Below are positions 1 to 46,018 of a stretch of 46,018 bases of DNA, one piece after another (positions within the stretch are counted from its first letter, which is position 1; the number at the start of each line of letters is the position of its first letter). The notes below the pieces were generated by a model. The model was not told where the DNA came from. It ran no database searches and was given only the letters and a program-made list of their open reading frames with translations. The position numbers and the translations under genes are program-made. Origin of the DNA: Actinomycetota bacterium (GTDB lineage Bacteria > Actinomycetota > Acidimicrobiia > Acidimicrobiales > CADCSY01); the NCBI GenBank assembly GCA_019348495.1, contig JAHWJI010000007.1:1-46018 (forward strand), written 5' to 3'.

Positions 1-1338
1 GCTGGCCTTGGGCCGGCGCCCGTTCGACTCGTAGAGGTCGGGGCTGCCGGTGAGGCGGTAGGCGACCTCGCCCAGGCTCTCGTGCTGGCCCCGCCAGAAG
101 TCGCGCACGGTGTCGCGGTACTTGCCGTTCCACTCCGACCACAGGGGCGGGAAGTTGCCCACCTGGTAGCCACCCTCGCCCACGTCCCAGGGCTCGGCGA
201 TGAGCTTGACCTGGCTGACCACCGGGTCCTGTTGGATGAGGTCGAAGAAGGCTGACAGCTTGTCGACGTCGTGCAGCTCACGGGCCAGGGCGGCGGCCAG
301 GTCGAAGCGGAAGCCGTCGACGTGCATCTCGAGCACCCAGTAGCGCAGGCTGTCCATGAGGAGCTGCAGCACGTGGGGGTGGCGCATGTTCATGGTGTTG
401 CCCGTGCCCGTGTAGTCCATGTAGTGCCGGCGGTTCTCGGGCATCAGCCGGTAGTAGGCGGCGTTGTCGATCCCCTTGAACGACAGCATGGGCCCGAGGT
501 GGTTGCCCTCACCGGTGTGGTTGTAGACCACGTCGAGGATCACCTCGATGCCGGCGTCGTGGAGTCGAAGCACCATCTGCTTGAACTCCTGGACTTGTTG
601 GCCGTGCGTCCCCGAGGAGCTGTAGGCGTGGTGGGGAGCGAGGTAGCCGATGGAGTTGTAGCCCCAGTAGTTGCTCAGGCCCTGGGCCACCAGGTGGGCG
701 TCGTTGACGAACTCGTGCACCGGCAGGAGCTCCACGGCGGTCACCCCCAGGCTCTGGAGGTGGCCGATGGCCTGGGGCGTGGCCAGGCCGGCGTAGGTGC
801 CCCGCATGTCGGCGGGGATGTCGGGGTGGGTGGCGGTGAAGCCCTTGACGTGGACCTCGTAGAGCACCGTCTCGTGCCAGGGGGTGCGGGGGTGGCGGTC
901 GTTGGCCCAGTCGAAGTACGGGTTGGGCACCACCGACTTGCCCACGTAGGGGGCGCTGTCGAGATCGTTGGCGTCCCCGTCGGGGTCGCCGAAGCGGTAG
1001 CCGAACACGGCCTCGTGCCAGTCGGTCCCATCGTCGACGACCTTGGCGTAGGGGTCGAGCAGCAGCTTCTTGGGGTTGCAGCGGTGCCCGGCGGCCAGGT
1101 TGCGAGGCCCGTGGACCCGAAAGCCGTAGCGTTGGCCCGGCCCGGTGTTGGGCAGGTAGCCGTGCCAGCACAGCGCCGACACCTCGGGAAGGTCGATTCG
1201 GGTCTCGTGACCGTCGTCGTCGAACAGGCACAGCTCGACTCGCTCGGCCACCTCGGAGAACAGCGAGAAGTTGGTGCCCATCCCGTCATAGGTGGCGCCG
1301 AGCGGGTAGGGCTCACCGGGCCAGATCCTCACAGACAT
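1..1338 (-). CDS. glgX: Glycogen debranching enzyme GlgX, 5' part (3' end lies beyond the window)
   Basis: Hydrolyses alpha-1,6 branches of phosphorylase-trimmed glycogen (isoamylase type, GH13). The 446 residues visible run from the ATG at 1338 to the window edge without a stop; the family is usually near 700 residues. The N-terminus ([26 protein letters not shown], split here only for description as an opening CBM48 module) is followed by the TIM-barrel motifs: [15 protein letters not shown], then [11 protein letters not shown] with the catalytic Asp, then [18 protein letters not shown] with the acid/base Glu. The start is supported by a -10 hexamer 8 nt upstream, suggesting a leaderless message. 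glgC lies 14 kb away, so glycogen synthesis and turnover genes sit in the same neighbourhood. Family assignment is secure; only the C-terminal third is missing. Confidence 0.95.
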
Positions 1339-1346
1339 GGCCCGTG

Positions 1347-1352
1347 ACGCTA
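1347..1352 (-). promoter_or_regulatory. -10 hexamer of glgX, leaderless type
   Basis: On the minus strand TAGCGT is followed by 8 nt and then the glgX ATG at 1338. This matches the TANNNT consensus of actinobacterial housekeeping promoters, and transcription would start at or next to the start codon. No clear -35 element is seen. Confidence 0.5.
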
Positions 1353-1412
1353 CCGGAGCCTCCCCGATCACAGCACAGTCGCAGCCTCGCTGTCGCTGGC
1401 TCGGGTCGGGCT

Positions 1413-1607
1413 TCAGCGGCGACGAAGCAGGCGGCGGAAGGTGCCGGTCACGTAGAGGAGCGACAGGGCGAAGAACAGTGCGCCCACCGCCGCTTGCACC
1501 TGGTCGGTCGACAACGACGAGTGACCGGCCACCGGCCGGGCGACGACGTCTCCGACCTTCTTGCGCCATCCGGCCAGCCCGGCTTGGCCCAGTGTCACCT
1601 TGTCCAT
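1413..1607 (-). CDS. Possible 64-residue single-span membrane protein
   Basis: Not recognised. The ORF has an AGGGG-type ribosome binding site 6 nt before its ATG. It encodes a polar N-terminal half (start [17 protein letters not shown]), one hydrophobic segment around residues 38-54 ([17 protein letters not shown]) and a basic tail FRRLLRRR, as expected of a small inner-membrane protein with its C-terminus in the cytoplasm. It lies between glgX and the dtxR-like gene, read in the glgX direction. GC-rich DNA gives many spurious ORFs, so the support is only the RBS and the membrane-segment pattern. Confidence 0.4.
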
Positions 1608-1862
1608 GGCCCACCCCTACCCTGGCCCCCTTCCGGCGACCCCTGCGCCTGTCGGGCGTTCGGGCCGGGCCTGGCGGCCGCAGCAGCGCCGATGAGCCGT
1701 GGCGGGAGCGAGGGGCCGAGCGAGCTGGGGCATGTACCGACGGACAGGTGAAGCGGGCGAGGGCGAAGGCCAGTGAGGCCATGGTGAGCACGACGGTGAC
1801 CAACCCGAACATGATCACCTTGGTCTGGGCGTTCCCCCCCGAGCCGGAGTTGACGGGGTGGC
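1608..1862. other. Stretch without a convincing gene
   Basis: Between the small membrane-protein ORF and the dtxR promoter I see no ORF with a good start and coding character. A minus-strand ATG at 1812 begins a short hydrophobic stretch ([20 protein letters not shown]), but the frame then turns into arginine-rich noise. It could be a remnant or a second tiny membrane peptide. Confidence 0.3.
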
Positions 1863-1868
1863 TACGCT
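1863..1868 (+). promoter_or_regulatory. -10 hexamer of the dtxR-like gene, leaderless type
   Basis: TACGCT fits TANNNT and lies exactly 7 nt before the ATG at 1876. This argues for that ATG over the GTG at 1858, which would sit upstream of the hexamer. No recognisable -35 at 17 bp. Confidence 0.45.
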
Positions 1869-1875
1869 CAGGATC

Positions 1876-2544
1876 ATGCAGGAAGCGCACACCGCCTTCG
1901 CCGACTACTGCGAAGCGATCTTCGAGCTCCGCGAGGACGACCTCGACGTCATCCAGGCCCGCATCGCCGAGCGATTGGACATCTCCCGTCCCGCCGTCTC
2001 GGAGATGATCCGACGCATGGCCAACGAGGGGCTGGTCACCGTCGAGGGCTCCATCCAGCTCACCGAGTCGGGCCTGGAGCTGGCCGAGCGGGTGGTGCGT
2101 CGCCACCGCCTGGCCGAGCGCTTCCTCACCGACGTGCTGGGGCTCAACTGGGCCGAGGCCCACCACGAGGCCGGTCGCTGGGAGCACGTGCTGAGCGACA
2201 AGGTCGAGTTGGCCATGAACCGCATCCTCGGCGGCCCCACCACCTGCCCCCACGGCAACCCCATCCCCGGCTCCGCCTACACCGAGCCCGAGGTGGTCGC
2301 CCTCACCGAGGTCGAGCTCGGTGCCGACTTCACCGTCACCCGCATCCCCGAGGAGCTGGAGTTCGCACCCGGGGTGCTCGAGTTCCTCGAGGAGAACCAG
2401 GTCAAGCCGGGCATGGTGGGGCTGGTCACCGCCGCCTCGCCCGACGGTACGGTGACGCTCAAGATCGAGGGCCGTCACGTGGGCATCGGCCCCTTCGCCG
2501 CCAGTCGCATCCTGGTCACCCTGGGTGCCGTCGTCCTTGCCTGA
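1876..2544 (+). CDS. DtxR/IdeR-family metal-dependent transcriptional regulator
   Basis: A metal-sensing repressor, 222 residues. N-terminal winged helix (HTH around [31 protein letters not shown]), then a helical metal-binding and dimerisation domain, then a C-terminal FeoA/SH3-like domain (from about [22 protein letters not shown]), the three-domain layout of DtxR and IdeR. The ligand segment reads [14 protein letters not shown]: Glu and His of the primary site are kept, but the residue that is Cys102 in DtxR is Gly here. The downstream element CPHGNPIPG is typical of the family. It lies 112 bp upstream of an Fe(III) transporter lipoprotein gene that has a DtxR-box-like sequence, so iron sensing is the likeliest role; Mn sensing is possible. 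Start chosen from the promoter spacing and because residues [18 protein letters not shown] match the usual N-terminus. Confidence 0.9.
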
Positions 2545-2569
2545 CGGAGATCGTAGCTTTCTGGGCGCA

Positions 2570-2599
2570 TTGACTCCGGCATACCGAGCGTCCTAAGTT
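2570..2599 (+). promoter_or_regulatory. Candidate promoter of the iron transporter genes
   Basis: TTGACT (2570-2575) is a near-consensus -35. After 18 bp comes TAAGTT (2594-2599), a modest -10. The -10 touches the DtxR-box-like sequence at 2598-2616, an arrangement suited to iron-dependent repression. Only visual evidence. Confidence 0.4.
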
Positions 2600-2616
2600 C
2601 GGTTTGCCTAACTACC
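2598..2616 (+). promoter_or_regulatory. DtxR/IdeR-box-like operator upstream of fbpA
   Basis: TTCGGTTTGCCTAACTACC matches 13 of 19 positions of the known DtxR/IdeR consensus TTAGGTTAGSCTAACCTAA, with the core GGTT-G-CTAAC intact. It lies about 40 bp before the lipoprotein start and overlaps the candidate -10, next to the gene for a DtxR-family protein. Binding is inferred. Confidence 0.5.
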
Positions 2617-2656
2617 TGCCGCAGCCAGCTGGCGGCTCGACGCTCGGAGTCCACCC

Positions 2657-3703
2657 ATGACGAGACGGCCCTTCCTCCCCAGCCTGTTGTTGGCCGTGGC
2701 GCTGCTGGCCGGAGCCTGCGGCGACGACGGGGGCGGCGCCGGCGACGCGGCCGGTGACCCGCCTGCCGACGCGCCCGCCACCCTCACCGTCTACTCGGGG
2801 CGCAGCGAGGAGTTGGTGGGGCCCTTGGTCGAGCAGTTCGAGGCTGACTCGGGGATCGACGTGGAGGTTCGCTACGGCGACACCGCCCAGATGGCGGGGG
2901 CCATCCTGGAAGAGGGCGACAACTCGCCGGCCGACGTCTACTACGGCCAGGACGCCGGCGCTCTGGGGGCGTTGTCGAGTGCCGGTCGCCTCCAGAGCCT
3001 CGACGCCGCCCTCCTGGAGCGGGTCGATCCTCAGTTCCGCTCCGTCGACGGCCGGTGGGTGGGCGTGTCCGGGCGGGCCCGGGTGGCGGTCTACAACACC
3101 AACCTGTTGAGCGAAGAGGACCTACCCGAGTCGATCCTCGACTTCAGCGACCCCAGGTGGGGCGGCGGCAAGATCGGCTGGGCGCCCACCAACGGTTCCT
3201 TCCAGGCCTTCGTGACGGCCTTGCGGGTGGCCGAGGGCGAGGAGGTCGCCCGGGCCTGGCTGGAGGGCATCCGGGCCAACGAGCCCAAGGTCTACGACGC
3301 CAACGTGCCCATCGTCGACGCTGCCGGGGCCGGTGAGATCCAGGTCGGCTTCGTCAACCACTACTACCTCTACCGGGCCCTGGCCGAAGACCCGAACCTC
3401 CCCGCCGCCAACCACATCTTCCCCAACGGCGACCTGGGGTCGCTGGTGAACGTGGCCGGGGTGGGCATCGTCGACACCGCCGAGCACACCGAGGAGGCCC
3501 GGCGCTTCGTGGAGTTCCTGCTGGGCGAGCCCGCCCAGCAGTACTTCGCGGCAGAGACCTTCGAGATCCCCCTGGTCGCCGGCATCGAGTCCCAGGTCCC
3601 CCTGCCCCCGCTGGAGTCGCTCCAGCAGCCGGACATCAACCTCAACGAGCTGGCGGACCTCCAGGGCACGCTCGACCTCATGGCCGAGGTGGGAGTCATC
3701 TGA
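2657..3703 (+). CDS. Fe(III) ABC transporter substrate-binding lipoprotein (FbpA/FutA family)
   Basis: Extracytoplasmic ferric-iron receptor that delivers Fe(III) to the permease encoded next. 348 residues. A type II signal peptide ends in the lipobox LLAGAC with Cys21 as the lipidated residue, followed by a Gly/Asp/Ala linker. The mature protein opens with LTVYSGRSEELVGPLVEQFE, typical of this family, and contains NHYYLYRA, where adjacent tyrosines provide the usual iron ligands. Closing helices LPPLESLQQPDINLNELADLQGTLDLM are also family-like. The ATG at 2657 has a GGAG about 9 nt upstream. The permease gene follows at once, so the two are surely one operon; a DtxR-box-like sequence precedes it. 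Thiamine or phosphonate receptors are related alternatives, but the Tyr pair and the DtxR neighbour favour iron. Confidence 0.92.
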   Translation: MTRRPFLPSLLLAVALLAGACGDDGGGAGDAAGDPPADAPATLTVYSGRSEELVGPLVEQFEADSGIDVEVRYGDTAQMAGAILEEGDNSPADVYYGQDAGALGALSSAGRLQSLDAALLERVDPQFRSVDGRWVGVSGRARVAVYNTNLLSEEDLPESILDFSDPRWGGGKIGWAPTNGSFQAFVTALRVAEGEEVARAWLEGIRANEPKVYDANVPIVDAAGAGEIQVGFVNHYYLYRALAEDPNLPAANHIFPNGDLGSLVNVAGVGIVDTAEHTEEARRFVEFLLGEPAQQYFAAETFEIPLVAGIESQVPLPPLESLQQPDINLNELADLQGTLDLMAEVGVI

Positions 3704-3720
3704 GCACGACGGCCCGCCGG

Positions 3721-5361
3721 GTGACGCCGGCGCTCGCCCTCGCCGGTGTGGCCGTGGCCGCGGCCACGCTGCTGCCCGCCGTCTATCTGGTGCTGCGGGC
3801 CGGCGCCGCCGGCCTCGACGGCGTGGTGGACGTCATCACCGCCGGGCGCACCCTCGAGCTGCTGGTCGACACCGCCCTGTTGGCGCTGTCGGTGACGGCG
3901 GCGTCGATCGCCCTGGCCGTGCCCCTGGCCTGGCTCACCGTGCGCACCGACCTGCCCGGGCGCCGGATCTGGGTGGTCCTCGTCGCCCTGCCCCTGGCCA
4001 TCCCCAGCTACGTGGGGGGCTTCGCCTATGTGGCCGCCCTCGGACCCCGCGGCTTGGTCCAGGGCTGGTTGGCCCCGCTCGGCGTCGAGGAGCTGCCGGC
4101 CATCTACGGCTTCCCCGGAGCCTGGCTGGTGCTGACGCTGTTCAGCTACCCCTACGTGCTGCTCACGGTGCGGGCTGCCCTGCGCCGCTTGGACCCCAGT
4201 CTGGAGGAGGCCAGCCGCACGCTGGGCCGGGGCCGGCGGGCCACCTTCTGGCGGGTGATCGTGCCCCAGCTCCGGCCGTCGATCGCCGCTGGCGGGCTCC
4301 TGGTGGCCCTCTACACCCTGAGCGACTTCGGGGCGGTCTCACTGCTGCGCTTCGACTCGTTCACCCGGGTCATCTACGTGCAGTACCGGGCCTCGCTCGA
4401 CCGCTCGGCCGCCGCCACCCTCGGACTGGTCCTCATCACCCTGATGCTGGTCGTGCTGGCCGCCGAGTCTCGCAGCCGGGGCCGAGCCGACTACCACCGC
4501 CTCCACGGCGGTGGCGCTCGCCGGGCGCCGTTGGTGCCCCTCGGCCGGTGGCGCTGGCCGGCGGCCGCTGCCTGCGCCGCCCTGGTGGGCCTCGCCCTGG
4601 TGGTGCCCGTCGGGGTGATCGTCTACTGGCTGGGGCGGGGCCTGGCCGCCGGCGAACCCCTACGCCTGACCACCACGCTCATCGGCCACAGCCTGGTCGT
4701 CTCCGCCCTGGGGGCGTTGGTGGCGCTGGTGGCGGCCTGGCCCGTCGCCGTGCTCGCCGCCCGCCACCCCGGCCGCCTGTCCCGCCTGGTGGAGCGGGCG
4801 TCCTACACCGGCTATGCCCTGCCCGGGGTCGTGGTGGCCCTGGCCCTGGTGTTCTTCGGCGCCCGGGTCGAGCCCATCTACCAGACCCGCACGTTGTTGG
4901 TCTTCGCCTACGTGGTGCTGTTCCTGCCCCAGGCCGTGGGAGCCATTCGGGCCTCGCTGCTCCAGATCAACCCCTCCCTGGAGGAGGTCTCCCGTCTCCT
5001 CGGACGCTCGAAGGCGGCCACCACCCGCTCGGTGGTGCTGCCCCTGGTGCGCCCCGGGGCTCTGGCCGGGATGGCCCTGGTGTTCCTCACCTGCATGAAG
5101 GAGCTACCGGCCACGTTGCTGCTCGCCCCCACCGGCTACGACACGCTGGCCACCCAGGTGTGGAGCGCCACCAGCGAGGGCTTCTTCGGACGGGCGGCGG
5201 CGCCGGCGCTGGCGCTGGTGGTGGTCTCCGCCCTGCCCATGGCCCTGCTGGTGCTGCGAGAGGCCGACCGGCGGGACCGCCAGCCGCCGACGGCAACGCC
5301 GGCACCGGCGACGACGGTCGCGGTCGGCGGCGACCCGCCGGCGCTGGTCGGTGCCGGCTGA
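3721..5361 (+). CDS. Fe(III) ABC transporter permease, fused double-domain type (FbpB family)
   Basis: Integral membrane channel of the ferric-iron importer. 546 residues with about 12 hydrophobic spans arranged as two homologous halves, each carrying an EAA coupling motif that contacts the ATPase: LEEASRTLGRGRRATFWRV in the first half and LEEVSRLLGRSKAATTRSV in the second. The upstream lipoprotein gene ends 17 bp before this GTG. The GTG has no ribosome binding site, whereas an in-frame CTG at 3700 overlaps the upstream TGA (CTGA) and sits 4 nt after GGGAG. That would add seven residues (STTARRV after the initiator), so a CTG start is possible. The cognate ATPase is on the opposite strand just downstream. 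Confidence 0.92.
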   Translation: MTPALALAGVAVAAATLLPAVYLVLRAGAAGLDGVVDVITAGRTLELLVDTALLALSVTAASIALAVPLAWLTVRTDLPGRRIWVVLVALPLAIPSYVGGFAYVAALGPRGLVQGWLAPLGVEELPAIYGFPGAWLVLTLFSYPYVLLTVRAALRRLDPSLEEASRTLGRGRRATFWRVIVPQLRPSIAAGGLLVALYTLSDFGAVSLLRFDSFTRVIYVQYRASLDRSAAATLGLVLITLMLVVLAAESRSRGRADYHRLHGGGARRAPLVPLGRWRWPAAAACAALVGLALVVPVGVIVYWLGRGLAAGEPLRLTTTLIGHSLVVSALGALVALVAAWPVAVLAARHPGRLSRLVERASYTGYALPGVVVALALVFFGARVEPIYQTRTLLVFAYVVLFLPQAVGAIRASLLQINPSLEEVSRLLGRSKAATTRSVVLPLVRPGALAGMALVFLTCMKELPATLLLAPTGYDTLATQVWSATSEGFFGRAAAPALALVVVSALPMALLVLREADRRDRQPPTATPAPATTVAVGGDPPALVGAG

Positions 5362-5362
5362 G

Positions 5363-5380
5363 CTGAGAGCCTGTTCTCAG
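5363..5380. terminator. Hairpin between convergent permease and ATPase genes
   Basis: CTGAGA (5363-5368), loop GCCTGT, TCTCAG (5375-5380): a perfect 6-bp stem that spans the stop codon of the ATPase gene and lies directly after the permease stop. It could act as a bidirectional terminator; there is no T-run. Confidence 0.4.
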
Positions 5381-6489
5381 GCCAGCGACGTGACCGGATC
5401 TGCCGGCGCCCCCGCGGGTGAGGGCCAGGCCGGAGTGGGACCGCCGGCGTAGCGCACGCTGACCTGCTGGCCCCGGGTGAGCGAGGGTGAGGCCGCCACC
5501 CGGGCCCGCAGGCGGGCGCCGTCGTCGAGGGACACCTCGTAGACGCTGTCGTGGCCGTAGAACTCGACGAGGTCGACCCGGGCCCCCTCGCCGGGGGCCA
5601 AGGTGAGAGCCTCGGGCCGCATCAGCACCCGGACCGGTCCCCTCGCCTCGGTGGTCAGGCGCACCTGGCCCACCGAGGTCTGGGCCAGCTCGCCGCTCGC
5701 CTCGCCGGCCACCAGGTTGGCGTCGCCCACGAAGCCGGCGACCCAGGCACTGGCCGGGGTGGCGTAGAGCTCCGCCGGCGTGGCCCGCTGCTCGATCACG
5801 CCCTCGCGCATCACGGCCACCTCGTCGCCCAGCACGAACGCCTCCTCCTGGTCGTGGGTGACGAAGACGGTGGTGATGTCGAGCTCGGCCAGCAGGCGGT
5901 GGACCTCGGCTCGGATGTCCACCCGCAGCGCGGTGTCGAGGTTGGAGAAGGGCTCGTCGAGCAACAGCACCGCCGGCCGCGGTGCCAGCGCCCGGGCCAG
6001 GGCCACCCGTTGCTGCTGGCCGCCCGACAGCGTCCCCGGCGAGCGGTCGCCCAGGCCGCCCAGGCCGACCATGTCCAGCGCCTCGGCCACCCGGTCACCG
6101 CCGTCACCCCGCCGCCGGGCGCCCCGGCGCCGGGTGCCCCGGCGCTCCGCCCGGGGGAGGCCGTAGCCGACGTTGGCGGCCACGCTGAGGTGGGGGAACA
6201 GGGCCCAGTCCTGGAAGACCATGCCCACCTGGCGGTCCTCGGGGGCCACGTCGACGCGCTCGGAGCACAAGAGCCTCCCCGCAACCGACACCTCTCCCCG
6301 ATCAGGGGTCTCGAGGCCGGCGATGGCGCGCAACAGGGTGGTCTTGCCGCACCCGCTGGGGCCGAGCAGGGCCAGCACCGTCCCCGGCGCCACGTGCAGC
6401 GAGACGTCGCGCAGCACCGGGTTGGCGCCAAAGGCCTTGCACAGGCCCCGTACCTCGATGCTCGCCCTGGGGGCGACGGTTGCGTTCAT
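5377..6489 (-). CDS. Fe(III)-type ABC transporter ATP-binding protein (FbpC/PotA-like) with TOBE domain
   Basis: Hydrolyses ATP to drive import. 370 residues. Walker A GPSGCGKTT (about residues 43-51), Q-loop MVFQDWALFPHLSV, signature LSGGQQQRVALARAL, Walker B VLLLDEPFSNLD, H-loop VFVTHDQEEAF, then a C-terminal TOBE domain (RVLMRPEALTLAPGEGARVDLVEFYGHD split by position, about residues 285-355). It is convergent with the permease gene, separated by 15 bp, so permease and ATPase are probably produced from separate promoters. Odd feature: between Q-loop and signature there is an arginine-rich insert (RRGTRRRGARRRGDGGD) encoded by a GCC/GGC-repetitive stretch near 6105-6160. The ATG at 6489 has GAGGTGG upstream. 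Confidence 0.9.
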   Translation of the reverse strand: MNATVAPRASIEVRGLCKAFGANPVLRDVSLHVAPGTVLALLGPSGCGKTTLLRAIAGLETPDRGEVSVAGRLLCSERVDVAPEDRQVGMVFQDWALFPHLSVAANVGYGLPRAERRGTRRRGARRRGDGGDRVAEALDMVGLGGLGDRSPGTLSGGQQQRVALARALAPRPAVLLLDEPFSNLDTALRVDIRAEVHRLLAELDITTVFVTHDQEEAFVLGDEVAVMREGVIEQRATPAELYATPASAWVAGFVGDANLVAGEASGELAQTSVGQVRLTTEARGPVRVLMRPEALTLAPGEGARVDLVEFYGHDSVYEVSLDDGARLRARVAASPSLTRGQQVSVRYAGGPTPAWPSPAGAPADPVTSLA

Positions 6490-6499
6490 GCCACCTCAC

Positions 6500-6505
6500 A
6501 GCCTA
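6500..6505 (-). promoter_or_regulatory. Candidate -10 hexamer of the ABC ATPase gene
   Basis: TAGGCT on the minus strand, 10 nt before the ATG at 6489, with a GAGG ribosome binding site squeezed between. Gives the convergent ATPase gene its own promoter. No -35 is evident. Confidence 0.4.
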
Positions 6506-6638
6506 CGCCCGGGGCCCGAACGCCCCAGCCCCACCAGCGGCACGATGAGGGGTAACGCCGGGGGGACGAGCATGGTCACAGTCCTGCACGTCGACGACGA
6601 GAGGTCGTGGACACCGAGACCCGACGAAAGGCCTGTCC

Positions 6639-7271
6639 GTGACCACCGCCACCGCCCCGATCCCCACCGCCCCCTCGACCCTGGCCGACCTGCTTCCCCG
6701 CAGCCGGGTGCGCACGGTCGCCCTGGTGGTGGGCTTCGCGTTGCTCACGGCGGCGGCGGCCCAGCTGACCATCCCCCTGCCGTGGACCCCGGTGCCCGTG
6801 ACCGGCCAGACCTTCGCCGTGCTGCTGGCCGGTGCCACCCTGGGGTGGCGGGCCGGCGGGGCCAGCCAGCTGCTCTACGTGGTCCTGGGCGCCGTGGGGC
6901 TGCCCTTCTACGCCGACGGCGACAGCGGCTGGCAGGTCGCCACCGGGGCCACGGGCGGGTACCTCGTGGGCTTCGTGGTGGCCGCCGCCCTCGTCGGGCT
7001 CCTCGCCGAGCGCCACCAGGACCGCAGCGTGATCACCGCGGTCCCGGCCATGCTGGCCGGCACCGCCATCATCTACGTCTTCGGGGTGACCTGGCTGGCT
7101 CACGTGCTCGGCGCCGACGCCACCACCGCCCTGGAGAAGGGGCTACTGCCGTTCGTGATCGGTGACGCGGTCAAGCTGGTGGTCGCCGGGGCCCTGTTTC
7201 CCGCCGTCTGGCGCATGGCGACGGACGGGGACGAAAAAGATCGTGAAGGAAAGCACAAGCGGGTAGACTGA
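6639..7271 (+). CDS. bioY: Biotin transporter BioY (S component)
   Basis: Membrane-embedded biotin-binding S component of an ECF transporter, 210 residues with about six hydrophobic spans. The segment AAAAQLTIPLPWTPVPVTGQTFAVLLAGATLG is the BioY hallmark region (positions about 44-76), followed by YVVLGAVGLPFYADG and GATGGYLVGFVVAA, also diagnostic. No AT module (bioMN) is next to it, so it would use a shared energising module or work alone, as known for some BioY proteins. The GTG at 6639 has GAAAGG about 6 nt upstream. The gene is divergent from the ABC ATPase gene across a 149-bp gap that contains an imperfect inverted repeat (GTCGACGAC ... GTCGTGGAC near 6588-6611), a possible operator. 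The C-terminal tail is charged (EKDREGKHKRVD). Confidence 0.93.
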   Translation: MTTATAPIPTAPSTLADLLPRSRVRTVALVVGFALLTAAAAQLTIPLPWTPVPVTGQTFAVLLAGATLGWRAGGASQLLYVVLGAVGLPFYADGDSGWQVATGATGGYLVGFVVAAALVGLLAERHQDRSVITAVPAMLAGTAIIYVFGVTWLAHVLGADATTALEKGLLPFVIGDAVKLVVAGALFPAVWRMATDGDEKDREGKHKRVD

Positions 7272-7286
7272 TGGTGCCGGGAGGGC

Positions 7287-7300
7287 CGTCGTAGACGACG
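7287..7300. repeat. 14-bp palindrome after bioY
   Basis: CGTCGTAGACGACG has perfect 6-bp arms around AG and lies 16 bp after the bioY stop codon and about 90 bp before the next start. The 2-nt centre is short for an RNA hairpin, so a protein-binding site is as likely as a terminator element. Confidence 0.3.
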
Positions 7301-7388
7301 CGCCTGCCCCGATCCGTTCCCCCTCCAGTCCGATGACGTTCGCGCCTCATGGCCCGGTCGTCATCGCTCGATCCCCCCGGAGAGTCGC

Positions 7389-8000
7389 ATGCCCCCCGAA
7401 CAGAAGACCACGAACCCCCGCGTCCCCCCCTTCCTCACCCGCATCCGTCACGACCGCCAGGCCGACCGGGTGCGGCCCGGCACCGAGTTCGACAGCTCCG
7501 ACCCCGAGGAGCTGGTCCGGCGCCTCGAAGCCAGCGACTGCTTCTGCCGAGACACCAAGGTGGGGCGGATGTACCACCCCAACGAGGTGTCCTTCCGGGA
7601 GCTGACAGCGCGCGACAGCCTGCACGTCAGCTTCCGCCGGGGGAGGACGGTCTCGACCCACATCGACCGTCACTCACCGCTGGCCCGGCGCCAGTCGGGC
7701 GGGACCTGCCGTTACTCACCGCTGCACATCGTCGCCCACAACGTCACCGGTGCGCTCAACGACCTGCTGCGGCTCACCATCGGTCGCCGTGCCAGCACGG
7801 CCGACTACCTCGCCGACCAGTTGGTCGACGACCACGCCGTCTCCGACACGGTCACGGTCAAGGAGGTCGATCGCAACGTTGGCGGCGACCACGGCGGCGG
7901 CGACCACGCCCCCGCCGACCACGCCGACGTCGGTGCCGACGTCGACCGGAGGGACGACACCGGAGAGCTGCAGGCCGTGGGCACCCCGTCGCGCCCCTGA
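7389..8000 (+). CDS. Unknown 203-residue protein with His/Asp-rich C-terminal tail
   Basis: Not recognised. ATG at 7389 with a clear GGAGAG 5 nt upstream. Residues 1-150 look like a compact soluble domain: a basic N-terminus (RIRHDRQADRVRPGTEF), a Cys pair in SDCFCRDTKVGRMYHP, a conserved-looking SLHVSFRRGRTVSTHIDRHSPL, and YSPLHIVAHNVTGALNDLLR. The last 45 residues are low-complexity and rich in Gly, His and Asp (GGDHGGGDHAPADHADVGADVD), which could bind divalent metal. No signal peptide or membrane span. It is convergent with helD, ending 15 bp from it. The good RBS and strong codon bias in this frame support a real gene, but function is unknown. Confidence 0.7.
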   Translation: MPPEQKTTNPRVPPFLTRIRHDRQADRVRPGTEFDSSDPEELVRRLEASDCFCRDTKVGRMYHPNEVSFRELTARDSLHVSFRRGRTVSTHIDRHSPLARRQSGGTCRYSPLHIVAHNVTGALNDLLRLTIGRRASTADYLADQLVDDHAVSDTVTVKEVDRNVGGDHGGGDHAPADHADVGADVDRRDDTGELQAVGTPSRP

Positions 8001-8015
8001 CGCCGGCCCACCCGC

Positions 8016-10127
8016 TCAGGGGGCCTGCGGCCCCGACGCCTCGGGAGCGGCCAGCACCTCGGGAAGGGCCTCGGCGTGCACGACCGTGAGCCGCCGGGTG
8101 GCCCGGGTCAGGGCCACGTAGAGGCTGCGTAGCCCCTGGGGTTCCTCGGCCACGATGCGGCCGGGCTCGACCACCAGCACGGCGTCGAGCTCGAGTCCCT
8201 TCACCAGGCGCACCGGGACCAGTGTCACCTGGGCGCCCAGTCCGCCCGCTGACGCCCGGCCATGGTCGACCCCGCCGGCCGCCAGTGCCGAGCCGACCTC
8301 GTCGACCAGCGACTCGGGCACGACCACGGCGACGTTGCCCTCTCCCACGGCGGCCCGCTCGCGCACCGCCAGCTCGGCCACCCTCAGGCCCCGTTGGGCC
8401 ACGGCGACCTCGACCACCTGGGGTGGCTCGCCTCCGGGGCGGACCGAGCGGGGCGGGCGGAGCTTGGGGGCGGCCAGCGGCAGGACCCGGTCGGCCAGGG
8501 TGAGCACGGCGGCGGGGGTGCGATAGGCGATGGTCAGCTCGTGGACCCGGGGGGCCCGGCGGTCGGGGAGGTGGGCCAACACGTCGTCCCAGCTCGTGGG
8601 GGCCAGGGCGCCGGTGGCCTGGGCGATGTCGCCCACCACCGTCATGGAACCGCCCAGGGAGCGCCGCGACAACAGGCGAAGCTCCATGGGTGACAGATCC
8701 TGGGCCTCGTCCAACACGATGTGGCCGTAGGAGCGGGGTTCCTCTTCGGCACCACGGGGACCGAGGAACGTGCGGGCCTCGTCGAGGAGGGCGACGTCGA
8801 CGCCGGTCCAGCCTCCACCAGGCTCAGCGGCCACCTCGCGGGGCCGGTGCAGGGCCTCGATCTCGTGGGGCCCGAGGCGACCGTCCGAGGCCAGGCGCAG
8901 CAGCGCCCGGGACCCGAAGAGGTCCCGCAGCAGCTCCGTCGGGCGCAGCACGGGCCACATCCACTCCAGTGCGGCCCGCACCTCCTCGTTGGCCCGCAGG
9001 CGCTCCCTCACCATGGCCGGCGCGACGTCGTCGGTCCGGGCGCTGGCGGCCAGTGCCTTCCACAGGCCCCGCTCGACCAACCGCCGCCCGGCGTTGTGCC
9101 GGCGGACCCGCCGCCGTGCGCCCTCGACCAGGGCTCGGCTGGTGGCCACGTCGCAGCGCAGCGACTGCAGCCCGAAGCCGACCACGAGGTCGGCGCGCAG
9201 CGGGCGCTGACGATCGGCCACGGCCTTGGCCAGGACCTCGACCATGCGCACGTCGCCCTTGACCTTGGCCGCCAAGGGGTGGTCCCGCCGGTCGCCCACG
9301 TCCTCGGGGACCAGGTCGGCCAGCACCGCCAGCTCCACGCCGGCCTCGCCGAGCGACGGCAGGACCCGCTCGATGTAGCCCAGGTAGAGCCGGTTGGGCC
9401 CGACCACCAACACGCCCTGGCCCTCCAGGGGGAAGCGGTGGGTGTAGAGCAGGTACGCGGCCCGGTGCAGGGCGACGACGGTCTTGCCCGTGCCCGGCCC
9501 GCCCTGGACCACCACCACGCCGCGCAGCTCGGAGCGGATGATCTCGTCCTGCTCGGACTGGATGGTGCCCACGATGTCGCCCAGCTGGCCCGAGCGGGGA
9601 CGCTCCAGGGCGGCGAACAGCGCCCCCTGGCCGGAGATCGCCGTCTCGTCCGTCTCGTCGACGGGACGCTCGGTCCCGAGGCCGAAGTGCTCGTCCTCGA
9701 TGCCCAGGAGCTGGCGCCCTCGGGTGGCGAAGTGGCGGCGGCGGGCGAGGCCCATGGGGGATCGCCCGGTGGCCCGGTAGAACGGCTCGGCCACCGGTGC
9801 CCGCCAGTCGACGACCACTGGCTCCTGGTCGGCGTCGGCCACCGCCACCCGGCCGATGTAGAAGCGGTCACCCGGGCGTCGAGGGTCGTCGGGGTCGAAG
9901 TCGAGGCGCCCGAAGACCAGGGACGCGTCGCCCGTGTCCAGCTGGGCCAGCCGGGCCCGGATGGTGTCCTCCACGACGTCGCGCTCGACCCGGGCCTGGT
10001 GGGTCCCCTCCCGGGCGGTCTCGGCCAGGCGGCGCAGTCCGAGGACCCGCTGGCGCGCCGCCTCCAGGGCGGCCTGGGCATGGTCGAGGTAGGCCTGCTC
10101 GGCCTCCAGATCGGGATGTCCGGCCAT
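8016..10127 (-). CDS. helD: HelD-type RNA polymerase-associated ATPase (UvrD/Rep-like superfamily 1)
   Basis: Binds stalled or inactive RNA polymerase and, using ATP, removes nucleic acid or recycles the enzyme; some actinobacterial members (HelR) also displace rifamycins. 703 residues. An N-terminal coiled-coil arm (EQAYLDHAQAALEAARQRVLGL) and the family motif FYIGRVAV / VVVDWRAPVAEPFY precede the helicase core: Walker A QGGPGTGKTVVALHR, Walker B IVLDEAQDLSPMEL, GDIAQATG, and motif VI-like LYVALTRATRRLTVVH. Start: the ATG at 10127 has GGTGGAG just upstream; an in-frame TTG at 10151 would add eight residues. A -10 TAAGAT lies about 35 nt before the ATG. The gene is divergent from a MarR gene with a palindrome between them. 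Confidence 0.92.
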   Translation of the reverse strand: MAGHPDLEAEQAYLDHAQAALEAARQRVLGLRRLAETAREGTHQARVERDVVEDTIRARLAQLDTGDASLVFGRLDFDPDDPRRPGDRFYIGRVAVADADQEPVVVDWRAPVAEPFYRATGRSPMGLARRRHFATRGRQLLGIEDEHFGLGTERPVDETDETAISGQGALFAALERPRSGQLGDIVGTIQSEQDEIIRSELRGVVVVQGGPGTGKTVVALHRAAYLLYTHRFPLEGQGVLVVGPNRLYLGYIERVLPSLGEAGVELAVLADLVPEDVGDRRDHPLAAKVKGDVRMVEVLAKAVADRQRPLRADLVVGFGLQSLRCDVATSRALVEGARRRVRRHNAGRRLVERGLWKALAASARTDDVAPAMVRERLRANEEVRAALEWMWPVLRPTELLRDLFGSRALLRLASDGRLGPHEIEALHRPREVAAEPGGGWTGVDVALLDEARTFLGPRGAEEEPRSYGHIVLDEAQDLSPMELRLLSRRSLGGSMTVVGDIAQATGALAPTSWDDVLAHLPDRRAPRVHELTIAYRTPAAVLTLADRVLPLAAPKLRPPRSVRPGGEPPQVVEVAVAQRGLRVAELAVRERAAVGEGNVAVVVPESLVDEVGSALAAGGVDHGRASAGGLGAQVTLVPVRLVKGLELDAVLVVEPGRIVAEEPQGLRSLYVALTRATRRLTVVHAEALPEVLAAPEASGPQAP
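8020..8034. terminator. GC hairpin at the convergent ends of helD and the 7389-8000 gene
   Basis: GGGGCC, loop TGC, GGCCCC: a perfect 6-bp stem inside the last codons of helD and 20 bp after the convergent gene. Compact GC-rich hairpin without T-run; may stop both transcripts. Confidence 0.3.
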
Positions 10128-10162
10128 CTTTCTCCACCGGCTCGCGGGCAAGGGGGTCGACC

Positions 10163-10179
10163 ATCTTAGGAGTCCTCCT
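10163..10179 (-). promoter_or_regulatory. helD -10 hexamer overlapped by a palindrome
   Basis: TAAGAT (10168 to 10163, minus strand) is a good -10. The perfect inverted repeat AGGAG-TC-CTCCT occupies 10168-10179 and shares a base with it, the usual place for a repressor. The divergent neighbour encodes a MarR-type regulator, a plausible ligand-responsive controller of this site. Confidence 0.45.
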
Positions 10180-10222
10180 CACCCGAGTGGCGCCGTCCGC
10201 CGAGAGGGCACGACACCGTCGC

Positions 10223-10228
10223 TAGTCT
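10223..10228 (+). promoter_or_regulatory. -10 hexamer of the marR gene, leaderless type
   Basis: TAGTCT lies 6 nt before the GTG at 10235. The GGAGG seen there overlaps the start codon itself and cannot serve as a normal ribosome binding site, so a leaderless message is the better reading. Confidence 0.45.
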
Positions 10229-10234
10229 CCGGAG

Positions 10235-10714
10235 GTGCAGCCCCAGTGGGACGACGAGCGCATCACCGCGTTCGGGATGCTCCTGGAGGCCTACGCCGCG
10301 GTGGTGGGCAACGTCAGCCGCGATCTGGGCGCCACCAGTGACCTTCCCCTCAGCTCCTTCGGGATCCTCCTGCGCCTGGCCCGCAGCCCCGGCCGGCGCC
10401 TGCGCATGACAGAGTTGGCCACCCAGGCGGCGTTGAGCACCAGCGGGCTCACCCGCCTGGTCGACCGTCTGGAGAGGCTGGGCTGCATCCGCCGGGAGCC
10501 CTGCGCATCCGACCGTCGTGCGTCGCTGGCCGTGCTCACCGATCAGGGCGCCCAGGTGCTGGCCGAGGCCGTGCCCGGCCACCTCGAGAGCCTGGAGCGC
10601 AACATGGCCGGTCCACTCGGGCCCGAGGGACTCCGGCAGCTCACCGCCACCCTCGAGGGACTGCGGGACGACGCCCGCAGTCGCCGGCCCCCACCACTCG
10701 CGTCCGGCTCCTGA
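10235..10714 (+). CDS. MarR-family transcriptional regulator
   Basis: DNA-binding repressor of the winged-helix MarR family, 159 residues, the usual length. Dimerisation helices flank a central wHTH: LRMTELATQAALSTSGLTRLVDRLERLGCI (about residues 55-84) is the recognition region, followed by the wing REPCASDRRASLAVLTDQG with the Asp-Arg-Arg that is near-universal in the family. It starts at a GTG preceded by a leaderless-type promoter. The lipase gene follows without a gap, so the two are cotranscribed; helD is divergent. It may control itself, the lipase and helD. The ligand cannot be guessed. Confidence 0.92.
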   Translation: MQPQWDDERITAFGMLLEAYAAVVGNVSRDLGATSDLPLSSFGILLRLARSPGRRLRMTELATQAALSTSGLTRLVDRLERLGCIRREPCASDRRASLAVLTDQGAQVLAEAVPGHLESLERNMAGPLGPEGLRQLTATLEGLRDDARSRRPPPLASGS

Positions 10715-10734
10715 CCTCCGGTGGCGTCGCCCTG

Positions 10735-11703
10735 GTGCTGGGAGGTGGCGGGCTGGTCGGCCACGCCTGGCACCTGGGCATCCTCGCCGGCCTGGCCGAC
10801 GCCACCGGGTGGGACGGGAGGTCGGCCTCGCTGATCGTGGGCACCTCCGCCGGCGCGGTGGCGGGGGCCGAGCTACGGGCGGGCCTGCACCCCGTCGAGC
10901 TGCTCAGACCCGGCGTAGGCGCTGCGCCCGTCACGGTCCCCCGGCCGATCCTCCACCCCCGGACCCGCCGCCCTGCCGCCCTGGCCACGGCCGGGCGAGC
11001 CGTCGCCGCCCGGGCGCCCGCGGGCCTGGTGCTGGCCGGCCTGTTGCCCCGGGGCCGGCGTGACCCGGGGCTCATCAGCGACGCCGTCGCCCGGCTCTTC
11101 CCATCGCCCGGGAGATGGCCCGTCGGCTTGTGGGTCTGCACCGTGCGCCTCGCCGACGGCCGGCGCGTGGTGTTCGGCGACGACGATCCGTCGGCTCCTG
11201 CGGAGGCGGATCTGGCCACGGTGGTGGCCGCCTCCTGCGCCATGGGTGGCTTCTTCCGGCCCGTGGCCATCGACGGCGTCGACTACGTCGACGGGGGGAG
11301 CCGTTCGGTGACCAACGCCGACCTGGCCGCCGGCGCCGGGGCCGACCTGGTGGTGGTGTCGTCGCCCATGTCGCTCGACCGCTCCGCGGCCCGCCGGGTC
11401 GGCCGTGCCGGTGATGCGCCGGTGGACCGCCGGCTCCATCGGCTGCACCGCCTCCACCGCCTGGTGCACACCCGTCGCCTGGCCCGGGAGCTGGCCGAGA
11501 TCCGCGGCACCGGCACTGCGGTGGTGGCCTTCGAGCCCGGGCCCGACGAGCTGGCCGTCATGGGCGGCATCGCCGCCTCGATGGACTTCGAGCGCCGGGT
11601 GACGGTGGCCGCCCAGGCCCGGGCCACGGCGGCACGGCTGGTGGGCTCACCGGCGCTGGCGCCCGTTCGAGGCGTGCTGGAGGCGGCCGCCCGACCCGGG
11701 TGA
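10735..11703 (+). CDS. Patatin-like phospholipase/esterase
   Basis: Lipid acyl hydrolase of the patatin/RssA type, about 322 residues. The oxyanion loop LGGGGLVGHAWHLG opens the protein, the nucleophile elbow is GTSAG (Ser in G-x-S-x-G), and the catalytic Asp is in DYVDGGSRSVTNADLAAGAGADLVVV (DGG). No signal peptide, so it acts inside the cell. Start is uncertain: the annotated GTG at 10735 cuts into the first beta strand, and the in-frame CTG at 10711, which overlaps the marR stop as CTGA, would restore TSGGVALV ahead of the glycine loop. A run RLHRLHRLHRLVH near residue 232 comes from a short tandem repeat. It follows marR in one operon. Confidence 0.88.
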   Translation: MLGGGGLVGHAWHLGILAGLADATGWDGRSASLIVGTSAGAVAGAELRAGLHPVELLRPGVGAAPVTVPRPILHPRTRRPAALATAGRAVAARAPAGLVLAGLLPRGRRDPGLISDAVARLFPSPGRWPVGLWVCTVRLADGRRVVFGDDDPSAPAEADLATVVAASCAMGGFFRPVAIDGVDYVDGGSRSVTNADLAAGAGADLVVVSSPMSLDRSAARRVGRAGDAPVDRRLHRLHRLHRLVHTRRLARELAEIRGTGTAVVAFEPGPDELAVMGGIAASMDFERRVTVAAQARATAARLVGSPALAPVRGVLEAAARPG

Positions 11704-11719
11704 GCGCAGGGGAGCCCGG

Positions 11720-11725
11720 TACCTT
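11720..11725 (+). promoter_or_regulatory. -10 hexamer of hemE, leaderless type
   Basis: TACCTT followed by 6 nt and the GTG at 11732. No Shine-Dalgarno sequence precedes the GTG, consistent with a leaderless message for the heme genes. Confidence 0.5.
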
Positions 11726-11731
11726 GGTGCG

Positions 11732-12769
11732 GTGCCCGTGCCCCCGGTGATCGCCGCCTACCGGGGCGAGGTGGTGGAGCGCACACCGGTGTGGTTCATG
11801 CGCCAGGCCGGGCGGTCGCTGCCTGAGTACCGGGCCCTGCGCGAGCGGTACTCCTTCGCCGAGGTGGTGCACGAGCCCGAGCTGGCGGCCGAGGTCACGC
11901 TCCAGCCGGTGCGGCGCCTCGGGGTCGACGCCGCCATCCTCTTCAGCGACATCGTCACCCCGGTGCAGGCCGTCGTCGAGGGCATCCACATCCGCCCCGA
12001 CCGAGGCCCGGTGATCGAGCAGCCCGTGCGCACCAAGGACGACCTCGCCCGCCTCCGCCCCCTCGACCCCGAGACCGACCTCGCCTACGTGCTGGAGACG
12101 GTGCGCCTGGTGCGGGCCGCCCTGGCGCCCGAGGTGGCCCTGATCGGCTTCGCCGGCGCTCCATTCACCGTGGCCAGCTACCTGGTGGAGGGAGGGAAGT
12201 CGAGCGACTACCGCCACACCAAAACCCTCATGCACACCCAGCCCGACGTGTGGGAGGACCTGCTCGACCGCCTGGCCGGCATCGCCCTGGCCACCCTGAC
12301 GGCCCAGGTGGCGGCCGGCGCCCAGGCCGTGCAGCTCTTCGACTCCTGGGTGGGCGTGCTGTCCGAGGCCGACTACCGTCGCTTCGTGGCGCCCGCGTCC
12401 CGCCGGGTGCTGGAGGGCCTGGCCGGCCTCGGCGTTCCCCGCGTCCACTTCGGCGTGGGGGCCGGCCACCTGCTGGAGGCCATGGCCGAGGCCGGTGCCG
12501 ACGTGGTAGGGGTGGACTGGCGCACCCCGCTCGACGTGGCCCGGCGCCGGCTCGGCCCGGCCGTGGCCGTCCAGGGCAACCTGGATCCCACCACCGTGTT
12601 CGCTCCCCCCGACGTGCTCGAGGCCCGGGTGGGCGGGGTGCTGGCCGCCAACGGAGGTAGACCCGGGCACGTGTTCAACCTGGGCTGGGGCGTGTTGCCC
12701 GACACCGACCCCGCCGCGCTGCGCATGGTGGTCGACGTGGTCCACGCCCACCGTCTCGCCCCGTCGTGA
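11732..12769 (+). CDS. hemE: Uroporphyrinogen III decarboxylase
   Basis: Removes four acetate carboxyls from uroporphyrinogen III to give coproporphyrinogen III, a cytosolic heme-pathway step. 345 residues, the family length. The N-terminal signature VWFMRQAGRSLPEYRALRERYSF holds the substrate-binding Arg residues, and GFAGAPFTVASYLVEGG is the second family motif; FSDIVTPVQA contains the catalytic Asp region. The stop overlaps the next start as GTGA, so ferrochelatase is translationally coupled. Together with cpfC and cgoX it forms the heme cluster. The start is a GTG at leaderless spacing from TACCTT. Confidence 0.96.
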   Translation: MPVPPVIAAYRGEVVERTPVWFMRQAGRSLPEYRALRERYSFAEVVHEPELAAEVTLQPVRRLGVDAAILFSDIVTPVQAVVEGIHIRPDRGPVIEQPVRTKDDLARLRPLDPETDLAYVLETVRLVRAALAPEVALIGFAGAPFTVASYLVEGGKSSDYRHTKTLMHTQPDVWEDLLDRLAGIALATLTAQVAAGAQAVQLFDSWVGVLSEADYRRFVAPASRRVLEGLAGLGVPRVHFGVGAGHLLEAMAEAGADVVGVDWRTPLDVARRRLGPAVAVQGNLDPTTVFAPPDVLEARVGGVLAANGGRPGHVFNLGWGVLPDTDPAALRMVVDVVHAHRLAPS

Positions 12770-13704
12770 GCCCCACCGGCGTCGTCGTCATGGCCTACGG
12801 GACGCCGGCTGGCCCCGACGACGTCGAGGCCTACTACACCCACGTCCGTCGGGGGCGCCCCCCGACACCCGAGCTGCTGGCCGACCTGGTCCGGCGCTAC
12901 GAGGCCATCGGCGGGGTGTCGCCCCTCGGCCGCCACACCCGGGCCCAGGCCGCCCGCCTGGGTGCCGCCCTGGACGCCCGCTCCCCCGGGGGCTTCCGGG
13001 TGCAGGTGGGCTACAAGCACGCGCCCCCCTTCCTGGAGGACTCGGTGGAGGCCCTGGTGGCCGCCGGGGTCGACCAGCTCGTCGGCCTGGTGCTCGCCCC
13101 CCACTACAGCGCCGCCTCGGTGGGCGAGTACCTGTCCCGGCTCAGGGACCGGGCCGCCCGCCTGGCCCCGGGTCTGGTCGTGTCCGCCGTCGACGACTGG
13201 CACCTCGAGCCCGCCTACCTGGCGTTCCTCGTGGCCGAGGTGCGCCGGTGCCTGAGCGCCCTGCCGGAGGCCACCAAGGTCCTCTTCAGCGCCCACTCCC
13301 TGCCCGAGCGGGTGGTGGCCGGCGCCGACCCCTACGCCGACCAGGTGGCCGAGACCGGTGCCGCCGTCGCCGCCGAGCTGGGGTTGTCGCCGTGGTCCGA
13401 CTGGGCGGTGGCATGGCAGAGCGCGGGGCGCACGCCCGAGCCCTGGATCGGCCCCGATGTCCTCACCGTGTTGGACGACCTGGCCGGCACCGGGCGGGCC
13501 GAGGGGGTGGTGGTGTGCCCGTGCGGGTTCGTCTCCGATCACCTCGAGGTGCTCTACGACCTCGACGTCGAGGCCCGGGTCCGGGCCGGCGAGGTGGGTC
13601 TGGCCTTCGCCCGCACCGCCGTGGTCAACGACGACCCGACCGTGCTCGGTGCGCTGGCCGAGCGGGTGATGACCCTGGCCGGGGCTACGACAGCTCGGCG
13701 ATGA
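12766..13704 (+). CDS. cpfC: Ferrochelatase, probably coproporphyrin ferrochelatase
   Basis: Inserts Fe(II) into a porphyrin. 312 residues. Family motifs are VVVMAYGTPAGPDDVEAYYTHVRRG at the N-terminus, GGVSPLGRHTRAQ, the catalytic-His segment LFSAHSLPERV, and CPCGFVSDHLEVLYDLD with the conserved Glu. Actinobacteria generally use the coproporphyrin-dependent branch, so the substrate is likely coproporphyrin III rather than protoporphyrin IX; that is family knowledge, not visible here. No C-terminal Cys cluster is seen. It begins at the GTG overlapping the hemE stop. Its last 20 bases overlap, antisense, the end of a small minus-strand gene. Confidence 0.94.
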   Translation: MSPTGVVVMAYGTPAGPDDVEAYYTHVRRGRPPTPELLADLVRRYEAIGGVSPLGRHTRAQAARLGAALDARSPGGFRVQVGYKHAPPFLEDSVEALVAAGVDQLVGLVLAPHYSAASVGEYLSRLRDRAARLAPGLVVSAVDDWHLEPAYLAFLVAEVRRCLSALPEATKVLFSAHSLPERVVAGADPYADQVAETGAAVAAELGLSPWSDWAVAWQSAGRTPEPWIGPDVLTVLDDLAGTGRAEGVVVCPCGFVSDHLEVLYDLDVEARVRAGEVGLAFARTAVVNDDPTVLGALAERVMTLAGATTARR

Positions 13705-13984
13705 CGTCGGTGCGCTCGGTGATCGAGCGGGCCCTCTGCAGTTGGGCCACGAGCGCGTCGGCGGCCAGGCCGAACGTACGGGCGGGGATGGTGATGGTCG
13801 CCTGGGCGGAGCGCACCACCACCTCGCCGTCGTCACCGGCGGCGAGGTCGTCGATCCACTCCCAGCGGATGGCGGTGTGCTCGTCGCCCGGACCGAAGGT
13901 GGCCACGCCGTGCAGGTCCACCCGGAGCCGCTGGAGCTCACCGGAGGGGGCCCGGATTTCGACCTCGACGCTGCGCCTGCCCAT
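13685..13984 (-). CDS. Small 99-residue soluble protein, unknown
   Basis: Not recognised. The frame stays open far upstream, but the protein-like part begins at the ATG at 13984 (MGRRSVEVEIRAPSGELQRL). It predicts an alternating beta-strand domain (VEVEIRAPSGELQRLRVDLHG; EHTAIRWEWIDDLAAGDDGEVVVRS; ATITIPARTFG) and a closing helix (ADALVAQLQRARSITERTDVIAEL), which resembles small PH-like folds. It is convergent with cpfC (20-bp overlap) and divergent from cgoX, sitting inside the heme cluster. Coding character is good and the reverse frame there carries no gene except at the two ends. Confidence 0.6.
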   Translation of the reverse strand: MGRRSVEVEIRAPSGELQRLRVDLHGVATFGPGDEHTAIRWEWIDDLAAGDDGEVVVRSAQATITIPARTFGLAADALVAQLQRARSITERTDVIAELS

Positions 13985-14032
13985 CCGCCCATCCTGCCAG
14001 CCCCGCCGCCCGCCGTGTCGGGAAGCTCGGGG

Positions 14033-15418
14033 GTGACGAGGGTCGTGGTCATCGGTGGGGGCATCGCCGGCCTGGCCGCTGCCCACCACCTGGCTGACCG
14101 ACGCGACGTGCATGTGACGCTGTGCGAGGCCGGTTCCCACCCGGGCGGCAAGATCCGCACCGAGGACTTCGCCGGGGTGGTGCTCGACCTGGGGCCCGAC
14201 GCCTTCCTGGCCCGCCGGCCCGAGGCGCTGCAGCTGTGCCGGGAGCTGGGCCTCGAGGACGAGCTCGTCCCCCCTGCCACCAGCGCCGCCTACGTGTGGT
14301 GCCGGGGCCGGCTGCGGCGCCTGCCCGAAGGGCTGGTGCTGGGGGTGCCCACCGACCTCGGCGCCCTGGCCCGGTCCCGGGTGCTGTCCCCGCTGGGACT
14401 GGCCCGGGTGGCGCTCGAGCCTTTGGTGCCGGGTCGGCGCCTGGCCGGCGACGAGGCGCTCGGGGCCGTGGTACGCCGGCGCCTGGGCGACGAGGCGCAC
14501 CGCACTCTGGTCGACCCGCTGGTCGGGGGCATCAACGCCGGCGACACCGACCGGCTGAGCATGGAGATGACCGCACCGCCCCTGGCTGCGGCCGCCCGGG
14601 CCCGGCGCAGCCTGGTCGGCGCTGCCCGTCGGGCGGCGGTGCCCGGTCGGCGGGGCCCGGGCGGCCCGGCGTTCCTCACCCTGGCGGGCGGGCTGTCCCG
14701 CTTGGTCGAGGCCCTGGTGACCCGGCTGACGGCGGCAGGGGTCGAGGTGCGCACCGGTGCGCCGGTCGACGCCCTGGAGCCGTCGGGGGACGGAGGGTAC
14801 CGGCTCCGGCTGGCCTCCGGCGCCGTCGAGGCCGACGCCGTGGTCGTGGCCACCCCAGCCTGGGTCGCCGGCCGCCTGCTGGCGCCCCACGCACCCGAGG
14901 CGGCGGCGACGCTGGCCGCCGTCGACTACGCGTCGGTGGCGCTGGTGGCCCTGGCCTTCCCGGCGTCGGCGTTGGGCCGCCCGCTCGACGGCAGCGGTTT
15001 CCTGGTGGCCCGGGGGGAGGGTCGGCTCATGACCGCCTGTTCGTGGGCCTCCTCCAAGTGGGCCCACCTCGATCCCGGCGACCAGGTGGTGCTGCGGGTC
15101 TCGGCCGGACGGGCGGGCGACGCCCGGGCCCAGGCCCTCGACGACGAGGCGCTCGTCGCCCGCCTGGGACTGGAGGTGGGCCAGGCGCTGGCCATCACCG
15201 CCCCGCCCAGCGAGGTCCGCGTCACCCGCTGGCCCCGTGCCTTTCCCCAGTACGCCCCCGGCCACCTGGCGCGGGTGGCCACAGCTGAGGCGGAGCTGAC
15301 GGCTCGTCTCCCGGGAGTCGCCCTGGCCGGCGCCGCCCTGGCCGGCGTGGGCCTTCCTGCCTGCATCGCCTCGGGCCGACGGGCAGGCGATCGGGCCGCC
15401 GGCCCGCTCGGGGGCTGA
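14033..15418 (+). CDS. cgoX: FAD-dependent coproporphyrinogen/protoporphyrinogen oxidase (HemY/CgoX)
   Basis: Oxidises a porphyrinogen to the porphyrin using FAD and O2. 461 residues. The dinucleotide motif VVVIGGGIAGLAAAHHLA starts the protein, followed by VTLCEAGSHPGGKIRTEDF and LDLGPDAFLARRPEAL, typical of HemY. The DPLVGGINAGDTDRLSM segment and FLTLAGGLSRLVEALVTRL are also characteristic, as is the closing GVALAGAALAGVGLPACIASG. In actinobacteria the substrate is usually coproporphyrinogen III. Start: GTG at 14033 with GGAAG about 8 nt upstream; an in-frame GTG at 14015 would add six residues. It completes the hemE-cpfC-cgoX set; the final enzyme (ChdC/HemQ) and others are not in the window. 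Confidence 0.94.
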   Translation: MTRVVVIGGGIAGLAAAHHLADRRDVHVTLCEAGSHPGGKIRTEDFAGVVLDLGPDAFLARRPEALQLCRELGLEDELVPPATSAAYVWCRGRLRRLPEGLVLGVPTDLGALARSRVLSPLGLARVALEPLVPGRRLAGDEALGAVVRRRLGDEAHRTLVDPLVGGINAGDTDRLSMEMTAPPLAAAARARRSLVGAARRAAVPGRRGPGGPAFLTLAGGLSRLVEALVTRLTAAGVEVRTGAPVDALEPSGDGGYRLRLASGAVEADAVVVATPAWVAGRLLAPHAPEAAATLAAVDYASVALVALAFPASALGRPLDGSGFLVARGEGRLMTACSWASSKWAHLDPGDQVVLRVSAGRAGDARAQALDDEALVARLGLEVGQALAITAPPSEVRVTRWPRAFPQYAPGHLARVATAEAELTARLPGVALAGAALAGVGLPACIASGRRAGDRAAGPLGG

Positions 15419-15448
15419 CCCCTCGGTTGCGGGGTCGGCGCGCGCGGG

Positions 15449-15454
15449 TAGACC
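15449..15454 (+). promoter_or_regulatory. Weak -10-like hexamer before glgC
   Basis: TAGACC sits exactly 7 nt before the glgC GTG, the leaderless spacing, but ends in C rather than the conserved T. Offered as a weaker member of the series. Confidence 0.25.
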
Positions 15455-15461
15455 GGGCGCC

Positions 15462-16667
15462 GTGGGCGACCCCAGCATCCTGGCGCTGATCATGGCCGGC
15501 GGCGCCGGCACCAGGATGGCGCCGTTGACCGACCACCGGGCCAAGCCGGTGTTGCCCTACGCAGGGGTCTATCGCCTGGTCGACTTCCCTCTGAGCAACT
15601 GCGCCCACAGCGGCATCGGCGATGTGTGGGTGCTCCAGCAGTTCCAACCTCACGCCTTGGGCCAGCACCTGGCCGGCGGGCGACCGTGGGACCTCGACCG
15701 CACCCGGGGTGGGCTCGAAGTGCTGTTCCCCCACCAGGGCGACGAGGAGAGCGGTTGGCACCAGGGCAATGCCGACGCCATCTACCGCAACCGCTCTGTC
15801 ATACGCCAATTCGACCCTGACATCGTGGTGGTGTTGAGCGCCGACCACGTCTACAAGCTCGACTACCGGGAGGTGGTGGCCACCCATCTCCAACGGGACG
15901 CCGAGCTCACCATGGTGACCACCGTGGTGGCCAGCGACGAGGTCGGCCGCTTCGGCAACGTGGAGGTGGACCACGACGGCCGGGTCCGGGAGTTCCGCTA
16001 CAAGCCCGACGAGCCGCTGAGCGACGTGGTGAGCACCGAGGTCTTCGTCTTCGACGCCGGCCGGCTGCTCGACGCCCTCGACGAGCTGGCCGGCGACGGC
16101 GACGACGCCGCGCTGGAGGACTTCGGCGATCAGCTCCTCCCGTTCTTCGTACGCCGCCAACGGGTCTGGGAGCACCGCTTCCATGCCTACTGGCGCGACG
16201 TCGGCACCCACGAGAGCTACTGGCGATCGCACATGGACCTGCTCGAAGCCGAGCCATCCCTGCGCCTGGACGACCCGTCCTGGCCCATCCTCACCACCGC
16301 CGGCACCCGCCCGCCGGCCCGGCTGTACGACACCGCCTCGGTCGACAACTCCCTGGTCTCGCCCGGCTGCATCGTGCGGGGACAGGTGCGGCGATCGGTG
16401 CTGGGGCCGGGGGTGGTCGTCGAGGAAGGCGCCGAGGTGCACGACTCGGTCCTCCTGCACGAGGCGGTGGTCGGGTCGGGGGCGCTCGTGGCGGGGGTGG
16501 TGGCCGACATGGGCGTGCGCATCGGCCCCCGGGCCTCGGTGGGCTCCAGGCCCGAGCCGGCGCCGGGTCGCGGTGACGACGACCTGGTGATCCTGGGCGA
16601 GGGGGCGGAGGTGCCGGCCGGCGCCGAGGTGGGCCCGGGGAGCCGCAAGAGCACGTCGGAGGACTGA
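15462..16667 (+). CDS. glgC: Glucose-1-phosphate adenylyltransferase
   Basis: Makes ADP-glucose from ATP and glucose-1-phosphate, the committed step of glycogen synthesis. 401 residues. The nucleotidyltransferase motif IMAGGAGTRMAPLTDHRAKP and YRLVDFPLSNC are unmistakable; WHQGNADAIYRN and VVLSADHVYKLDY follow, with VGRFGNVEVD (the F-G-N segment) and WRDVGTHESYWRSHMDLL. The C-terminal left-handed beta-helix is seen as VDNSLVSPGCIVRGQVRRSVLGPGV. It ends in a variable acidic tail. The stop codon is flush with that of the convergent nucleoside hydrolase gene (TGA|TCA). glgX lies at the start of the window. Confidence 0.95.
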   Translation: MGDPSILALIMAGGAGTRMAPLTDHRAKPVLPYAGVYRLVDFPLSNCAHSGIGDVWVLQQFQPHALGQHLAGGRPWDLDRTRGGLEVLFPHQGDEESGWHQGNADAIYRNRSVIRQFDPDIVVVLSADHVYKLDYREVVATHLQRDAELTMVTTVVASDEVGRFGNVEVDHDGRVREFRYKPDEPLSDVVSTEVFVFDAGRLLDALDELAGDGDDAALEDFGDQLLPFFVRRQRVWEHRFHAYWRDVGTHESYWRSHMDLLEAEPSLRLDDPSWPILTTAGTRPPARLYDTASVDNSLVSPGCIVRGQVRRSVLGPGVVVEEGAEVHDSVLLHEAVVGSGALVAGVVADMGVRIGPRASVGSRPEPAPGRGDDDLVILGEGAEVPAGAEVGPGSRKSTSED

Positions 16668-17624
16668 TCAGCTCGCCGGCGGGTTCCGGCCTCGCTCGTC
16701 GGCGGTCTCGACCGAGGCCAACCACAGCTCCTCGAAGGCGGTGGTGTCCACGCCGACGGCGACGTGGATCAGGCGGCCGTGATCGCTGCCGGCGAAGCGC
16801 AGCACCTCGCTGTCGAGGACCGGCACCACCCGGCGTTCCTCCCGCGCGAGGCCCGGCCATCCCAGGGCGGCGGCACAGGTCAGGGGGTCGTGGTGGAAGG
16901 CGAGGAGATCCTCGGGCAGGCCGGCGTGGGCGCGCGCCAAGGCCCCCACAGACTCCTCCACCGCCTGGCGCTCGGCCTGGAGGGCGAGCAACCGCCCGAG
17001 GGGACCAGCAGCCTGGAGGCGCTCCAGATGTCGCCGTCGCAGGTGGGCCCGGATGGTGAGGGAGAGCGGCACCAGGGTCACCTCGCCGGCGTGGTCCACC
17101 ACCACGCTGGCAGCCGTGGTGTCGCACTGGACGTTCCAGTCCCGGGCCGGGCCCCACGCCGGCAGGTCCTCGGGGGACGGATCCAACCAGCCGCCCATCA
17201 TCACCACGTCGGCCCGGGCGAGCACGCCCGGTCGCTCCACGGCCAGGAGGGCCAGGTTGGTGCAGGGGCCGATGGCGACGATCGTCGCTCCGGCATCGAT
17301 GCTGTCGGCCAGCAACCGCAGGGCCGAGCCGGCCGGGCTGGGCGCCGGCGCCACCGGCTCGGGCCAGCGCTCGTCGTCGGGAATCTCGCCGGGCATGGCC
17401 AGCGTGGTCATGGACACCTCGGCCCCGGCGGCCACGGCCACGTCGTGGCGGCCTGCCAGCTCGAGGGCGTGGCCCACGTAGCCCGCTCGTCGACCACCGG
17501 GGTCGATGCAGGTGGTGACACCGGTGAGCTCGACATCGGCCGAGCCGAGCAGCATCACCAGCGCGGCCAGATCGTCCATGTCGCTGCCGAGGTCGGTGTC
17601 GAGGTGGATTCTCAGGACGTCCAT
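16668..17624 (-). CDS. Inosine-uridine-type nucleoside hydrolase
   Basis: Cleaves the N-glycosidic bond of ribonucleosides to give base and ribose (salvage). 318 residues. The Ca-binding N-terminal motif HLDTDLGSDMDDLAAL is the family hallmark (D-T-D-x-G-x-D-x-D-D). Further on are IVAIGPCTNLALL, VVMMGGW, DWNVQCDTTAASVV (the N...D pair) and HHDPLTCAAALG, which supplies the late His-Asp. Substrate preference cannot be read from sequence. ATG at 17624. It is convergent with glgC and followed upstream by the DUF1622-like gene in the same direction, 27 bp away, possibly one transcript. Confidence 0.92.
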   Translation of the reverse strand: MDVLRIHLDTDLGSDMDDLAALVMLLGSADVELTGVTTCIDPGGRRAGYVGHALELAGRHDVAVAAGAEVSMTTLAMPGEIPDDERWPEPVAPAPSPAGSALRLLADSIDAGATIVAIGPCTNLALLAVERPGVLARADVVMMGGWLDPSPEDLPAWGPARDWNVQCDTTAASVVVDHAGEVTLVPLSLTIRAHLRRRHLERLQAAGPLGRLLALQAERQAVEESVGALARAHAGLPEDLLAFHHDPLTCAAALGWPGLAREERRVVPVLDSEVLRFAGSDHGRLIHVAVGVDTTAFEELWLASVETADERGRNPPAS

Positions 17625-17651
17625 TCTGGCCGGCGCCCCGCCGCCGTGTGG

Positions 17652-18002
17652 TTACGCCTGCTCGTCGCTCGTGCGGCGCTGCCACGGCCAGCGGCCGTTG
17701 ATCTCCACCTCCAGGGTGAACGACAGGAACGTGCGGATGAGGACGATGAGGGCGAGCACGCCGACCGAGCGGAAGTTCGGGGATACGGCGACGGTGCGGA
17801 TGATGTCACCGGCCACGAGCAGCTCGAGGCCGAGGAGTATCGATCGCCCGATCGACCGCCGGCACCTGGTGTAGCCGTCGTCGTCCCGGTGGGTCACGGC
17901 AAAGCGGGCCAAGGCCAAGGCGATGCCCACCACGATGGCGGCGATGCCCACCGTCTCGACCACCTTCCCGACGGTCTCGATGGCCTCCTCGAAGCTCACC
18001 AC
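17652..18002 (-). CDS. DUF1622-like small membrane protein
   Basis: About 116 residues with three hydrophobic segments: VGIAAIVVGIALALARFAV near residues 18-36, LLGLELLVAGDIIRTVAV near 56-73, and VLALIVLIRTFLSFTLEVEI near 82-101. The pattern RRSIGRSILLGLELLVAGDIIRT followed by IRTFLSFTLEVEINGRWPW is that of the uncharacterised DUF1622 family. Start is GTG at 18002 or the adjacent GTG at 17999; neither has a strong ribosome binding site. No function is known. It precedes the nucleoside hydrolase gene on the same strand. Confidence 0.8.
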   Translation of the reverse strand: MVSFEEAIETVGKVVETVGIAAIVVGIALALARFAVTHRDDDGYTRCRRSIGRSILLGLELLVAGDIIRTVAVSPNFRSVGVLALIVLIRTFLSFTLEVEINGRWPWQRRTSDEQA

Positions 18003-18194
18003 CGGCGAGGAGCCGGGTCCGGTGCTTCACGTCCGGCGGGCGTAAGACAGAGGCTGGGCAAGGATCATCTCCTCGGGAGGCGACGTCGGTGCTGGCTACC
18101 CGCATCCCGGCGGAGGTCAACCCTGGTTGCTTCGGTGCATGGGCGCGGCCTGGCCCAGGTGTGCCCGGGCGCAGTTCGGGAGAAGGTCAGAGCC

Positions 18195-18416
18195 ATGAGC
18201 GACCAACAAGTCACTGGCACCAGCGACCCCACCTACAACCTCGTCAGCGTGGTGTACCACGCCCTCCACGGGGCCGAGACGATCCAGAAGTACCTGGATG
18301 ACGCCGGCACCGACGACGACCTCAGGACCTACTTCCAGCAAGTGCAGCAGGGCTACCGCCGTGCCGCCGACATGGGCAAGCAGATCCTCGCCCAGCGCAT
18401 CGAGCACGAGCACTAG
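18195..18416 (+). CDS. Small helical protein, 73 residues
   Basis: ATG at 18195 preceded by GAAGG at 8-9 nt. The product is hydrophilic and mostly helical: NLVSVVYHALHGAETIQKYL, DDDLRTYFQQVQQGYRRAADMGKQILAQRI and a His/Glu tail. Small proteins with this Tyr-N-L-V-S-V-x-Y-H start and a two-helix body occur in several phyla as uncharacterised proteins (from memory, not checked). No membrane span or signal. It stands alone; a strong hairpin lies 65 bp downstream. Function unknown. Confidence 0.75.
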   Translation: MSDQQVTGTSDPTYNLVSVVYHALHGAETIQKYLDDAGTDDDLRTYFQQVQQGYRRAADMGKQILAQRIEHEH

Positions 18417-18480
18417 CCTCCCGGGTCGACGGGCGGAGGGCAACGGCCGGTCGAGGGGTTGACGCCCTCAGCAGCTGCCC

Positions 18481-18501
18481 CCGTCCGACGGCCTCGGACG
18501 G
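18481..18501 (+). terminator. Hairpin terminator candidate after the 73-residue gene
   Basis: CCGTCCGA, loop CGGCC, TCGGACGG: a perfect 8-bp GC-rich stem 65 bp after the stop at 18416 and 37 bp before the convergent galK stop. No T-run. The 3' arm overlaps a second perfect 12-bp palindrome, GGTGACGTCACC, at 18500-18511. Confidence 0.45.
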
Positions 18502-18529
18502 TGACGTCACCTTGCACGGCATCGTCCCC

Positions 18530-18561
18530 TCACCACCTCACCACCTCACCACCTCGGCACC
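18530..18561. repeat. Tandem octamer TCACCACC across the galK stop
   Basis: Three perfect head-to-tail copies of TCACCACC (18530-18553) and a degenerate fourth (TCGGCACC). The second copy contains the galK stop codon, so copy-number slippage would change the C-terminus (GAEVVRW) of galactokinase. Confidence 0.6.
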
Positions 18562-19530
18562 TCCGACGGCCTGGACGCGCCAGCCCCGACGAAGCGTGCC
18601 GGGCCTGGTCAGCGCCACCACGCAGCCACCGAAGCCGGCGCCGGTGAGGCGGGCACCGTGCACACCCGGGGTGGCCACCAGCTCTGCCACCAGCGCGTCG
18701 AGCCGCGGGGTCGACACCTCGAAGTCGACCCTGAGGCTTTCGTGGCTGGCGACCATCAAGGCCCCGCAGGCCGCCACCTCGCCTGCGGCCATCGCCGCCA
18801 CCATGTCCCGTACCCGGCGGTTCTCGGTCACCACGTGGCGGGCCCGAGCACGCACGACAGGGTCGGCCACAGTGGCCACGTCCTGTGCCGTGGCCTGGGC
18901 GAGGGGGCCGATGAGGGCGATGGCGGCCTCGCACTGCGCCCGTCGCTCGGCGTAGGCCGATTCGGCCAGTCGACGGACGTCTCCTGAAGGGACCACCACC
19001 ACCTCGACGTCTTCGGGGATGGGCACCGGCGTCACCGCCAGCGTCGTACAGTCGATGAGCAGCGCGTGGCCGGCGACACCTGCCGCCGAAGCGAGCTGGT
19101 CCATCACCCCGCACGGCACCCCGCTGGCCAGCTGCTCGGCCCGCTGGCAGGCCAGGGCCAGCTCGAGCGCCGACCCCTCGAAGCCCAGCGCCAGGGCCAG
19201 CGCCACCTCGAGGGCCGCGCTGGAGGAGAGCCCGGCGCCGACCGGCAAGGTGGTGGACACCACCCCGGTGAAGCCCCGCGCCGGTGTGGTCACCGCCACC
19301 ACGCCGGCCACGAAGCGGGCCCACGGCGGTTCGCACTCCTGGGGTTCAGCCACGTCGAGGGGGACGACCGCCGGGCCGGGCAGCTCCTCGGAGGTGAGCC
19401 GCACCTCGTCGCCGCCGGGGACACCCTCCACCGTGGTGGCCAAGTCGATGGCCATGGGCAGCACCAGCCCGCCGGTGTAGTCGGTGTGGTCGCCGATGAG
19501 GTTGACCCGACCGGGGGCGGTGGCCAGCAC
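18538..19530 (-). CDS. galK: Galactokinase
   Basis: Phosphorylates galactose at C1 with ATP, first enzyme of the Leloir pathway (GHMP kinase fold). 330 residues; the short N-terminus before APGRVNLIGDHTDYTGG is like that of mycobacterial enzymes. Motif 2 is PVGAGLSSSAALEVAL, the CGVMDQLASAAG segment follows, and motif 3 is LTGAGFGGCVVAL. The GTG start at 19530 is three bases after the galT stop and, unusually, in the same frame (TAG CGC GTG). Last gene of the five-gene galactose operon; its 3' end carries an octamer repeat. Confidence 0.94.
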   Translation of the reverse strand: MLATAPGRVNLIGDHTDYTGGLVLPMAIDLATTVEGVPGGDEVRLTSEELPGPAVVPLDVAEPQECEPPWARFVAGVVAVTTPARGFTGVVSTTLPVGAGLSSSAALEVALALALGFEGSALELALACQRAEQLASGVPCGVMDQLASAAGVAGHALLIDCTTLAVTPVPIPEDVEVVVVPSGDVRRLAESAYAERRAQCEAAIALIGPLAQATAQDVATVADPVVRARARHVVTENRRVRDMVAAMAAGEVAACGALMVASHESLRVDFEVSTPRLDALVAELVATPGVHGARLTGAGFGGCVVALTRPGTLRRGWRVQAVGGAEVVRW

Positions 19531-19533
19531 GCG

Positions 19534-20505
19534 CTATCCGGCCGCTCGCAGCGTGGCTGCCGCCCGCTCCGGCGCCACGTCACTGAGGAAGGCGCCGGCG
19601 CCCAGCTCGGACCCGGCCAGGTACTTCAGCCGGTCGGCGGCCCGGTGCAGCGGGGTGAACTCGAGGCGGAGGTGGCTCACCGCCTGCCACTCGCCGTCGG
19701 CGGCCGGCGCCTGGTGCATGGCCATGACGTAGGGCAGCGGGAACCCGAAGAGGGCGTCGTAGCGCTGCAGCAGGTCCTCGAGGATGGCGGCCAGGGCGTC
19801 ACGGTCGGGATCGCTCAGGTCGAGCAGCGACGGGGCGTGGCGGTGGGCGACGACGTGGACCTCGTAGGGGAAGCGGGCGGCGAAGGGGACGAAGGCGATG
19901 AAGGCGTCGTTGCCGGCCACCAGGCGCAGCCCGTCGGAGCGTTCCTGGGCCACCACGTCGCAGACCACGCACGTGCCGTGCTCGGCCAGGTGGCGCCCAG
20001 CCACCGCCAGCTGGCGGGCGGGCACCGGCGGGATCTCCGGGTAGCCGTAGATCTGGCCGTGGGGATGGTGCAGGGTGACGCCCACCACCTCGCCACGGTT
20101 CTCGAACACGAAGACGTAGGCGATGTCGCGGCGCCGCCCCAGCGCGGCGTAACGCTCAGCCCACACGTCGACCAGGAGCCGGATGCGGGCCCGGCCCAGC
20201 AACGCCAGGCTCGCCTGGTGATCGTCGGAGTAGACGACGACCTCGGTGGCGCCCACGGCCGGCAGCACCTGGTGGAGGCCGGAACCGGCGACGTCGGGTG
20301 GCGGCGGATGGGCGACCATCGACGGGAAGCGGTTGTCGAACACGGCGACGTCGAACGACGGCCACGGCACCTCCGTGGGCGCCGTCGGGTCCGTGGTGGG
20401 GCACAGCGGACACTGCTCGGAGGGTGGCAGAAAGGTCCGGTCCTGGCGGTGGGTGGCGAAGGTGACCCACTCACCGCTGAGCGGGTCACGACGGCGCTCG
20501 CTCAA
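19534..20505 (-). CDS. galT: Galactose-1-phosphate uridylyltransferase
   Basis: Exchanges UMP between UDP-glucose and galactose-1-phosphate, giving UDP-galactose. 323 residues. The start is DPLSGEWVTFATHRQDR, then a zinc-type CPLCP, FDNRFPSM, and the active-site HHPHGQIYGYPEIP with the nucleophilic His between Pro-flanked His residues. C-terminal HLRLEFTPLHRAADRLKYLAGSE is typical of the family. Translation begins at a TTG that overlaps the GH2 stop codon (TTGA). UDP-galactose formed here can feed the mutase encoded two genes upstream. Confidence 0.95.
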   Translation of the reverse strand: MSERRRDPLSGEWVTFATHRQDRTFLPPSEQCPLCPTTDPTAPTEVPWPSFDVAVFDNRFPSMVAHPPPPDVAGSGLHQVLPAVGATEVVVYSDDHQASLALLGRARIRLLVDVWAERYAALGRRRDIAYVFVFENRGEVVGVTLHHPHGQIYGYPEIPPVPARQLAVAGRHLAEHGTCVVCDVVAQERSDGLRLVAGNDAFIAFVPFAARFPYEVHVVAHRHAPSLLDLSDPDRDALAAILEDLLQRYDALFGFPLPYVMAMHQAPAADGEWQAVSHLRLEFTPLHRAADRLKYLAGSELGAGAFLSDVAPERAAATLRAAG

Positions 20506-23258
20506 CGAGCCACCGCCCAGTGGTGGCTGTAGCGGGCCACCCGCCGGCCGTCGGCCAGGCCATCCTCCTCCACCTCGAGCAGCGCTCTGGGCACCGAGGC
20601 CCAGCCCAAGAGGTCGGCCAGCAGCGCCAGCGCAGCAGCGTCACCCTTGGCCGCGGGGCCGCACAGGCGGTACTGGCAGAAGACCAGGCGCCCGGCGCCC
20701 ACCTGGTGGCTGCCCACCACCGTGCCCGTCAGGGCACCGGGAACGGGCTTGTAGGCGATCACCACAGGGGTGTCGGGGAAGGGCGCACCGTCGATGTCGA
20801 GCACCACACTGCGGGCCTGGACGGTCGAGTCCTCGGCCACCAACACGTTGCGCCGGGACAGCGAGGCGATCGCCCCGCTGTCGGTGGTGAAGTGGAAGAC
20901 CGATGATCCCCACACCGTCTCGACCGGCTGGAGGGTCAGCGGGATGGGATAGTGCTGGGACCGGGCGACGTCTTGGGCCAGCACCACGACGGTGCCCCCT
21001 TCACCCAGGCACGACCGAACCTGGCGGGCGGCCTCGGGCCCGAGCTCCTCCTCGCCGACCACCATGGGGCCCTGGTCGCCGATCACCACGCCCAGTGCTT
21101 CGAGCACGACACGGGTGGCCGGTGAGGGCCCCGGGAGGCAGACGCCGATCCCCTCGGCCGATGGTGCGGGGACCACGTGCACGGGATAGCGGTTCTCGGC
21201 CACGAGGCGACCACCCGAGCGCAGGCGCACCACGAGGTCGTGGGAGCCCGGCACGCCCGGTGCCGGCAGCGCCACGTGGCCGACCGGCGCGGCGCGGTAG
21301 CCTTCGATCCCTGAGAGGTGCATGGCGTGGGCCGACTCGCCGAAGCGGGCCTCGATCTCCACGTCGGAGAGGGCTTCGCCGTCGTTGGCCACGTACAGGG
21401 GCGCACGCACCATGGACCCGGCCACCACCACCAAGCTGTCGAGTTGCAGGATGGGCAGGACGACCTGGTTCACCCTGGCCATCTCCGCCACCGCCATGGG
21501 CTTGGGCTTTCGGTGCAGGTCGAGCAGCCCGTTCAACTCGTGGGGGACATCGGTGAGCTCGGTGAGGCAGTACCCCCCGATGTGGTCGTGGCGGCGGAAG
21601 ACCTCGGCCTGGAGGCGGTCGGAGAGACCCTGGTAGCGCTGGGTCTCGCTGATGAAGCGGGCGATGGAAGCCGGCCAGCGGGTGGCCGCCAGCCCACTGG
21701 CGTAGATGGCCCGGGTGTCCCAGAACGGAGGGTCGGAGAGCTCGGGCATCCCGGGCAACCCCCAGTCCCCGAACTCGGTCACGAGCAACGGTCGGTCCAG
21801 ACGCCGCCAGTACGCAGAGGACCGCTCGATCTTGTCGAGGTAGTCGGCGTGGAGGCGCCCGTACCAGTGGGCGGTGAGCACGTCGCCGGCGAAGACGTGC
21901 TCGGGATCCGGCTCCACCCAGTCGTTCTCGATGACCGGGCGGGTGGGGTCGCATTCCCGGGCGGCGGCCACCAGGGCCCGGGCGAATCGCTCGTAGCCGG
22001 CCCAGGAACGGACCTCGGGCCGGTAGAGGCCCAGCTCGTTCATGACCGACCACAGGATCACGCTCGGATGGTTGCGGTCGCGCTCGATCTGGTCGCGCAC
22101 GGCCTGCACGGCTCGGGTGCCCACCAGGGAGTCGCCGTCGGCACCCAGCTCCTCGTGGGCGATGGGCTCGGCGATGGGGATGTCGCAGTGCAACAGCATG
22201 CCGAGCTCGTCACAGACGTCGAGGTAGGTCGGGTCGAAGGCCTTGATGTGCAGCCGGAGGGTGTTGAAGCCCATGGCTCGGGCTGCGCCCACCTCAGCCT
22301 CGATCTCGGCCCTGGTGCCCTCGGCGTAGAGCCGATCCGCAGTGAAGCCCTGCACCAGCACGCTCTTCATGCGGTAGGGCTCACCGTTGAGCACGAGCCG
22401 CGTGCCGTCCACGCTGACGGTCCGTAGCCCGAAGCGCACGGCCCGGGCGTCGCTGGCCTGGCCGTCGACCACGACGTCGACCACTGCGGTGTGCAGCTGA
22501 GGCTCGGCCGGGCTCCAACGCAGGGCCCGAGTCTCGCCGAAGGCCACGACGGCCACGGCGCCGTCACCCGGCTCGATGACCAGGCTGGAGCCACCGAGGC
22601 GGCCCACCGCTCGCGCCGCCACCTCGGCTCGCCGGGGAGCGTCACTGCGGTTGGCGAGGGTGATGTCGATGCGCAGATCGTCGGGGTCGGCGTTGACGAA
22701 CACCTTGTCGAGGATCACCGGCCCGTGACGGCGCAGTGTGACCGACTGCCAGATCCCCCCGTAGGTCATGTAGAGGCTGGGCCGGCTGGGGAAGACGTGG
22801 TTGGCCCATCCCTGCTTGCCGTGGGCCAGGCGGAGGTGCTCGGGGTCGTCGACGGCCGGGTCGACGACCCGCACGACGAGCTCGTTGGGCCCCGCTCGCA
22901 GGACCCCCGTCGGGTTCAGCGTGAAGGGGGTGAAGGCGTTGTCGTGGGCGCCGATCGGCCGGCCGTTGAGCCACACCTCGGCCAGGTCCATCACCGCCGC
23001 GAAGCACAGGCTCCACCAGCCGCCGGCGTCGTCGAGCGAGAAGCAGCGCCGGTACCAGGCCTCCCCGTCGAGCTCGATCCGTCCCTGGGCCTCCCACAGA
23101 CCGGGCACCCAGATGGGCTCGGGCGGGCACACCTCGAGATCGGCGAGCGAGCGTGCCGTCGGAAAGAACTCCCAGGCACCGTCGAGGCGGACTCGGCCGT
23201 GCTCGTCGGGCACGAGACGGTCGGCAACGGCGTGATCCTGCGAAGCCTGGCCGGTCAC
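20502..23258 (-). CDS. Glycoside hydrolase family 2 (beta-galactosidase/beta-glucuronidase fold), exact substrate unknown
   Basis: 918 residues if translated from the GTG at 23258, which has GAGGG a few bases upstream and lies 7 bp after the mutase stop; a GTG at 23300 would overlap the mutase gene by 35 bp. Domains: sugar-binding jelly roll (about 20-185, with WYRRCFSL and DLAEVWLNGRPIG), immunoglobulin-like (185-280), TIM barrel (280-585) and about 330 further residues of beta-rich sequence. The acid/base is Glu in NHPSVILWSVMNELG (about 408); the nucleophile is Glu in RPLLVTEFGDWG (about 495). No signal peptide, so it probably acts in the cytoplasm. In an operon with galT, galK and a UDP-galactopyranose mutase, a galactosidase or galactofuranosidase activity is the natural guess. 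Confidence 0.9.
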   Translation of the reverse strand: MTGQASQDHAVADRLVPDEHGRVRLDGAWEFFPTARSLADLEVCPPEPIWVPGLWEAQGRIELDGEAWYRRCFSLDDAGGWWSLCFAAVMDLAEVWLNGRPIGAHDNAFTPFTLNPTGVLRAGPNELVVRVVDPAVDDPEHLRLAHGKQGWANHVFPSRPSLYMTYGGIWQSVTLRRHGPVILDKVFVNADPDDLRIDITLANRSDAPRRAEVAARAVGRLGGSSLVIEPGDGAVAVVAFGETRALRWSPAEPQLHTAVVDVVVDGQASDARAVRFGLRTVSVDGTRLVLNGEPYRMKSVLVQGFTADRLYAEGTRAEIEAEVGAARAMGFNTLRLHIKAFDPTYLDVCDELGMLLHCDIPIAEPIAHEELGADGDSLVGTRAVQAVRDQIERDRNHPSVILWSVMNELGLYRPEVRSWAGYERFARALVAAARECDPTRPVIENDWVEPDPEHVFAGDVLTAHWYGRLHADYLDKIERSSAYWRRLDRPLLVTEFGDWGLPGMPELSDPPFWDTRAIYASGLAATRWPASIARFISETQRYQGLSDRLQAEVFRRHDHIGGYCLTELTDVPHELNGLLDLHRKPKPMAVAEMARVNQVVLPILQLDSLVVVAGSMVRAPLYVANDGEALSDVEIEARFGESAHAMHLSGIEGYRAAPVGHVALPAPGVPGSHDLVVRLRSGGRLVAENRYPVHVVPAPSAEGIGVCLPGPSPATRVVLEALGVVIGDQGPMVVGEEELGPEAARQVRSCLGEGGTVVVLAQDVARSQHYPIPLTLQPVETVWGSSVFHFTTDSGAIASLSRRNVLVAEDSTVQARSVVLDIDGAPFPDTPVVIAYKPVPGALTGTVVGSHQVGAGRLVFCQYRLCGPAAKGDAAALALLADLLGWASVPRALLEVEEDGLADGRRVARYSHHWAVAR

Positions 23259-23265
23259 GCCGCCC

Positions 23266-24651
23266 TCACCGGATGCCGTCGCCCGCCACTCCTTCCCCAC
23301 GGGCGATCCACACCGACTCGGGATCGCCGAAGAGGACCTGGTTCACGAACTCCACACCCTGCATGGCCGAGTGGTCCATGTTGCCGATCTCATAGAGCCA
23401 GGCGCCGAAGCGGCCCCGGGACCAGATCCCCTGGGACCGCAGCCAGGGCTGGATGGTGCCCAGGCTGGCGTCGCGGGTCACCGACGGCACGGGATAGCTC
23501 ATCTCCGGCGAGCACAGCCACGTGGTCACCACCCGTTGGCGGTCGTCCTCCTCCATGAGACCGGTGGCCACCAGCCCGTCGATGACCCGGTCGACGATGG
23601 TGGTCGGGTCCTCCGGCTTGTGGGTCGACTGCGACGTCTCGGTGAGGAGCAGGGTCTGGCCGGGGCGGGGGGTGATGTAGGGCGAGTAGTTGGAGAGGTA
23701 GGTCACCCGGTAGAAGGGGACCTCCGGCTCGGGGAAGTAGATCCAGTTCTTGGTGGTGTCGGCCTGGCGGTCGATGCCGACGCCCACGATGTGGCTCCCG
23801 CTCCAGTGGAGCCCGTCCACGGCTCGGCGCACCGCGTCGGGAACGCTCTCGGTGCAGCCGATCAAGTGGTTCAGCGGCATGGTCGAAAGCAGCACGTCAT
23901 AGGGCCAGACCCGCCCGTCGGCAGTGCGCACCTCCTTGGCCGCCGGGTCGACCGAGGCCACCGGCGTCTCCAGCTCCAGGTGGTCCTCCACGAAGCGGCG
24001 CATCCCGTCGTAGAGGAAGCCGGTGCCGCCCCGCAGCGGGTACCTGAAGGTGTTGTTGGGGCCCCACGACACCTGGTCCTCCCCCAGGATGACGTTGCGC
24101 AGGATCGTCTCGGCGTCGACCACCGAGACCCGCTCGCCGATCCACACGAAGTTCATGAGCTCGGCGGGGGTGGCCCACACCTTGAAGTTGTAGGGGATCA
24201 TGAAGTGCCGGGCGATGCCCGGCCCCATCACCGCGTCCACCCACTCACGGAAGTTGGTGGGCTGGTGCTCCTGGCGCTGGGTCTGGATCAGGCCGCTCAC
24301 GCAGTCGAACACCGTCTGGGGGTCGAGGTCGCGGATGTTGTTCTGGAACGGGTAGGGGATGAAGCGGTCCTCCATCCACACCCAGGCCTCGCGCTGCAAC
24401 TCGGTGAAGTCGTCGCCCATGAGCTTGCTGACGAGCTCGTCGTAGTAGTCGTAGTGACTGAACATGACGTGGCCGCCGATGTCGTAGGTGAAGCCGGCCT
24501 CGTCGGTGAACGAGGTGGCCAGACCCCCCACGTAGTCGTTGGCTTCGAGGATGACCCAGTCCTCGTGCCCCAGCTCTTGCAGGCGGTAGCCGGCGCCGAG
24601 GCCTGTGGGGCCGGCGCCGATGATGACGATACGAGGCTCACCTTGGCTCAT
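23266..24651 (-). CDS. glf: UDP-galactopyranose mutase, eukaryotic-type
   Basis: FAD enzyme that contracts UDP-galactopyranose to UDP-galactofuranose. 461 residues from the ATG at 24651, which overlaps the upstream stop as ATGA. The FAD motif is IVIIGAGPTGLGAGYRLQEL. A chain of motifs matches what I recall of the Aspergillus fumigatus enzyme rather than bacterial Glf: GGHVMFSHYDYYDEL, PYPFQNNIRDLDP, PYNFKVWATP, WGPNNTFRYPLRGGTG, HIVGVGI, NWIYFPEPEVPFYR, LSNYSPY, and IWSRGRFGAWLYEIGNMDHS, whose late Tyr and Asn bind UDP-Gal in that enzyme. Length is between bacterial (about 390) and fungal (about 510) forms. A related FAD amine oxidase is the alternative. Confidence 0.82.
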   Translation of the reverse strand: MSQGEPRIVIIGAGPTGLGAGYRLQELGHEDWVILEANDYVGGLATSFTDEAGFTYDIGGHVMFSHYDYYDELVSKLMGDDFTELQREAWVWMEDRFIPYPFQNNIRDLDPQTVFDCVSGLIQTQRQEHQPTNFREWVDAVMGPGIARHFMIPYNFKVWATPAELMNFVWIGERVSVVDAETILRNVILGEDQVSWGPNNTFRYPLRGGTGFLYDGMRRFVEDHLELETPVASVDPAAKEVRTADGRVWPYDVLLSTMPLNHLIGCTESVPDAVRRAVDGLHWSGSHIVGVGIDRQADTTKNWIYFPEPEVPFYRVTYLSNYSPYITPRPGQTLLLTETSQSTHKPEDPTTIVDRVIDGLVATGLMEEDDRQRVVTTWLCSPEMSYPVPSVTRDASLGTIQPWLRSQGIWSRGRFGAWLYEIGNMDHSAMQGVEFVNQVLFGDPESVWIARGEGVAGDGIR

Positions 24652-25796
24652 GCCGACTTGATTCTGCCGGTCGAACCGGTGCCGGTCGAGTCGGTGAGGT
24701 CGATCGTGGCGCCGCCGGCGAGGCGCAGCATGGCCGACATGCGCTCGGTGATGCCGTCCCATTGGTGGTGGTCGAGCACGGCCGCCACCTGCTCGGACCA
24801 TCCCTCGCCCCGTCCGTGGAGGGCCAGGCGGCAGGCCTGGGCGAAGCCGACCACGTCGTCGGCCAGCTCGACGACGTCGGCGTGGTCGGCCACGACGTCG
24901 GGCACCTTGGTGCTGACCACCGGCAGCCCCGCGGCCAGGTACTCGAGGGTCTTGGTGGGGCTGATGGAGCGGGTCGCCTCGTTGAGGGCGAAGGGCATGA
25001 GCGCCACGTCGAAGCCGGCCATCGCCCCCGGGAGCTCCTCGTAGGCCCGCGGGCCCAGATAGGCGAGATTGGGCGCTTGGGGGAGCCCGGCGGGATCGAC
25101 CTTGACCACCGGCCCGACCATGTGGATGTCCCAGTCGGGCAACTTCCGGCACAGGCCGGCGATCAGATCGAGGTCGAGGCGCTCGTCGATCACACCGACG
25201 TAGCCGGCGACGGGCCGGGGGGCGCCACCGCGGGCACGCCGGGCATCAATGGCCGGTTCGTAGTGGTCGGGGGCCACGCCGCTCGGGAAGCAGTGGCTGG
25301 CCTCGGGCCGGCGTTCGACGACACTGCGGTGCAGGGAGCGGCCACCGGTGAAGACGACGTCGGCCTCACGTAGCGCTTGGCGCTGGCGCAGCACGAGGGC
25401 GGGATCGGCGAGGTGAAAGGCAGCCAGGTCGTCCATCACGTCGTAGACGAACAGCGACGGGTGCAGCGCCCGGGCCAGGCCGAGAGCCATCGGCGTGTAC
25501 ATCCAGACGGTCCGCTCGTCCGGCGGCCCGAGGAGCGCGCCGAGCTCGCGGGCGTAACGACCGCACACCTGGTCGTCGAACCCGTCGGCCTCGCTGGCCA
25601 TCTCGAGCCACACCCGGGTGACATGCTCGTGGTCCTCGAAGCGCACGACCGGCTCGGGCGTACCGGCCACGGTGACGGGTTCCTCGACGAACCAGGTGCG
25701 GTCGTAGCCGGCCGACAACCGGGACACGAGCTGCTGGGGTCGCTGCCAGACGAAGGTCCAGCGGAGGTGGGACAACACGACGAGCTCAGGCGACAT
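24648..25796 (-). CDS. Glycosyltransferase, GT-B fold (GT4/TuaH-like)
   Basis: Probable sugar transferase of 382 residues. It opens with LVVLSHLRWTFVWQRPQQLVSRLS, the entry motif of TuaH-like enzymes often found next to glf genes. The Rossmann half includes YDVMDDLAAFH and ADVVFTGGRSLHRSV; the nucleotide-sugar half has VAGYVGVIDERLDLDLI, IHMVGPVV, and SISPTKTLEYLAAGLPVVST (the conserved donor-binding Glu). Start: ATG at 25796 with GGAG 9 nt upstream; an ATG at 25823 lacks a ribosome binding site. Coupled by ATGA to the mutase, which makes UDP-Galf a likely donor, though this is inferred from context. Confidence 0.87.
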   Translation of the reverse strand: MSPELVVLSHLRWTFVWQRPQQLVSRLSAGYDRTWFVEEPVTVAGTPEPVVRFEDHEHVTRVWLEMASEADGFDDQVCGRYARELGALLGPPDERTVWMYTPMALGLARALHPSLFVYDVMDDLAAFHLADPALVLRQRQALREADVVFTGGRSLHRSVVERRPEASHCFPSGVAPDHYEPAIDARRARGGAPRPVAGYVGVIDERLDLDLIAGLCRKLPDWDIHMVGPVVKVDPAGLPQAPNLAYLGPRAYEELPGAMAGFDVALMPFALNEATRSISPTKTLEYLAAGLPVVSTKVPDVVADHADVVELADDVVGFAQACRLALHGRGEGWSEQVAAVLDHHQWDGITERMSAMLRLAGGATIDLTDSTGTGSTGRIKSA

Positions 25797-26149
25797 CGGT
25801 GGATGCTCCGTTCGATTCGACATAGAGGGGCTGCGGGGCTGGAGTAGGGCGCGCAGAAAGGTGAGGCGCGGCGCGCCGCTGAACAGTGAGGTACGACGAA
25901 GTCCCGCTACCCCGGGGAAGGCCAGGCCAACCCTCAGGGGGCGGGCCACCGAACGCGCCGGCGTCCGTGCGTGTGCTGCCGTGAGTGGTGGGCCTTCACC
26001 GGAGCGTCTCCTGGAGCTTGCGCATCAGGTCCGGTGCAAGCGAGCGCCGGGTGACGGCGACGGCGGGCGGCGCGAAGATGGGGCGAGCTGCGGGAGCAGG
26101 AGAAGTTGGCAGCGCGCCGCCGCCGCCACACCCGTGTCGGAGGATGTCT
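25797..26149. other. Divergent intergenic region between the galactose operon and the protease-cyclase cassette
   Basis: 353 bp with no convincing gene. It must hold promoters for both directions, but no clear -35/-10 pair is visible on either strand. Seen: the 12-bp palindrome GCGGCGCGCCGC around 25868-25879 and an imperfect inverted repeat CTTGCGC ... GTGCAAG around 26018-26041, either of which could be an operator or a leader hairpin. Confidence 0.4.
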
Positions 26150-26971
26150 GTGACCAGGACCAGGAGCCTGATGAGCGAGCGGGCCGGACTCGTGGCTGTC
26201 CCCGGTTTCCCCTTCCCCGTGCAGGCCAGCTCCGGGCTCGAGGAGCGGGCGAAGGAGCTGGCGGGACGATGCGCTCGGGCCTATGCCCTCCTGGGGCACG
26301 CCTTGGCCGTCGAGCCCGAGGTCGCCGTGCTGGTGCTGTCCGAGGGCGACTGGCCCGGCGCAGGCCTGCCGTACGGGATGCCGCACTACGCCGCTGGACA
26401 CCTCGTCCTCGCCGGCGGCTCCTCCCACTTCTGGCGCAGCTTCGTCCCCCTCCTGGCCCAGGCGCCTCCGGAGGACTATGCCCGGGCCTTGGAGGTCTAC
26501 GGGCCGGAGCTGGAGCTGGAGCCCTTCTTCGACCTCCTGGCCGTCCACGAGCTGGGCCACGCCTTCCACGGCCAGAGCCACAGCCGCTTCACCCGGCGCT
26601 GGCTGGAGGAGACCTTCGCCAACGTCTGCCTGCACGCCTACGTGGCCGAGGTCGAGCCCGCGCTCCTGGCCGTGCTGCAGACCTTCCCGGACGTGCTCAC
26701 CACCATCGACTCGAACATCTTCGCCCACCGCAGCCTGGCTGCGTTCGAGGCGGTGTACTCCAGCATGGATCCCCGCAACTACGCCTGGTACCAGTGCCAC
26801 TTCCACGTGGCCGCCCGACGGGTCTACGACGCCGGCGGCATCGCTGCCCTGCAGCGGTTCTGGCGGCGGTTCGTGCTGTCCGACGACGAGCTGGGCCAGG
26901 TGTTGGCCAGCGACGTCCATCCCGAGCTGGGCGCCACCCTCACCGGGTGGCCGGCGAGGTCCGAGACGTGA
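26150..26971 (+). CDS. Predicted zinc metalloprotease (HELGH motif)
   Basis: 273 residues, cytosolic by sequence (no signal peptide or span). The zinc site is VHELGHAFHGQ (HExxH), and the segment RRWLEETFANVC about 18 residues later can give the third ligand, a gluzincin-like layout. The rest is helical (FFDLLAVHELGH; FEAVYSSMDPRNYAWYQCHFHVAARRVYDAGG) and I do not recognise a named family. The GTG at 26150 has GGAGG at ideal 6-nt spacing; an ATG at 26171 with AGGAG 4 nt away is nearly as good and an ATG at 26144 abuts the GGAGG. The stop overlaps the next start (GTGA), so the protease and the cyclase-ATPase are made together. Confidence 0.8.
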   Translation: MTRTRSLMSERAGLVAVPGFPFPVQASSGLEERAKELAGRCARAYALLGHALAVEPEVAVLVLSEGDWPGAGLPYGMPHYAAGHLVLAGGSSHFWRSFVPLLAQAPPEDYARALEVYGPELELEPFFDLLAVHELGHAFHGQSHSRFTRRWLEETFANVCLHAYVAEVEPALLAVLQTFPDVLTTIDSNIFAHRSLAAFEAVYSSMDPRNYAWYQCHFHVAARRVYDAGGIAALQRFWRRFVLSDDELGQVLASDVHPELGATLTGWPARSET

Positions 26972-29637
26972 GCGCCGCCATGTCGCATCTGTCTCCCGGT
27001 CTGCCGGGTGTGACCGCCACCTTCGTGTTCACCGACATCGAAGGATCCACCAAGTTGTTGGCCCGCCTCGGCGACCAGTACGCCCGAGTCCTCGAAGATC
27101 ACCGGTCGCTCATCCGCCAGGCAGTGGACGACGCCGGGGGGACGGTGGTCGACACCGAAGGCGACGGCTTCTTCTTGGTCTTCCCCACCCCCTCTTCGGC
27201 CTTGCGGGCCGCCGTGGCTGCCCAGTCCTCCCTCGCGGCCCACCCCTTTGCCCACGACGTCGAGCTACGGGTGCGGATGGGCCTCCACACGGGCGAAGCG
27301 GCCGTGGCCGGGACCAGCTACCTCGGCCTGGAGGTGCACAGGGCGGCCCGGATCGCCGCCACCGCCCACGGCGGCCAGGTCGTGGTCTCCGATGCCACTC
27401 GGGTGCTGGTCGAGGACGCGCTTCCCGACACCGTGACCCTCAAGGACCTGGGGCATCACCGCCTGAAGGACCTCACCCGCCCACAGCACCTGTTCCAGCT
27501 CGTCGCCCCGGGGCTGGCCTCGGCCTTCCCCGCCCTGCGCTCGCTCGACGCCCGGCCCAACAACCTGCCCAGCCAGGTGACCAGCTTCGTGGGTCGCCAG
27601 CGGGAGCGAGGCGAGGTCCGCCGCCTGTTGCCGCAGTCCCGTCTGCTCACGCTCACCGGGCCCGGAGGCACCGGCAAATCTCGCCTCGCCGTGGAGGTGG
27701 CGGGAGATCTCCTGGGCGAGTTCCCCGACGGCGTCTTCCTGGTGAAGCTGGGCGGTCTGCGCGACCCGGCGCTCATCGCCCCCACCATCGCCCAGGCCCT
27801 GGGCCTCACCGCCACCGACCGGCCCGTCCTCCAGGCGCTCAAGGACCACCTCGAGCCGCTCCGGTTGCTGCTCATCCTGGACAACTTCGAGCACCTGCTC
27901 CCTGGCGCCCCCCTGGTTCGGGAGCTGCTCGAGGCCGCGCCTCAGCTCCGTGCTCTCGTGACCAGTCGCGCCCGCCTCCACCTCTCGGGTGAACAGGAGC
28001 TGCCGGTGCCGCCCATGGAGCTGCCGTGGAAGCTGCCGGAGCTGGACGTGCTGTGCCGCTGTGAAGCGGTGGCGCTGTTCACCCAGCGCGCCCGGGCCGC
28101 CGACCCGGGGTTCAACGTCACCCGAGACAACGCCGCCGCGGTGGCGGAGATCTGTGTCCGCCTCGACGGCCTGCCCCTGGCCATCGAGCTGGCCGCCGCC
28201 AGGCTCAACGTGCTCACGCCCCGGCTCTTGCTCCAGCGCATGGAGCCCTGCCTGCCCCTGCTCAGCGCCGGCCCCTGGGACATGCCCGACCGTCAACGGA
28301 CGCTGCTCAACACCATCGCCTGGAGCCACGACCTTCTCGACCCCGCCGACAAGGCCCTGTTCCGGCGCCTGAGCGTGTTCTCGGGTGGCTGCACAGTGGC
28401 CGCCGCCGAGGCCGTGGTGGGCCTCGACGGCGTGGAGATGCTCGAAGGTCTGTCCTCCCTGGTCGAGAAGAACCTCCTGTGGCGGGCCCGGGAGTCAGCC
28501 GACGAACCCCGTTTCGGGATGCTCGAGACCATCCGGGAGTACGCCCACGACCAGCTGGTGGAGAGCGGCGAGGCTGAGGACATGGACGCCCGCCACAGCC
28601 GGTTCTACCTCGAGTTCGCCAGCCGGAGGCAGAGCCAGCTGACCCGTGGCCCTCAGTCGGGGATGGCGGGGAGCCTCCAGGCCGAGCTCGACAACCTCCG
28701 GGCCGTGATCCGTCGCAGCATCAGGGCGGGCGACGCCGAGACCGGGCTGCGGATGGCCTCGTCGCTGTGGCGGTTCTGGCAGCAGCGGGGCCAGCTCGAG
28801 GAGGGTCGCCGGTGGATGGCCCGTCTGCTGGCCCTGCCCCTTGCCGCGCCCCGAACGGCCACACGGGCCAAGGCCCTCAACGCCGCGGCCGGGATGGCGT
28901 ACTGGCAGGGCGACTACGCCGAGGCCCAGGCCTACGGCGAGGAGAGCCTCTCCATCTGGCGCGAGCTCGGCGACCAGGGAGGAGCGGCCGAGGCGTTGCA
29001 CAGCCTGGCCTACCTGGCGGGCATCCGGGGTGACCACGGGCAGGCCCACCGCTTGCACGAGGAGAGCCGGGCCATGGCCCAGGAGCTGGGCGACCTCCGC
29101 TGCGTGGCCGACAACCTGGTGGGCGACGGGATGGTCAGTCAGGTCCAGGGTGACACCGAAGGGGCGAGGGCCCGTTTCGAGCAGGCTCGGGGCCTGTTCG
29201 AGGACCTGGGGGAGAGCTATGGGTTGGCCAGCGTGTTGTGCCTGCTCAGCCGCATCGCCGTGGAGCGAGGGGACCTGGCCGGCGCCGGGGCCCTGTGGTG
29301 CGAGGCGTTCCAGCTCCTCGGCGACCTGGGTGACACCTCGGGCATGATCATCGCCTTGTCCGACCTGTGCGCCATCGAGCTGGCCTGCGGTCGACCGGAG
29401 GCCGCCGTCCGCCTCGCCGGCGCGGCCGACGGGTTGGGGGAGTCGCTCAAGGTCCAACCGCCCAAGGCCCTGACCCAGCCTCCCGACCCCCGCCCCGCCG
29501 CCAGCCGGGCCATGGGCGCTCCAGCCATGCAGGCGGCATGGCGGGCCGGACGGGCCATGAGCCTCGAGGACGCCATCGCCTACGCCCGGGAGTTGGCCGG
29601 GCTCGACATCACCGTGTCCGAGCTCGGGTCGGAGTAA
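26968..29637 (+). CDS. Class III nucleotide cyclase fused to STAND-type ATPase and TPR repeats
   Basis: 889 residues. Residues 10-185: class III cyclase domain, with metal-binding Asp in FVFTDIEGSTKLLARLG and DTEGDGFFLVF; the usual Asn of the transition-state N-x-x-x-R is His (GLEVHRAARIAATAHGG), the Arg is kept. Residues 205-480: P-loop NTPase with Walker A LTGPGGTGKSRLAVEV (about 228-243), Walker B LLLILDNFEHLL and sensor LVTSRARLHLSGEQE, plus AVAEICVRLDGLPLAIELAAARL as in AfsR/LuxR-like regulators. Residues 480-610: winged-helix-like linker. From 640: TPR-type helices (GMAYWQGDYAEAQAYGEESL, SLAYLAGIRGDHGQAHRLHE). There is no DNA-binding domain at the C-terminus. The GTG start overlaps the protease stop; GAGG lies 8 nt upstream. 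Confidence 0.93.
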   Translation: MSAAMSHLSPGLPGVTATFVFTDIEGSTKLLARLGDQYARVLEDHRSLIRQAVDDAGGTVVDTEGDGFFLVFPTPSSALRAAVAAQSSLAAHPFAHDVELRVRMGLHTGEAAVAGTSYLGLEVHRAARIAATAHGGQVVVSDATRVLVEDALPDTVTLKDLGHHRLKDLTRPQHLFQLVAPGLASAFPALRSLDARPNNLPSQVTSFVGRQRERGEVRRLLPQSRLLTLTGPGGTGKSRLAVEVAGDLLGEFPDGVFLVKLGGLRDPALIAPTIAQALGLTATDRPVLQALKDHLEPLRLLLILDNFEHLLPGAPLVRELLEAAPQLRALVTSRARLHLSGEQELPVPPMELPWKLPELDVLCRCEAVALFTQRARAADPGFNVTRDNAAAVAEICVRLDGLPLAIELAAARLNVLTPRLLLQRMEPCLPLLSAGPWDMPDRQRTLLNTIAWSHDLLDPADKALFRRLSVFSGGCTVAAAEAVVGLDGVEMLEGLSSLVEKNLLWRARESADEPRFGMLETIREYAHDQLVESGEAEDMDARHSRFYLEFASRRQSQLTRGPQSGMAGSLQAELDNLRAVIRRSIRAGDAETGLRMASSLWRFWQQRGQLEEGRRWMARLLALPLAAPRTATRAKALNAAAGMAYWQGDYAEAQAYGEESLSIWRELGDQGGAAEALHSLAYLAGIRGDHGQAHRLHEESRAMAQELGDLRCVADNLVGDGMVSQVQGDTEGARARFEQARGLFEDLGESYGLASVLCLLSRIAVERGDLAGAGALWCEAFQLLGDLGDTSGMIIALSDLCAIELACGRPEAAVRLAGAADGLGESLKVQPPKALTQPPDPRPAASRAMGAPAMQAAWRAGRAMSLEDAIAYARELAGLDITVSELGSE

Positions 29638-29666
29638 CCAGCTTCTCTTCGTCGTCCGGAGGTCTC

Positions 29667-31406
29667 GTGCTGCCCATCCTTCACTTCTCCGGGAAGTTCC
29701 GCTTCTCGATGCCCGGCTACAACAACGACCCCAGGAGGGTCGGTGTCGCCTTCGACCCCGACAAGCCCAGGGAGGAGGTCCTCGCCCTGTGCCGGTGCGA
29801 CCCGTCGCGGTACTTCGAGCTCGACGTGGAAGCGGTGGCCCACCAGGTGAGCGACGGAGGCGGCGCCCCCCACATCACCGGCGACCCGTTGCTGGGGCTT
29901 CCCGTTCGCCTGTCCGGCCACTTCCCCGATGTCTCGCCCTCGGCCGTCTGCTCTCAGCTCCATGCCGGGAGGCTCAGCGTCGGGGGCTCGGCGCTGGTCG
30001 CCGGGGTGCGCAAGGCGTGCCAGTCGGTGGTCCGGCTCAACGTTCGCAGCGAGGGCTTCTCCGACGAGACCGTGGCTGGGCACCTGGACGCCCTGGTCGA
30101 CGTCTCGTCCCGGCGGCAAGGCCCGACCGGCTCCCGCTTCTTCTCCGAGTTGGCTGACGCCGACGTCCTCCGTCTGCACCTGCACCTGAACCGCTACAAC
30201 GGCGTCGACGCCAGCCCACCCGAGGAACCCCTCACCGGCGACGTGTTCGGCTACCTCTGCCCCGTGGAACGCCAAGTCGACGCCGAGGTCGCTCCCCCAC
30301 GCCGACGGAAGCTGGTGGCCCACCCGGGCCTGCCCGACCAGGGATGGGCCTTCGACACCTACTTGGCTGCTCCCCCTCCCCCGCGGCCCTATCCCCCGCA
30401 CTGGATAGACATCGAGGGCTTCTACGAGGTGGTGGCCGACGGGCGGGCCCTGGCCGTGCACTATCTGGACTTCGTCCCCTACCTCGACCGGCAACGGACG
30501 ACGCCACCGGTCGACCACTACGTGGTGCGGTGGCAGTCGCCCACGACCACCGTGGAGTTGGGCGAGTTCTCGGGGACCCACGAGGAGATGGCTCGCACTG
30601 CCGGGGTCGTCGTGTTGGCCCTCCCCCCCGAGGTCGACACCAGCGACGGTGGGGAGCTGGAGGTGCACGTGGTGCGGGGCGGCCAGACCGTGCCGTTGGT
30701 GGTCGAGACGGCGTGGGACCTGGTGTTGGAGGGAGACCGGGGCTTCGCCCTGGCCTCGGCCGGCGCAGCCACCATCTCGGCCCGGGTCTACCACCGCAAC
30801 CGGCCGGTCCCCGGCCACCCGGTTCACCTGGTGGGCGAAGCCGCCAACCGCAAGTCGCCCGTCGTCGCCCGCTTCACCCGTGAAGAGGCGGTGACCGACG
30901 AATCCGGACGGGTGCAGGTCACCGTGCAGGCGAGTGACCTGACGGCCATGGGTGACGTGGCCGACCCGGTCACCGGCGGTGCTGCCGGCAGCCTGGCCTG
31001 GGACCGCTACTACGGCAACTTCCTCTACCTGAAGATCGACAACCCGTTGCGCCGGAACCCGTGGCGCCAGGACGCCACCGAGGTGGTCGAGCTGGCGGTG
31101 CGGGTCCTCCACAAGGTCGAGCCGGCCGAGATCCCGGCCCAACCATCGTTCGAGCGGGACGTGAAGCCGCTGTTCGCCTACCAGGTGCGGTACTTCCCCT
31201 GGCTCCACGTCCGGGAGGTGGCCGGCCGCTACGTTCGCCTCTTCGACCTCGAAGATCTCGAGGACATGCGCTCCCTTGCCCCCCAGGTCGTGAGCCGCCT
31301 CACGCTGCCCGACCACGATCCCCTGAAGATGCCCCGCTCGCGCGACTTCCCCGTCGGGGGCGCCGCCGTCGTGCAACGCTGGATCGACACCGGGATGCAT
31401 CCCTGA
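29667..31406 (+). CDS. Unknown 579-residue protein with a weakly VioB-like N-terminus
   Basis: Starts at a GTG with a perfect GGAGG 4 nt upstream, 29 bp after the cyclase-ATPase gene, so it belongs to the same cassette. The opening VLPILHFSGKFRFSMPGYNND and the later DPLLGLPVRLSGHFPDVSPSAV recall the N-terminal part of VioB/RebD-like (iminophenyl-pyruvate dimer synthase) proteins; this is a visual resemblance only. A middle region around residues 300-480 is beta-rich with an Ig-like look (AATISARVYHRNRPVPGHPVHLVGEA; VTDESGRVQVTVQA). The last 95 residues begin with ERDVKPLF and end in VVQRWIDTGMHP, a pattern seen at the ends of various oxidase-type proteins. No signal peptide, span or Cys-x-x-Cys-His. 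Function unknown. Confidence 0.78.
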   Translation: MLPILHFSGKFRFSMPGYNNDPRRVGVAFDPDKPREEVLALCRCDPSRYFELDVEAVAHQVSDGGGAPHITGDPLLGLPVRLSGHFPDVSPSAVCSQLHAGRLSVGGSALVAGVRKACQSVVRLNVRSEGFSDETVAGHLDALVDVSSRRQGPTGSRFFSELADADVLRLHLHLNRYNGVDASPPEEPLTGDVFGYLCPVERQVDAEVAPPRRRKLVAHPGLPDQGWAFDTYLAAPPPPRPYPPHWIDIEGFYEVVADGRALAVHYLDFVPYLDRQRTTPPVDHYVVRWQSPTTTVELGEFSGTHEEMARTAGVVVLALPPEVDTSDGGELEVHVVRGGQTVPLVVETAWDLVLEGDRGFALASAGAATISARVYHRNRPVPGHPVHLVGEAANRKSPVVARFTREEAVTDESGRVQVTVQASDLTAMGDVADPVTGGAAGSLAWDRYYGNFLYLKIDNPLRRNPWRQDATEVVELAVRVLHKVEPAEIPAQPSFERDVKPLFAYQVRYFPWLHVREVAGRYVRLFDLEDLEDMRSLAPQVVSRLTLPDHDPLKMPRSRDFPVGGAAVVQRWIDTGMHP

Positions 31407-31532
31407 CCCAGCCCGGAACATCAGCGAGGCGACGACGAGCCTGAGTCACAACGCCAGCAAGACGAGCCCGTCAACGACCCGCTGACCAGAAGCGACACCG
31501 AAGTCGACCCCCGACCAAGAGGGGTGACCGAC

Positions 31533-31567
31533 GACTCAGGCGCCGGAGCCCGGTGGAGGCCTCAGTC
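31533..31567. terminator. Imperfect hairpin between convergent genes at the putA 3' end
   Basis: GACTCAGGC (31533-31541) and GCCTCAGTC (31559-31567) pair with one mismatch, and the 17-nt loop contains CCGG repeats that can extend the structure. The right arm includes the putA stop codon. Suits termination of putA and perhaps of the upstream plus-strand cassette, whose stop is 127 bp away. Confidence 0.4.
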
Positions 31568-34543
31568 ACCGTCGCCTGGGGCGAAGCCCTGGCGAAGGGT
31601 GTTCTCGCTCACGGTCACGGGGTCGACGAACTGCAGGAGGTAGTCGGGACCGCCGGCCTTGGAACCGACGCCCGACAACCCGAACCCACCGAATGGTTGG
31701 CGCCCCACCACCGCTCCGGTGATGGGGCGGTTGACGTAGACGTTGCCGGCCCGCAGCTCGCGGACGGCCTGGTCGATGTGCGAGGGCGATCTCGACACCA
31801 CGCCGGCGGTGAGGGCGTAGTCGGTGTGGTTGGCCACGGCCAAGGCTTGGTCGAAGGTGGCAACCCGCATGATCGCCAGCACCGGTCCGAAGATCTCCTC
31901 GGTGGCCAGGCGGCTGTCGGGATCGACGTCGGTGACGATCGTCGGTCCCACGAAGAAGCCGTTCGACGGTACGTCGTCGCGAGCCAGGACCACCCGGCCC
32001 TCACTGCCGGCAGCCTCCACGTAGGAACGCACCCGGTGCTGCGCCTCGGCGTCGATGAGCGGGCCCATGTCGACACCCATCTCGCTCGGGTGGCCGATGC
32101 GCAGCTCCGCGGCCCGGGCCACCAGCCGCTCGATCAGCTGCTCCGCCGCGTCGCCACGGTCGACCACGATGAGGCGCGAGCACGCCGAGCACTTCTGGCC
32201 CGAGTAGCCGAACGCCGAGGTGACCACGATGGGCACGGCCTGGTCGAGATCGGCGTCGGCGTCGACGATGACCGCGTTCTTGCCGCCCATCTCGGCTACG
32301 ACCCGCTTCACCTGGCGCTGGCCACGGCGATGCACAGCGGCCGCCTCCACGATCCCCAGGCCCACGGGCAGGGAACCGGTGAAGGCGACGAACGACACCG
32401 CCGGGTGCTCGACGAGGTGGGCCCCGACGTCGCCCATGCCGGGCACCAAGGCGAGCACGCCGTCGGGGAGCCCGGAGGCCACGAGGGACTCCACCAGCTT
32501 GGCCGCCACCGCCGGGGTCTGCTCCGCCGGCTTGAAGACCACGGTGTTGCCGGTGACCAGGGCCGCCGCCACCATGCCGGTGGGTATGGCCAGGGGGAAG
32601 TTCCACGGCGAGATGACGACGCCGACGCCCCGGCCCCGGTAGCCCATGACGTTGCGCTCCCCGGGAGGGGAAGCGACCTCGGCCCCGGCATCGAGGCGCA
32701 GCATCCGGCGCCCGTAGTACTCGAAGAAGTCGATGGCCTCGCACACGTCGGCATCGGCATCCGGCCACGGCTTGCCTGCCTCGAACACCTCCAGGGCGGC
32801 CAGCTCGTCGCGTCGCTCGCGCATCCACGCCGCCGCCCGGAACAGCACGCCGGCGCGCTCCGCCGCCGGTGTGGCCCGCCACCCGGGCCAGGCGCCGAGG
32901 GCGGAGGCGACCGCTTCGTCGGCCTCGGCCGGCCCGCATCGGGCGGAGGACGCCACGACCGTCGACGGCTGGGCGGGGTCGACCGAGCAGATGGTGTCCG
33001 CCGTCGTGACCGGGCGCCCGCCGATGGCTGCGGGTAGGACCGACCCGAGGTCGCGGCTGCGCACCCGCTCGACGGCGAGGCCGAAGCGTGCCCGCACGGC
33101 AGGGCGCCGCCACTCGGCGACCGGCTCCGGTCGGTACTCGCCCGGGGACGACGAGTCGGTGGTCGGGCGCGGGGCCGGGGCGGGCAGATCGCCGCCTGGC
33201 TCGGCGCCAGGCGGCTCGAGCAACTCGTCGAGGGCCCGGCCCTCGACGAAGCGCCGGCGCACGAAGCTCTCGTTGGCCGTGTTCTCGAGTAGGCGGCGGA
33301 CCAGGTAGGCCATCCCGGGCACCAGGTCGCCCACCGGTGCGTAGACCCGCAGGCGCAGGCCCAAGCGGCGCACGGCGGTGTGTATGGGCTCGGCCATGCC
33401 GTAGAGCAGCTGGATCTCGTAGCCGTGGTCGGGAATGCCCAGAGCCCGGGCGTACTGCACGGCGTAGGAGATGGAGCGCAGGTTGTGGGTGCCGAACGCG
33501 GCCCGTACCTGGCCGTGGTGGTCGTGGAGCAGCCGGGTGCAGCGCTCGTAGTTGGCGTCGGTCTCCTCCTTGCGGGCGTAGACCGGCGCCGGCCAGCCGG
33601 CGGCCCGAGCCGCGATCGTCTCGGTGTCCCAGTAGGCACCCTTGACCAGTCGCACCGTGACCGGCCGGGGTCGCTCGGCCGACCAGGCGATGAGCTGGGA
33701 GAGATCGTGGAAGGAGCTGCGGGTGTAGGCCTGCACCACCACTCCGGCTTCCGCCTCGGCGAGCTCGGGCTCTTCGAGCAGCTCGCGGAACAGATCCAGG
33801 GTGAGATCCTTCACGTCGTAGTGCTCGGCGTCGAGGTTGACGAAGGCCCCGACGGCGCAGGCCCGGCCCAGGCTCGCCCGCAGCCGGCGCTTGGCCTGTT
33901 CCATCCCCTCCGCCGCGGTCAGGGGCCCGTAGCGCGAGGACAACGCCGTCGGCTTGACGCTGACGTTGACCCGGGGCAGGGGGCCGAGGTCGTCGTGCTC
34001 GAGGTGTGCGTCGGGCGGCCAGAGGCGGCTGCGGTCGGCGAGCACGGTGAGCAGCTCGTCCACCCGGGCGGCGTAGCGGTCGGCCTCCGCCTCGGTGAGG
34101 GTCTTCTCGCCCAGCAGGTCGACGGTGAAGGCGCTGCCCCTCCGCCACAGGCGCTCCAGCTGCTCGACGGCCACCTCGGGGTCGACGCCCACGATGAACT
34201 GCTGGGCCACTCGCCGGATGTTTCGGCGAGCCAGCGACGCGGCGGCGGCCCGACCGAGCGGCAGGTGCTCAGCCGCTCCCAGGCCGAGGTCGACCAGCCT
34301 GGGGACGTCGCCACCCTCGAAGTACTCCGAGAGGTGGCGGAGCACGTCGGCGTCGTCGACCGTGGCCGGGGCCACGTCGACGAAGCGGAACAGCTGGGTC
34401 TTGAACGACGGGTGGGACATCGCCCACTCGAGCATCTGCTCGGTCCACCACGACGACCCGACGACCCCGGAGCGGGAGGCGTCACCCGCCTCCGCCAGGT
34501 GGCGGGCCAGGGCCGTCACCTCGTCGTCGAACGACGCCGTCAT
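31562..34543 (-). CDS. putA: Bifunctional proline dehydrogenase / delta-1-pyrroline-5-carboxylate dehydrogenase (PutA)
   Basis: Oxidises proline to glutamate in two steps. 993 residues. The N-terminal half is the FAD barrel (VNVSVKPTALSSRYG; GAFVNLDAEHYDVKDLT; VRLVKGAYWDTET; FGTHNLRSI; YEIQLLYGMAEP). The C-terminal half is an aldehyde dehydrogenase: VVISPWNFPLAIPTGMVAAALVTGN split by position near residue 640, FTGSLPVG, the catalytic base VAEMGGKNAVIVD, catalytic Cys in YSGQKCSACSR, and EEIFGPVLAIM. There is no ribbon-helix-helix DNA-binding domain, so it is not its own repressor as in enterobacteria. The ATG at 34543 follows a leaderless promoter; no regulator is adjacent. Confidence 0.96.
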   Translation of the reverse strand: MTASFDDEVTALARHLAEAGDASRSGVVGSSWWTEQMLEWAMSHPSFKTQLFRFVDVAPATVDDADVLRHLSEYFEGGDVPRLVDLGLGAAEHLPLGRAAAASLARRNIRRVAQQFIVGVDPEVAVEQLERLWRRGSAFTVDLLGEKTLTEAEADRYAARVDELLTVLADRSRLWPPDAHLEHDDLGPLPRVNVSVKPTALSSRYGPLTAAEGMEQAKRRLRASLGRACAVGAFVNLDAEHYDVKDLTLDLFRELLEEPELAEAEAGVVVQAYTRSSFHDLSQLIAWSAERPRPVTVRLVKGAYWDTETIAARAAGWPAPVYARKEETDANYERCTRLLHDHHGQVRAAFGTHNLRSISYAVQYARALGIPDHGYEIQLLYGMAEPIHTAVRRLGLRLRVYAPVGDLVPGMAYLVRRLLENTANESFVRRRFVEGRALDELLEPPGAEPGGDLPAPAPRPTTDSSSPGEYRPEPVAEWRRPAVRARFGLAVERVRSRDLGSVLPAAIGGRPVTTADTICSVDPAQPSTVVASSARCGPAEADEAVASALGAWPGWRATPAAERAGVLFRAAAWMRERRDELAALEVFEAGKPWPDADADVCEAIDFFEYYGRRMLRLDAGAEVASPPGERNVMGYRGRGVGVVISPWNFPLAIPTGMVAAALVTGNTVVFKPAEQTPAVAAKLVESLVASGLPDGVLALVPGMGDVGAHLVEHPAVSFVAFTGSLPVGLGIVEAAAVHRRGQRQVKRVVAEMGGKNAVIVDADADLDQAVPIVVTSAFGYSGQKCSACSRLIVVDRGDAAEQLIERLVARAAELRIGHPSEMGVDMGPLIDAEAQHRVRSYVEAAGSEGRVVLARDDVPSNGFFVGPTIVTDVDPDSRLATEEIFGPVLAIMRVATFDQALAVANHTDYALTAGVVSRSPSHIDQAVRELRAGNVYVNRPITGAVVGRQPFGGFGLSGVGSKAGGPDYLLQFVDPVTVSENTLRQGFAPGDGD

Positions 34544-34550
34544 GCTTCGA

Positions 34551-34556
34551 AGGGTA
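34551..34556 (-). promoter_or_regulatory. -10 hexamer of putA, leaderless type
   Basis: TACCCT on the minus strand, then 7 nt, then the ATG at 34543. No Shine-Dalgarno sequence in the 7 nt. The same TACCCT at the same spacing precedes ktrB. Confidence 0.55.
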
Positions 34557-34731
34557 GGGGCGTCGGGTCATGCGCTGCCTGACCTTGACCCTGGCCCTCG
34601 ACGTCGCCCTGGCCCTGATCGCGGATCATGAACTGTTCCTTCGTGCTTCACCGCCAGGACGCTTCGGGGACAGGTTGCCCTCCTAGCTTCCCCTCAGACG
34701 GACCGACCGCCCGGTGGACCAGGAGGCGCTC

Positions 34732-36309
34732 ATGCCCGAGGACAACGATCTCCCCCTCGATCGCCGTACCTTCCTCAAGGCCGCGGCAGCGGCCGGGGCC
34801 ACCGGGCTGGTCACCATGGCCGCTCCGCCGTTCGTCAGGCCCGCCTTCGCCGTGGTCCGCTCCGGCCGGCCGTCGGTCTCCCACGGCGTGCAGAGTGGCG
34901 ATGTCACCACCTGCTCAGCGGTGGTGTGGGCCCGAGCCGACGGGCCGGCGCGGATGCTGGTGGAGCTGGCCGCCACGCCGTCGTTCTCCGATGCCCGCCA
35001 TGTCCGGGGCCCCCTCGCCGACGAGTCCGGTGACTTCACCGCCCAGCTCCGCCTCGACGGCCTGGCCGGCGGTCGGGACGTGTTCTACCGGGTGCGCTTC
35101 GCCGACCGCCACGACGAGGCGCGGGCCGGCGAGCCGGTCGTCGGCCACTTCCGCAGGGCGCCGACCTCCCGGGGAGACGTCTCCTTCGTGTGGTCGGGTG
35201 ACACCGCCGGCCAGGGGTGGGGCATCAACCCCGACGCCGGCGGGATGCGCACCTACGAGACCATGCGCCAGCTCAGTCCCGACCTTTTCATCCACTCGGG
35301 TGACACCATCTACGCCGACGGCCCACTCACCGAGACCGTCGAGCTCCCCGGCGGCAGCACCTGGCGCAACGTCGTCACGCCCGAGAAGTCCAAGGTGGCC
35401 GAGACGCTGGCCGAGTTCCGGGGGAACTTCCGCTACAACCTCCTCGACGACAACGTCAGGCGCTTCAACGCCGAGGTGCCGGTGCTGGCCCAGTGGGACG
35501 ACCACGAGACGACCAACAACTGGTACCCCGGGGAGATCCTCGAGGACCCCCGCTACACCGTCACCGATGTCGACCTGCTGGCGGAGCGGGCCAACCAGGC
35601 CTTCCATGAGTACTTCCCGGTGGGGGACACCCCCCGGGAGCGGGGCCGGATCTACCGCAAGGTCTCCTACGGACCGTCGCTGGACGTGTTCGTGCTGGAC
35701 CTGCGTACCTACCGCGGGCCCAACACCGCCAACGACCAGGCCGGGGCCAGCGAGGTCACCGAGATCCTCGGGGAGACCCAGCTGGCCTGGCTGAAGCGAG
35801 AGCTGCGCCGTTCCAAGGCGACGTGGAAGGCCATCGCCTCCGACATGCCGGTCGGGCTGATCGTCCCCGACGGTCCCCGCCAGGAGGGCATCGCCCAGGG
35901 CCGCCCCGAGGTGCTGGGCCGGGAGCTCGAGATGGCCGACCTCCTGTCGTCGATCCAGGCCCACCGCGTCCGCAACGTGGTGTGGTTCACCGCCGACGTC
36001 CACTACACCGCGGCCCACCACTACGACCCCTCCCGGGCCACGTTCGGCGACTTCGACCCCTTCTGGGAGTTCGTGTCCGGCCCGCTGCACGCCGGCACGT
36101 TCGGGCCCAACACCCTGGACCCGACCTTCGGGCCCGAGGTCCGCTTCCAGCGGGCCGCCGACCGTCCCAACCAGCCGCCGAGCGACGGGCTGCAGTTCTT
36201 CGGCCACGTGGTGATCGACGGCCGCAGCCAGGTCATGACCATCCGGCTGATGGACGTCTCCGGCGACGTCCTGCACCGGGTCGAGCTCGAACCGGAGGCT
36301 CGTCGATGA
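34732..36309 (+). CDS. phoD: PhoD-family alkaline phosphatase/phosphodiesterase, Tat-exported
   Basis: Secreted metal-dependent phosphatase releasing phosphate from esters. 525 residues. A Tat signal peptide is plain: DRRTFLKAAAAAGATGLVTM (twin Arg, Phe-Leu-Lys) with a likely cleavage after RPAFA. The mature protein has the N-terminal beta domain (GVQSGDVTTCSAVVWARADG) and the metallophosphatase domain with ligands in WSGDTAG, HSGDTIYADG, QWDDHETTNNW and FTADVHYTAAHH. The ATG at 34732 has AGGAGG 5 nt upstream; an in-frame GTG at 34714 lies before it. A hexamer TAGCTT at 34683-34688 is a possible -10. Monocistronic, divergent from putA. A short open frame follows the stop (see findings). Confidence 0.94.
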   Translation: MPEDNDLPLDRRTFLKAAAAAGATGLVTMAAPPFVRPAFAVVRSGRPSVSHGVQSGDVTTCSAVVWARADGPARMLVELAATPSFSDARHVRGPLADESGDFTAQLRLDGLAGGRDVFYRVRFADRHDEARAGEPVVGHFRRAPTSRGDVSFVWSGDTAGQGWGINPDAGGMRTYETMRQLSPDLFIHSGDTIYADGPLTETVELPGGSTWRNVVTPEKSKVAETLAEFRGNFRYNLLDDNVRRFNAEVPVLAQWDDHETTNNWYPGEILEDPRYTVTDVDLLAERANQAFHEYFPVGDTPRERGRIYRKVSYGPSLDVFVLDLRTYRGPNTANDQAGASEVTEILGETQLAWLKRELRRSKATWKAIASDMPVGLIVPDGPRQEGIAQGRPEVLGRELEMADLLSSIQAHRVRNVVWFTADVHYTAAHHYDPSRATFGDFDPFWEFVSGPLHAGTFGPNTLDPTFGPEVRFQRAADRPNQPPSDGLQFFGHVVIDGRSQVMTIRLMDVSGDVLHRVELEPEARR

Positions 36310-36404
36310 GACGGTGGCGCCCGGCGAGACCGTCGTGCGCGACCTGGGGGCGAGCTCGCCGGTCGATCCCGTGGTGGAGGGACGGCTCATCCGGGTGTGA
36401 GGGG

Positions 36405-37886
36405 TCAGTCTGGGATCGAGTCGAGGTCGGTGAGGGCGACGCCGGTGAAGGCGCTGGGCGCGTTGGTCCACAGGCCCACCGCTCCGGGGGACGACGGCCC
36501 ACCCGCCGGGTGCAGGGCCACCCCGTCGAGCGTGGCCTCGAGGGACCCCGCCGTGCGGCGCACGATCAGCTGGTGATAGGCAGCCGCGTCGAAGTCCCCG
36601 GCCAGCCCGGCCAACACCGTGTCATCGGCTGCGCCACGTCGCAGGCGCCGCCAGATCACGCTTCGATCGGCCACACGGATCAGCACGGCATCGTAGGTGT
36701 CCTCGTCCTGATACCAGCTGAGCGCGCCGTAGAGGGCGCGGCTCGACGCACGGTGGCGCAAGGAGAGGTTGACCTCCAGGAGGTACGACGACGATGGGAC
36801 GAGGGCGACGACGGCGCTGGCCGCGGTGGCGTGTACGGGGTGGACGGCTTCGCCTCGGTGCACCTCCCAGCGTCCGCGCGCCCGCCAGCGGCTGGGATCC
36901 AGGCGAGTGGCGTCCCCACCGTCGAAGAGGTCACGAAAGGTAGGCCCAGGTGGACATGGCTGCGGATCGATGCGAGGCCCGGGCGAAGCGGGCTGTCCCT
37001 CCACCCACACGAGAGGGTCGCCGAACATGTAGCGCCCAGTGAGTGAGGGGTCCCAGGCGTGGTACACGAGGTACTCGCTGATGTTGTCGGGGGCGACCAC
37101 AATCGATGCGTGACCGGGGCCGATGACCTTTCCGGGAGCTGTCCGCAGGACCGTTGCGCCGTCGGGAGCTGCAACCGGCTCGTACGGGCCGAGGGGGTGG
37201 TCGGCGACCGCGCAGGTGACGCCGTAGTTGCCCGCATGCCACGATCCGCCGCTGTAGAAGCACCAGTACCTTCCCTCGTGCTTGCGCACGGACGGTCCTT
37301 CGACCGTGTACCAGTCCCACACTCGGTCGTACCAACGCCGGTCTCGCTCGAAGATGTGCCACTCGGCATGAGGTCGGACCACGGTCACTCGCTCGCCGGC
37401 GAGGCGGACCATGTCGAGGAGCCGGTCGACGACGATACCGGTGCCGACCGGGTGGCCCTCGAGGAAGTCACGGCTGTAGAACAGGTACCACTCGCCGTCG
37501 TCGTCGCGAAAGGGATGACCGTCGATGGTGAAGGGGTCCCACCGGTCCAGGACCTCTCGTCCTTGGTGGAACGGTCCGGTGGGAGAGGTGGCGACGGCGA
37601 CTCGGAGCTGGTGGCCCTCTCCTTCGGGGCCCCCGGTGGAGTAGTAGAGGAAGAAGCGTCCGTTGTCGTAGGCCACCTCCGGGGCCCAGTGGCGCTGGTC
37701 GGGAGGCGGCGCCCCCACGGCTGCCCCGGCGCGCTCCCAGTTGACGAGGTCCACCGAGCGCAGCACCGGGATCGCACCCGAAGCGGGGGTGCCGTAGGCG
37801 TAGTACGAACCGTTGAACTTCAACACGAAGGGGTCGGCCAGCGCCACCGGGTACAGCGGGTTGCGAAAGGCTTCCCCGACCGCCAT
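36405..37886 (-). CDS. GH43-like glycosidase with C-terminal beta-sandwich
   Basis: 493 residues. Residues 1-310 form a five-bladed-propeller glycosidase: the base Asp in VALADPFVLKFNGSYYAYGT, HWAPEVAYDNGRFFLYYSTGG, the second Asp in PFTIDGHPFRDDDGEWYLFYSRD, and the acid Glu in YTVEGPSVRKHEGRYWCFYSG. The last 170 residues (LFDGGDATRLDPSRWRARG onward) look like a concanavalin-type sandwich, common in this family. No signal peptide. GH43 and neighbours act on arabinosides, xylosides or galactosides; the substrate is not deducible. Third gene of an operon after a PhyH-like dioxygenase and a clan GH-A glycosidase (46 bp gap). The ATG at 37886 has only a poor ribosome binding site. Confidence 0.85.
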   Translation of the reverse strand: MAVGEAFRNPLYPVALADPFVLKFNGSYYAYGTPASGAIPVLRSVDLVNWERAGAAVGAPPPDQRHWAPEVAYDNGRFFLYYSTGGPEGEGHQLRVAVATSPTGPFHQGREVLDRWDPFTIDGHPFRDDDGEWYLFYSRDFLEGHPVGTGIVVDRLLDMVRLAGERVTVVRPHAEWHIFERDRRWYDRVWDWYTVEGPSVRKHEGRYWCFYSGGSWHAGNYGVTCAVADHPLGPYEPVAAPDGATVLRTAPGKVIGPGHASIVVAPDNISEYLVYHAWDPSLTGRYMFGDPLVWVEGQPASPGPRIDPQPCPPGPTFRDLFDGGDATRLDPSRWRARGRWEVHRGEAVHPVHATAASAVVALVPSSSYLLEVNLSLRHRASSRALYGALSWYQDEDTYDAVLIRVADRSVIWRRLRRGAADDTVLAGLAGDFDAAAYHQLIVRRTAGSLEATLDGVALHPAGGPSSPGAVGLWTNAPSAFTGVALTDLDSIPD

Positions 37887-37932
37887 CGCTCAGGGGCCGG
37901 CCGAGGCCGTGCCCGTGGGCCTCTGGACGAGG

Positions 37933-39261
37933 TCAAGGTGCATCGACGATCCTCAGCTCGATCCGGGCGTCGGGCCCCGTCGTGTTGGAGCAGATCTCAC
38001 CCGGCGGCGGCGGTTGCCAGCTCCAATGCTCCATGTGGGGTCGATAGCCCTCCAGCCAGCTGGCCACCGGCTCCTGCAATCGGTAGGCGGGTAGCTCGGC
38101 GGCGGGCACGCCGGCCGCGGCCAGGGCGTAGGAACGGGACATCGACGATGCCCGACGGTCCAGTCGCTCGTCGAGCCAGTGGACCCCGACCGGATCGATG
38201 TTGCCCTCGCACCGGAAGAGCAGCGAGTCCCAGTCGGCGGAGTCGATGAACGGGAACCAGCAGTACCCCTCCAAGGCCACGCCGGCGGCGGCGGCGAGCT
38301 CGCACTGTTCGAGGCTGTACTTGAGCCAGCTGGCCCGATCGGAGGCAAAGCCGCGGATGTTGGTCTCCGAGAGCATGCACGGGAGGCGGTAGCGGTCCCA
38401 GTACTCCTGGATCTGCACCCCGAGCGGGATGGGGGTCGAGGCGGGAACGACGCCGCCTCGGCCGTGACCGTGGAACTGCCACTGGCAGTGCGGGTAGTAG
38501 TCGAGGCCGAGGACGTCGATGTGCCCCGGTTCGATGTCGAGGAGTCCCTCGCCACCTGCGTCCAACACCAGCTCCAGGAAGCGGCTGTCCGCCTGTGTCG
38601 AGCCGAGGAACAGGTCCAATACGAAGAACCGCCGGTCGTTGGCCATCTCGGTGTAGCGGACGGCGGCAGCATCACCGGCGTAGTGGTGCTCGCAGGTGTC
38701 GACGTAGACATGCCGTGCCCGGGGCAACAGGTCCCGGTACATCCGGCTCGCGTCGCTGACCGCCGGCAAGACGTTGGCGATGAGCTCGACGAAGCCTTCC
38801 ACCCCCCGCAGGTAGGGCGGCCAGATGGCCTCGTGACCGGCGAGGAACAGCGTCGAGAACGGTTCGTTGAACAAGGTGTACTCCGCGACCCACGGGTAAC
38901 GACGGGCGAAGGACTCGACGAATCGCAGGTACGCATCACCGAAGCGCTCGTCGGCGAAGCCACCCTGTAGCCAGCGGGGGTAGCTCGTGTGGTGGACGAG
39001 GTCGACGATGGGCCGCAAGCCGTGGTCGTGGAGGTGGCCGAGCACCTCGTCGGTGGCCCGCCAGTCGTACTCGCCGGGGCACGACTCGATGCGGTGCCAT
39101 CGGACCGGATAGCGCAGTCGGGTGACGCCCATGCCCTCCAGTAGGGCCACGTCCTCGCGCCAGCGGATGTCGTGCTCGGTCGTCTCGGCCACGTCGCGGT
39201 CGTGGCCGGGGAGGTAGGTGCTCTCGAACCCGCCTATGAGCTCGATCGGTCGCGCCGTCAC
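37933..39261 (-). CDS. Clan GH-A glycosidase, GH1-like
   Basis: About 442 residues of TIM-barrel glycosidase. WREDVALLEGMGVTRLRYPVRWHRIE and YDWRATDEVLGHLHDHGLRPIVDLVHH are typical of GH1-like enzymes, YTLFNEPFSTLFLAGHE holds the acid/base Glu (N-E-P) and CMLSETNIRG the likely nucleophile; EGYCWFPFIDSADWDSL supplies the final barrel strand. No signal peptide. The frame stays open upstream through the dioxygenase gene, so the start needs choosing: GTG at 39261, or an in-frame CTG at 39279 that overlaps the dioxygenase stop as CTGA behind GGAAGAGGG. GH1, GH5 or GH39 membership cannot be settled by eye. Confidence 0.85.
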   Translation of the reverse strand: MTARPIELIGGFESTYLPGHDRDVAETTEHDIRWREDVALLEGMGVTRLRYPVRWHRIESCPGEYDWRATDEVLGHLHDHGLRPIVDLVHHTSYPRWLQGGFADERFGDAYLRFVESFARRYPWVAEYTLFNEPFSTLFLAGHEAIWPPYLRGVEGFVELIANVLPAVSDASRMYRDLLPRARHVYVDTCEHHYAGDAAAVRYTEMANDRRFFVLDLFLGSTQADSRFLELVLDAGGEGLLDIEPGHIDVLGLDYYPHCQWQFHGHGRGGVVPASTPIPLGVQIQEYWDRYRLPCMLSETNIRGFASDRASWLKYSLEQCELAAAAGVALEGYCWFPFIDSADWDSLLFRCEGNIDPVGVHWLDERLDRRASSMSRSYALAAAGVPAAELPAYRLQEPVASWLEGYRPHMEHWSWQPPPPGEICSNTTGPDARIELRIVDAP

Positions 39262-39275
39262 CCTGCGAGTCTTGC

Positions 39276-40142
39276 TCAGCCCTCTTCCAGGAGGAAGTCC
39301 AGGACGTAGTCCTGTGCTACGGGGTGCAGCCGATCCGACACGGTGCAGCGGCGCAGGTGCGCTTTGAGGCCGTCGGGAAGACGGTCGTAGTAGTCCCTCG
39401 TCATGGAGAAGTCGTGGTGGGCGAAGGTCTCGAAACCGGCTCCCATGACGCCCAGGATCATGACCGGTCTGGGCCGGGCCGAGGTGTTCTGGGTGCCCCG
39501 ATGGATGGTCAGACCGGTCCGCACGGAGACGTCTCCCCGACTGGCCATGCGCCGCTCCAGCCGGCCCAGGTAGCGCTCGTACATGGTCGGCGGGACGCGC
39601 ATCGCCTTCTCGAACTCGCTGTCGTCGTCGAAGTGGGAGCCGGGGGCGATCTCCAAGGGGCCCATCTCGGGCGTCACGTCGACGCAGGTGGCGTTGACCG
39701 CCAGAGAGCTCAGCCGTCCGGTTGCCTTCGTCTCCTCGGGGATCGGGAAGTCGCGGTGCAAGGGCTGGCGGACCGCGCCGGGCAGGGCCACGTCGAAGCC
39801 GACCTCGACCAACTGGTAGTCGTCGCCGAGCACGTTGCTGCACAACTCGTCCAGGACCGGGTGCGTCACCAGGTCTTGGAATCCCAACAGGCGCTCGGGA
39901 TGGACGGCGAAGTAGTAGCGCCTCGGATCCTCGCCCGGCCCGCGGGGGATGCGACCTCTGCCTCCTCCTTGCCGGGAAGAAAGATCCTGTCGCTCGGCCT
40001 CGGCGTAGAGGACCTCGAAGTCGGCCAACATCTGGTCGGCCCACTCCGCAGGCAACGCATCCTTCAACCCGACGAAACCATCACGGTAGAGGGCGTCGGC
40101 CAGCGGGTCGCCAGCAGCGGGCGGGGGGCTGGGGTTGGTCAT
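39276..40142 (-). CDS. PhyH-family Fe(II)/2-oxoglutarate dioxygenase
   Basis: 288 residues. The iron facial triad is visible as His and Asp in PLHRDFPIPEE and the distal His in TIHRGTQNTSARPR, whose nearby Arg binds 2-oxoglutarate. N-terminal LADALYRDGFVGLKDALPAEWADQMLADFE matches phytanoyl-CoA dioxygenase-like proteins, a group that hydroxylates many small molecules. Being first in an operon with two glycosidases suggests it oxidises the aglycone or sugar of a glycoside they process; this is inference. ATG at 40142. TAGGAT (40164-40169, minus strand) or TACGTC (40150-40155, at 7-nt leaderless spacing but ending in C) could be the -10. Confidence 0.88.
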   Translation of the reverse strand: MTNPSPPPAAGDPLADALYRDGFVGLKDALPAEWADQMLADFEVLYAEAERQDLSSRQGGGRGRIPRGPGEDPRRYYFAVHPERLLGFQDLVTHPVLDELCSNVLGDDYQLVEVGFDVALPGAVRQPLHRDFPIPEETKATGRLSSLAVNATCVDVTPEMGPLEIAPGSHFDDDSEFEKAMRVPPTMYERYLGRLERRMASRGDVSVRTGLTIHRGTQNTSARPRPVMILGVMGAGFETFAHHDFSMTRDYYDRLPDGLKAHLRRCTVSDRLHPVAQDYVLDFLLEEG

Positions 40143-40257
40143 CGGTCCGGACGTAGGCAGTTGATCCTACCGGCTCGGCTCCTGGCCAGACGGACCGGGC
40201 GCCGGTTGTGCCCGAGCTGGCGACGCGTGACCGCCGATCCGGCCGACTGACCACACG

Positions 40258-40270
40258 TTGCTGTCAGCAA
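40258..40270. promoter_or_regulatory. 13-bp palindrome in the dioxygenase/FNT divergent region
   Basis: TTGCTGTCAGCAA: perfect 6-bp arms around a central T, in a 253-bp region between divergent genes. Position (about 90-100 bp above the dioxygenase -10) and symmetry suit a regulator such as a LacI- or GntR-type protein, none of which is encoded nearby. Elsewhere in this region there is TAGCTT at 40322-40327, a possible -10 for the channel gene. Confidence 0.4.
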
Positions 40271-40395
40271 ATGGTTCCGCGTCGGTAACCGGGCTCGCAC
40301 GGACCGGCAATGTGGCGTCCGTAGCTTCTCGCGTCGTGGGTGCTCCCGATGTGGCCCGACGCTGGCCTTGACCCTCGACATCACAGGAGGAGACC

Positions 40396-41322
40396 GTGCC
40401 CATCCCCATCCCCGCTGCACTCGACGAATCGGCCGCCCTGGCTCGGACCAAGGCGATGCAGGTCCGCCGCCTGCCTCGCTACCTGGCGGCGTCGGTGCTG
40501 GCCGGAGCGTTCGTGGGGGTGGCCGTGGTGTTGCTGGCCAGCGTGGCCGGCCCGTTCGTGGCGGCGAGCGCGCCCTCGGCCAAGCTGGTGCAGGGGGCGG
40601 TGTTCGGGGTGGCCCTGACGTTGGTGGTCTTCGCCGGCGCCGAGCTCTTCACCGGCAACGTGATGTACATGTTGCAGGGACTGTCGGCCCGCACCATCGG
40701 CTTCGGTGGCTTGATGGCGGTCTGGGTGGCATCGCTCGTGGGCAACCTGATCGGTTCCATCGGCTTCGCCGCCATGGTGCACGCCGGCGGCACGATGACC
40801 ACCGGTGCATCCGCCGGGAAGATCGGGCCTGGGGAGGCGCTGATCGCCGGAGCGGTGGAGGCCAAGAACATGGCTACCGGCACGCAACTGTTCTGGCGCT
40901 CGGTGCTCTGCAACGCCCTGGTGTGCCTGGCCCTTTGGATGGCGGGACGGACCCGCAGTGACGCAGCCAAGCTGGTGGTGCTCTGGTGGGCGCTCTTGGC
41001 GTTCATCGCATCGGGTTTCGAGCACTCGGTCGCCAACATGACGCTGTTCGGTCTCGGGATCTTTCAGGGCCACGCCGCCTGGGGCGACTTGTGGCGCAAC
41101 CTGGCCTGGACGGTCCCGGGCAACATCGTCGGCGGTGGCGTGCTGGTCGGGTTGGCCTACGCCTGGGTGGGTCGTGCGGATCGGCCGGTGACCGTCGCAC
41201 CGGAACCGATCCCGGAGCCGGCCATCGACGCGCCACTCGGTCGTCTGCTGCAGAGGGGCAACGGCCAGGGCTCGCCCGACGGGCAGGGGCCCGAGCCGGC
41301 CCAGGCTCCGGCCATCCCCTGA
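40396..41322 (+). CDS. Formate/nitrite transporter (FocA/NirC) family channel
   Basis: 308 residues, six hydrophobic spans. Family signatures are FAGAELFTGNVMYMLQG (pore loop after span 2), VEAKNMATGTQLFWRSVLCNALVCLALWM and GFEHSVANMTLFGLG, where the His of E-H-S-x-A-N-M is the central pore His; GNIVGGGVLVG closes the core. The first 270 residues are normal length; a Pro/Gly/Gln-rich tail of about 40 residues (GNGQGSPDGQGPEPAQAPAIP) is extra. Whether it carries formate, nitrite or another monovalent anion cannot be told; no nitrite reductase is near. The ATG/GTG start at 40396 has GGAGGAG 5 nt upstream. Confidence 0.94.
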   Translation: MPIPIPAALDESAALARTKAMQVRRLPRYLAASVLAGAFVGVAVVLLASVAGPFVAASAPSAKLVQGAVFGVALTLVVFAGAELFTGNVMYMLQGLSARTIGFGGLMAVWVASLVGNLIGSIGFAAMVHAGGTMTTGASAGKIGPGEALIAGAVEAKNMATGTQLFWRSVLCNALVCLALWMAGRTRSDAAKLVVLWWALLAFIASGFEHSVANMTLFGLGIFQGHAAWGDLWRNLAWTVPGNIVGGGVLVGLAYAWVGRADRPVTVAPEPIPEPAIDAPLGRLLQRGNGQGSPDGQGPEPAQAPAIP

Positions 41323-41388
41323 GCGTCCACCAAGCTTCGCCGGACATGGGGAGGCGCTCCGACGCTCTCGTGCCAGATCGGCCTGGTT

Positions 41389-41394
41389 TAGCGT
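41389..41394 (+). promoter_or_regulatory. -10 hexamer of the PIG-L deacetylase gene, leaderless type
   Basis: TAGCGT, 6 nt, then GTG at 41401. An earlier GTG at 41395 directly abuts the hexamer and would lie before the transcription start, so 41401 is preferred. Confidence 0.5.
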
Positions 41395-41400
41395 GTGGTC

Positions 41401-42123
41401 GTGGAGGTGAGCCGCCTGGAGGTCCTCGACGACGATTGGACACGGGCACTGGCCATCGTCGCCCACCCCGACGACTTGGAGTACGGCGCATCGAGCGCCG
41501 TCGCCCGATGGACCTCCGAGGGACGCCATGTGGCCTACGTGCTGGCCTCACGGGGGGAGGCGGGCCTGGGCGACGTGCCCCCCGCCACGGCCGCCGCCCT
41601 CCGAGAGGACGAACAGCGTCGGAGCGCGAGCGTCGTCGGGGTGGAGCAGGTGACGTTCCTCGACCATGTCGACGGCGCCATCGAATACGGTCTGGCCCTT
41701 CGTCGTGATCTCTCCCGGGTGATCCGTCGCCATCGCCCGGAGCTGATCCTCACCCTCAACCGCCACGAGACGTGGGGCGGCCAGAGCTTCAACATGGCCG
41801 ATCATCGCCATGTCGGTCTGGCTGTGCTCGATGCAGCCCGCGACGCCGCCAACCGCTGGATCTTCCCCGATCTGCTCGAAGAAGAAGGCCTCGAGCCCTG
41901 GGGCGGAGTCCGTCTTGTCTGCTTCAGCGGATCGCCCCACGCCCGCCACGGCGTCGACGTCACCGGTTTTCTCGCCGCCGGCATCGAATCGCTGCAGGCC
42001 CACCGCACCTACATCGAGCACGTGGGCACCGATCCCGAGAGCTGGCTGCGAGAGGCGGCCCAGGCCGCTGGAGCGTTGCTCGGCTGCGAGCACGGCGTCG
42101 CCCTCGAGATCGTGCGCCCCTGA
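41401..42123 (+). CDS. PIG-L/LmbE-family N-acetylglucosaminyl-type deacetylase
   Basis: Zn-dependent amide hydrolase, 240 residues. The catalytic and metal motif is AIVAHPDDLEYGASSAVARW, followed by AYVLASRGEAGLGD (family T/S-R-G-E-A-G), and the third metal ligand is in NMADHRHVGLAVLDA. Actinobacterial relatives include MshB and Mca of mycothiol metabolism and sugar deacetylases of natural products; this one is shorter than MshB and lacks enough marks to choose. No signal peptide. Stands alone with a leaderless promoter. Confidence 0.93.
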   Translation: MEVSRLEVLDDDWTRALAIVAHPDDLEYGASSAVARWTSEGRHVAYVLASRGEAGLGDVPPATAAALREDEQRRSASVVGVEQVTFLDHVDGAIEYGLALRRDLSRVIRRHRPELILTLNRHETWGGQSFNMADHRHVGLAVLDAARDAANRWIFPDLLEEEGLEPWGGVRLVCFSGSPHARHGVDVTGFLAAGIESLQAHRTYIEHVGTDPESWLREAAQAAGALLGCEHGVALEIVRP

Positions 42124-42257
42124 GCCGGTCCCTGCCCACTCGAGAAGAGCCCGGCGGGGCCCATCACCGTGGCCACGAGGAAATCTCTAAAGGTCAGCCT
42201 CGTTCGTGCCGATGGTGATGTCCCAGCCACATGTCGCACCCAGGGGAGGACCACCTC

Positions 42258-42605
42258 TTGTCAACCATCACCACTACCCCGTTCGAGGCCGAGCACCTGC
42301 GTTCCGACGAGACGATCGAAGTCCGGTTGCGCGGCGAGTTGGATGTCGCTGCCGGCCCCGAGCTGTGGTCCTGCCTCGCCCCCGTGCTGGAGGCCGGCGG
42401 CGTGCATCTACGGACACTGGTGCTGGACCTCAGCGCACTGGACTTCATGGATGCCGCCGGCCTGGGAGTCATCATGCGCCTCGCCAACAAGCTCCGCTCC
42501 ACTGGCGGATCGATCTGCATCCGTTCGCCCCGGCCCCTTGTACGCAGGGTCCTTGACCTCACCGACGTCGGCCAGGTGCTGCACGTGGAGCCAGAGCCTG
42601 TCTGA
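42258..42605 (+). CDS. STAS-domain protein (anti-sigma factor antagonist-like) lacking the phosphorylatable Ser
   Basis: 115 residues: a single STAS domain, IEVRLRGELDVAAGPELWSCL, TLVLDLSALDFMDAAGLGVIMRLAN, ICIRSPRPLVRRVLDLTDV. In SpoIIAA and RsbV the loop reads D-S-S-G-L-G with the Ser that anti-sigma kinases phosphorylate; here both serines are Ala (DAAGLG). The protein would then bind its partner constitutively or be controlled differently. Start: TTG at 42258, 8 nt after GGGGAGG; an ATG at 42231 lies before this ribosome binding site and is rejected. No sigma or anti-sigma gene is adjacent. Confidence 0.88.
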   Translation: MSTITTTPFEAEHLRSDETIEVRLRGELDVAAGPELWSCLAPVLEAGGVHLRTLVLDLSALDFMDAAGLGVIMRLANKLRSTGGSICIRSPRPLVRRVLDLTDVGQVLHVEPEPV

Positions 42606-42608
42606 CGG

Positions 42609-42637
42609 CAACTCGGACAGGAGTGTCAGCTGAGTTG
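42609..42637. terminator. Two-tier hairpin between convergent STAS and ktrA genes
   Basis: Outer arms CAACTC (42609-42614) and GAGTTG (42632-42637); inner arms GACA (42616-42619) and TGTC (42624-42627) around GGAG. It starts 4 bp after the STAS stop and covers the ktrA stop. Good candidate for a bidirectional terminator. Confidence 0.5.
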
Positions 42638-43327
42638 GGCGAAAGCCTCCGCCGATTCGGTGGGTCCGGCGACGACCAGCACGTCGCCCTTGGCCAGCAC
42701 GCTGTCGGCGGTGGCGTAGGTGAACCCCTGGCCTACGGGCTTGATGCACACGACGGTCACGCCGAAGCGACCTCGCACGCCGACCTCGCTGAGCGACCGA
42801 CCGATGAGCTCGCCGGGCGCCTCGGTCTCCACCATGGCGAAGTCGGGGTCCAGCTGGAACCAATCGATGATGCGCCGGCCTACGACGTGGGCGACGCGCT
42901 GGCCGCTCTCCTGCTCAGGGAAGACCACATGGTGGGCGCCGACGCGCTCGAGGATCCGCCCGTGCTGGGCGGTGACGGCCTTGGCCCAGATGTTGGGCAC
43001 GCCGATGTCCGCCAGGGCTGCGGTGCTGAGGATGCTGGCTTCGATGTCGGTGCCGATGCCGACCACAGCGATGTTGAAATCGGCCGCGCCCATCTGGCGA
43101 AGCGTCTCTTCGCTGGTCGTGTCGGCCTGCATGACATGGGTGAGCTGGTCGGCGAAGCTCTGCACGCGCCCGGCGTCGCCGTCGACGCCGAGGACGTCGA
43201 AGCCCAGGTTGATCAGCTCCTCGGCAACGCTGCCGCCGAACCGGCCCAGGCCGACGACGAGAACCTGCTCACCGGATGCGGCTCGGTCCTGCCGCTTGGA
43301 GCTCCGTCGAAACGCTCGGTCAACCAA
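42626..43327 (-). CDS. ktrA: Potassium uptake regulatory subunit, RCK/TrkA-type (KtrA)
   Basis: Cytosolic gating ring of the K+ channel. About 233 residues. RCK_N binds nucleotide: VLVVGLGRFGGSVAEELINLGFDVLGVDGD; the Asp of LGVDGD marks NAD/ATP ribose binding. RCK_C follows from about residue 140 (FAMVETEAPGELIGRSLSEVGVRG; FTYATADSVLAKGDVLVVAG). Start: TTG at 43327, whose codons overlap the ktrB stop by 8 bp with GAGAGG 9 nt upstream; a GTG at 43366 is possible but intrudes 47 bp into ktrB. Encoded after ktrB, so the two form one translation unit. Confidence 0.93.
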   Translation of the reverse strand: MVDRAFRRSSKRQDRAASGEQVLVVGLGRFGGSVAEELINLGFDVLGVDGDAGRVQSFADQLTHVMQADTTSEETLRQMGAADFNIAVVGIGTDIEASILSTAALADIGVPNIWAKAVTAQHGRILERVGAHHVVFPEQESGQRVAHVVGRRIIDWFQLDPDFAMVETEAPGELIGRSLSEVGVRGRFGVTVVCIKPVGQGFTYATADSVLAKGDVLVVAGPTESAEAFAQLS

Positions 43328-44675
43328 TGATGGGCCTCTCTTCCGGGTAGCGGAACGGGCGCTCACGCTCGCGGAGGACGAGCGCGGCGAACAGGGTGGG
43401 CGGCCCGACGCGGCCGAGGATCATGAGGGCTGCCACCAGCAACTGGGCTGCGCCGGACAGCAGCGGGGTGGCGCCGGTCGACAGGCCGACGGTGCCCAGC
43501 GCCGAGACGACCTCGAACAGCACGTCCAGCCTGGGCAGTGACGTGATGGCGATCAGCACCATCGTGGCCCCCACGATCAGCCCGACCGCCAACAGAGCCA
43601 CGGTCAGTGCCTGGCGCTGAGCGGAGGTGGGGATCCGGCGCTCGAAGGCCACCACGTCGGGCTGGCCGCGCACCTCGGCCCACATCACGCACGCGAGCAA
43701 CGCGAACGTCGTCACCTTGATCCCCCCTGCGGTCGATGCACTGCCGGCGCCGATGACCATCAGGATCTCGGTGAGCAACTTCGACGGCTCCCGCATCTGG
43801 GCCACGTCGATCGAGTTGAACCCGGCCGTGCGGGGCATGGCGCTGTGGAACAAGGCGTTGACGACGGAGTCGCCGACCGACAGCGGGCCGAAGGTTGCGG
43901 CGTTGGTCCACTCGAACCAGGCGAAGCCGGCCCAGCCGACGACGAGCAGCAGCGCCGTGGTGGCCAGCGTGAGCTTGGTGTGCAGCCTCCATCCGTGGGG
44001 CGAGCGCGGCCGCCGGGCCACCTGGACCAGCACCGGGTATCCCAGGCCCCCCACGATGACGGTCCCAGCGATGACGAGCAGCACGAACGGGTCCTTGGCG
44101 TAGTCCACGAAGCTGCGAGGGAACAGGGCGAAGCCGGCGTTGTTGAACGCCGACACGGCGTGGAACAGGCCGAGGTAGGCGGCCCGCATCGGGGCATGGC
44201 CGTGGGCAAGCCAGAACCGCAGGAACAGGGCCACGGCCACAACGGCCTCGACTCCCAGGCTCAGCTTGGCGATCCCGAACAGCACCCGGCGAACGTCGCC
44301 CGTGTCGAGCGAGCGGGTCTCGGCCGCCGCCAACAGACGGTGACGCAGGCCCAGCCGATGCGACAGCACGACCACGATGACCGACGTCAGCGACATGATG
44401 CCGAAGCCCCCGATCTGGATCAGCACCAGGATCACCACCTCACCGAGCACGCTCCAATGCCCGGAGGTGTCGACGACGACCAAGCCCGTCACGCAGACAG
44501 CCGACGTCGCCGTGAACAGGGCCGTGAGGAACGACGTGGTGGCCCCGCTCTCGGAGGCGGCGGGGATCAGCAGCAGCAGCGCGCCGAGGAGGCTCGCAAC
44601 GACGAAGCCGACGACGACATACTGGGCCGGCTGGTGGAGGGTGAGGTGCGACCCGACCCAACGCGCCAGCGACAC
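43320..44675 (-). CDS. ktrB: Potassium uptake membrane subunit, TrkH/KtrB family
   Basis: K+ (often Na+-coupled) transporter subunit of 451 residues, four M1-P-M2 repeats. The selectivity-filter loops are SAVCVTGLVVVDT, SAFNNAGFALFP, SAMPRTAGFNSID and SALGTVGLSTGA, each with the key Gly. GAGSASTAGGIKVTTFALLACVMWAEVRG (by position near residue 305) is the family gate region. At about 450 residues without extra N-terminal spans, it fits KtrB better than TrkH. A leaderless promoter precedes the GTG at 44675. The regulatory subunit follows with an 8-bp overlap. Confidence 0.95.
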   Translation of the reverse strand: MSLARWVGSHLTLHQPAQYVVVGFVVASLLGALLLLIPAASESGATTSFLTALFTATSAVCVTGLVVVDTSGHWSVLGEVVILVLIQIGGFGIMSLTSVIVVVLSHRLGLRHRLLAAAETRSLDTGDVRRVLFGIAKLSLGVEAVVAVALFLRFWLAHGHAPMRAAYLGLFHAVSAFNNAGFALFPRSFVDYAKDPFVLLVIAGTVIVGGLGYPVLVQVARRPRSPHGWRLHTKLTLATTALLLVVGWAGFAWFEWTNAATFGPLSVGDSVVNALFHSAMPRTAGFNSIDVAQMREPSKLLTEILMVIGAGSASTAGGIKVTTFALLACVMWAEVRGQPDVVAFERRIPTSAQRQALTVALLAVGLIVGATMVLIAITSLPRLDVLFEVVSALGTVGLSTGATPLLSGAAQLLVAALMILGRVGPPTLFAALVLRERERPFRYPEERPIIG

Positions 44676-44682
44676 GGCCGAA

Positions 44683-44688
44683 AGGGTA
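44683..44688 (-). promoter_or_regulatory. -10 hexamer of ktrBA, leaderless type
   Basis: TACCCT on the minus strand, 7 nt, then GTG at 44675. Identical hexamer and spacing to putA. Confidence 0.55.
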
Positions 44689-44827
44689 CTAATCCTCGAT
44701 CCGACGAGCCCGCCCGGGCTTCCGGCGAAGGCTCCAGCAGGAACCGCCGGCCGCCTTCGATGAGCACTCCCGTTCTCCAGTGGCCGCTGACGTATGCCAG
44801 GACGCCTCGAGGAGCCGAAAGCGCGTC

Positions 44828-44833
44828 TACCCT
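44828..44833 (+). promoter_or_regulatory. Candidate -10 of the RDD gene
   Basis: TACCCT, 19 nt before the ATG at 44853, inside the small inverted repeat CCCT-GCGT-AGGG. Would give a short 5' leader. It also makes the ATG at 44760 less likely as the start. Confidence 0.35.
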
Positions 44834-44852
44834 GCGTAGGGCAACCTTTGCT

Positions 44853-45671
44853 ATGACAAGCGGTCGCCGAGCTCCAAGTGGCACGATCATCCTCGCCGGT
44901 CTGGCCACGATCGCTGGCGCCGTCTTCAACGGGGCCTTCCGCCCGTGGGACGGCTCGGCGCCGCTGCTGATCCTCGGTGCAAGTGGTGCCGTCCAGATCG
45001 TTGCGCTAACGATCCTCGTCCTCCGGAACTGGCATCCGTCCGGGCCGGATCCCCGCAGTTGGGTGGCTTCCTCGGCGGTCGACGCTCTTGCCCGGGCTCC
45101 GGTGGGCGCGTCTCCGGGCGCCTCCTGTCAGCTCGCGAACTTCGGTCCGCGCGTCGTCGCCGCCCTGATCGACGGGGCCTTGGTCCTCTGGCCGATACTG
45201 CTCGGCGTGGTGGTGTTCATGGCGGGCACCGACGAGGGTGAGAGAGAACCCGAGGGGTTCCCGAGGTTGCTCGTCTTCATCCTGGTGTTCGTCTCACTGA
45301 TGTTGTTCACGTTGAACCGCGCCTTCATCCAAGGCAACGGCGGGCAGTCGTGGGGCAAGACGGCCCTCAAGCTGAGGCTCGTGCGGTTGGCTGATGGGCA
45401 ACCCGTTACTCAGCTGGGCGCCGTGGGGCGTGATTTTCTCCACCTGGTTGACGCACTGATCTTCAACATCGGGTTCCTCTGGCCGCTGTGGGACGAACGG
45501 CGTCAGACCGTCGCCGACAAGATGGTGCGCACGGTCGTCGTTACCGAGGGCCCGACGCAGGACGGGCCGTCCTGGGACCGACTCGTCACCGGAATCCGGT
45601 CGACCCGCATGTATTTCGCAGCTTCCCCGGCGGTGGCGGCAGAAGCAACGCGAGCCGAGTCTCGAACGTGA
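44853..45671 (+). CDS. RDD-family membrane protein
   Basis: About 272 residues. An N-terminal pair of spans (GTIILAGLATIAGAVF; LLILGASGAVQIVALTILVL) precedes an RDD domain: NFGPRVVAALIDGALVLWPILLGVVVF (R and D of the family name), LLVFILVFVSLMLFTLNRAF, NGGQSWGKTALKLRLV and the closing WPLWDERRQTVADKMVRTVVV. The molecular role of RDD proteins is mostly unknown; ion or compatible-solute handling has been suggested for some. The start is uncertain: ATG at 44853 follows a candidate promoter, and ATG at 44760 would add 31 residues. It is divergent from ktrBA. Confidence 0.85.
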   Translation: MTSGRRAPSGTIILAGLATIAGAVFNGAFRPWDGSAPLLILGASGAVQIVALTILVLRNWHPSGPDPRSWVASSAVDALARAPVGASPGASCQLANFGPRVVAALIDGALVLWPILLGVVVFMAGTDEGEREPEGFPRLLVFILVFVSLMLFTLNRAFIQGNGGQSWGKTALKLRLVRLADGQPVTQLGAVGRDFLHLVDALIFNIGFLWPLWDERRQTVADKMVRTVVVTEGPTQDGPSWDRLVTGIRSTRMYFAASPAVAAEATRAESRT

Positions 45672-45862
45672 CGGCAACGTTCGAGCAGATTTTGTCGAAG
45701 CGGTCCACCCGATTCGGCCTGCCTCCTAGCGCCCTCCGCCGCTGGCGACTCGGAGAGCCAGCACCATCAGTACGACCTACTGCCCGCATGCACGGCTTAT
45801 CCGGTTGCGACGTGGTACCCGGCGGATACGTTTCCGCAGGTTTGGCATTCTCTTCATGGACA
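45672..45862. other. Gene-free stretch before the terminal repeats
   Basis: I see no supported ORF, RNA gene or promoter. The base composition drops noticeably in GC compared with the rest of the window (for example TTTGGCATTCTCTTCATGG), which suggests a boundary with transferred or insertion-sequence DNA. Confidence 0.4.
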
Positions 45863-45921
45863 TGTCAAGTCCCGGTACCCGGTTGACACTTCGACCCCGG
45901 TAGCTACCTGACACACGTCGA
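45863..45921. repeat. Inverted and direct repeats, possible insertion-sequence end
   Basis: TGTCAA (45863-45868) and TTGACA (45883-45888) form an inverted repeat around a CCGG-TAC-CCGG core. From 45871 a unit of about 25 bp beginning CCCGGTA and ending TGACAC-n-TCGA is followed by a diverged copy at 45896-45921. Such clustered short repeats just before an ORF start are common at transposon ends; family not identified. Confidence 0.4.
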
Positions 45922-45977
45922 ACCCCTCACGCCGCGTTTCTGCGCCGAGGCCTCCCCCCGGGGTTGGCAAGGGCACC

Positions 45978-46018
45978 ATGTTCGCGGGTGCGGTCATGCT
46001 TGGACTTGTGGCTGCGGA
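45978..46018 (+). CDS. Possible start of a gene running off the window
   Basis: ATG at 45978 preceded by AAGGG at 5 nt opens a frame (MFAGAVMLGLVAA) that stays open to the edge, only 13 codons. Given the repeats upstream it may be a transposase or other mobile-element gene, but nothing in 13 residues proves this. Confidence 0.25.
   Translation, partial: MFAGAVMLGLVAA

Follow-up and report, generated by a model that had tools for sequence, protein, structure and literature searches.

Introduction

A gene in an actinobacterial genome raises the question of whether a UDP-galactopyranose mutase (UGM) of the kind described from fungi and protozoa is at work in bacteria and, if it is, which pathway it serves and how it is related to the eukaryotic enzymes. 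UGMs are drug targets because mammals lack galactofuranose (Galf). The eukaryotic GLF was reportedly described in a 2005 paper. Open-access reviews divide UGMs by domain of life, assigning the canonical Glf to prokaryotes and a longer class to fungi and parasites, with prokaryotic and eukaryotic enzymes only 14–18% identical (PMC3624792). We did not find a description of the eukaryote-type class in bacteria in the open-access literature.

The gene lies in the window, by which we mean the whole 46,018-nt stretch of DNA that was analysed, and the coordinates given in Table 1 are exactly those of its ATG-to-TGA frame on the minus strand. The same interval read on the plus strand is also open, as a GC-rich shadow frame without evidence, and was dropped. 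The DNA of the window has a GC content of 68–75% with no break in composition, as in ordinary bacterial sequence, and a search of the window for RNA families and tRNAs returned none. Eukaryotic contamination is ruled out by this composition, by the bacterial neighbours, and by relatives of the gene at 71–85% identity in other actinobacterial genomes, several of which keep the same neighbours. The translation contains all eight motifs that the first-pass annotation had quoted from it (FSHYDYYDEL, PYPFQNNI, PYNFKVWA, WGPNNTFR, RGGTG, SNYSPY, SRGRFGAW, and GNMDHS).

Table 1. Coordinates of the operon and of the genes flanking it in the window.
Feature	Position	Strand	Remarks
Glycosyltransferase (GT), candidate galactofuranosyltransferase	24648..25949	-	PF13692; SHLRWxFVxQRPQ motif; stop overlaps UGM start by 4 bp (ATGA); gene may in fact start further downstream, homology beginning near 25820
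Eukaryote-type UGM	23266..24651	-	461 aa, 461 codons; ATG start, TGA stop; assigned by homology, residues, and fold
GH2 glycoside hydrolase	20502..23300	-	Profile in keeping with GH2 group III (beta-D-galactofuranosidase / alpha-L-arabinofuranosidase); gene may in fact start downstream of 23300
galT, galactose-1-phosphate uridylyltransferase	19534..20505	-	TTG start overlaps GH2 stop by 4 bp
galK, galactokinase	18538..19530	-	3 bp after galT
GlgC-like nucleotidyltransferase	15462..16667	+	Flanks operon region on the other strand
Protoporphyrinogen-oxidase-like gene	13742..15418	+	Flanks operon region on the other strand

Sequence Relationships

A phmmer search of the Protein Data Bank aligned almost the whole length of the window UGM with the Trypanosoma cruzi enzyme (TcUGM; 4dsg, E 9e-116) and the Aspergillus fumigatus enzyme (AfUGM; 3uka, E 9e-100, with 3uka and its mutants at about 1e-99). 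As judged from the sequences, chance is excluded as the source of this likeness. The next matches after the UGMs were flavin oxidases at E 1e-9 and weaker, aligned mostly over the FAD-binding part. A multiple alignment gave full-length identities of 44% to TcUGM and 41% to AfUGM. The two eukaryotic enzymes are 49% identical to each other in the same type of alignment and 47% identical according to the literature (PMC3624792), so that by distance the window UGM falls inside the class and is not a remote relative of it.

Profile libraries give a less specific picture. Pfam reported only Amino_oxidase and other generic FAD/NAD-binding models for the protein, no UGM-specific Pfam-A model matched it (PF03275, which covers canonical Glf, included), and its best NCBIfam model was the hypothetical PRK07208, far below the cut-off of that model. 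These generic or sub-cut-off matches explain the oxidoreductase names of database members, among them plasmid homologues annotated as "FAD-dependent oxidoreductase." A canonical Glf matching PF03275 was likewise absent from the source genome (2.2 Mb, 98% complete).

Active Site and Predicted Fold

The ligand contacts of AfUGM have been catalogued (PMC3624792), and residues were compared after a one-residue offset of the crystal chain had been corrected. All of the catalogued UDP-Galp contacts but one agree (AfUGM/window UGM), namely Y104/Y100, F106/F102, Q107/Q103, F158/F150, N163/N155, W167/W159, R182/R174, N207/N199, Y317/Y305, R327/R315, Y419/Y386, Y453/Y420, and N457/N424, and the histidine loop G61-G62-H63 of AfUGM corresponds to G59-G60-H61. 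The single exception is Q458, replaced in the window UGM by a methionine that canonical bacterial UGMs also carry at this position (PMC3624792). Of the shared residues, R182, R327, Y317, Y419, Y453, N207, and N457 contact the pyrophosphate and Galp, and Gln107, with Tyr104 and Phe158, the uracil. Among 75 family members, R182, R327, Y317, Y419, Y453, N457, N163, W167, Q107, and H63 (AfUGM numbering) are invariant; R182 and R327 are the two arginines that matter for the in vivo function of AfUGM (PMC3893270). The uracil-contacting Gln107 has been stated to be absent from bacterial UGMs, and the double-glycine histidine loop to be unique to eukaryotic UGMs (PMC3624792). Both features, described as not bacterial, are standard in the bacterial members collected here.

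The pyrophosphate-binding residues alone are no proof of UGM activity, since the paralogous PRK07208 family shares most of them. PRK07208 members L002 (G000:C134:5502-6860), L013, L014, and L016 keep R182, Y317, R327, Y419, Y453, N457, and W167, and the family aligns to canonical Glf at E 1e-10. It may perhaps comprise a further nucleotide-sugar flavoenzyme.

An AlphaFold2 model built on an alignment of the window UGM and 27 locus relatives reached a mean pLDDT of 90. Its top Foldseek match in the Protein Data Bank was TcUGM (4dsg, TM 0.93, rmsd 1.4), and ranks 1–34 held only chains of TcUGM and AfUGM, followed by protoporphyrinogen oxidases at a TM of about 0.75 and an rmsd of 5–6. No canonical Glf appeared among the best 50 matches.

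The first-pass annotation had called the enzyme Aspergillus-type and distinct from the short bacterial Glf, and homology, residues, fold, and the lack of a PF03275 match bear this out. The UDP-binding Tyr and Arg residues to which it had pointed are all present, and sequence, trees, and fold alike place the protein with TcUGM and AfUGM, apart from amine oxidases and protoporphyrinogen oxidases. With high confidence, the window UGM is predicted to synthesise UDP-Galf.

Distribution and Origin of the Class

A scan of genome contigs recovered 417 related stretches from Actinomycetota, Chloroflexota, Planctomycetota, and Desulfobacterota and from three phage contigs. Actinomycetota, Chloroflexota, Planctomycetota (mostly Phycisphaerales), and Desulfovibrionaceae account for most of the 80 that were retained, and Armatimonadota and Hyphomicrobium contribute one each. 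Strong matches occurred in about 9 of 296 genomes of the window's class, 14 of 297 of a Desulfobacterota set, 4 of 201 of a set around L040, and 1 of 299 Pseudomonadota. L040 is labelled "Pleurocapsa minor," but it groups with Chloroflexota in the trees, and cyanobacterial membership is not claimed. The window gene was initially assigned to a branch otherwise known from fungi and protozoa; the assignment stands, whereas the branch itself proves to be widespread in bacteria and present on some phages. Within the window's class, 9 of the 296 genomes carry the eukaryote-type UGM and 13 the canonical Glf, with no overlap, and canonical Glf occurs in none of 50 named genomes carrying the eukaryote-type enzyme (base rate 13/296); at such base rates this mutual exclusion is only suggestive and statistically not telling.

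Three maximum-likelihood trees, with two eukaryotic sequences (T. cruzi and A. fumigatus) and a very distant PRK07208 outgroup, agreed in outline. The window UGM belongs to an Actinomycetota clade within a Chloroflexota/Actinomycetota group. The two eukaryotic enzymes are sisters (support 96/96 and 100/95 in two trees), and the pair joins the phage copy L097 (81/69, then 95/90) and copies from Desulfobacterota (91/83, then 100/99). Trees constrained to group the eukaryotes with the window clade were rejected (p-AU 2e-54 and 6e-67), which means that the window gene neither came recently from such a eukaryote nor was the source of the eukaryotic gene. The suggestion that this gene is informative about the origin of eukaryotic UGM needs an amendment: by the AU test, the eukaryotic enzymes do not have their nearest bacterial relatives in the window clade.

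It seems that the "eukaryotic" branch belongs within a bacterial family, and transfer of UGM from bacteria to eukaryotes is the better reading of the trees, not a proven one. A more detailed scenario, which we put forward as speculation with the odds against it, is that the class is bacterial and phage in origin and was taken up by eukaryotes from a lineage whose present-day representatives are phage genes and Desulfobacterota, and that the UGM of phage contigs L097 and L098 would supply UDP-Galf to a TET-associated-type glycosyltransferase two genes away, furanosylating phage DNA or virions. Acquisition of the bacterial genes from eukaryotes is unlikely. When all bacteria were forced into one clade apart from the eukaryotes, at a cost of 2.7 and 8.4 log units, the constraint was not rejected (p-AU 0.27 and 0.22), and the two eukaryotic enzymes can thus be placed outside all bacteria, on a tree with only two eukaryotic sequences and the remote PRK07208 outgroup. 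The best trees nevertheless nest TcUGM and AfUGM within sequences from bacteria and phages (100/99 with Desulfobacterota and phage L097). The bacterial members are also by far the more diverse, with deeper branches among them (Pantoea, Methylomagnum, Ewingella, and L010), and a union of the window clade and the two eukaryotic enzymes is firmly rejected (p about 1e-54 and 1e-66).

The two phage contigs (L097:4986-10755 and L098:100-5907) share a module that runs UGM, ParB-like protein, TET-associated glycosyltransferase, sulfotransferase-like ORF, and small and large terminase subunits. Its UGM is of the eukaryote type and, at 53% identity, the closest to TcUGM that was found; the glycosyltransferase on L097 matches PF20691 with 29.2 bits against a cut-off of 27.5. 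Furanosylation of phage DNA by this module is possible. No Tet/JBP oxygenase was found on the phage contigs, whose records are fragments. A third phage contig of 61.8 kb (L099:2246-6392) encodes a eukaryote-type UGM (37%) shortly after a C5-DNA-methyltransferase-like ORF. On Streptomyces plasmids L112 and L113, UGM-like genes (36%) stand together with glycosyltransferase, NUDIX, phosphotransferase, and hypothetical genes in a conserved cassette that looks like one for a natural product or a nucleotide sugar.

The Operon and Its Glycosyltransferase

The window UGM is the second gene of a minus-strand operon with the order GT-UGM-GH2-galT-galK and junctions of 3–4 bp at three of the four gene boundaries. 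A profile of six operon GH2s scored highest against 7XYR (263 bits) and 9J6N (251 bits), the latter a crystallised Streptomyces beta-D-galactofuranosidase (9J6N/9J6M, GH2_18), and lower against LacZ1 (163 bits, about 90–100 below these two) and 3k46-type beta-glucuronidase (about 138 bits). The subfamilies of 7XYR (GH2_19) and 9J6M (GH2_18) together form the furanose-specific group III, a group known for beta-D-galactofuranosidase and alpha-L-arabinofuranosidase activities (PMC12243196). The NE motif of the window enzyme (N421-E422) is intact and invariant in the alignment. The operon GH2 fits among the group III furanosidases, its substrate being a prediction. The best Protein Data Bank match, 7XYR, was deposited as a "beta-glucuronidase," a label not supported by PMC12243196, which calls it uncharacterized. 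Homologues of galE are present in the genome, none above the curated cut-off, so the source of UDP-Gal rests on galT/galK or an unassigned epimerase.

The best independent evidence for UGM function comes from the upstream GT. This GT lies directly upstream of the eukaryote-type UGM in 10 of 18 named loci of Actinomycetota, 7 of 11 of Chloroflexota, and 3 of 41 of Planctomycetota. Most planctomycete and Desulfobacterota members lack it as a neighbour, and the few flanking genes that were checked in these two phyla gave no information. Only four of the 296 class genomes contain the GT, which adjoins a eukaryote-type UGM in all four; the chance of this is about 4e-7 under independence, though the genomes in question are related.

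Homologues of the GT on plasmids (36–50% identical) were inspected in 15 neighbourhoods. A canonical glf is fused to the GT or next downstream in 10 of these, being fused in Sphingobium and Azospirillum (PF03275 confirmed) and the next gene in Comamonas, two Deinococcus, Mesorhizobium, Caballeronia, Skermanella, Chryseobacterium, and Ensifer. A eukaryote-type UGM takes this place in three: it is fused to the GT in Pantoea and Methylomagnum, and on an Ewingella americana plasmid a UGM-type open frame missing from the listed annotation directly follows the GT (L144:3865-5265). Neither class was seen beside the GT in the remaining two, on plasmids of Azospirillum thermophilum and Aureimonas. On the Methylomagnum plasmid, the genes also follow one another as in the window, GT-UGM-GH2-galT. 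One GT partner is thus accompanied by either of two UGM classes, which replace each other, and the presence of two such dissimilar enzymes in a single slot is best explained if both supply UDP-Galf.

The fused Pantoea protein (L114:7673-11401, 1242 aa) has an N-terminal part of about 390 aa, followed by the GT and then the eukaryote-type UGM. In the Comamonas protein, a GH1-like part of about this size precedes the GT, and the canonical glf is a separate, adjacent gene.

Proposed Function

The window gene very probably encodes a UGM of the class previously known from fungi and protozoa, acting in an operon that would make and turn over a Galf glycan. Beyond the computed features (the class of the enzyme, its conserved active site and its fold, the gene order, the swap of UGM classes beside the GT, and the absence of Glf), we infer catalysis, the specificities of the GT and GH2, and the nature of the glycan. 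By a mechanism transferred from TcUGM and AfUGM, reduced FAD would attack the anomeric carbon of UDP-Galp through N5 to give a flavin-Galp N5 adduct, and the sugar ring would open and re-close as a furanose, releasing UDP-Galf. The GT encoded by the overlapping gene directly upstream may then use UDP-Galf and transfer Galf, the downstream GH2 may trim or recycle Galf (or Araf) residues, and GalK and GalT may return or supply galactose to the UDP-Gal pool. Overall, the operon would make and turn over a Galf-containing surface or storage glycan in the source actinobacterium. Direct reduction by NAD(P)H has been reported for TcUGM and is said to be lacking in prokaryotic UGMs (PMC3308961), which makes a bacterial UGM reducible by NADPH a specific prediction.

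A mutase of the same class might have another main substrate, such as UDP-arabinopyranose (to UDP-Araf) or UDP-GalNAc, with the GH2 serving as an arabinofuranosidase. GH2 group III does include alpha-L-arabinofuranosidases besides galactofuranosidases (PMC12243196), but the Galp contacts R182, N207, and N457 are the same as in AfUGM, galT and galK lie in the same operon, and the GT partner is one common to canonical Glf; we consider a different main substrate very unlikely. It is scarcely credible that the protein only resembles UGM and is instead a redox flavoenzyme akin to the amine oxidases or protoporphyrinogen oxidases. The generic Pfam models, the sub-cut-off PRK07208 match, and the oxidoreductase names of plasmid homologues would favor such a reading, but Pfam-A yielded no UGM-specific model for this class, PF03275 being that of canonical Glf, and sequence, residues, fold, and tree all side with TcUGM and AfUGM, away from the oxidases.

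Read as a UDP-Galf-forming mutase, the window gene belongs to a second UGM class, widely carried by environmental bacteria and found on some phages under oxidoreductase names, and with it the division of UGMs by domain of life breaks down. This class replaces canonical Glf beside the same GT and brings lineages that lack Glf into Galf metabolism. It also allows ideas on how eukaryotes came by Galf synthesis to be tested, and it provides bacterial enzymes with which to compare NADPH-dependent flavin reduction. The enzyme family is known, its chemistry is expected to be known chemistry, and the sequences were already in databases under other names. Relative to the open-access literature, in which we did not find them, three elements are new: how widely the family is spread among bacteria and phages, its substitution for Glf next to a single GT, and an operon that includes a GH2 of the furanosidase group.

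Comparison With Known Systems

Three known groups of proteins bear comparison with the window UGM. First, the PRK07208 family ("hypothetical protein," protoporphyrinogen-oxidase-like, with L002 in the same genome) consists of homologous flavoproteins with most of the pyrophosphate-binding residues, but its members are only about 27% identical to the window UGM, and Lys, Thr, and Ser replace Gln107, Asn163, and Asn207. Second, canonical Glf (PF03275; E. coli, K. pneumoniae, M. tuberculosis, and D. radiodurans) shares the presumed reaction and, in other phyla, the upstream glycosyltransferase partner, and differs in the profile that it matches and in its absence from the top fold matches of the window UGM. 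Finally, the eukaryotic UGMs (T. cruzi 4dsg; A. fumigatus 3uka/3ukh/5vwt; L. major) share full-length homology at 41–44% identity, the substrate and FAD contacts, the double-glycine histidine loop, and the fold. Unlike these, the window UGM resides in a bacterial host and operon and, at 461 aa, does without the insertion that follows the SNYSPY motif in AfUGM.
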